Origin: Gammaproteobacteria bacterium
Lineage (GTDB): Bacteria; Pseudomonadota; Gammaproteobacteria; UWMA-0217
Direction of reading: 5' to 3'
Length of the DNA stretch: 37,218 nt
Assembly (NCBI GenBank): GCA_026981985.1
Contig: JALSHZ010000144.1
Location: 1 to 37,218, forward strand
Part shown: positions 1 through 37,218 of the stretch, one piece after another
How positions within the stretch are numbered: position 1 is the stretch's first letter
How the letters are laid out: each line of letters begins with the position of its first letter
Made by a program: the position numbers and the translations under genes
The notes under the pieces: generated by a model
What the model was told of the DNA's origin: nothing
The model's database searches: none
Seen by the model: the letters and a program-made list of their open reading frames with translations, nothing else

Positions 1-125
1 ATGTTTTGTCGTATTCGGGGCTATTTATCCACTTGTCGAAAACAAGGGCTGAGTGCATCCGATGCGTTGGCGTTGGTTTTTGCGGGAAAATTACCCCATT
101 TTGATTTAATGGGCTGAGTAGTTAC
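1..125 (+). mobile_element. 3' end of an IS66-like insertion sequence (left contig edge)
   Basis: An open frame from base 1 to the TGA at 115-117 gives 38 residues resembling the extreme C-terminus of IS66-type TnpC transposases (FCRIRGYLSTCRKQG, then a short Ala/Leu-rich helix). The sequence then ends in CTGAGTAGTTAC, whose reverse complement begins GTAA, as IS66-family ends do. The same 125 bases recur inverted and without mismatch at 37094-37218. The transposase is open at the contig edge, so only its tail is visible. The IS66 assignment rests on the C-terminal motif, the GTAA ends and the 8-bp target duplications of related elements in the window; no full transposase can be read. Confidence 0.65.
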
Positions 126-130
126 TACGA

Positions 131-507
131 ACTCAAGTTTCGGAGTTCATGTCGCGTCTAAATCAGTGAGCGACCCATTGATGCAAAACAAGTAATGCGT
201 TGCAATAGGCGGTATTGTTGATTCCTGGGTCGCCACATCAGAACCCATGAATCAGTGGTCACGCGTTCAAGACCGGCGCTTTCCCTGGAAACAGGGCTGC
301 CACCTTTGACAACTTCCCCCTTTTCCAAGGGGGATTGAGGGGGGATTTATACCCCCTCACCAGGCCAAAACTCCGCAGCACCAATCCCTCCAAACCTCCC
401 CTTGCGAAAGGGAGGCTTTTGGTGGCTCCTTTGCGACGGAGCTACATCCCAGCTTCCCCTTTCCCGGGGAACGGCTGATGTGCAAATCTGAGCTCCGAAA
501 CTTGAGT
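131..507. repeat. Palindromic-ended repeat element, copy 1 (ACTCAAG family)
   Basis: This is a 377-bp unit bounded by ACTCAAGTTTCGGAGTTC at 131-148 and its near-perfect inverse at 490-507, with one mismatch. Inside lie the CCCCCTTTTCCAAGGGGGATTGAGG-type palindromic blocks seen in many proteobacterial intergenic repeats. A second copy with the same ends lies at 5963-6178. Both share the subterminal block GCTGATGTGCAAATCTG before the right end. ACGA occurs on both flanks (127-130 and 508-511) and may be a short target duplication. There is no convincing coding sequence inside. It begins 5 bp after the IS66 end. Confidence 0.75.
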
Positions 508-829
508 ACGAAATCGGAGATTTGTGTGCGCGCGGTCATTGGTGGCCACTCTAACGGGTTAAAAATCAGCGAGGTGGGTTCTTTTTCAATCGTATTGTTC
601 TGGGCTTGGTGGTTTGCCGGCAGGATGCCGGCGGTCCCAGGGGTGGTCTGTTGTTGTGCTGTTGGTTATTGATTGATCGCGTCATTTTCTCCTTGGTGGC
701 GTGCTGGCAAGGAGCGGGTTATTCTGGGAGTTTAGGTTTTAGGATTCAATTGTGCAGATGCTTTGGTTCTCCTTCTTTGTCGGAACCGATTCAAGCAGTG
801 GTGTCCTTTCAAATAAATCCGGAGGTGGT
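508..829. other. Gene-free stretch with two small hairpins
   Basis: I see no supported gene here. There are two inverted repeats: GCCGGCA/TGCCGGC at 616-632 and CTCCTTG/CAAGGAG at 689-714. The stretch is T- and G-rich on the plus strand, like the following gene. It presumably holds the promoter of the gene starting at 830, but no convincing -35/-10 pair stands out. Confidence 0.4.
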
Positions 830-1255
830 ATGACTGCGCAAATTCGTGAGGTGTTGTTTTTCAATGGCAAGCTAAGACGTATGAATTCGTATCCGCCCCT
901 GCCGGTGCAGGATGGGTTGGTGCTGAGTAAATTCGATATCGGTGCGCATGCAGTGATGGGGAAGCATTATGCGACTTGTTTGAGTCGGGGGTATGTGGGG
1001 GTTTGGGAGTTGAGGGATGGTGGCTTTTATCTGCTCGATGTGCGTGGCCCGAGCTATCAGATGCTTGTTCCGGCACCGCTGTTTGCTGATTGGTTTTCTG
1101 GTGAGTTGCGGATCCCGGATGGTGAGTTGATTCGGCGGGGGCCGGGCTATGTGAGTGTAGAGGTTTATGAAAGAGATTGGGTGATTACGATTGAGCGTGG
1201 TGTTGAAGTAGGGCGGGAGATTATCCACAACAATCAAGGAAAGGAAAAAGTGTGA
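830..1255 (+). CDS. Conserved-looking hypothetical protein (141 aa)
   Basis: I do not recognise the function. The start at 830 is chosen because GGAGG at 821-825 sits 4 bases upstream; an in-frame ATG at 752 has no such site. The product has no signal peptide or membrane segment. It is rich in aromatic and beta-type segments: SRGYVGVWELRDGGFYLLD near residues 52-70, FADWFSGELRIPDGEL near 85-100, and YERDWVITIERGVEV near 113-127. The pattern suggests a small all-beta or mixed cytoplasmic protein; similar FADWFSG/YERD motifs occur in uncharacterised proteobacterial proteins as far as I recall. Codon use is skewed to G and T (GGG, GTG, TTG) compared with later genes, which hints at horizontal acquisition. 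The stop codon lies in the loop of a long hairpin. Confidence 0.7.
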   Translation: MTAQIREVLFFNGKLRRMNSYPPLPVQDGLVLSKFDIGAHAVMGKHYATCLSRGYVGVWELRDGGFYLLDVRGPSYQMLVPAPLFADWFSGELRIPDGELIRRGPGYVSVEVYERDWVITIERGVEVGREIIHNNQGKEKV

Positions 1256-1270
1256 CTTTTCCTTTCCTTG
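1235..1270. terminator. Long hairpin overlapping the stop codon (possible terminator)
   Basis: CAAGGAAAGGAAAAAG at 1235-1250 pairs with CTTTTCCTTTCCTTG at 1256-1270, leaving one unpaired A and a TGTGA loop that contains the TGA stop of the preceding gene. The stem is A/G on one side and T/C on the other. Genes on both sides converge here, so it may terminate from either direction, but no clean T-tract follows the stem. Confidence 0.5.
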
Positions 1271-1298
1271 CAGACTCGACAGCCCTGATGATGTTGTC

Positions 1299-1691
1299 TC
1301 AACCATCGACCGGCTGGATCAGCTCGATCTTGTAGCCGTCGGGGTCATCGATGAAGGCCATCTTCTTACGTCTGTCCGGTGTTTCGCCTGGTCCCCACGA
1401 GAAGCTGAGCCCCGCTTTGTCCAGCGCCTTGCCGATGGCTTCGATCGAATCGACGCGATAGGCCACGTGGCCATATCCAGTTCCAAGGTCATAGCTATCC
1501 ACGCCCCAGTTATAGGTCAGCTCCAGCATGGGGCCGTCGCCAGAGTCTCCGGGTGCTTGCAAGAACGCTAGTGTGAACTTGCCGTCGGGATAGTCGGCAC
1601 GGCGTACTTCGCGAAAGCCGAGGACGTTGACGTAAAAGTGGATGGAGCGATCGAGGTCGCCAACGCGGATCATGGTGTGCAGATATTGCAT
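1299..1691 (-). CDS. gloA: Lactoylglutathione lyase (glyoxalase I)
   Basis: Converts the hemithioacetal of methylglyoxal and glutathione into S-lactoylglutathione, the first step of cytoplasmic methylglyoxal detoxification. The 130-residue product matches the E. coli enzyme (135 aa) along its length, starting with MQYLHTMIRVGDLDRSIHFY. The four expected metal ligands are present: His5, Glu57, His75 and Glu123, the last in DDPDGYKIEL. The ELTYNWGV and GYGHVAY segments are typical of the bacterial nickel-type enzyme. It is transcribed alone and divergently from the chalcone-isomerase-like gene, converging with the gene at 830-1255. No odd features. Confidence 0.95.
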   Translation of the reverse strand: MQYLHTMIRVGDLDRSIHFYVNVLGFREVRRADYPDGKFTLAFLQAPGDSGDGPMLELTYNWGVDSYDLGTGYGHVAYRVDSIEAIGKALDKAGLSFSWGPGETPDRRKKMAFIDDPDGYKIELIQPVDG

Positions 1692-1870
1692 GGGCTGTTT
1701 CCTGGTGTTGAGTCACGCTATGGTACTGCATCAGTCGCGGGGTTGCTGGTACCCGGGTTTGCCCTTGTGTTGGCAGGGTTTCGGACTGGCAGTCGCCCCG
1801 GAAAGCGCTACACTGTTTCGATTCGGGCTTGGTTGCGACTGGCTGTGCAGTAAACAACATGGGTAATGCA

Positions 1871-2446
1871 ATGAAAATAAAGGTTTTTTCTTTTTTCCTT
1901 CTATTGGTTCTTGCGATGCCATCTTCACAGGCGGTGTCGTTATCGGATGTGGTGTTGCCCGAGACGTTGGATGTTGAGGATCAGGCGCTGAAGTTGCATG
2001 GCTGGGGCGTGCGCAAGAAGCTTTTTCTGAAGCTGTATGTTGGTGCCCTGTATCTGCCGCAACAATCATCGGACGCAAACGCGATCCTCAATAGCAATTC
2101 ACCGATTGCGATTCGCCTGCACATTCTGTCGAAGCTCGTGTCGGCGAAGAAGATGGAAAAGGCGATCAAGGAAGGTTTCGCCAAATCGACGGCGGGCAAC
2201 ACGGCCACGATTCAACATGAAATCGACCAGTTTCTGGCATTCTTCCGTGACAACGTCAGTGAGGACGACATATTCGATATCGTCTATGCACCACAGCTCG
2301 GGGTGCGTGTGGTCATGAATGGCCGTGAACTTGGCGTCATCAGCACTAATCGCGAAGCATTTCGCAAAGCGCTGTTTGGTATCTGGCTTGGCGCTGATCC
2401 GGTGCAGGAAGACCTCAAGGCGGCAATGCTCGGGAAGTCAAGCTGA
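1871..2446 (+). CDS. Secreted chalcone isomerase-like protein
   Basis: The 191-residue product starts with a signal peptide (MKIKVFSFFLLLVLAMPSSQA) and continues with a chalcone-isomerase-like fold (the bacterial group often annotated CHALCONE_ISOMERASE-like). The HGWGVRKKLFLKLYVGALYLP block near residues 29-49 and the late NGRELGVI plus FGIWLG segments are the family landmarks. The bacterial members are periplasmic and their substrate is unknown; flavonoid chemistry is not implied. The start at 1871 is favoured by GGGT six bases upstream. An in-frame ATG at 1859 (four residues longer) has no ribosome-binding site. It stands alone, divergent from gloA. Confidence 0.85.
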   Translation: MKIKVFSFFLLLVLAMPSSQAVSLSDVVLPETLDVEDQALKLHGWGVRKKLFLKLYVGALYLPQQSSDANAILNSNSPIAIRLHILSKLVSAKKMEKAIKEGFAKSTAGNTATIQHEIDQFLAFFRDNVSEDDIFDIVYAPQLGVRVVMNGRELGVISTNREAFRKALFGIWLGADPVQEDLKAAMLGKSS

Positions 2447-2758
2447 AGCGTCAGGTAACAGGAGGATATTGCACTTTTTTACGTTGCTGTGGGGCTGATA
2501 AGAAAAAGCATGCCGTCTGTCGTTTTTTGCAATCACGGGTGGCATGGTATTCTTATGCCGCTAATTGATGGCGTAGCACTGTAACTCGATACAGACACAG
2601 GGCAGTGTAGCGATGAATACGCCGCTAAACAGTGAATCCCGATCCGCTCGGCGCAGTAACTGGTAAGGATGATGCCAGTGTCGGATGGTGACGGGTTCCA
2701 CAACCCCCCATTTCAGGCCAAGAGCCTGGAATACATAAAGATAATAAAGAGGCCCTGC
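2447..2758. other. Intergenic stretch without a visible gene
   Basis: There are 312 bases between the chalcone-isomerase-like gene and the next start. Short T-rich runs occur at about 2474-2480 and 2524-2530, but no strong hairpin-plus-T terminator, RNA gene or repeat could be recognised. Confidence 0.35.
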
Positions 2759-3454
2759 ATGCATCCCTTCAAGGCAGCACAGTATCGTCCGCGACATCGG
2801 GACGAGCAGAATCAGAACACGAATGGCCACTACCCCCGTGGCAAGAACAGAAAGGAACCTGTCACCAGCTACTACGTCTACGGCAAGAGCGCCGCGATCG
2901 AGTTCGTCTGTGACGAAACACGTAAACAGCAGATCAACACCATCTCCATGCAGGCGGCATCCGCGCGCGGTGAAGGCGAACGTGGCTATGACTGGGACAA
3001 CAAGACCATTATCCAGATACCGCGCAATGAGCTTCTCGTGGTCATGGCGATCATGCTAGGCATGTTGCCGCGCGCCGAGTTCGATCAGACCGGCCTGCAC
3101 GCGGGCAAGAGCTATACCGTGGAACACCAGGATGAAAAGCTGTTTTTCATGGTGGCGGAACGTGGCAAACCGATTCGTGCGGTAGGGCTCTGTCCGGAAG
3201 ACTCCTACCAGGTGGCCACGCTGTTTTTGCGCCAGCTAAAGGCGAACAGCCCCTGGATGACGACCGCAGAAGTCATCGACCTGATTGAAATGACCGTCGT
3301 ACGCATGAAGCTGGCGCAGCAGGCACGTCAGCAGTCCGCTGATCCGGATGTGGATCTGGATGTAGAAGAAGGCGACAGCATCGAAGAGGACGGCGTGGAG
3401 CTGGCCGAAGATGATGTCGTGATGCGCGACGACGAACCCAACTTCAATCGTTGA
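2759..3454 (+). CDS. Hypothetical protein with basic N-terminus and acidic C-terminal tail
   Basis: I do not recognise a named family. The start at 2759 is preferred over an upstream in-frame ATG at 2669 because AGAGG precedes it at a suitable distance and the extra upstream residues look non-coding. The 231-residue protein has a basic, polar first 35 residues. A compact middle domain (about 36-190) follows, containing YYVYGKSAAIEF, a hydrophobic helix LLVVMAIMLGMLP and AVGLCPEDSYQVATLFLRQL. From about 196 to the end there is a strongly acidic tail of Asp/Glu. There is no signal peptide or membrane span. A basic arm, compact core and acidic tail recall some nucleic-acid-binding proteins, but that is only a resemblance. 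It precedes the ilv genes in the same direction with a hairpin between. Confidence 0.7.
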   Translation: MHPFKAAQYRPRHRDEQNQNTNGHYPRGKNRKEPVTSYYVYGKSAAIEFVCDETRKQQINTISMQAASARGEGERGYDWDNKTIIQIPRNELLVVMAIMLGMLPRAEFDQTGLHAGKSYTVEHQDEKLFFMVAERGKPIRAVGLCPEDSYQVATLFLRQLKANSPWMTTAEVIDLIEMTVVRMKLAQQARQQSADPDVDLDVEEGDSIEEDGVELAEDDVVMRDDEPNFNR

Positions 3455-3507
3455 TGCTGTAAGCGGTCGTTGTTGCTCACGTCGGTTTCATCGTCTATTT
3501 CTTTGCT

Positions 3508-3544
3508 CAGCATGAGGGTGTCGTATCGCGACACCTTCATGCTG
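3508..3544 (+). terminator. 16-bp stem hairpin between the acidic-tail gene and ilvB
   Basis: CAGCATGAGGGTGTCG pairs with CGACACCTTCATGCTG around a TATCG loop, with one G-T wobble. It lies 54 bases after the upstream stop. No T-tract follows, so it may be a Rho-assisted terminator, an mRNA-stabilising stem or part of an ilv leader. Confidence 0.5.
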
Positions 3545-3764
3545 CTTCTGCGCATTGCAACGCGCGCCATCAACAGCCTCAAGAATCAAGCGTCTCTGAG
3601 GGTGACGAGATGGGGCGGGATATGGCTAATATAGTCTGCCCAATAAAAACGTGACGAAGAACACCCTGCATGATAAATTGACCGGCTTTTGATGCTCAAT
3701 GTGGCAGGTAGCGAAATACCCTGCTAACACAATGGCTTGAAGTCATTTTCCGGAGACAACAATA

Positions 3765-5459
3765 GTGGAACTAACGGGTGCTGAAATCTTCGTGCGCTGC
3801 CTGAAAGATGAGGGTGTAGACCTCATCTTCGGTTATCCGGGCGGCGCGGTATTGCATATCTACGATGCGCTGTACCGTCAGGATGATGTGGCCCACGTTC
3901 TGGTTCGTCATGAACAGGGCGCGGTGCACGCGGCGGAGGGTTACGCCAAATCGACCAATCGCCCCGGTGTCGTACTCGTCACTTCCGGGCCTGGTGCGAC
4001 CAATGCCGTCACGGGGATCGCTGATGCCTATATGGATTCGGTGCCGCTGGTGGTCTTTACCGGCCAGGTCCCGCGGGCGCTGATCGGCAACGATGCTTTT
4101 CAGGAGGTCGATACCGTCGGCATTACCCGACCCTGCGTCAAACATAATTTCCTCGTCAGTGATGTCAGCAAGCTGGCAGAGACGATCAAGAAAGCTTTCT
4201 TCATTGCTTCCAGTGGCCGTCCCGGGCCGGTTGTTGTCGACATCCCGAAGGATGTGACGGCGGACAAGGCGGAATATCACTATCCTGAAACCGTCGAGAT
4301 CCGTTCCTACAAGCCGAAGAAAACCGGGCATCTGGGCCAGGTTCGTCGCGCTGCCGATCTCATCATGCAGGCGAAAAAGCCGATTATCTATGCGGGTGGC
4401 GGTGTCATTCTCGGTCATGGGGCGAAGTCGCTGTACGACTTTACCAAGCTGACTGGTTTCCCCATCACCAATACGCTGATGGGGCTGGGAGGGTATCCGG
4501 CGACTGACGAGCAGTCTCTCGGCATGTTGGGCATGCACGGCACCTACGAAGCCAACCTCGCGATGCACCATGCTGATCTGGTCATTGCCGTCGGCGCACG
4601 CTTCGATGACCGTGTCACCGGCAATATCGAAAAATTCTGCCCGGAAGCAAAGATCATCCATATCGATGTCGATCCGGCATCGATCTCGAAAAACGTTCAG
4701 GTCGATGTACCCATCGTCGGTGAGGTCGATCCGGTGCTACAGGCGCTGATTGCCGAGATCGAGCAGCGCGGCGAGCCGCTCGCGTTCGCTGCGGAAGAAG
4801 CCTGGTGGAAGCAGATCGAGGAATGGCGTGCGCAGGAGTGCCTGAAATATGAACAGGGCGATGACTTGATCAAGCCGCAGTTCGTGGTCGAAAAACTGTG
4901 GGAGGTAACGGAGGGCGATGCCTTTGTGACCTCCGATGTCGGTCAGCACCAGATGTTCGCCGCGCAATACTACAAGTTCGATAAGCCTTATCGCTGGCTC
5001 AATTCCGGTGGCCTGGGGACAATGGGCTTTGGCCTGCCCGCAGCAATGGGCGCGCAGCTCGCGCACCCTGATGCGACCGTGGCTTGTATTACCGGCGAAG
5101 GCAGCATCCAGATGAATATCCAGGAGCTGGGCACTTGTCGGCAGTATGGTCTGCCGGTCAAGATCGTGAATCTGAACAATCGATTTCTTGGCATGGTGCG
5201 GCAGTGGCAGGAATTCTTCTATGCCGGGCGCTACGCCATGTCATATATGGATTCGCTGCCCGATTTCGTCAAGCTGGCCGAGGCTTATGGCCACGTCGGC
5301 ATGCGCATCGAAAACCCGGCCGATGTCGAGCCGGCGCTGCGCGAGGCGTTTGCGATGAAGGACAAGTTGGTGTTCATGGATTTCATTACCGAACAGAATG
5401 CCAATGTTTACCCGATGATCCCGGCCGGTGCCGGCCAGAATGAAATGATCCTGGTGTAG
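3765..5459 (+). CDS. ilvB: Acetolactate synthase, large (catalytic) subunit
   Basis: Thiamine-diphosphate enzyme that condenses pyruvate with pyruvate or 2-oxobutyrate, the first common step of valine, leucine and isoleucine synthesis. The 564 residues cover the usual three domains: N-terminal pyrimidine-binding (1-170, with the catalytic Glu50 in VRHEQGAVHAAEGYA), central (190-325) and C-terminal diphosphate-binding (375-545). The ThDP motif reads GEGS at 444-447 and ends in NN at 471-472, so Glu replaces the more usual Asp. The start is GTG, with GGAGA at 3752-3756 as ribosome-binding site. It is followed after 2 bases by the small subunit, forming an operon. The gene could equally be named ilvI or ilvG; sequence alone does not decide. 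Confidence 0.96.
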   Translation: MELTGAEIFVRCLKDEGVDLIFGYPGGAVLHIYDALYRQDDVAHVLVRHEQGAVHAAEGYAKSTNRPGVVLVTSGPGATNAVTGIADAYMDSVPLVVFTGQVPRALIGNDAFQEVDTVGITRPCVKHNFLVSDVSKLAETIKKAFFIASSGRPGPVVVDIPKDVTADKAEYHYPETVEIRSYKPKKTGHLGQVRRAADLIMQAKKPIIYAGGGVILGHGAKSLYDFTKLTGFPITNTLMGLGGYPATDEQSLGMLGMHGTYEANLAMHHADLVIAVGARFDDRVTGNIEKFCPEAKIIHIDVDPASISKNVQVDVPIVGEVDPVLQALIAEIEQRGEPLAFAAEEAWWKQIEEWRAQECLKYEQGDDLIKPQFVVEKLWEVTEGDAFVTSDVGQHQMFAAQYYKFDKPYRWLNSGGLGTMGFGLPAAMGAQLAHPDATVACITGEGSIQMNIQELGTCRQYGLPVKIVNLNNRFLGMVRQWQEFFYAGRYAMSYMDSLPDFVKLAEAYGHVGMRIENPADVEPALREAFAMKDKLVFMDFITEQNANVYPMIPAGAGQNEMILV

Positions 5460-5461
5460 CC

Positions 5462-5956
5462 ATGCGACATATAATTTCAATTCTGATGGAAAATGAATCC
5501 GGCGCGCTGTCTCGGGTTTCAGGTTTGTTCTCAGCGCGGGGGTATAATATCGAATCGCTGTCGGTGGCGCCGACCGATGACCCGAGCCTGTCGCGGATGA
5601 CGCTGGTCACTCATGGCTCCGATGAGATCATCGAGCAGATCAAGAAACAGCTGAACAAGCTGATCGATGTCGTCAAACTGCTCGATCTCACTGAAGCGCC
5701 CTATATTGAGCGCGGCATGCTGCTGGTCAAGCTCGACTGCGGCGGTGCAGGACATCGGGAGCTGATCAAGCATCTCGCCGACATTTTCGGTGCCAAGATC
5801 ATCGATGTGACGCCATCTGCTTACACTGTCGAGTTGATTGGCGGCGCAAGCAAGCTGGATTCATTTCTCGAAGCGCTGAGCCCCATCCCGGTGATCGAAG
5901 TGGTGCGCTCGGGTTCCATGGGAATCGCCCGCGGCGATATTGCACTCAAGGTGTAA
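5462..5956 (+). CDS. ilvN: Acetolactate synthase, small (regulatory) subunit
   Basis: The regulatory subunit that stimulates the large subunit and confers valine feedback inhibition. The 164-residue product has an N-terminal ACT domain (MRHIISILMENESGALSRVSGLF) and the C-terminal ALS_ss_C-type half ending SGSMGIARGDIALKV, the typical length for IlvH/IlvN. It starts 2 bases after the ilvB stop, so the two are co-translated. The TAA stop lies inside the GTAAC terminus of a mobile-repeat copy that begins at 5953. The element therefore supplies, or coincides with, the stop codon and separates this gene from ilvC by 455 bases. The name ilvH is an equally valid choice. Confidence 0.95.
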   Translation: MRHIISILMENESGALSRVSGLFSARGYNIESLSVAPTDDPSLSRMTLVTHGSDEIIEQIKKQLNKLIDVVKLLDLTEAPYIERGMLLVKLDCGGAGHRELIKHLADIFGAKIIDVTPSAYTVELIGGASKLDSFLEALSPIPVIEVVRSGSMGIARGDIALKV

Positions 5957-6375
5957 CTATTCACTCAAGTTTCGGAGTTCATCACTGTTGAGGCCAGCGC
6001 TATCCGTAGCAACACGGCTATCACGTCTGACAGCTTCCCCCTTTGTCAAAGGGGGATTGAGGGGGATTTTCAGGGGTTTGCTGCGAACCCATGGCCGTTC
6101 CAATCCCCCCCCTTAACCCCCCTCTGCAAAAGGGGGGGGAACTGGCTGATGTGCAAATCTGAACTCCGAAACTTGAGTTTTCGGTAGGTAGAAAATTAGA
6201 GCCGTAACGGCTCAGATTGCCGCTGAAACGCGTCAGATCAAGGCGGGAAATGTGAGTTTGCGACCCATATGGAAATGGGGAGTGTAGAAAATGCAAGGAG
6301 CAATTTTCTACCACATGTAAATGAGCATTTCCCAACGCAGAGATGACGTGTTTCAGTGGTGAGCTGGGCAGTTAC
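5953..6375 (+). repeat. IS66-end repeat element, long copy A, interrupted by a second repeat
   Basis: It starts with GTAACTATTC, is interrupted at 5963-6178 by the ACTCAAG-family element, resumes with GGTAGGTAGAAAATTAGAGCC and the second GTAACGGCTCAG block at 6204, and ends with CTGGGCAGTTAC at 6364-6375. The core from 6204 on aligns closely with the copies at 27993 and 34338 (shared CAGATTGCCGCTGAAACGCG, arms CATTTCCC/GGGAAATG). Flanks CTCAAGGT and TCAAACGT do not form a clear 8-bp duplication, suggesting age or a later rearrangement. It carries an internal hairpin at 6284-6311. Confidence 0.75.
5963..6178. repeat. Palindromic-ended repeat element, copy 2 (ACTCAAG family)
   Basis: A 216-bp unit with perfect 18-bp inverted ends, ACTCAAGTTTCGGAGTTC at 5963-5980 and its inverse at 6161-6178. 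The interior has CCCCCTTTGTCAAAGGGGG and a matching block CCCCCTCTGCAAAAGGGGG. It lies inside repeat copy A, ten bases from its left end, so it inserted later. Short TTC-like sequence occurs on both sides. It is smaller than copy 1 (377 bp) but has the same ends and right subterminal block. No coding capacity. Confidence 0.75.
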
Positions 6376-6393
6376 TCAAACGTTTAACTGTAA

Positions 6394-7431
<1,038 letters not shown>

Positions 7432-7454
7432 TCAGGTCGGCAAAGTCTGACAAA

Positions 7455-7489
7455 GGCATCTCCGAATTTTACGGAGATGCCTTTTTTTT
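7455..7489 (+). terminator. Rho-independent terminator of ilvC
   Basis: A 10-bp stem GGCATCTCCG/CGGAGATGCC (7455-7464 and 7472-7481) with a 7-base loop is followed directly by eight T (7482-7489). It starts 23 bases after the ilvC stop, so it closes the ilv transcription unit. Confidence 0.93.
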
Positions 7490-7527
7490 GTGCGATCGTT
7501 TATATTAAGGGCTGTTCTCTCCGAACC

Positions 7528-7572
7528 ACGCTTGTTGGGCACGTCGCTATCGCTCCTTTGCCCAACCTACAT
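7528..7572. repeat. Small dispersed palindromic repeat
   Basis: CTTGTTGGGCACGTCGCTATC, then GCTCCTTTGCCCAACCTACAT: the arms GTTGGGCA and TTGCCCAAC pair around a conserved-looking loop. This GTTGGGC(A)/GCCCAAC unit resembles intergenic REP-like sequences I recall from other proteobacteria. It lies between the ilvC terminator and pssA. Confidence 0.45.
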
Positions 7573-7628
7573 GGCTGAATGGATGCGACTTGCATCAGGA
7601 ATCCATTCACGATTTTATTTGAAGGAAC

Positions 7629-8390
7629 ATGACCGATCAGTCTGACTCAAGCCCGCAGGGGCCACGCCACAAGAGCATTTTTCTGCTGCCGAACCTGTTT
7701 ACCACAGCGGCGATGTTCGCTGGCTTCTATGCCATTATTGCGGCGCAGACCGAGCGTTTCTCGGCCGCGGCCATTGCGATTTTCATTGCCATGATTCTCG
7801 ACACGGTCGATGGGCGTGTGGCGAGAATGACGAATACACAGACCGAGTTCGGCGCTGAGTATGACAGCCTGGCCGATCTGATCTCCTTTGGTTTGGCACC
7901 GGCACTGGTGATGTATCAGTGGTCGCTGATCTATCTGAACGATGCCGGTCCGGGCTGGGCAAAGCTTGGCTGGCTGGCGGCATTTTTCTACACCGCTGCT
8001 GCGGCAATGCGGCTGGCGAGATTCAACGTACCCTCCGCTGATGAAGACAAACGCTATTTCACTGGCTTGCCAAGCCCGACAGCGGCGGCCTTGATGATCG
8101 GTATGGTGTGGATCTGGCACGACAGCGGCTTCAGTGGTGAAACCTTCCGCATACCCGCATTCATTCTTACGATCACGGCCGGCGCGTTGATGGTCAGCAA
8201 CATCAAGTACCTGACGTTCAAGGACATCGACTACCGCAGCAAGGTGCCATTCATGGGTATTCTGCTGGCGCTGGTGGTGTTGCTGCTGGTCGCTTTCGAT
8301 CCGCCGAAGGTGTTGTTTACTGGCTTTCTTGTCTACACGCTATCCGGCCCGGTATCGCTGTTGCTGAAAAAGCGTCGCGGGGAATCGTAA
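7629..8390 (+). CDS. pssA: CDP-diacylglycerol--serine O-phosphatidyltransferase
   Basis: Integral membrane enzyme making phosphatidylserine, precursor of phosphatidylethanolamine, from CDP-diacylglycerol and serine. The 253-residue product carries the complete CDP-alcohol phosphotransferase signature: Asp58, Asp61, Gly62, Ala65, Arg66, Gly75, Asp79 and Asp83. Several hydrophobic segments run through the rest, and a basic tail (KKRRGES) ends it. It is the Bacillus-type membrane enzyme, not the soluble E. coli type. AAGGA sits just before the ATG. The position downstream of ilvBNC is common in gammaproteobacteria, but here a terminator separates them. Confidence 0.93.
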   Translation: MTDQSDSSPQGPRHKSIFLLPNLFTTAAMFAGFYAIIAAQTERFSAAAIAIFIAMILDTVDGRVARMTNTQTEFGAEYDSLADLISFGLAPALVMYQWSLIYLNDAGPGWAKLGWLAAFFYTAAAAMRLARFNVPSADEDKRYFTGLPSPTAAALMIGMVWIWHDSGFSGETFRIPAFILTITAGALMVSNIKYLTFKDIDYRSKVPFMGILLALVVLLLVAFDPPKVLFTGFLVYTLSGPVSLLLKKRRGES

Positions 8391-8495
8391 GACAACGTAG
8401 TTGACAATCGTTTGCGTGGGTAATGATTCGCCCGCTTGCACACGGCAACTGTTCTCCCCAGACTACGCGCAGAGTCATTCTTCAGGAGTTTCAAG

Positions 8496-9542
8496 ATGCG
8501 TCGCAGAGACAGGGTTTCTCGCCTCCGTTCAACCATTTGCGCTGGTATTGTTGCCGCCGTCCTCAGCGGGTTTGGCACGCATGCCGTCGCAGACTGTGCA
8601 TCCGATTCGCCCCGGGCCATCATCGACAGCATGCTCAACCTCGACGTTTACGGCACCGAGGATAAGATCGCCCAGCTTGCAGCACGTGAGCCAAACCATC
8701 CGCTGCTCGATTTTCTCAAGGCGATGGCGATACTCAATCGCGCCTATACCACTACAACTATCGACCGCTCGGTCGAGGAGCAGGCGCTAGTACCGCTGAT
8801 CGAGACGGTCAAAAAAGCCCGTGCCCGTGTCCAGGCGGGGGATGACAACCCACAGGTTCAGCTCGCACTCGGTCTGTCGCAGGCCTTTGTCGGCTCCATC
8901 TATTTCGCCCATGACAAATCCCTGAAAGCCTACAAATACGCCAGTGCTGGCCATACCACGCTGGAAAATCTGGTTGCCGAGCACCCGGAAATCGAAGATG
9001 CCTTGCTTGGTCTTGGGCTGTTCAACTACTACCTGGGATCGATCGAGTCGAAGGGGATGAAGTGGGGTGCAAAAATGATGGGGCTGGAAGGCGATCGCGA
9101 GTTGGGGTTGAACTACCTGGAGCAGGCCGCCCAGAGCGCGCCCAATGTTGCCCCTGTTGCCGCCCGCGTGTTGCTGATGGAAGTGGAGATGTCCGACGAG
9201 GAGAAATGCAAGTACAGCAGTCTTGCTCAGGAGATGCGCAATCGCTATCCCGGCAACCGCATTTTTGACCTCATTGCCCGCATCATTCCGCTTCAGTGTC
9301 GGTTGGCAGAAAGTGAAGGTATTTCTGTCTACCCCGATAGCGGCATGACCTTGGCGGGCAGCTGTGATGCTGGTGGCTATGGTGCCACCACCGTCAGCGG
9401 TAGCTATTCCGGCGAGAGTGTTACTGTTGAGTCGGTAGCGCCAAGCCAGGACAGCTACTATAGCGGCAGCATCGAAGCCGCACCGACAGTGCAGCAGCCG
9501 CCAGTATCAGTCGACAGCGGCAGCTTCGTGCTCGACTACTGA
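8496..9542 (+). CDS. Secreted TPR-like protein of unknown function
   Basis: The 348-residue product has a cleavable signal peptide (basic MRRRDRVSRLR, hydrophobic core, Ala-Asp cleavage near residue 32), placing it in the periplasm or outer envelope. Residues about 40-260 are helical repeats of TPR type; the block DALLGLGLFNYYLG near 170-183 is typical of such proteins. The last about 60 residues are Ser/Gly/Val-rich and low in complexity, probably a flexible tail. The start at 8496 has AGGAG ten bases upstream; an in-frame ATG at 8436 would spoil the signal peptide. The gene ends 50 bases before srkA, in the same direction. No specific role can be assigned. Confidence 0.75.
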   Translation: MRRRDRVSRLRSTICAGIVAAVLSGFGTHAVADCASDSPRAIIDSMLNLDVYGTEDKIAQLAAREPNHPLLDFLKAMAILNRAYTTTTIDRSVEEQALVPLIETVKKARARVQAGDDNPQVQLALGLSQAFVGSIYFAHDKSLKAYKYASAGHTTLENLVAEHPEIEDALLGLGLFNYYLGSIESKGMKWGAKMMGLEGDRELGLNYLEQAAQSAPNVAPVAARVLLMEVEMSDEEKCKYSSLAQEMRNRYPGNRIFDLIARIIPLQCRLAESEGISVYPDSGMTLAGSCDAGGYGATTVSGSYSGESVTVESVAPSQDSYYSGSIEAAPTVQQPPVSVDSGSFVLDY

Positions 9543-9557
9543 TTCACTCGTCAGAGG

Positions 9558-9592
9558 GTGCCCATCTTCGCCGGCAGGCGTAAGATGGGCAC
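9558..9592 (+). terminator. Perfect 11-bp hairpin abutting the srkA start codon
   Basis: GTGCCCATCTT (9558-9568) pairs with AAGATGGGCAC (9582-9592), and the next three bases are the srkA ATG. An inner CGCC/GGCG can extend the stem. It could end transcription of the TPR gene, but it lacks a T-tract, and its 3' arm occupies the place of the srkA ribosome-binding site, so a translational control role is equally possible. Confidence 0.55.
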
Positions 9593-10588
9593 ATGAACGA
9601 CACGACCCAGACGCAAGCTTTTCAAAATCTGACGCCCGACACGATGCTCGATGCGATCGAGAGCATCGGCTATCTCACCGATGGCCGTTTCCTGGCGTTG
9701 AACAGCTATGAAAACCGCGTCTATCAAGTTGGCCTGGAAGACGCCGAGCCGGTCATCGCCAAGTTCTACCGACTAAATCGCTGGTCCGACGCTGCCATTC
9801 TCGAAGAGCACGCCTTCACCCAATTGCTGGAAGAGGACGAAATTCCGGTGGTCGCACCGCTGCCGGATGCGTCTGGCCTCACGCTGCATCATCACGGCGA
9901 ATATCGCTTTGCACTCTACCCGCGGCGGGGCGGTAGAACCCCCGAACTGGACAACCCCGAACAGCTGGAGATGATTGGTCGCTTCATTGCACGCGTTCAC
10001 CTGCATGGGCAACTGCACCCCTTCAAACACCGGCCAACACTCGATATCGAAAGCTTCGGCGAAAAACCGTCACGCTTTCTGTTGGAAAATGGCTTTATCC
10101 CTGCCGAGCTGGAAACCAGCTATGCCAGCCTGGTCGATGACCTGTTGCTGCGCATCCGTCGCTGCTTCGAAGCGGCTGGCGACTTTACCACTCTCCGCCT
10201 GCATGGTGACTGCCACCCCTCAAACATCCTCTGGCGCGACGACACCCCGCATATCGTCGATTTCGACGACGCCCGCATGGGACCCGCGATTCAGGATTTG
10301 TGGATGTTCCTGTCAGGCGATCGACAATACGCCACCGCACGCCTGGCCGACTTGCTTGAAGGCTACACCCAGTTCCGTGATTTCGATCCGCGCGAACTGC
10401 ACCTGGTCGAAGCCCTGCGTACCCTGCGCATGATTCACTACGCCGCCTGGCTGGCACGCCGCGCCGATGATCCGGCATTCAAAATGGCATTCCCCTGGTT
10501 CTATACCCACCGCTATTGGGATGATCATATTCTCGCGCTGCGCGAACAGGCAGCGCTGATGGATGAGCCCCCGCTGGTCTGGGACTGA
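9593..10588 (+). CDS. srkA: Stress response kinase A (YihE family)
   Basis: Cytoplasmic Ser/Thr-type kinase of the APH/ChoK fold; in E. coli SrkA it counters stress-induced death linked to MazEF. The 331 residues (E. coli 328) show strong family landmarks: LNSYENRVYQV near 40-50, the catalytic loop HGDCHPSN at 204-211, the metal-binding DFDDARMGP from 223, and QDLWMFLSGD. The ATG at 9593 gives the usual family N-terminus (TPDTMLDAI). No ordinary ribosome-binding site is visible because a perfect hairpin directly abuts the start. Codon use resembles the neighbours. No dsbA gene follows, unlike in E. coli. Confidence 0.93.
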   Translation: MNDTTQTQAFQNLTPDTMLDAIESIGYLTDGRFLALNSYENRVYQVGLEDAEPVIAKFYRLNRWSDAAILEEHAFTQLLEEDEIPVVAPLPDASGLTLHHHGEYRFALYPRRGGRTPELDNPEQLEMIGRFIARVHLHGQLHPFKHRPTLDIESFGEKPSRFLLENGFIPAELETSYASLVDDLLLRIRRCFEAAGDFTTLRLHGDCHPSNILWRDDTPHIVDFDDARMGPAIQDLWMFLSGDRQYATARLADLLEGYTQFRDFDPRELHLVEALRTLRMIHYAAWLARRADDPAFKMAFPWFYTHRYWDDHILALREQAALMDEPPLVWD

Positions 10589-10622
10589 CAGGGCAGGCTG
10601 AGATATCCACTGAATATAGCGT

Positions 10623-10651
10623 TTGCCGCCGTAACAGCAGCTATTTATAGT
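10623..10651 (+). promoter_or_regulatory. Predicted sigma-70 promoter of the response regulator gene
   Basis: TTGCCG at 10623-10628 and TATAGT at 10646-10651 are separated by 17 bases. Transcription would start near 10658, about 20 bases before the ATG at 10680. No clear ribosome-binding site lies in that short leader. Confidence 0.55.
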
Positions 10652-10679
10652 CTGGCCTGAGCAAACCGATCAGACCACA

Positions 10680-11342
10680 ATGAATAACCATAAGCCTGTT
10701 TTGACTCTGGTTGCCGCCGACGATCATCGCCTGTTTCTGCAGGGGTTGACGAGTCTCCTTGCCGGGCAGGATGGCGTTAGCCTGGTTGCTAGCTGTGAGG
10801 ATGGCGACGGACTGCTGCGCTCAGTGCGCGAGCACCAGCCGGATATCGTGCTGCTGGATCTCTCGATGCCGGGGCCACCGACGGAGGAGCTGGTGGCACG
10901 GATCAGCAACCAATGGCCTCAGACCCAGGTCGCAGCGCTGACAATGCACCTGGAGCCAGCCCGGGCACGGCGTCTGTTTGAACGGGGCCTGGCGGCCTAT
11001 ATCTCCAAATCTGACGCTTTCGATGAGCTTGCCGGGGCGATCGAAGCGATGCGTGTCGGTGAGCGCTATATCTCCCCAGCGTTGGAGGCGGTGGGATGTG
11101 ACGAGGTATTGGCAGCGCAAGCAGCAATGGAAACGGATGCGCCGCCGCTGAGCGCTCGCGAACTGGCGGTGCTGAGTCATGCAGCGCGCGGGCAGACCAA
11201 CCAGTCGATCGCCAACGCCTTATGCATTTCCGAGCGAACAGTGCGATTTCATTTGGCCAATTGCTGCGAAAAACTGGGAGCGAAAGGTAAAGGCCATGCC
11301 ATTGCACTGGCCATGCAGCGCAGGCTGATTACGGTGGGCTGA
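10680..11342 (+). CDS. NarL/LuxR-type response regulator
   Basis: DNA-binding response regulator of 220 residues. The receiver domain (8-125) has the acidic pair Asp14-Asp15 and the phospho-acceptor Asp60 in IVLLDLSMPG; the switch Lys lies in AAYISKSDA. The LuxR helix-turn-helix (about 155-215) contains LSARELAVLSHAARGQTNQSIA and SERTVRFHLANCCEKLG. Its likely partner is the HisKA_3 kinase at 11924-13756, which converges on it from the other strand with only the ParD gene and a repeat between. That pairing is inferred from proximity and family type. The gene has its own predicted promoter. Confidence 0.88.
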   Translation: MNNHKPVLTLVAADDHRLFLQGLTSLLAGQDGVSLVASCEDGDGLLRSVREHQPDIVLLDLSMPGPPTEELVARISNQWPQTQVAALTMHLEPARARRLFERGLAAYISKSDAFDELAGAIEAMRVGERYISPALEAVGCDEVLAAQAAMETDAPPLSARELAVLSHAARGQTNQSIANALCISERTVRFHLANCCEKLGAKGKGHAIALAMQRRLITVG

Positions 11343-11381
11343 TCAAGCGGGCTGGTATTTCAGCATTTCGTACGTGATTTG

Positions 11382-11435
11382 TTACCGTATCTCATGCTTG
11401 GCGGCTGGAGCAATGACAAGTTGGTAGGATGTCAT
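11382..11435 (-). pseudogene. Truncated ParE-family toxin (17-codon remnant)
   Basis: Directly downstream of the ParD stop, on the same strand, an ATG opens MTSYQLVIAPAAKHEIR before a TAA stop. This looks like the beginning of a ParE/RelE-type toxin, whose N-termini typically run Y-x-L-x-x-(S/A)-P-A-A-x-x-D/E-(I/L). A full toxin needs about 95 residues; only about 40 bases separate this stop from the end of the response regulator gene, and no continuation in any frame is visible. The toxin gene has therefore been cut down, probably by deletion. Confidence 0.65.
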
Positions 11436-11440
11436 GTTGA

Positions 11441-11698
11441 TCAGCGCTGGATATCATCAAACAGGGCGTCGAGTGCTGATCTTGATTCGATAGCAATTCC
11501 TTTTCTTTGATCCAGTTGCTCGAGCCCGGCTTTCAGCTGCTCACGAAGCCGAGCCAGCTTGATCTCATGAATCCAGTCTTCATGCATTTCCATGAAACGC
11601 AGTGCCTCCCGGATGACTTCACTGGCATTGTTGTACAGACCCGTTTCCACTTTGGCTTTAACGCGGGATTCCAGTTCGGGAGTTAGTGAGATATGCAT
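11441..11698 (-). CDS. parD: ParD-family antitoxin (orphan)
   Basis: An 85-residue ribbon-helix-helix antitoxin of type II systems. MHISLTPELESRVKAKVETG forms the N-terminal beta strand and first helix, followed by the family block YNNASEVIREALRFMEM near 22-38; the rest is the helical toxin-binding tail. AGAGG upstream of the ATG is a fair ribbosome-binding site. ParD normally binds and neutralises ParE and represses the pair's promoter. Here the toxin gene following it is a 17-codon stump, so the antitoxin is an orphan. It may survive as a repressor or as protection against a ParE elsewhere. Confidence 0.85.
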   Translation of the reverse strand: MHISLTPELESRVKAKVETGLYNNASEVIREALRFMEMHEDWIHEIKLARLREQLKAGLEQLDQRKGIAIESRSALDALFDDIQR

Positions 11699-11772
11699 CG
11701 ATAGCCTCTTAAAGATAGGCGTTTCCAGAGATCAAACTACCTCACAAATACAAACTTTATCAATCTTTGTAT

Positions 11773-11914
11773 GTAACTATTCAGCACAGTCCCGTAACTG
11801 CTCAGATTGGCCCCGTTTTGTGTCAAATCAAGGCGGAAGCGCGCAGTTTACAAGTGTAAATGAGCACTTCCAACGCAGAGTTGGCGCAAATAAGGGGGTA
11901 AGCTGAGCAGTTAC
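11773..11914 (+). mobile_element. IS66-end non-autonomous element, short copy B
   Basis: A 142-bp unit that starts GTAACTATTCAG, has a second GTAACTGCTCAG block at 11793, and ends CTGAGCAGTTAC. It is flanked by perfect 8-bp direct repeats CTTTGTAT at 11765-11772 and 11915-11922. The interior folds on itself around GTTTACAAGTGTAAAT. Ends and duplication length match IS66-family behaviour, and the ends match the IS66 tail at the contig borders. It has no coding capacity. It inserted just beyond the stop of the kinase gene at 11924, upstream of parD. Confidence 0.88.
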
Positions 11915-11923
11915 CTTTGTATT

Positions 11924-13756
11924 TCATTTGCGAGGGCTCGCTACCACCGGAAGGGTAATCACGACTTCAGCACCTTCACCAGGCAAGCTGTCGATCCCGA
12001 TCTGGGCATCCATCAAGGCGGCGCGTTCACGCAGGCTGACCAGACCCATTCCCCTTTTCGCCTGAGGCGAGTCGGGCGCATTGCTATCAAAGCCATTGCC
12101 ATCGTCGCGGATGCAAAAAATGATGCGCCCGCTGGCTTGCTTCAAGCTCACGTCGATGTGCCGGGCTTTGCCGTGGCGGATGGCGTTATGAACGCTTTCC
12201 TGAAAAATCCGGAACAGCTGGGCTTCGGTTTCTTTGTCCAATACGACATGCTCATCGATTGCCGTATCGATCGTCAGGCTATTGTGCAGGGCTTGCAGAT
12301 GTTGCGCTTCGTCATGGATGGCCACCGCCAGCCCACGCTGGTCCAGTTGCACGGGGTGCAAGCCGCTCAGCATGCGTCGTAACGCCACAATGGCGTGGTC
12401 CAGTTCGCGGCGGATCCCATCCAGTTTTCCATCCGCCTTGGACTGGCCCGCCAATTGGGTTTGCAGCTTCGCGCTGGCCAGTGTTTGTCCGATGCCGTCG
12501 TGCAGTTCACGCGCCATCCCGGCATGGATATCGTCGGCGATCTTCACGACGCGCCGTGACAATGCCCTGTAGTCCACCTGCATCTGTTGCAACCGGGCGA
12601 TATAAGCGTAGAGCAGGGCATAGCGGTAGAACAAGCTGCCGATCTGCACGTTGCGGTGGCCAAAAAACACGTCCGGCAACCATTGGGTGCGGATCGAGAG
12701 GATATAGGCTGCCACCGCCAGCAATTGCGGCCAGGCGGCAATGCGCCGTTGCCTGACGCCCAGGATGGCGCAGTACAGTGCATAAAGCAGGGAAAGTGCG
12801 GCAATGCTGCTGTACAGATACCAGGCGAGCGTTTTCGTCGCATTGCCAACGCCGGGCCATAGTAGCAGCAGGCTGGCCACGGCCCAGATCACGCCGAGCC
12901 CCGCCAGCAGGTGCGCGGGTACATTGCGATATTGGGCGTGAAAATAAAGCGCGATGCCCGGCGGCACGCCAAGCATTGCCAGCGCCATCAGGAAGTTGGC
13001 ATGAATCTCGATGCCGGTCAGGTAGAAAATATCGTGGCCAGCCGAGCCCATCAGCATGAGCAGGCTGGTGATGAACAGCCATTTGAATTCAGGAAACAAC
13101 TGCTGGCTTCGACGCAACAGCAACAGGATCAGCAGCAGATCAACGATACCCAGGGTAATGAACACCGCATCCGCAATGCCTGTGCGCAGCCACGCCTGGC
13201 GCTGTGCCGCGGCCAGTTGCTCCTGCGGCCCGATCCGCAGATCCCCACCGACAATGCCAGCCCCGCCAGGAAACAGCGCCCCCCAGGCCGGGCCAAAACC
13301 GGTGCTGGTGCGAATGTGCAGCACATTGTCCTGCGCCTGCAACAGTCCCGCTGGGATGGGATAGACCCGCATGGCAGCTTGCGGATTGGTGGCCCGAAAC
13401 GTCCACGGTGGTTCAAAACGGCCTTCGCCGCCGATGACCTGCCCGTTGAGCCAGGTTTCATCGGTGTGGCGCAGTTGATCGATCGCCAGCGCCAGCGGTT
13501 CAGGATGCTGGCTTGCGTTCCAGTCGAAGCGCAGCCGGTACCAGCCACTGATCGGTTGGCCATGTTGCTGTGACAGCAGCCCCGGAACATCAACGGCATG
13601 CCACCCGCTGCTGTCGGCAGCGGGTGGCTGCGCGGGGTCAGAACCGGCGACATGGAACTGCCAGACTCCATCAAGCCGCGGTGATCCAGCCGCGAGGGCC
13701 GAGGCATCCGTTAGCAGCATCATCAGCAGACAAAGGACTAGGGCAATACGAAGCAT
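11924..13756 (-). CDS. Sensor histidine kinase with extracellular jelly-roll and 7TM region
   Basis: A 610-residue membrane kinase. In order: signal sequence ([15 protein letters not shown]); an extracytoplasmic beta-sandwich (about 25-170: [30 protein letters not shown]) resembling the N-terminal sugar-binding domain of glycosidases and of 7TMR-DISM receptors; about seven membrane spans (about 190-390); a HisKA_3 dimerisation segment with phospho-acceptor His419 in [11 protein letters not shown]; and a HATPase_c domain with DDGNGFD and [11 protein letters not shown]. The start at 13756 is chosen because it opens the signal peptide; frames upstream look non-coding. Its partner is probably the regulator at 10680. 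It is divergent from the surface-protein gene, with 207 bases between them. The ligand is unknown; carbohydrate is a guess from the fold. Confidence 0.85.
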
Positions 13757-13963
13757 GGGGGTCAGCGTAATCGCTATGGCGAATACGCCACAGTAACAAT
13801 ATGTGTCACGGTTCGTAAATGGAGGCGAACTGTCGGAAACGACAGTTATGGGGTCGGGGTGGATGGGATAGTGTCGTCTGGAATGGCGATTTTCGTCGTG
13901 GAACAACTCCGCCAGGGTGTAATCGTACGAGCACTATCTCGATCAAGAGTCAAGGAACGAACA

Positions 13964-16900
13964 ATGAAAAAACTATCACGGACTTTTCCAAAGATGTTCA
14001 TGCTGTTGGCAATGGGACTTTTTTCGGGATGGGTTTATGCCGCCGGCGTTCCCAGTCATTGCACCATCGGCTTCGCGGAGTACAGTGGAAACCTGCCAAC
14101 TTGGTCCGAAGTAAAAGCTGATAATCGAGGGTACATCGAGAACAACGGCGCCTGGGACCCCAACGCGAAGGTAGGTGTTCCCGACCTGGACAACCTGGGC
14201 AATGAATTCCCATTGACCGATTCCATCGAGAATACGGTCAACGTCATCAGCAACCTGCTCAATGCCAAAATCTTGCCAACCGTGGCCTCCAAGGTGATGG
14301 ATCCGTCCACCCAGGGTATCGCAATGTGTGCCACGGGTACGGCCGCCAACGGTGACTTGGCCGTCTCCGTGACGTTGCCGGTAACCTTCTGCGATTTTTC
14401 CGTGGCTTGCCCATCCGGCAGTGACCGGGTGTTGTGGGTTCCACAAACCGTGGATTTTCTCCATAAACTCAAGGTGCCTTCGCCCTCGGGAGGGCAGGTG
14501 GACCTGTTCGAGGTGCTTCAGGCGGCGTCATCGGGCAGCGGCGGGCAGCTCCCTGCTGGATTGTCCCTCAACGCCGATAACCAAGTAACGTTCAGCACCC
14601 AAGTCCCGGCCGATATTGCCGACGCCTCCAAGAAATGGACCAAGAAAGTGGTGCAGTTCCTCGACACGGTGTTCGGCATGTCGGTGGCCGACATTGTGGG
14701 GCCAGCATCCACGGCATTGAGCAATTTGCAAAGCAAGGCCGGCGAGCTCACCGCCGCGATCGATAATTTCACCAAGCAGGTCAACCTCTACGGCGAGGGT
14801 TATCACCTGGGCGCCATGGACAATACCCGCCCGAAACTTCATACCTGTATCGGCTATTACGGCCACGGCGTGCGTTCAGAGCTGGCCTCCATGCTCGATG
14901 GCAATATCAGCATTGCCTCACGCTACAAGTCCAAGGAAGTGTCCAAAGACTTTAAAGCCCAGGCACGGCTGGGGCTGACCGAAATTGGGCTATTCGGTAA
15001 AAACCTGAGCCTGATGGCCGCGCCAGAGGTCAATATTCAGTTCGACGGCCTCGCCAGCTTCGACTGCGTGGCACCGTTCGGTATTCCCATGTACCGCGAG
15101 TCCGGTTCCGCAGAAGGCTTGTGCATCCGTAGCTTTGGGACCAGTGCGTTCCCGCAGGTCTGTGATGCCACCGAAGGCGATGACGAATACGCCGCCATTC
15201 CTCAGAGCGCCATTACCTCTGGAAACGGTCAGAGTGTTATTTCCGGCATGGTGGATCATTTCCCCATCAGCCTTGACGGTCAGACCGTGGTGTGGCCCCG
15301 TTACACCCCGCCAGCGACCAGCGATCCCTTGAACCCGGCCGGTTACGACTTCCTCAAACCTTACCAATCGTTCTACCCGGATGACCCGAACACGCCGGAA
15401 AACGAAGCTGACCCCAAACTCGATATCAACCACTCGGTGCTCTCGGCCGGTCTCAACTGGGCGTATGAGGCGGGATTGTCCGATCCGCACCCCAAGCTGC
15501 TCTACACCATTCCCATCGTGCCACCGTTCAGTGCCGAGCTGCGTTGGGACTTGGACTGGGGCCTCAGCTGGTTCCATGATTCCAACTACATGCGTGGCCG
15601 GCTCGCGGATGCGCTGGATACGTCCTCGGCCGCCTCGGGCATCGATGTGGATACGGTCTTCGACCGCCCCATGCACCCTTTGCAGGCCGAAGACTTGACG
15701 GCGGAAAACGGCAACAAATACTACATCGATCCCGCCTTTATGCTCGCCGCCGGCTTCACTTATACGCTGCCGCCATCGCGGCCCAAGGTCTTTGTGGATA
15801 TCACCGCGGATGTCGGCTTGTATCCCCATGCCGCTCTTGGCTTCGCCTCCGGCATTGCCGATACCGGTCAGGCCATACAGGATGCGTTGGTCAATAGCAG
15901 CAGTAATGATGATCTACCTTGTGAACCCATCACCGAGTGGAATGACGGCCCGCAATCCTGCTCCGGCAACTGGCTCGACACCTCGCCACAAGCCCTTGCC
16001 GGTAAACAGATCGAGCAGGCGTCCTATTCGCACACCGGTTCGGTGACGCTCAGCAATGGCACCATCACCACGCAAACCGAGCTTCGCATCAAACGCAGCG
16101 ACTTCGATGCGGCAACGCAGCATGGAACGGTACCCACGCCGTATTACCGTTATGCCTGCAGCACCACCTCGCCATTGGTGATGTACCTCTACGAAGACGA
16201 TGGCACCACCGCCGTGCAGAACGGTGATCAACGTGTCACCGTGACCGTGGAATACCGTTCTTGCGAGAAATACGTGCAGTGTAATATCAGCAACGGGGTA
16301 TCATCAGAGACCTTGGTGGTCAACGGTGTAGCCGCGTGCGAAAGTCTCAACTCTGACGACAATACCGCCACCGCCTTGCCGCTGCAATGTACCGGCCTGC
16401 AGCAGCCGACGACCACCGGATGGCAAGGACCAGGGTGTTCATCACTGGTCAGTGATTCCGGCTATCCCACCGCACCCGGCGGCGCCTGTGACCTGGATTC
16501 CGCCGCGCAGCAATGCGACAACGGTTTTGCCTGCGTCGATGGCGGCTGCCTCACCCAATGCAACAGCGACAGCGATTGTGCCAGCGGAGAAATCTGTGGC
16601 ACCACGGCATCGGGCATTCAGGCTTGTCAACTGGCCAACGGCGCGCCCTATGCCGAGCAAATCGGCTGGTTGGCCGCGCATCCGGACAACTCTCAACCAC
16701 TGCATGCCGTGTGGACCCATGCCATTGCCGAAGCGGAAGCGACGGTCAACTTCGGGGTGGGTATCAATATCCGCGCCATGCTCAAGATCTTCGGCAAGAC
16801 CATCAAACTGGTGGACAAGCGCTGGGACAAATACTGGGAGTTGTTGGCCAAAAACGTACTCAAGTATCAGGAAGGCCTGGAAGCCCAGTACACCAGCGAG

Positions 16901-18640
16901 TGCGCCCCGACCGGTACGGTAACCGATCACCAGCCCAGTGAAATCAGCCGTGTGCTCGATACCTTGGCAGGTCAACCGGCCAGCGGTACCGAAATCACCA
17001 TCGCCTCCGGTCAAACCACCTCGGATGATTTCATCCAGGCCTGTGAGGATGACATCAAATCACGTACCGAAGACCCCGACGACGATATCAGTGTCGGCGC
17101 CTTGGGTGATTCGGTTGAATCCGCCGCCGAATTCTCCGAAGAGGTGGCGCTTGAAATGTGGAACACCTACCAGGGCGAAGTGTGCGTCAACGGCATTCCG
17201 TACAACGAGTTCCTCGCCAACCTCTATACCGGTAGCGTGGTCAACGGTAATGGCACGGTGTACCTAACCGGCTCGGACGGCTCCAACACGTTGCTCGATG
17301 GCAATGCTTCACTGGCCGTGGCCATGAACTCCGGTTGTCTTGATGATGGCCAGAGCTATTCGGGCGTCAGTCAGAGCTACCTAAACAACCTACCTCACAG
17401 CAATGGCATGGTAGACATCGAAGCGATGATGCTGGACACTGACGCCGACTTTGTCGTCAGCAATTTCCGGCCGCAATACATCGCAGGGTTTGGTTTTGGC
17501 AGTAGTGCCGCTAACTGGCACGCCGGTGTACTCCAGTGCATCGAAGATTACGTGGCCAACACCGACTTCGAGCTAGGGAACTTCGAGGTAGGGCCCTGTG
17601 ACGAGTCGCCAAACGAAGATGACCCGGACGGCGACGGCTATCCCTCGGTCAAGGACAACTGCCCCACGCTGTACAACCCGGATCAGGCTGACACGGACGG
17701 CGACGGCATCGGCGATGCCTGTGACAACTGCCCGCATGATGCCAACCCTGACCAAGGTGATAGCGACAACGACGGGGTCGGTAACGCCTGCGACCTGATT
17801 CGCGACGAGGTGATCAGTTTCCGCGACGATTTCGACTGGAGCCACATTTTGATCCAAAGTGGTGATGGTGGAAACGGCAGCGGCGACAACGGTGGGGAGC
17901 CGGATCTACCCGGCGGCCATACCGGCGTGGTTATCAACCCGGACATCACCCTGGAAACCGTGGAAGTCCCCGGTTTCGTGGTCGACGGAGGGTACCTCGA
18001 CCTCAAAGGCAAGCACATGGTCGTTGATGGCGATCTGCGGATCGCCAACGGCCGACTGGTGCTCAACGGTGGCACGCTGACGGTTAAAGGCAGTTTGCTG
18101 CTCGAGAGCGACGTGCGGGGAGCCGACGGTTCCTACGCCGCCGATGCCCTACTGGTGATGACGAATCCCAAGGATCGTCTGATCGTGGAGAAAGACGTGG
18201 TCATCAATGCCCATCAGTCCAGTGAGAAATACCTCACCGCTGGTACGATGGAGGTCAAAGGACATTTCATGCAGCTGGCTACCTCGAAGCAATCACCGGA
18301 TACAGCCAAGCAGAACTTTGCGCCAACTCGCGATCATCGCGTGGTGCTTTCCGGAGAACAGGAGCAGCATGTCTACTTCGCCTCCGCGGGTGAAAACCAG
18401 TCTCGTTTTAACGATCTAATGCTGGAAAACAAAGGGGAGGTCGTTTTTGACAGCGATATCAAGGTTCTTGGCGACTTCACGGACAATGGAAATGGTTTTC
18501 GTTCTACTGATGGGGTTGAAGTACCTCAAACGTCAGTAAAGCCCGTGAAGCGCGGTGGCGGTGGCGCACTTTGGATTGGTTGCTTGTTGTTGCTCGCGGG
18601 ACGGCTTTGCGTGAAGCGGCCTCGCTATGCGACCCAGTGA
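13964..18640 (+). CDS. Large secreted surface protein with TSP3 repeats and GlyGly-CTERM-like tail
   Basis: A 1558-residue exported protein. The start at 13964 has AAGGAACG upstream and opens a signal peptide ([20 protein letters not shown]...YAA). The first about 830 residues are unique with scattered Cys. A Cys-rich, EGF-like stretch spans about 838-885 ([20 protein letters not shown]). Calcium-binding thrombospondin type 3 repeats lie at about 1220-1278 ([40 protein letters not shown]). A repetitive beta region at about 1335-1500 ([29 protein letters not shown]) suggests a beta-helix. The end is GGGG, a hydrophobic span and a basic tail (1528-1558), the layout of GlyGly-CTERM rhombosortase substrates. 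It is therefore probably surface-anchored or released. The function is unknown. Two sensor-kinase systems flank it. A longer in-frame start at 13859 would hide the signal peptide. Confidence 0.85.
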
Positions 18641-18662
18641 GAGATCCGCGCTAACTGTGTGA

Positions 18663-19334
18663 TCAGGAAGTGGCAGATTCCCCGAGTATGTCCTCCACCG
18701 GTTTGATAATGCCGTGGCGCATGGCGAGTCGGACGAGTTCGGTACTGTTGTGGACGTTCAGCTTGGCTTTGATCTGGGTGCTGTAGTTGGCGACGGTTTT
18801 GTAGCTCAGCGCGAGTTCGCTGGCTGCTTCGTGAGGAGACATGCCCTGGGCGAGCAGGCAGAAGATTTCGAATTCGCGGGTGGTCAGGCAGGCAAATACG
18901 TCTTCATCGGCATGCGATTTTCGCAGGGCCATGTTCTGGGCGAGTGTTTTGTCGAGGTAGGATTGCCCGGCGGCGACGGCGCGAACGCCATCGAGCATGA
19001 TTTCCGGGGCGCAGTTCTTGGTGATGTAACCGCGTGCGCCGGCTTGCATGGCCTTTTCGACGAAAGCGATGTCATCGTGCATGCTGAATACGAGGATGGC
19101 GGCAGACTTGTCGCGCGCTATGATGCGTCGAATGGCTTCCAGGCCACCGATGCCAGGCAGTGACAGATCCATGACCACCACAGACGGGTTTTGCTGCGCG
19201 AACAACTGGCAGGCCTGTTCACCGCTTTCGGCTTCGGCGACGACCTGGATGTCGGGCGCAGCGTCGAGTAGCGAGCGATAGCCCGCGCGAACAACAGCGT
19301 GGTCATCGACCAGCAGTACCCTAAGTGCTTTCAT
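18663..19334 (-). CDS. NarL/FixJ-type response regulator
   Basis: A 223-residue response regulator. The receiver domain (4-120) has Asp10-Asp11, phospho-acceptor Asp56 in SVVVMDLSLPG, and the conserved Lys in GYITKNCAP. The LuxR-type helix-turn-helix (about 150-210) contains LTTREFEIFCLLAQGMSPHEAASELALSYKTV. Its start overlaps the end of the kinase gene by 14 bases, so the pair is co-translated and they are almost certainly cognate. It converges on the surface-protein gene, whose stop is 22 bases away. Targets cannot be told from the sequence; UvrY-like global regulators share this layout. Confidence 0.92.
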   Translation of the reverse strand: MKALRVLLVDDHAVVRAGYRSLLDAAPDIQVVAEAESGEQACQLFAQQNPSVVVMDLSLPGIGGLEAIRRIIARDKSAAILVFSMHDDIAFVEKAMQAGARGYITKNCAPEIMLDGVRAVAAGQSYLDKTLAQNMALRKSHADEDVFACLTTREFEIFCLLAQGMSPHEAASELALSYKTVANYSTQIKAKLNVHNSTELVRLAMRHGIIKPVEDILGESATS

Positions 19335-20664
19335 TGTTTTGCCTCGTTTCTGTGGTGGCCGGAATGACGAGATCGATCTTTACACCGCGGCCTGGAATAC
19401 CAACAAGGGATAAGTTCCCGTTGCAGGAGTCGGCCCGATTCTGCATGCCGGACAAGCCCATGCCCAGTGGTCGCGTGCGGGCATCGAATCCCTGGCCGTC
19501 GTCCTCGATATGCAGGGTGATCCTGCCGTCGCCACTACGTTGCAACAGGATTGTGACGTTGCCGGCACGTGCGTGTTTGGCAATGTTCGTCAATGCTTCC
19601 TGGACGATGCGATAGATGTGTATGCTGATGTCATCATCCACCGTATTGAAATCGCCATTGACGCTGAGTGCCGCGAAAGTATTTTCATGGATGCTGTTCC
19701 AACCATCCACCAGACGCTCGATGGCGGTCGCCAACCCCAATTCATCGAGCACCACCGGTCGCAGCCGATTCATCATGCCGCGCACGACGGTGTACATGTG
19801 GTTGCAGATGTCGACGATCGCCTCGGCACCGTTCTGGCTGCCGGGGCAGGATTGCGCCAGTGATGCGGATTGTGCCTTGATGGCGGTGATCGATTGGCCC
19901 AGTTCATCATGCAGCTCCTGGGCCATATGTCGCTGGTTGGCTTCGAGCATTTGCAGCATGCGCCGGCTCAGCGCCTTGTTCTCGGTTTTTTGTCGATCCA
20001 GCACCGATGCCATGTGATTGAACTTTTGTGATAACTGGTTCAGCTCGGGCAGGTCGAACGCAGGCAAGCGTGCCTTGTAATTACCATCTTGGATAATGTC
20101 CAGGCCGGACGAGATCTCGTTGACCGGTTGCAATGCCCGTCGCACGATCAGCCACGTGAGCACAACGCTGAGTGCGGTGAAGAAGCCAATCAGTACGAGT
20201 ATCGTGCGTGTATCCTTCCACACCCGACCGATTTCATGGCGTGGATCGGGTGTGATGGTGATTTCGACCGGCGTTTCGCTGCTATTGAATTGGCGACGGT
20301 ATTCCCGAACACCGGGTGTTACCATTTTTTCGAACCAAAATGGCGCCATGTTGTCGTGTGGGCTGGGGGAGATGGCGACCGTGTGTGGTAGGGCATACCC
20401 GGCTTGGCGTATGGTCAGGTTCAGGTCACGCAGCTGTTCTATTCTGGAGAGCTCCTCGACAAGCACCTCCATCGGCTTGCGCTCTGGCATGGCGTCACTG
20501 CTGAGAAATACCGCCGATAGCAGTTTCATGATTACCTCGGCGTTGGCATCCAGCTCGCTGGCAACGCTTTCACGAGCATTCTTGACCACCAGCAGCGCAC
20601 CGGACAACACCATGGCCGCAACGATGGCAAGGATCAGTAGCATGATTCGAGTGGCGAGGTTCAT
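19321..20664 (-). CDS. Sensor histidine kinase (HAMP, HisKA_3)
   Basis: A 447-residue membrane kinase cognate to the overlapping regulator gene. The N-terminal membrane span (about 7-28), periplasmic sensor region (about 30-150, no domain recognised), second span (about 152-175) and HAMP linker (RRALQPVNEISSGLDIIQDGNY) are followed by a HisKA_3 helix with phospho-acceptor His252 in MAQELHDELGQS, and by a HATPase_c domain with EDDGQGFD and GMGLSGMQNRA. The ATG is 27 bases after the stop of the HAD/2PGK-like gene on the same strand, so it may belong to the ppsA transcription unit. No strong ribosome-binding site is visible. Confidence 0.9.
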   Translation of the reverse strand: MNLATRIMLLILAIVAAMVLSGALLVVKNARESVASELDANAEVIMKLLSAVFLSSDAMPERKPMEVLVEELSRIEQLRDLNLTIRQAGYALPHTVAISPSPHDNMAPFWFEKMVTPGVREYRRQFNSSETPVEITITPDPRHEIGRVWKDTRTILVLIGFFTALSVVLTWLIVRRALQPVNEISSGLDIIQDGNYKARLPAFDLPELNQLSQKFNHMASVLDRQKTENKALSRRMLQMLEANQRHMAQELHDELGQSITAIKAQSASLAQSCPGSQNGAEAIVDICNHMYTVVRGMMNRLRPVVLDELGLATAIERLVDGWNSIHENTFAALSVNGDFNTVDDDISIHIYRIVQEALTNIAKHARAGNVTILLQRSGDGRITLHIEDDGQGFDARTRPLGMGLSGMQNRADSCNGNLSLVGIPGRGVKIDLVIPATTETRQNNEST

Positions 20665-20691
20665 GCGCCTATTATGGCGGATTGGTGCTGC

Positions 20692-23148
20692 TCACTCCAT
20701 TGCCAGTTGCACCTCCCAGGTGCTGCGTTCCTGCAGGTCTTTCTCTACCTGGTCCCGTAGTGGGTCATCGATCTTCAAGCCGCGCTCGGCGAAGGGGTCG
20801 GCGACACGTTTGACAGCCTGGCTGATGGCCTCGTCGAGGTTGCCACTGTTGTCGATGACCAGTTTGCGCGCACGTCGGCCCATGGTCACGAGATGATCAT
20901 GGTTGTGGCGGATCGCCGCGAAGTGTTGTTGGTAGCGCTGTGAACCGCCGCGTTGCACCCCCGTTTCGCCACGGGTGGCGAGGCGCTCATAATGCAGCTG
21001 TTCGTCACTGACACTGACAATGAGCCAGACGATGTTTGCGGATTCGAAATAGCGTTCGGGTAGCGTACCAGGGATCAAGGCGACGCCGTCGATGACGGCG
21101 GAGATGTTTTCCTTCACCAGGCGATCGATACTGCCGATGACACCCACCATCGTCAGCATGGCGTGGGTATAGAACCAGTGCAGCGAATCCTTCTCGAAGG
21201 ATGATCCGAACAGCTCGGGAAAGGTTTCCTGTGCTTTATGTTCGCCAAGCAGAAAACGCATCGACTGGCGCATGACGGAACGTGACGCGACATCGGACGA
21301 AAATCCGGTCGGTATCCCCATTTCCAAAGAAATATGCTGCGAAATCGTGGATTTTCCGACACCGGAGGTGCCTGATACGAGGACAATGGTGGGTTTGTCG
21401 AGATCCTTGAAATGGGGCGTGCGTTCCAGCCGTGGCGCCAGCCAGAGATAGAAATCGTGGAACTTGGCAGTGTCGAGATCGGGAAATGCTGCCAGCAGCG
21501 CGGCATCCGTCATGATCATGCGTTGCAGGTCGAGTCGCTTGCGGCACCATTTCGCATGTTTTTCGAAATAGTGGTCGATCATTTCTTCCAGGCTATAGGC
21601 CCAGTTATTGACGATGCTTATCGCGTGATCGAACTCTTCCTGGGGATCTTCGGGGGTGCAAGCCTGAATCAGCGCCCAAAGCTGTTCTGCCATCTCGTCG
21701 ACGCCGCCAATATCCCGAAAGCGGCTGCGTATTTTTTTCGGTTTCAGGTTGGTCTGGTCGAGCAGCAATTGTTGCAACAATGCTTTGATTTCGGGCAGAA
21801 GAAAATGCTTGAGTTGTTGTACAACATGCGCACGATCTGCCTGTTTACTGTAATCGAACAGTCCCAAAACGATTTTTCGCGCATGATCGTAAGGCCAGGT
21901 TTTCAAAGAGGATAGCCGGGATACCAGTGTATATTCGGTTTTTTTCAGTTTTTCCTGATACTTGCGTGCGCGTGTGAAAGGGTCGCGAAGGCGTAAATGC
22001 AACGCCAGCAAAAAATCGGTGGAAATCTGCTCCAGCTGTTCTGGCGGCAAAGGGCAATCGTCATCGCACTGGGTGACAAAGCGTTCGATGTCCCGGCGAT
22101 AGCGGCGTTCCTGAGCGATGTGCGGCAATTGCTGAAGCAGTTGTTGCCAACTGTCTCCCTGCTGGAGCCGGGTGCAGATAGCTGTCATCCATTGCCACAG
22201 CGCTTCGGTCTGGACCCCACCATCGATCACGCCGGGGTCTTCACGCTCACCGACGGATAGCAGCACGACCCCGTCGATACGGCGTACCGAATCGTCATTG
22301 CCGCCGCGGTAGAGTTCATTGCCGCTGAACAGGATAGCCCGGGCAGGGATGCCCATATCGAGCAGATCCTCGGCGGCCCGCGCCTTGTCGTTGCCCTCGA
22401 GTACCAGCTTGATGCCACGGGTGGCGTGGCGGTAGGGCATGATCACTGCACCGTCACCGAGTGCGCGCAGCTGGTCGAGCTGTTGCAGCCTTTGCTGCAA
22501 ATGGTCGTTGAGTAGTGAACGCTGACGGGTTTCGCGCTCGCCCTTGTAGTGTTCGACGGAAATGTCGCCGAGCATCATCCAGCTGACGGCGCCGCCGCGA
22601 AAAAATGTCTGCGCCCGGGACGGGTCGAAGCCAGCCTCGGCGAGCAGTGTTTCAAGTTCATCGATCAGGCAATTGTCGGTTGCGAAACCGCCATGCCTCA
22701 ATGCTGTGCTGGCGGCATCGAGTCGCTTTTCCAGTGCCGCTTCCTCCTGCGTTTGTTGCAGTGCAGTGCGCAGGCGAGTCGGGCCGATGATGGCGAGCGC
22801 CTGTGCGGTCGAAAAATGGCGTTCAAAATCGGCGTCGTGCTGCCATGCTTTACTGTCAGGATCGAAAACGTGTTTGCTGCTACCTTCACCGCCGTAATAA
22901 ATAACATGGTCGAGTACATCGTCGGGCAGGCGAAAGAGAAGGCGTGGTCCCATTTTATCGATGGCGACGCCGCTGACGGGTGCCCAGGCGATATGGTGTG
23001 TTTTCAAAACACGGATAAATTCGCTGAGTTGCCTGATCTGTTCATCGCTGGGGCGTTCGCCCGATTTGAACAAAGTGTCGTCAACGTCGGTCAGCCAGGC
23101 ACCTTGATAATTCAATTGTCGGTGATCCAGGGTTCCCTCTGCCTTCAT
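20692..23148 (-). CDS. HAD phosphatase / 2-phosphoglycerate-kinase-like fusion protein
   Basis: An 818-residue, two-enzyme protein. Residues about 14-330 look like a HAD-superfamily hydrolase: motif I TDVDDTLF gives nucleophile Asp21 and Asp23, and a late GNDDS block sits near the expected metal-binding motif. Residues about 340-580 are mostly helical and unrecognised. Residues about 585-790 form a P-loop kinase with Walker A GTSGVGKST at 593-601, then a GIPTGFSSDVASRSVMRQ segment and IDGVALIPGTL, a pattern like archaeal 2-phosphoglycerate kinase (2-phosphoglycerate to 2,3-bisphosphoglycerate). It starts 12 bases after ppsA, so the two are co-transcribed, which fits a substrate around phosphoglycerate/PEP. 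Catalysis by either half is inferred, not shown. No signal peptide or membrane span. Confidence 0.8.
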   Translation of the reverse strand: MKAEGTLDHRQLNYQGAWLTDVDDTLFKSGERPSDEQIRQLSEFIRVLKTHHIAWAPVSGVAIDKMGPRLLFRLPDDVLDHVIYYGGEGSSKHVFDPDSKAWQHDADFERHFSTAQALAIIGPTRLRTALQQTQEEAALEKRLDAASTALRHGGFATDNCLIDELETLLAEAGFDPSRAQTFFRGGAVSWMMLGDISVEHYKGERETRQRSLLNDHLQQRLQQLDQLRALGDGAVIMPYRHATRGIKLVLEGNDKARAAEDLLDMGIPARAILFSGNELYRGGNDDSVRRIDGVVLLSVGEREDPGVIDGGVQTEALWQWMTAICTRLQQGDSWQQLLQQLPHIAQERRYRRDIERFVTQCDDDCPLPPEQLEQISTDFLLALHLRLRDPFTRARKYQEKLKKTEYTLVSRLSSLKTWPYDHARKIVLGLFDYSKQADRAHVVQQLKHFLLPEIKALLQQLLLDQTNLKPKKIRSRFRDIGGVDEMAEQLWALIQACTPEDPQEEFDHAISIVNNWAYSLEEMIDHYFEKHAKWCRKRLDLQRMIMTDAALLAAFPDLDTAKFHDFYLWLAPRLERTPHFKDLDKPTIVLVSGTSGVGKSTISQHISLEMGIPTGFSSDVASRSVMRQSMRFLLGEHKAQETFPELFGSSFEKDSLHWFYTHAMLTMVGVIGSIDRLVKENISAVIDGVALIPGTLPERYFESANIVWLIVSVSDEQLHYERLATRGETGVQRGGSQRYQQHFAAIRHNHDHLVTMGRRARKLVIDNSGNLDEAISQAVKRVADPFAERGLKIDDPLRDQVEKDLQERSTWEVQLAME

Positions 23149-23160
23149 TGTTCGCTACCG

Positions 23161-25521
23161 TCAATCGCTCGATTCGGCGAGCATCAGCCAGGTGGTGGTT
23201 ACCGTGTCCGGATTGAGCGACACGCTGCTGATGCCATGCTCCATCAGCCAGCGTGCAAGGTCGGGATGATCCGATGGCCCCTGGCCACAGATGCCGACGT
23301 ATTTGCCTGCGTCCCGGCAGGCGGAAATGGCCATCTCCAGCATGGCGAGGACGGCGGGGTTACGCTCGTCGAATGCCGCTGCCACCAATGAGGAGTCGCG
23401 ATCGATCCCCAGCGTCAGTTGGGTCATGTCGTTGGAACCGATGGAAAAACCATCGAAATGTTCGAGAAACTGCGAAGCCAAAACAGCATTCGATGGCAGC
23501 TCGCACATCATGATATGGCGCAGGCCATTGTCACCGCGCGCCAGGCCGTTGTCCGCGAGCAGTGTGGTGACGGCTTCTGCCTCATGCAGTGTGCGCACAA
23601 AAGGGATCATCACTTCCAGGTTTGTCAGGCCCATTTCGTTGCGCACGAAACGAATCGCTTCGCACTCCATTTCGAAGCAGGGCTGGAAGTCGGCAGAGAT
23701 GTAGCGCGCTGCGCCACGAAAACCGATCATCGGATTTTCTTCCCGTGGCTCATACAAGTCGCCGCCGAGCAGGTTGGCATATTCATTCGATTTGAAATCG
23801 GACATCCGTAGAATAACGGGTTTGGGCGCGAACGCAGCGGCAATAGTGGATACGCCTTCGATGATCCGTTTGACGAAATAGTCCCGCGGGTTGCCCCAGG
23901 CCATTGTGCGTTGCTTGATTTGTTGCTGCAGCGCCGGTTCGAGGCTGGCGTATTCGAGCAGCGCACGCGGATGGATGCCGATCATGTTGTTGATGATGAA
24001 TTCCATTCGCGCCAGCCCGACACCCTGATGCGGAAGCTGCGCAAAATCGAAGGCGCGTTCGGGATTGCCGACATTCATCATCACTTTGACATCCAGCTCT
24101 GGCATGTTCGTCAGCTCGGTGCGAGCTACTTCGTAGTCGAGCATGCCTTCGTAGATGTAGCCCGTGTCGCCTTCGGCACAGGAGACCGTCACGTCCTGGC
24201 CATCGGGAATACGGCTGGTCGCATCACCGCAGCCGACGACCGCCGGCACGCCGAGTTCGCGAGCGATGATTGCGGCATGGCAGGTGCGGCCACCGCGGTT
24301 GGTGACGATGGCCGAAGCGCGTTTCATGATGGGTTCCCAGTCGGGATCGGTCATGTCGGTCACCAGCACGTCACCGGGCTGCAGGCGATCCATTTCATCG
24401 AGACTGTGAATGATATGGGCAGCGCCTGAGCCGATTTTGCTGCCGATGGAGCGGCCTTCCGCCAGCACTTTGCCACGTTCCTTGAGGCGATACTTTTCGA
24501 TCACCTTGCCGCTTTGACTTTGCACCGTTTCCGGGCGCGCCTGCACGATATAGAGTTCGCCATCGATACCGTCCAGCGCCCACTCGATGTCCATTGGCCT
24601 GCCGTAATGCTGTTCGATGGTGACGGCATGGCGTGCCAGCGCCTCGACCTGCGCGTCCTCGATGCAGAAACGTAGCCGCTCGTTCGGATCGCTGTCGACG
24701 ATCTGCACGGGTTGCTCGCCACTGGCGTAGATCATCTTGATTGCCTTGGCGCCCAGATTGCGCCGTAAGATGGCCGGCCGACCGTCAGCGAGCGAGGGTT
24801 TGTACACGTAGAACTCGTCTGGATTGACCGCGCCTTGTACCACCATTTCACCCAGCCCGTAGCTACCAGTGATGAACACTGCATCGCGAAAGCCCGATTC
24901 CGTATCGAGCGTGAACATCACGCCGCTGGCGGCCAGATCCGACCGAACCATTTTCTGCACCCCGGCAGACAGCGCCACCTGGTGGTGGTCGAACCCCTGG
25001 TGTTCGCGGTAGGCAATGGCACGATCGGTGAACAGTGAGGCGAACACCTTGCGCAGGGTGCGCTTGAGGTTATCCAGCCCCTGAATGTTGAGATAGGTTT
25101 CCTGCTGGCCGGCAAAGGAGGCATCGGGTAGGTCTTCGGCGGTGGCTGAGGAGCGCACGGCCCAGCTGGTGCTTTCGCCATATTCGCTGATCAGCCGTTG
25201 CCAGGCCGCGTCCAGGGCTTGTTCGAATGCCGGCTGCAACGGGGTTTCCAGCACCCACTGGCGAATCTGTCGGCCAGTGGCTGCCAGGGCGGTTACATCA
25301 TCGATATCCAGCGCGTCGAGTGCAGCGGCGATGCGCTGATCCAGGCCGTCATGGGCAAGGAATTCACGGTAGGCATGCGCAGTGGTGGCAAAGCCACCCG
25401 GCACGCGGATGCCGAGTCCGCCGAGGTGGCGCAGCATTTCGCCGAGCGAGGCGTTCTTGCCGCCAACCTGGGCGATATCCCCGATAGAGAGCTGGTCTAG
25501 CCAGATGATGTAGTCGTTCAT
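23161..25521 (-). CDS. ppsA: Phosphoenolpyruvate synthase
   Basis: Makes PEP, AMP and phosphate from pyruvate and ATP, the entry to gluconeogenesis. The 786 residues (E. coli 792) contain the ATP-grasp domain (1-345), the swivelling phosphohistidine domain with catalytic His415 in [18 protein letters not shown], and the C-terminal PEP/pyruvate-binding barrel ([19 protein letters not shown], and CGQGPSDHP with the catalytic Cys). GGGAGAA precedes the ATG. It is followed at 12 bases by the HAD/2PGK-like gene and preceded, 74 bases upstream on the same strand, by ppsR, whose product controls this enzyme by threonine phosphorylation next to the catalytic His; that Thr is present as the T of GGRTCH. 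Confidence 0.96.
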
Positions 25522-25595
25522 GCCGGTTCTCCCAGGTGAATATTGTTTAGTTAGATCGCATGCCGAAGCCCGAAACCTGAGTGACTTACATTACA

Positions 25596-26396
25596 CTAAT
25601 TCCGTGATTTCATGATTTTTGCGGCCAGTTCCTCGATGGAGCTGTTCGTTGTTTCCAGCGGCGTCAGACGGTAACGGTCGAACAGCCGTTTGGCGCTGTC
25701 CACCTCGGCGCGGCAAGTCTCTCGTGATGCGTAGCGGCTGCCTGGCCGCCGCCTCTCCCGGATCTGGTGCAGGCGCTCGGGATCGATGCTGATGGCCACC
25801 ACCTTGTCGATGTGTTGTTCGATGGCTTCGGGAAGCCGCCCCTTGACGAAATCGTCCTCGGTCAGTGGATAGTTGGCGGCCTTGAGACCGTAGTGCAGGG
25901 CCAGATAGAGCGAGGTGGGTGTTTTGCCCGAGCGTGACACCCCGATCAGGATGACATCTGCCTGATCGAGTGATTTGAGCGACAGCGCATCGTCGTGGCT
26001 GAGGGCATAGTTGACGGTGTCGATGCGCGCTTCGTAGTGGTTCGTGTTGACCTGGCCGTGGGTTCGACCGGTGGCGCGGGACGGTGCTACGCCGATGTCG
26101 GCGGCGACGCTGGGAATAAACCGTTCGAATATTTCATAGTAGTGGCAGGGTGCATTGCTCAGGAGCCGATCGATCTCACGATCGGGCATTGTGGCGAAGA
26201 CCAGCGGTTTGCGCCCGGTACTCTCCGCCAGCCGCTCCAGCTCATGAATCAATGCTTCAGCCTTTTCGCGGGTATTGGTGAAAGGCAGGTAGTGGCGTTC
26301 GAAATCGACGCCAGGGAATTGCGTCAGCAAGCTGCTGCCAAAGGTCTCGGCGGTAATGCCAGTGCTTTCGGAAACAAAATATACATGCTGAATCAT
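25596..26396 (-). CDS. ppsR: PEP synthase regulatory kinase/phosphorylase
   Basis: Bifunctional regulator (formerly DUF299) that phosphorylates PEP synthase with ADP and removes the phosphate by phosphorolysis. The 266 residues start MIQHVYFVSESTGITAETFG and contain the P-loop GVSRSGKT at 152-159 followed by SLYLALHYGLKAANYPL, the family core. The start at 26396 matches the family and has GAGGAAA upstream; an in-frame ATG at 26438 adds 14 unlike residues. Here it lies upstream of ppsA on the same strand, rather than divergent as in E. coli, so regulator and target may share a transcript. Confidence 0.95.
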   Translation of the reverse strand: MIQHVYFVSESTGITAETFGSSLLTQFPGVDFERHYLPFTNTREKAEALIHELERLAESTGRKPLVFATMPDREIDRLLSNAPCHYYEIFERFIPSVAADIGVAPSRATGRTHGQVNTNHYEARIDTVNYALSHDDALSLKSLDQADVILIGVSRSGKTPTSLYLALHYGLKAANYPLTEDDFVKGRLPEAIEQHIDKVVAISIDPERLHQIRERRRPGSRYASRETCRAEVDSAKRLFDRYRLTPLETTNSSIEELAAKIMKSRN

Positions 26397-26458
26397 CTGA
26401 CCGAGTTTCCTCGATTCCAGGGTTTCGTGGCAATCCAATCTAACCTATCATCACCATT

Positions 26459-26474
26459 GTATAGACCAATATAC
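26459..26474. promoter_or_regulatory. Possible LysR operator (GTATA-N6-TATAC)
   Basis: A perfect interrupted palindrome, GTATA GACCAA TATAC, lies in the 89-base divergent region between ppsR and the LysR gene, ending 12 bases before the LysR start. LysR-type regulators often bind such AT-rich dyads in divergent promoters. The site is suggestive only. Confidence 0.35.
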
Positions 26475-26485
26475 CGGGGAGAACC

Positions 26486-27406
26486 GTGGCCAGCGTCAAC
26501 TATAAGCAGAACAAGCTGAAAAAGCTGCGCGCATTTTGCCAGACAGCGAAACTTGGCAGCGTCACCAAGGCGGCTGAATCACTGTACGCCAGCCAGCCGA
26601 CCATATCGTTGCAGATTCAGGCGCTCGAGCGGGAAATCGGTGCGCAGCTGTTCGAGCGGCGTGGGCCCCACCTGAAACTGACCGCGGAAGGTGAGATTCT
26701 GTGGAATCTGGCGCAACCGTTGGTGCAGGGCATCGACCATTTGCAGGAGAGTTTCGAGGCGCATTGCGGCAATCTGAGTAGCGGTGAGCTGACGATTGCT
26801 GCGGGCGAATCGACGATACTGTATGTGCTGCCCGAGCCGGTGCGCGCCTTCGCCGAACAGTATCCGGGCATTCGCCTGAAGCTTGCCAACGTAACTGGCC
26901 GTGACGGGCTGGAAATGCTGCTTCGCGATGAAGCCGATATTGCGGTCGGCTCGATGCTCGATATTCCCGTCGATATCGAATACGAACCGTTCGTGACCTA
27001 CCATCCGGTACTCATTGCACCAAAGGATCATCCGCTCAGTCACAAGCGGAAGCTGACTTTGCAGGATATCGGCGACTATGGCCTGATTCTGCCGCCTCGC
27101 CATCTCAGTACCTGGCGCATCGTCAAGATGATCTTTGCCCAGCACAGCGTCAGCTTCAATGTCGCGTTGGAAGCGGGCGGTTGGGAGGTCATCAAGCGCT
27201 ATGTGAAACTCGGCATGGGCGTATCGATCGTCACCGACGTCTGTATCACCGACGCAGATCGTCGCGAACTGGCCATCATCGACATCAGCCAGTATTTCCC
27301 CCAACTCAGCTACGGCATCGTCACCCATAAGGGACGCTTCCTGTCCGCCCCGGCGCGCCGCTTCATCAACATCATCCAGGACTGTTTCGGGCATGAGAAT
27401 GGCTGA
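26486..27406 (+). CDS. LysR-family transcriptional regulator
   Basis: A 306-residue transcription factor. The winged helix-turn-helix lies at about 8-68 (LRAFCQTAKLGSVTKAAESLYASQPTISLQIQALE), and the effector-binding domain at about 95-300 begins GELTIAAGESTILYVLPEPV. The pattern is nearest the CysB/Cbl-like branch, but I cannot name the effector. The start is GTG at 26486 with GGGGAG just upstream. It is divergent from ppsR with a short shared region holding a palindrome, so it may control ppsR-ppsA and itself; that is inference from arrangement. No aberrations. Confidence 0.9.
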   Translation: MASVNYKQNKLKKLRAFCQTAKLGSVTKAAESLYASQPTISLQIQALEREIGAQLFERRGPHLKLTAEGEILWNLAQPLVQGIDHLQESFEAHCGNLSSGELTIAAGESTILYVLPEPVRAFAEQYPGIRLKLANVTGRDGLEMLLRDEADIAVGSMLDIPVDIEYEPFVTYHPVLIAPKDHPLSHKRKLTLQDIGDYGLILPPRHLSTWRIVKMIFAQHSVSFNVALEAGGWEVIKRYVKLGMGVSIVTDVCITDADRRELAIIDISQYFPQLSYGIVTHKGRFLSAPARRFINIIQDCFGHENG

Positions 27407-27916
27407 AGCGGCTGTGGTGACAGGCAATGCCTGCCGCTATTGACCTGGTAGCCTTACTAGGTGATTGCAGTGTTCATACCGGGGAATCACCAGCATTTAT
27501 GTGGTTGGGGTTTGCCTGAAAAATCCGCTGAACAGTGTGTTTTATGCCTGATTTCTGGCACCAGAGCGTCGCTGCCGAAAAAGCAACAACAAGCGGCGTT
27601 GGGGCAAAAAAACAACATTTCCTGCTGCTGTTGCCACGATGGCCAACGGAAAATCCAGCGTTTTGTCGTCAGATGTCAACACACCGAAAATCAGTGAAGG
27701 TCACTCCGTCGCCTCGTAGGGAAATCGTGATGATGATTGTGGCAAATGTGTTACATGGAAATGACGATTGAATATGGGAATCATCGCTAGATGGTGTTCA
27801 CAGAAAAATCAAGTGCAATGGGTCATGGGAAAAATTCCCGCCGCCTTACGTTGGTCGAAGGGCGCTTTGATTCCTCTATACTCAGGTCTCGATCAAACAA
27901 TTAGGAGGTAGAGGAC
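27407..27916. other. 510-base stretch without a convincing large gene
   Basis: It holds only weak frames. A small palindrome CAGGCAATGCCTG at 27421-27433 lies just after the LysR stop. Near the end, TATACT at 27877-27882 could be a -10 element for the small ORF at 27917; no matching -35 at standard spacing was found. The stretch is richer in A/T than the flanking genes. Confidence 0.4.
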
Positions 27917-27985
27917 ATGACCGCTATCTTGATCGCTATCATGTTAATCAGTGGTTGGTATCTTCTCAGGGGATTGTTTACCTAA
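27917..27985 (+). CDS. Putative 22-residue membrane small protein
   Basis: An ATG at 27917 preceded by the near-perfect ribosome-binding site AGGAGGT (27903-27909) opens a 22-codon frame ending TAA. The product starts MTAILIAIMLISGWYLLRG and is one hydrophobic span with a single Arg near the end, as in many bacterial small membrane proteins and type I toxins. A possible -10 TATACT lies 35 bases upstream. The stop codon overlaps the first base of the 8-bp target duplication of the mobile element that follows. No family is recognised. The evidence is the strong ribosome-binding site plus the coherent hydrophobic sequence. Confidence 0.55.
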   Translation: MTAILIAIMLISGWYLLRGLFT

Positions 27986-27992
27986 ACACGCA

Positions 27993-28947
27993 GTAACTAC
28001 TCAGTAGGCAGAAAAATAGAAGCGTAACTGCTCAGATTGCCGCTGAAACGCGTCAGATCAAGGCGGGAAATGTGAGTTTACGACCCACAGGGAAGTGGGA
28101 AGTGCAGGCAATGCATGGAGCAATTGCCTGCCGAGTGTATATGACCATTTCCCAAAGCTTCCGCATCCTGCTCACGCCCCTCACCTACATCCATGTAGGC
28201 GACGCAGAGTTGGCGCATTCCAGTGGTGAGCTTCCAAGTAACTTCCCACCAAACCGGTCGCATGGCAACCTCGTTTCCCCCTTTGCCCGCCCGAGCATCG
28301 CAGGCTCAGCCGGGATCAGCCCGAAGGGGCAGGCCATGGATGGCCTGCGTCGGCCGTCACGAAGGGACGTGTCGGCCGACCCCCGGCTGGGCCGAGAAGC
28401 GCAGGAAACAGCGGGGAATCGGGGCGGCATTTTTTGGTACCTTTTTGTTGCTGTTGACAAAAAGGTACTCGGGGCCATGGCAAAAGGCCGGGACGGAAGC
28501 AGCAAAGCTTGATAGGCCACGAAACAATACCACCACGCTTTCCGAGTGCTGAGGCCAACAAACCTGATCTCCCGCTTGTTGTCCTTAGTATTCATATCAA
28601 GCGAGGTGGTATGGGTTTCGCGCTCGTCAACGCTACAATTCTTCCAACCTATTCTCGCACAGCGCGAGTTCCATTTTTTGCTCGTCCAAAAAACGGAACC
28701 CAAAAAAGGACGCCCCACACACGCTTGATTCCGCTGCCGGGCACGCCTTCCGGGGTCAGCTTGAGCGGCTTCCTGCCGCGCAAGCTTCAACCGGCCATCC
28801 ATGGCCGGTTGCCCCCTCCAGGCGCACCCGGCAGCGGCGCGTGTGAAGGGGAAAGGAAACCTGGGGCGACCTTTGAACACCTGGCTCGGTGCCATCGTTA
28901 CTTTTCGGTGTGTGCCCGCTGCGCGGGCTGGGGCGCTGAGTAGTTAC
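27993..28947 (+). mobile_element. IS66-end non-autonomous element carrying a 700-bp insert, copy C
   Basis: A 955-bp unit with termini GTAACTACTCAG and CTGAGTAGTTAC, flanked by perfect 8-bp direct repeats AACACGCA at 27985-27992 and 28948-28955. The first about 250 bases are a repeat copy like A, B and D, including the second GTAACTGCTCAG block at 28023. Its own right end has decayed to GGTGAGCTTCCAAGTAAC. About 700 bases of extra DNA follow before the terminal end, with inverted repeats such as GGTACCTTTTTG/CAAAAAGGTAC (28436-28468). No transposase is encoded, and the frames inside (for example 28185-28895 minus) lack protein-like composition. It must be mobilised in trans, most simply by the IS66 element. 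Confidence 0.85.
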
Positions 28948-29213
28948 AACACGCAATATGCATCAGCTGGCTGAGTGCGCTGCGCTTGGCCAGCGCCTTC
29001 TGGGTTTCTCGCTCACGCAATATTCATCTGCATCAGTCGCAATATCAAAGCGCTCCCCCCAACACCGATGTACTTACAGGGTGGTCGTTTTCTGTCATCC
29101 CATCCCGCTTCATGTAAACTCTGTCCCGGATGTCGCGCCGTCACGGTATTGCGCAATGGCGGTGCAGCGCTTACACCATTACCTAATTACAGTTCAAGCA
29201 GGAGAGGATCAAA

Positions 29214-29870
29214 ATGATCAAAAATTTGTTGGCGGCCATTGGTGTCATTGCAATCGTAGCGGGCGGCTACCTGTACAGCAAAGTCGGGCCAATGATGGAG
29301 TTGATGCCGCTGATGAGCAGCCCTGGATTACAGCCAATCCTGAAGGTTGCACGCGACAATCCGGAGGCATTGAAGGCGGCTGGAAGCAACCTCAATGACG
29401 GTGCCGCCGAAACCGCAGCGGACATGTTCAAACTCTGGATCGAATCGAAAGGCGAGATTGCCACAGCCTCGACCTGGGCGAAAAAGGTGGAAGAGGGCTT
29501 GAGTGCTGATGAAGTGCTCGATGCGCTCGCTTCGGTCGCAGCTGAAATGAATATCAAGGCGGTGGGCGATCTGCCATTGTCGAAAGAGCTGGAAGCACGT
29601 GGCATCAAAACAGGCTACCTGCGCGTACTTTCGTACTGCAACCCTGAGACCGCGCGCAAGATGATCGACTTCGCCGCCCCCATGGCGGCCTACCTGCCAT
29701 GTCGGATCACCTTGGTGGAAAAGGACGACGGATTGTGGCTCTACACCCTCAATATGGACATGATGATCAAGATGGGGAAAAAGATGCCACCGGAATTGCT
29801 TGAAGAAACCACGCGCGTTCGCGATACGCTCTGGGCGATGCTGGAGCGTGGTGCGGCTGGCGAGTTCTGA
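29214..29870 (+). CDS. DUF302-like membrane-anchored protein
   Basis: A 218-residue product with one N-terminal hydrophobic segment (MIKNLLAAIGVIAIVAGGYLY), either a signal anchor or an uncleaved signal. Residues about 25-115 are helical. The last third, LRVLSYCNPETARKMIDFAAPMAAYLPCRI followed by EKDDGLWLYTLN, resembles the DUF302 family, whose function is unknown and which is often found near sulfur or metal-stress genes. GGAGAGG precedes the ATG. It lies beside, and convergent with, the sigma/anti-sigma/DsrE cluster. The family call is moderate. Confidence 0.7.
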   Translation: MIKNLLAAIGVIAIVAGGYLYSKVGPMMELMPLMSSPGLQPILKVARDNPEALKAAGSNLNDGAAETAADMFKLWIESKGEIATASTWAKKVEEGLSADEVLDALASVAAEMNIKAVGDLPLSKELEARGIKTGYLRVLSYCNPETARKMIDFAAPMAAYLPCRITLVEKDDGLWLYTLNMDMMIKMGKKMPPELLEETTRVRDTLWAMLERGAAGEF

Positions 29871-29897
29871 CGTGCTATCAATTCACTTCTACCCCGC

Positions 29898-29929
29898 AAA
29901 AAAAAATCCCGCAGTGCAAACTGCGGGAT
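29898..29929 (-). terminator. Rho-independent terminator of the sigma/DsrE cluster
   Basis: ATCCCGCAGT and ACTGCGGGAT (29906-29915, 29920-29929) form a 10-bp stem with a GCAA loop. On the minus strand it is followed by a run of nine T, read here as A at 29898-29906. It ends the minus-strand transcript about 30 bases after the DsrE stop. Confidence 0.9.
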
Positions 29930-29958
29930 AATTGGGGGGTCATAGGGGTGGGGGCAGC

Positions 29959-30444
29959 TCAGGGCTTGATATAGGTATAGCCCCGAGCCTGCAACTTGGC
30001 CAGCTCGGCAACGCCGCTGGGCACGATATCGGCCTTGTCGACGTCGTAGAGATCACTTTCAGCGTTGATCTTTTTTCCTTTCAGGGTGTTTGCGCAGACA
30101 TTGAACGCGACGCCCTGATCTTTCAGTCCTGATATCTTCGCCTGCATTTCGTCGGTGGCATTGGCGAATTTCAATTTGGTGTGCTTCAAGGCATCGGGTT
30201 CGAGCAGCAGCGAGAGCCCCTTGCCGTGCAGTACGACCTTGAGTTCCAGGTTCTCAGCGCCAACGGCGTTGATGTGATTCTGGATATTGCGCATTGCGCC
30301 TGCCTGTTGTTTCGGGTTGTCGTAGTTGATGTGGTATACGACTTTCTGCTTGCCGTAGCCTTGACCTTCGGCAAAGGTGCTGGCGGACAGTGCCAGTGTT
30401 AGCGCCACTAGTGCGGCGGTAAAGAGTGTGGTTAATCTTTTCAT
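29959..30444 (-). CDS. Secreted DsrE-family protein
   Basis: A 161-residue periplasmic protein: signal peptide MKRLTTLFTAALVALTLALSASTFA (cleavage after about Ala25), then a DsrE/DsrF-like fold with KVVYHINYDNPKQQ, LKVVLHGKGLSLL (HGKGL at 73-77), the conserved Cys117 in FNVCANTLKG, and the family-typical end LQARGYTYIKP. DsrE-type domains bind or relay sulfur through such a Cys in some members. The start at 30444 has AGAGGA upstream. It follows the anti-sigma/DsrE gene on the same strand, 41 bases on, and shares HGKGL, C-x-NT and the aromatic-Tyr-Ile end with that protein's C-terminal domain, so the two domains are paralogues. Confidence 0.87.
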   Translation of the reverse strand: MKRLTTLFTAALVALTLALSASTFAEGQGYGKQKVVYHINYDNPKQQAGAMRNIQNHINAVGAENLELKVVLHGKGLSLLLEPDALKHTKLKFANATDEMQAKISGLKDQGVAFNVCANTLKGKKINAESDLYDVDKADIVPSGVAELAKLQARGYTYIKP

Positions 30445-30485
30445 GGTGGTTCCTCTCATCTCATTGTGTTGATCGTTGTTTGCAT

Positions 30486-31241
30486 TCAGACCTGGATGTA
30501 GATCCAGCCCTCCTGCTGTCGTTTGACGACATGGGCGACACCGGAATGAATCGGGATGGCTTCCGGTATCAGGTTGACGATGACGCCTTGTTCCACGCGC
30601 AGCCGTTTGACGGTATTCATGCAGGCGACAAACGTCAGGTTCGGGAAGTGTTTCGACAATTCAGCGATTTTCTGTTTTTGCGTACTGAGTTTTTCCCGCA
30701 GCATCGCCAGCCCCTTGCCATGGGCGACAATCTCGATACGCAGTTTTTTCCCTTCGGCGCCGTAGCTGGTGAGCATGCTTTCGACTTCACGAAGAATCTC
30801 TTCGCTGCTCTCCGGGTCGTGTCCGGATACGTGGAACACGATACGCATCTCCTCGTCGCCGGGTAGTGCGGGTCTGGTACCCTTGCCCGCAGGGTCCAGC
30901 AGCACGAGGCGGGAGGGTTCGCCGCCAAGCTGGCCGGTGAACACGGTGGTGAAAACGAGTATCAGGCTGGCCGCGACCGAGGCTGCTGCCACCCGCAGGC
31001 GCGTCCAGCCAACAGTGGTGTTGGCCAGTGCGTTCTCCTGCGTTTCTGGTAGAGCGATGTCGTCGTAGGCGGTCTTGACCATCTCTTTGAGGTTGCGTAG
31101 TTCACACAACGCGTTGCGTCGATAGTCGTCGTGTTGTAAGCGCTCCATCAATGCCAGTTTGTCGGCTGGTGACAGTTCGTCGTCCAGCAGGGCATGCAGG
31201 TCGTGATTGTCCATGACGTGTTTTCCATTGGCTCGTCTCAT
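30486..31241 (-). CDS. Anti-sigma factor with a periplasmic DsrE-like domain
   Basis: A 251-residue single-span membrane protein. Residues 10-65 (MDNHDLHALLDDELSPADKLALMERL...) look like a short cytoplasmic anti-sigma domain without the zinc-binding HxxxCxxC signature. The membrane span is at about 84-103, and residues about 130-251 form a DsrE-like domain with HGKGL at 174-178, Cys207 in FVACMNTVK, and WIYIQV at the end. The ATG overlaps the sigma-factor stop by four bases (ATGA), with GAGGT upstream, so they are co-translated. An internal ATG at 31214 is possible. Regulation by the periplasmic DsrE domain is inferred from architecture; proteolysis or thiol chemistry could release the sigma factor. 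Confidence 0.82.
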   Translation of the reverse strand: MRRANGKHVMDNHDLHALLDDELSPADKLALMERLQHDDYRRNALCELRNLKEMVKTAYDDIALPETQENALANTTVGWTRLRVAAASVAASLILVFTTVFTGQLGGEPSRLVLLDPAGKGTRPALPGDEEMRIVFHVSGHDPESSEEILREVESMLTSYGAEGKKLRIEIVAHGKGLAMLREKLSTQKQKIAELSKHFPNLTFVACMNTVKRLRVEQGVIVNLIPEAIPIHSGVAHVVKRQQEGWIYIQV

Positions 31242-31777
31242 TTCACCGACCTCAGTCTGGGGTTGTCCACTTGCTGTGGTGCCAGCTGGCTGCGCAGTTG
31301 CTTTCGCGCGCGACTCAAGCGGCTCATCACGGTGCCGATCGGAATCTCTAGCGCCTCGGCGACCTCGGCGTAGCTGAAGCCACCAACGTCGACCAGGGTA
31401 ACCACCTTGCGCTGGTCGTCACCCAGCATCGCTATTGCGCGATGCACCATGACCACGGTGGCATGGCGTTCGGCAGCTTCGACGGGGCAGGGGGTGGCCG
31501 AGCGCAATGCCGGCTCACAGTCATCCAGTTCGACAGTCTCGCGCTTACGGCGAAAATGGTCGGTGTGCCGGTTTACCATGATGCGTAGCAGCCAGGGCCG
31601 GAGTTTGTCGAGATCTTTCAGCTGCGCAGACTTTTCCAGCGCACGTAAAAACGTGTCCTGGACCAAGTCTTCCGCCAGGTCATCGTCATGGCACCACGAC
31701 CAGGCAATGCGATAGAGTTCAGGGCGCAGTTCGCCGAAGCTGCGGGAGAGTCTTCTTTTTCGGGAAAATGGGAGCAT
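31238..31777 (-). CDS. ECF-family RNA polymerase sigma factor
   Basis: A 179-residue extracytoplasmic-function sigma factor with region 2 at about 15-80 (LYRIAWSWCHDDDLAEDLVQDTFLRALE, RPWLLRIMVNRHTDHFRRKR) and region 4 at about 110-165 (AMLGDDQRKVVTLVDVGGFSYAEVAEALEIPIGTVMSRLSRARKQL). The length and the YAEVAE/PIGTVMSRL motifs are typical. Its gene is first in a three-gene minus-strand unit: sigma, anti-sigma/DsrE and secreted DsrE. A promoter of ECF type lies just upstream, consistent with self-activation. Targets beyond the cluster are unknown. Confidence 0.94.
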   Translation of the reverse strand: MLPFSRKRRLSRSFGELRPELYRIAWSWCHDDDLAEDLVQDTFLRALEKSAQLKDLDKLRPWLLRIMVNRHTDHFRRKRETVELDDCEPALRSATPCPVEAAERHATVVMVHRAIAMLGDDQRKVVTLVDVGGFSYAEVAEALEIPIGTVMSRLSRARKQLRSQLAPQQVDNPRLRSVK

Positions 31778-31807
31778 CGATGGCAGGCCAGCATTGTGTC
31801 GTATCGG

Positions 31808-31836
31808 TTAGACGTACCAGACTCACGCTTTATTCC
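31808..31836 (-). promoter_or_regulatory. ECF-type promoter upstream of the sigma factor
   Basis: On the minus strand GGAATAA (31830-31836) and GTCTAA (31808-31813) are separated by 16 bases. This matches the GGAACTT-N15/16-GTCTAA form of sigma-E-like promoters in all but two -35 positions. The start point would be about 25-30 bases upstream of the ATG at 31777. It suggests that the sigma factor reads its own promoter. Confidence 0.65.
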
Positions 31837-31881
31837 GTGAGCGACATCAATTTTTTCGGGATCTTCGCTTGTCGTATTCGA

Positions 31882-31910
31882 TTGGGCAGCTGGCGTGATC
31901 GCGCTATGCT
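31882..31910 (+). promoter_or_regulatory. Predicted sigma-70 promoter of the DUF1538-PII-CBS operon
   Basis: TTGGGC (31882-31887), a 17-base spacer and TATGCT (31905-31910). A transcript starting near 31917 would begin downstream of the TTG at 31911, supporting the ATG at 31944 as the start of the first DUF1538 gene. Confidence 0.5.
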
Positions 31911-31943
31911 TTGCTGGGACGGACAATAGGACGACAACAAGTA

Positions 31944-32684
31944 ATGATGACAAGCGTTCTTCAACCGCTGGCCAGGTCCATGATGGACAGTTTCCGCGAT
32001 CTGCTGCCGATCATTTTGGTGATTGGCTTCTTTCAGCTGGTGGTACTGCAGCAGCCGATTCCAGACCTGTTCGATCTGCTGTTCGGCACCTTGCTGGTGG
32101 TGCTGGGGTTGACTTTCTTTGTCTTTGGCCTGGAGATGGGGCTGTTTCCGATCGGTGAGTCGATGGCGCGAGCTTTTGCGAGCAAGGGCAGTGTAACGTG
32201 GCTGTTGCTGTTTGCATTTGCGCTGGGCTTTGGCACGACGGTTGCTGAACCCGCGCTGATCGCGATTTCAAAGGAAGCGGCAACGGTGGCGGCGGAGGGT
32301 GGCATGATCGCCAATGACAAGGCGGTGATGACGCGTTACGCCGTCAACCTGCGCCTGACAGTGGCGGTGTCTGTCGGGCTAGCGATTGTCATCGGCGTGT
32401 TCCGCATTCTCAAGGGCTGGCCGATTCAGTATTTCATTGTCGTGGGCTATATCCTGGTGGTGATCATGACCTGGTTCGCGCCGCGCTCCATTATCGGCAT
32501 CGCCTATGACTCCGGCGGGGTCACGACCTCGACGATCACTGTGCCGCTGGTTACTGCGCTGGGTGTGGGGCTGGCCAACAGTATTCAGGGGCGCAATCCG
32601 ATGATCGATGGCTTCGGCCTGATCGCCTTCGCGTCACTGACGCCGATGATCTTTGTCATGGCTTTCGGAATTCTGGTCCATTGA
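31944..32684 (+). CDS. DUF1538 integral membrane protein, first copy
   Basis: A 246-residue polytopic membrane protein with about seven hydrophobic segments. The family landmarks are [18 protein letters not shown] near the middle and [16 protein letters not shown] plus [13 protein letters not shown] in the last third. DUF1538 proteins are predicted transporters of unknown substrate. The ATG at 31944 is chosen since the predicted promoter excludes the earlier in-frame TTG. It is followed immediately by a second, homologous copy; the two together look like a duplicated or heterodimeric carrier, with a PII-like gene and a CBS-pair gene next. Confidence 0.85.
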
Positions 32685-32692
32685 GCTGGCTC

Positions 32693-33466
32693 ATGGGCAT
32701 CTTTACAACGGCGCTATCCACATTGCGGGACGTGCTGCCGATTGCAGTGATTATTTTCGGTTTTCAGTTTCTGGTGATTCGGCGACCGATTGCGAATCTC
32801 AAGCGCGTCCTGGCGGGTTTCGTCTATGTGTTGATCGGCCTGACGCTGTTTCTGGAAGGCCTTGAGCAAGCGCTGTTTCCGCTCGGCCGCTTGATGGCAG
32901 AGCAGCTGACCGATCCCGCCTTCATCTTTGGCTCGCTCGATAACATGACCAGCGTGGTACATTGGGCGGATTACTACTGGGTCTATTTGTTTGCTTTCGC
33001 CATTGGTTTCAGCACCACCGTGGCCGAGCCGTCACTGCTGGCGGTGGCGATCAAGGCGAACCAGGTTTCCGGGGGAGCGATCGGCATCTGGGGGCTGCGT
33101 ATCGCCGTGGCGCTGGGTGTGGCCATTGGCATTGCACTGGGCAGCTTTCGGATCGTGACCGGCTATCCGCTGCATTACTTCATCATCGCCGGCTATCTCG
33201 TTGTCGTCATTCAAACGATTTTTGCTCCCCGCTTGATCATTCCGCTGGCCTACGACTCCGGCGGCGTGACCACTTCGACCGTGACGGTGCCGCTGGTGGC
33301 GGCGCTTGGATTGGGGCTGGCGGAGACTGTGCCGGGGCGCAGTACATTGATCGACGGTTTTGGCCTGATCGCCTTTGCCAGCCTCTTCCCTATCATTACA
33401 GTAATGGCCTATGCGCAGCTTTCCGAATACACCGCACGACGTCAGCGCCGCAAGACAGCGCAATAA
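32693..33466 (+). CDS. DUF1538 integral membrane protein, second copy
   Basis: A 257-residue paralogue of the preceding protein: [35 protein letters not shown] and [13 protein letters not shown] repeat the same landmarks at equivalent places. About seven membrane segments; a basic tail (RRQRRKTAQ) ends the protein in the cytoplasm. An in-frame TTG at 32681 overlaps the stop of the first copy and could also be the start; the ATG at 32693 is preferred. The duplicated carrier probably works as a pair, and the following PII-like gene suggests nucleotide-linked gating. Confidence 0.85.
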   Translation: MGIFTTALSTLRDVLPIAVIIFGFQFLVIRRPIANLKRVLAGFVYVLIGLTLFLEGLEQALFPLGRLMAEQLTDPAFIFGSLDNMTSVVHWADYYWVYLFAFAIGFSTTVAEPSLLAVAIKANQVSGGAIGIWGLRIAVALGVAIGIALGSFRIVTGYPLHYFIIAGYLVVVIQTIFAPRLIIPLAYDSGGVTTSTVTVPLVAALGLGLAETVPGRSTLIDGFGLIAFASLFPIITVMAYAQLSEYTARRQRRKTAQ

Positions 33467-33483
33467 CGTATGAGAGGTCCACA

Positions 33484-33834
33484 ATGCACTTCAAACTTCT
33501 GATCGCACTGGTCAATGAGCAGAAAACCAACGATGTGATGCAGGCGGCTCGCGAGGCCGGCGCCACTGGTGCGACCGTGATCAACAATGCGCGCGGGGAG
33601 GGGCTGGAACGCAGCAAGACGTTTTTCGGCCTCACCCTGGAGACGCAGCGTGACATGCTGTTGTTTCTCGTCGAAGAACATCTGGCACGGTCGATACTGG
33701 AAACCATCGGTAAAATCGGTGAATTCGATACCGACAAGGGATCCGGCATCGCCTTTCAGCTCGACGTGGAAGACGCCATTGGTGTCGTGCATCAAGTCGA
33801 AGAGCTGGTAGACAAGATTGAGGAGGAGATCTGA
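33484..33834 (+). CDS. PII-like signalling protein
   Basis: A 116-residue protein of the GlnB/GlnK fold (MHFKLLIALVNEQKTNDVMQAAREAGATGATVINNARGEG). The T-loop region lacks the uridylylated Tyr and the YxGxxY pattern of classical GlnB, carrying instead LERSKTFFGLTLETQRDM, so it is a PII-like paralogue. Classical PII proteins bind ATP/ADP and 2-oxoglutarate and gate transporters. GAGAGG precedes the ATG. It follows the two DUF1538 genes and overlaps the CBS gene by one base, so it is probably the regulator of the DUF1538 carrier. Confidence 0.87.
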   Translation: MHFKLLIALVNEQKTNDVMQAAREAGATGATVINNARGEGLERSKTFFGLTLETQRDMLLFLVEEHLARSILETIGKIGEFDTDKGSGIAFQLDVEDAIGVVHQVEELVDKIEEEI

Positions 33835-34241
33835 TGAGCAAGACAATCATACGAGTCGAAGACGTGATGAAACAGGACTTCGATATGGTCGATGGCCGGG
33901 AAACCGTTGCCAGCGCACTGGAAAAGATGAAACAGCCGCGCGCTCATGCGCTGATCGTGGAAAAACGGGATGAGAACGACGAATACGGCATCGTCCTGCT
34001 GTCCGACATTGCGAAAAAGGTCATCGCCAAGGATCGAGCCCCGGAGCGCGTGAATATCTACGAAATCATGTCGAAACCAGTGCTGACCGTGCAGCCGACA
34101 ATGGACATCCGCTATTGCGCACGCTTGTTTCAACGCTTCGGCCTGCAACGTGCGCCGGTGATGCATGCGGGAAAAATACTCGGCATCGTCAGCTATAACG
34201 ATATGGTGCTGAAAGGCTTCGAGCTGCGGGAGAGAGAATGA
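33834..34241 (+). CDS. CBS-pair protein
   Basis: A 135-residue stand-alone Bateman module: the first CBS motif at about 6-65 (VEDVMKQDFDMVDGRETVASALEKM, GIVLLSDIAKKVI) and the second at about 75-130 (YEIMSKPVLTVQPTMDIRYCARLFQRFG, GIVSYNDMVLKG). Such pairs usually bind adenine nucleotides and act as energy sensors. The start overlaps the PII-like stop by one base, so it is translationally coupled. It is last in the DUF1538-DUF1538-PII-CBS operon; a hairpin follows. Confidence 0.9.
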   Translation: MSKTIIRVEDVMKQDFDMVDGRETVASALEKMKQPRAHALIVEKRDENDEYGIVLLSDIAKKVIAKDRAPERVNIYEIMSKPVLTVQPTMDIRYCARLFQRFGLQRAPVMHAGKILGIVSYNDMVLKGFELRERE

Positions 34242-34281
34242 TTCTTTCGCGCTGTCCCTCAGCGCGTGGTATCAGAAAATA

Positions 34282-34314
34282 GCCCATCACGACACCACGG
34301 GTGCCGTGATGGGC
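34282..34314 (+). terminator. Hairpin after the CBS gene (possible terminator)
   Basis: GCCCATCACG (34282-34291) pairs with CGTGATGGGC (34305-34314), and an inner CACC/GGTG extends the stem. No immediate T-tract follows; five T occur at 34330-34334. It is the most likely end of the DUF1538-PII-CBS transcript. Confidence 0.55.
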
Positions 34315-34337
34315 AAGGCTCCTGAGTTATTTTTCTC

Positions 34338-34485
34338 GTAACTACTCAGCTCACCACTGAAACGCGCCATCTCTGCGTTGGGAAATGGTCATTTACACAT
34401 GTAAACTCACATTTCCCGCCTTGATCTGACGCGTTTCAGCGGCAATCTGAGCAGTCACGGCGCTATTCTTTCAACTGAATAGTAC
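34338..34485 (-). mobile_element. IS66-end non-autonomous element, short copy D (inverted)
   Basis: A 148-bp unit with GTAACTACTCAG on the left and CTGAATAGTAC on the right, the latter one base short of the canonical end, and the second GTGACTGCTCAG block just inside. Left flank TTTTTCTC (34330-34337) and right flank TTTTCTC (34486-34492) fit an 8-bp duplication with a one-base loss. The interior aligns with copies A and C in reverse and folds on itself around TTTACACATGTAAA. No coding capacity. It lies between the CBS gene and arsM. Confidence 0.82.
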
Positions 34486-34582
34486 TTTTCTCTTCACAAG
34501 CAGTCGGACAATTCAGGCTGGTGTTTGTTCCTCCAACTGACGAAAATAGTCGAATGAGCCCACCAAACCGGAGAAAGACCCC

Positions 34583-35461
34583 ATGAGCGATTCCTGTTGT
34601 TCAACATCCACTTGTTGTTCCCCTACTGCCGACAATGACCAGGAGCAGGCAACCGCTGCCGACGAAATCCGTCAGGGCATCCGCCAGAGCTATGCAAGGG
34701 TTGCCAATGCCAGCAATGCCGGTGATGGGTGCGGGGTAGAGGCAAGTTGCTGCGGCGTTTCCGATGACGACCAGATCAACACCCTGATCTCAACACGGCT
34801 TGGTTATAGCGAAGCCGATCTTGCGCTGGTGCCTGATGGTGCCGATATGGGGCTTGGCTGCGGTAACCCGCGGGCCATAGCAGCCCTTCGGCCAGGCGAG
34901 ACGGTGCTGGATCTTGGTGCGGGTGGTGGATTCGACTGCTTTCTGGCAGCATCGGAGGTTGCTGATACTGGCCGTGTGATTGGTGTCGATATGACGCCGG
35001 ATATGGTGAGCAAGGCACGTGCTAACGCCCGGCGCGGTCGTTTCAGCAATGTTGAATTCAGGCTTGGTGAAATCGAAAACCTACCGGTCGCCGATGGTAT
35101 TGTCGATGTCATTATCTCCAACTGCGTTATCAATCTATCGCCGGACAAGGCTCGGGTATTTGCCGAAGCGTTTCGCGTTTTGAAGCCCGGTGGTCGTCTC
35201 GCTATCTCGGATGTCGTAGCCACCGCAGAACTGCCCGAGGACATGCGCAACGATCCTGTCTTGCTGTCGGGTTGCATGGCCGGCGCTTCATTGATTGAAG
35301 ATCTTGAACGCATCATGATCGAAGCGGGATTCACTGCGGTTTCGATCCAGCCGAAAGACGAATCGCGAGAGTTCATTCGTGATTGGGCACCGGGCACCAA
35401 TATCACGAACTATGTCGTTTCTGCGACGATCGAAGCCGTCAAACCCGCCGTTGGATACTGA
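34583..35461 (+). CDS. arsM: Arsenite S-adenosylmethionine methyltransferase
   Basis: Methylates arsenite to volatile or less reactive methylarsenicals in the cytoplasm. The 292 residues carry the SAM-binding motif DLGAGGGFD (110-118) and the ArsM-type cysteines in the expected zones: Cys56/57 before the domain, Cys181 in SNCVINLSPDK and Cys231 in SGCMAGA. The N-terminus has extra Cys pairs (SCCSTSTCC, 4-12), which may bind metal. GGAGAAAG precedes the ATG. No arsR, arsB or arsC gene is adjacent, so this copy stands alone behind a mobile repeat copy. Arsenite is inferred from family. Confidence 0.9.
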   Translation: MSDSCCSTSTCCSPTADNDQEQATAADEIRQGIRQSYARVANASNAGDGCGVEASCCGVSDDDQINTLISTRLGYSEADLALVPDGADMGLGCGNPRAIAALRPGETVLDLGAGGGFDCFLAASEVADTGRVIGVDMTPDMVSKARANARRGRFSNVEFRLGEIENLPVADGIVDVIISNCVINLSPDKARVFAEAFRVLKPGGRLAISDVVATAELPEDMRNDPVLLSGCMAGASLIEDLERIMIEAGFTAVSIQPKDESREFIRDWAPGTNITNYVVSATIEAVKPAVGY

Positions 35462-35511
35462 GACGCCGGAAGCGTTTCCTCTATGGCTTACCTTTCCCCC
35501 AACGGGGCGCA

Positions 35512-35531
35512 TACGGCAGCCTTTTGCCGTA
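35512..35531. terminator. Small hairpin after arsM
   Basis: TACGGCA (35512-35518) and TGCCGTA (35525-35531) pair, extended by flanking GCGC, 51 bases after the arsM stop. There is no T-tract; a weak terminator at best. Confidence 0.35.
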
Positions 35532-35745
35532 GCGCGCATCGCCGTGCGCCATTCGGTGCAGTAGTTCCAAATCCTGATTAAATCTCCACTGATTACGGCC
35601 CCCATTTGACGCGGGTACTTATTATTGCATCGATACAGCCGCTACCATTGCGAAAAATGCCATAGAGGGTCAATTGACGCCACATGACTTGCCCGGATTT
35701 CTCATCGGGTATGCCCTCGGCTCGGCAACAACAGGGAGAGGGATC

Positions 35746-37113
35746 GTGAAACAGGAACAACATGTCACGTCGGCTGGTGCAGATGCATGCATCAACATGG
35801 GTATATTCACCGATCGACAAGGCAGGATCGATGAAGCCAACAAGGTGTTCGCCGAGACCTTTGGCAGTAAGCCCGCGGCGCTCAGGGGGCAAGGCATCGG
35901 TGAGCTGCTGCACGGTGATGTACCCACTGTCGTATTAGCTGAGATTCTACAGTCGATGCGTCAGCGCCGCGTCTGGATTGGCGCACTTAAATTCTCCGGT
36001 GAGCATGATGGGCGGTGGTTGCAGGTCACTGTTGCGCCGGTAGCTGGTCAGAATGGACGGTTCATCTGGACCTTTGTAGCGGCTGACAATGCCACCATTG
36101 CCGCCACTCAGAAGCGTTATTCACGACTGTCTTCCGGCAAGGAAAAGGTAAAGAAAAATCTATTTGGCAAGCTGCGCGAGCGTGTGCTGAATCTGCCAAT
36201 CGGTCTCAAGATTGGTGGCTTTACCGTACTCTTGAGCACGCTCCTCGCTAGTTTCCTGATCATTGAAGGCCTTTCCACGATAACCACCGTGCTGGATGAC
36301 GATGAGCATCGGCTATTGAGCCGGTACTCGGGTATTGTCGACACGTCGGTTGATAACCTTGGCAGCCGTGCGGCTTCACTGGCCACCCTGGTGGCGTCAT
36401 TGCCCGAAACCGCCGAAGCAATGCGAAACAGGGATAAAGAACTGCTGTTGACGATGTTTTCGCAGGCGTTCGCGAATTTGAAAAAGAACTTTGGCATCCA
36501 GCAGTTCCAATTTCATGTTAGACCAGCAGCATCACTGCTGCGACTTCATAAGCCAGAGAAATCAGGTGATGATCTTTCCGGGTTCAGAAAAACGGTAGTG
36601 GAAGCAAATGCCTCAGGCGAAGTCATCACCGGGCTTGAAAAGGGGCGTGCCGGGTATGGTATTCGCGGTGTGGTGCCAATTATCGATGAAGGGGAGTTTC
36701 TGGGATCGGTTGAATTTGGAACATCGTTTGGTCAGAAATTCTTCGACAGTTTCAAGGAAAAATATGGCGTTGAGGTTGGTTTTTTCGAGCTGCAAGATGG
36801 CTCACTGAGCTTGATTGCATCGACATTTGCACAACAGCCAACACTGTCAGATGAGGCACTTTCCCGCATCATGGCTGGCCAGCTGGTAACCGACAATATG
36901 ATGCTTGCTGGTGTGCCGACAGGGGTTTTGTATCGTCAGTTTAACGATTACTCCGGTAAGCCGATTGGTGTACTTGCTGTTGGCCAGGATCGGACGAGCT
37001 ATATCGATACCTTGTCCGCCATTCGATATCAGAAGCTGACCATCGCTGTCATCGTGGTTCTATTGTCCGCCTTGCTGTCTTACTTGGTTGCACGTAACTA
37101 CTCAGCCCATTAA
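35746..37113 (+). pseudogene. Chemoreceptor-like sensor (PAS, Cache) truncated by an IS66 end
   Basis: The visible 455 residues give a PAS-like domain (about 10-115: GIFTDRQGRIDEANKVFAETFG), a first membrane span (about 155-175), a periplasmic double-Cache-like sensor (about 180-425, with FRKTVVEANASGEVITG and GIRGVVPIIDEGEFLGSVEFG) and a second span (about 430-450). At 37094 the IS66 terminus GTAACTACTCAG begins, and the frame runs only a few codons into it, ending NYSAH then stop. A HAMP and signalling (MCP or kinase) domain should follow and is missing. The GTG start at 35746 has GGGAGAGG upstream; an in-frame TTG at 35674 is less likely. The missing part may lie beyond the IS. Confidence 0.75.
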
Positions 37114-37218
37114 ATCAAAATGGGGTAATTTTCCCGCAAAAACCAACGCCAACGCATCGGATGCACTCAGCCCTTGTTTTCGACAAGTGGATAAATAGCC
37201 CCGAATACGACAAAACAT
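37094..37218 (-). mobile_element. 3' end of an IS66-like insertion sequence (right contig edge)
   Basis: Exact inverted copy of bases 1-125. On the minus strand it encodes the same 38-residue transposase C-terminus, running inward from the contig edge and stopping at 37102-37104. Its terminus GTAACTACTCAG at 37094 interrupts the sensor gene. The preceding 8 bases (GGTTGCAC) differ from those after the left copy (TACGAACT), so the two are separate insertions in opposite orientation. Confidence 0.65.

Follow-up and report, generated by a model that had tools for sequence, protein, structure and literature searches.

What would a protein do that joins a HAD-type fold and a P-loop kinase in one chain and is encoded directly behind PEP synthase, where entry into gluconeogenesis is controlled by PpsR? 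The gene in question lies in a 37,218-nucleotide stretch of a gammaproteobacterial contig (JALSHZ010000144.1; hereafter the window), and an initial annotation had read its product as an enzyme that makes and/or removes a bisphosphoglycerate-type metabolite and so tunes the PEP/2-phosphoglycerate (2-PG) node. We find that interpretation reasonable and partly supported but too specific, and we set out below which parts of it stand and what wider function the evidence may point to.

Architecture, conservation and rarity of the fusion

The open reading frame encodes 818 residues from an ATG start and comprises a HAD domain, an all-helical middle domain and a kinase resembling 2-phosphoglycerate kinase (2PGK), as laid out in Table 1; the AF2 model of the whole protein has a pLDDT of 89.8 and a pTM of 0.79. 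It is not a chance frame, since full-length homologues with 48-73% identity over ~800 residues are present in five other Gammaproteobacterial genomes. Purifying selection acts on the gene: between the window and its congener L002 the whole fusion gives a pN of 0.18 and a pS of 0.63, with a pN of 0.11 for the kinase part. Mean pairwise identity among the six Gammaproteobacterial copies is highest in the kinase (68%), followed by the HAD (58%) and the middle domain (36%). The primary features read earlier from the letters, namely TDVDDTLF with Asp21 and Asp23, the GTSGVGKST motif and the 12 bases from the ppsA stop to the fusion ATG, were all confirmed. The ~240 residues left unassigned at that time are residues 334-578, which have no family match in Pfam and are all-helical in the AF2 model. 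A copy of this middle domain accompanies every kinase unit of the ‘Deltaproteobacteria’ and Omnitrophota proteins, and the VIA matches listed covered only the kinase and none of the middle.

The fusion is rare. It was found in 5 of 369 Gammaproteobacterial genomes, and surveys of three other phyla, each sample including its own starting genome, gave 1 of 237, 2 of 297 and 1 of 247, so the linkage statistics given below rest on few genomes. All members from the related-locus search are metagenome-assembled genomes (MAGs), no cultured organism with the fusion was identified among the genomes surveyed here, and a search for plasmid-borne copies returned none.

Table 1. Positions in the window of the fusion gene, its domains and motifs, and the neighboring genes
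Feature	Residues	Position	Strand	Basis or remark
HAD – helical linker – 2PGK-like kinase fusion		20692..23148	-	ORF, homologues, AF2 model
HAD domain, HAD-IIB/PMM-type fold	14-330	22159..23109	-	VIA alignment and profile match to 4bnd
HAD motif I, D21-V-D23 (nucleophile, acid/base)	21-23	23080..23088	-	Both Asp invariant in 14 sequences
HAD motif II, S59	59	22972..22974	-	Invariant in 14 sequences
HAD motif III, K255 (GNDK)	255	22384..22386	-	Invariant; aligned to GQNKE of 4bnd
HAD motif IV, GGND (Mg2+ site)	282-285	22294..22305	-	Invariant; aligned to PGGND of 4bnd
All-helical middle domain	334-578	21415..22149	-	AF2 secondary structure, alignment
2PGK-like P-loop kinase	579-790	20779..21414	-	NCBIfam PRK04220 match, fold
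Walker A, GTSGVGKST	593-601	21346..21372	-	Sequence
ppsA, PEP synthase (pyruvate, water dikinase)		23161..25521	-	12 bp upstream; TIGR01418 1176 bits, over cut-off
ppsR, PEP synthase regulatory kinase/phosphorylase		25596..26438	-	NF049928 E=2e-101; PRK05339 over cut-off
Sensor histidine kinase		19321..20664	-	27 bp downstream; HAMP, HisKA_3, HATPase_c
LuxR-type response regulator		18663..19334	-	Overlaps histidine kinase gene; Response_reg, GerE

The two catalytic halves

The N-terminal half had been assigned to the HAD superfamily, and here the four motifs and the HAD fold bear the assignment out, while profile searches found no Pfam or NCBIfam family above threshold. Specifically, D21, D23, S59, K255, N284 and D285 are invariant in an alignment of 14 sequences drawn from Gammaproteobacteria, ‘Deltaproteobacteria’, Omnitrophota and Spirochaetes, in agreement with motifs I-IV of the superfamily (DxD, S/T, K and (G)ND). 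Three members scanned against NCBIfam at E=0.01 gave no match to the HAD, and Pfam, run at E<=1 on all 14 members, gave only sub-threshold matches, chiefly to Hydrolase_3, and none to the PMM (phosphomannomutase) family profile; the fusion thus brings to light a HAD family that has no model in either collection. A profile search with the HAD reached the HAD-type alpha-phosphoglucomutase of L. lactis (4bnd, E=8e-10), which at the level of sequence shows a distant kinship. The predicted fold is a Rossmann core with a C2b cap (type IIB) and aligns in VIA with 4bnd_A over 239 residues (Z 21.3, rmsd 2.7); phosphomannomutases and trehalose-6-phosphate phosphatases follow, and the top matches, which also include Cof-type HADs, span Z 15-21. 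This likeness marks the domain as a small-molecule HAD, whose type is probably that of the sugar- or polyol-phosphate enzymes. It shares with 4bnd and the eukaryotic phosphomannomutases the order of the motifs and the GGND of motif IV, but identity is only ~18%, the fusion HAD has ~317 residues compared with 252, and its motif I is DxDDT where that of PMM is DxDGT.

One reading that follows the HAD is a mutase with its own cofactor supply, in which the HAD would be a phosphomutase of the PMM/alpha-PGM type and the kinase would make the priming sugar bisphosphate. The nearest relative of the HAD fits such a role, as does the fact that in two spirochaetes (L007 and L015) the HAD adjoins genes for alpha-D-phosphohexomutases, but the missing PMM match in Pfam, a kinase that resembles 2PGK rather than any known sugar-1-phosphate kinase, and a linkage to ppsA that is left unexplained make it very doubtful.

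The spirochaetes provide a view of the HAD by itself. Seven of their genomes contain the domain, usually joined to a second domain of the HAD-IA type, and the kinase unit has no match in any of the seven, hence the HAD can function without it, and the fusion need not combine opposing activities. The surrounding island (L006, L007, L008, L010 and L015) contains a beta-propeller phytase, an ABC importer of the aminoethylphosphonate/sulfate type, a PhnP-like hydrolase and RpiR regulators, together with phosphohexomutases, TIM-barrel proteins, an HD protein and a HAD pair, and a gene of the inositol-monophosphatase family lies near the spirochaete HAD genes. By its gene content this island looks like one for the salvage of organic phosphate, and such a context suggests that the HAD on its own acts on a sugar or polyol phosphate, by dephosphorylation or by rearrangement.

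For the C-terminal half, the best match of all families tried was NCBIfam PRK04220 (2-phosphoglycerate kinase), with E=2e-31 over residues 579-788 and model positions 85-294 of 306, so that the P-loop kinase core is matched across the kinase domain of that family. The score against this model (NF003259) is 109.5 bits (111.4 in the genome search) and does not reach the curated equivalog cut-off of 343 bits, and it is for this reason that we regard the kinase, as judged from its sequence, as a member of the 2PGK-like superfamily that is not assignable to 2PGK itself. The first 84 model positions, which in archaeal 2PGKs form the ATP-cone, are unmatched, and the helical middle that precedes the kinase has no family match. 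Compared with the archaeal enzymes (PRK04220/COG2074), with which it shares the aligned core, the fusion kinase therefore scores a third of the equivalog cut-off, lacks a match to the N-terminal region, is fused to a HAD and is bacterial. Further NCBIfam matches were to PRK12337 (another 2PGK model), PRK12338 and PRK12339 (mevalonate-3-phosphate 5-kinase); 2PGK and mevalonate-3-phosphate 5-kinase both phosphorylate small molecules that are already phosphorylated.

Every Pfam match to the kinase half stays below the gathering score of its model. The proposal that this half is closest to 2PGK was open to challenge from zeta toxin, gluconate kinase or another P-loop family, and it withstood that comparison: zeta toxin (PF06414) gave 15.1 bits against a gathering cut-off of 22.3, confined to the P-loop at residues 577-611, and the matches to other small P-loop families were likewise weak and P-loop-confined. 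The predicted fold is a generic NMP-kinase/gluconate-kinase core (Z about 13) and does not discriminate by itself, as the alignments to adenylate, UMP/CMP and gluconate kinases score alike, with Z about 12-13; PFKFB chains were among the weak Foldseek matches of the kinase part. In an alignment of 12 kinase units the glycines, lysine and serine of the Walker A motif are invariant, and so are Arg623, Arg627, Arg676, Arg722 and Arg747 (numbers converted from alignment positions), a set of arginines that would fit a strongly anionic acceptor.

Recurrent association with dikinases

In the window the same-strand genes ppsR, ppsA, fusion, histidine kinase and response regulator are separated by 74, 12, 27 and -14 bases, spacing from which a single transcription unit from ppsR to the response regulator is likely, with ppsR as its likely first gene. 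The linkage to the histidine kinase was not seen in the relatives. Beyond this unit, positions 13859-18640 on the plus strand contain a 1593-residue ORF whose N-terminus is secretion-like and whose repeats resemble the calcium-binding ones of thrombospondin type 3. With neighbor genes named from their translations, ppsA lies directly upstream of the fusion in four of the six Gammaproteobacteria (the window, L002/G001 of the same genus, L003/G134 and G126), while in L004, where the fusion follows a prpD-like gene, and in G003 it has no such neighbor. PpsR is encoded beside ppsA in the window and in L003.

The association recurs in two further lineages. In three ‘Deltaproteobacteria’ MAGs a protein of 1.5-1.6 thousand residues consists of two middle-plus-kinase units followed by the HAD, and two of these MAGs also show the following gene, which encodes a PPDK-type dikinase of ~1600 residues that combines a PEP-utilizer mobile domain with an ATP-grasp of the PPDK_N family at the C-terminus; the swivelling His is kept, with LSHAQLTARTFGKP aligned to the PpsA counterpart. 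In the ~1600-residue dikinases at L033:4682-9442 and L013:8345-13255, in which no PEP barrel was detected, the mobile His domain stands before the C-terminal ATP-grasp, an order familiar from glucan water dikinases. In the Omnitrophota MAG STB_25 (L005/G370:C26, about 1.479-1.567 Mb, minus strand) these parts are found in one open frame of 29,111 residues, in the order dikinase half (11916-12748), kinase 1, kinase 2, HAD 1, HAD 2, the other half of the ‘Deltaproteobacteria’ partner (15212-15900) and a complete cofactor-independent phosphoglycerate mutase (iPGM), where residue numbers run from the first base of the stretch examined and not from the true start. The iPGM of this chain is the sole iPGM match of its genome. 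The frame also has scattered nitroreductase, RNHCP, cytidylate kinase-like, AA kinase, HATPase and methyltransferase domains, and long stretches of it have no Pfam matches.

The linkage to ppsA, on which the earlier interpretation depended, thus extends to relatives, as ppsA or a ppsA-like dikinase accompanies the fusion in three lineages. Chance does not readily explain such an association, even though the independent lineages are few, and the association may stem from shared inheritance or from transfer of an old gene group. No PEP-binding barrel was detected in the ‘Deltaproteobacteria’ and Omnitrophota dikinases, and PEP therefore need not be the shared link; what is common to all lineages is the dikinase module of ATP-grasp and His domain rather than PEP binding. 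This commonality, and the presence of the parts in cis in Omnitrophota, would suit a regulator acting on protein, a second PpsR in which the kinase and the HAD would phosphorylate and dephosphorylate the dikinase itself. We consider that improbable, given that PpsR already sits beside ppsA in the window and in L003 and that small molecules are the usual substrates of NMP-kinase-type domains and of PMM-type HAD domains. PpsR (PSRP) resembles the fusion in being a genomic neighbor of ppsA, but it is a separate, already present gene of an unrelated family. The position of the fusion beside dikinases in three lineages suggests a further layer of control, or a side pathway, of central carbon metabolism.

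A proposed metabolite switch

We tentatively propose, as a reading that we favor while holding it at somewhat below even likelihood, that the fusion is a bifunctional metabolite kinase/phosphatase that, together with PpsR and PpsA, sets the level of one compound during flow from pyruvate to PEP. The C-terminal P-loop domain would use ATP to convert a small phosphorylated acid or polyol to a bisphosphate, and the N-terminal PMM-type HAD, via a phospho-enzyme at Asp21, would take off or shift a phosphate of that compound or of a neighboring one. The helical middle would join the two domains and might have a sensing role. The fusion would be made together with PpsR and PpsA so that the level of the compound is set when carbon runs from pyruvate to PEP. 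The analysis shows the domain architecture, the intact catalytic motifs, the purifying selection and the recurring company of dikinases. From these we infer the opposing activities, the bisphosphate product and the link to PEP flux, and that the HAD and the kinase act on the same compound is suggested by their fusion. The logic would be that of PFK-2/FBPase-2 with another phosphatase module. That enzyme also has a kinase and a phosphatase in one chain, but the analogy is functional only, as the phosphatase of the fusion is a HAD (no histidine-phosphatase domain was matched in Pfam), the domain order is reversed and nothing points to fructose-6-phosphate. In its boldest form, which we think unlikely, the proposal describes an undescribed switch that would be the bacterial equivalent of the fructose-2,6-bisphosphate system: the one-chain HAD and 2PGK-like kinase would produce and degrade a regulatory bisphosphate, and this compound would control PEP-synthase-type dikinases, with the dikinase fused to the switch in Omnitrophota. 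Of 35 open papers that mention 2-phosphoglycerate kinase, the 30 listed describe no fusion of this enzyme with a HAD in their titles or abstract openings.

A special case of the metabolite switch is that the kinase is a genuine 2PGK converting 2-PG to 2,3-bisphosphoglycerate (2,3-BPG), which the HAD removes, so tuning the PEP/2-PG node as first suggested. This is the leading named candidate reaction, in that 2PGK is the best family match, ppsA is adjacent and the Omnitrophota protein has an iPGM after the module. It is nevertheless doubtful as an identification: the equivalog cut-off is missed widely, hexose-phosphate mutases are the nearest relatives of the HAD, the dikinases outside Gammaproteobacteria have no detectable PEP barrel and the spirochaete HAD occurs without the kinase. 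The mutases also bear on it. The window genome has three full-length iPGMs (G000:C121, C91 and C31), which are independent of BPG, and the BPG-dependent enzyme (dPGM), which normally uses 2,3-BPG, has no match there or in G001, G134 and G369, the mutase of these genomes being the BPG-independent one. Hence, 2,3-BPG is not needed as a mutase primer, although it could still regulate. The sister species of the window has three iPGM copies as well, and several relatives have two.

Reports on rice extend the range of substrates discussed for such kinases. LPA1, a 2PGK homologue likened here to the fusion kinase by description, is proposed to be an InsP1 kinase (PMC4844318, PMC7020182), an activity that is only proposed, and the portions of these reports drawn on here mention no HAD for it; the parallel shows only that substrates beyond 2-PG are under discussion for 2PGK-like kinases. 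By this analogy the fusion kinase would act on an inositol phosphate and the HAD on a related ester, and the phytase and inositol-monophosphatase-family genes near the spirochaete HADs are in keeping with this. However, the spirochaetes with the phytase neighborhood have no kinase, no inositol gene was recognised near the fusion in Gammaproteobacteria, and inositol-1-phosphate synthase was found in none of the 17 genomes tested, which speaks against inositol phosphate made de novo; of the alternatives we judge this one highly improbable. The absence of dPGM from the window genome weakens the case for 2,3-BPG as a primer, and that of inositol-1-phosphate synthase from the 17 genomes weakens the one for inositol made de novo. 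The fusion nevertheless offers a bacterial context in which to test the unsettled substrate range of 2PGK-like kinases, plant LPA1 included. As a separate observation, a plasmid of Deinococcus sp. QL22 carries a 2PGK-like stretch that has no annotated gene on its strand (L043:8001-8420) and lies ~1.4 kb from a gene for 5-deoxy-glucuronate isomerase, an enzyme of inositol catabolism.
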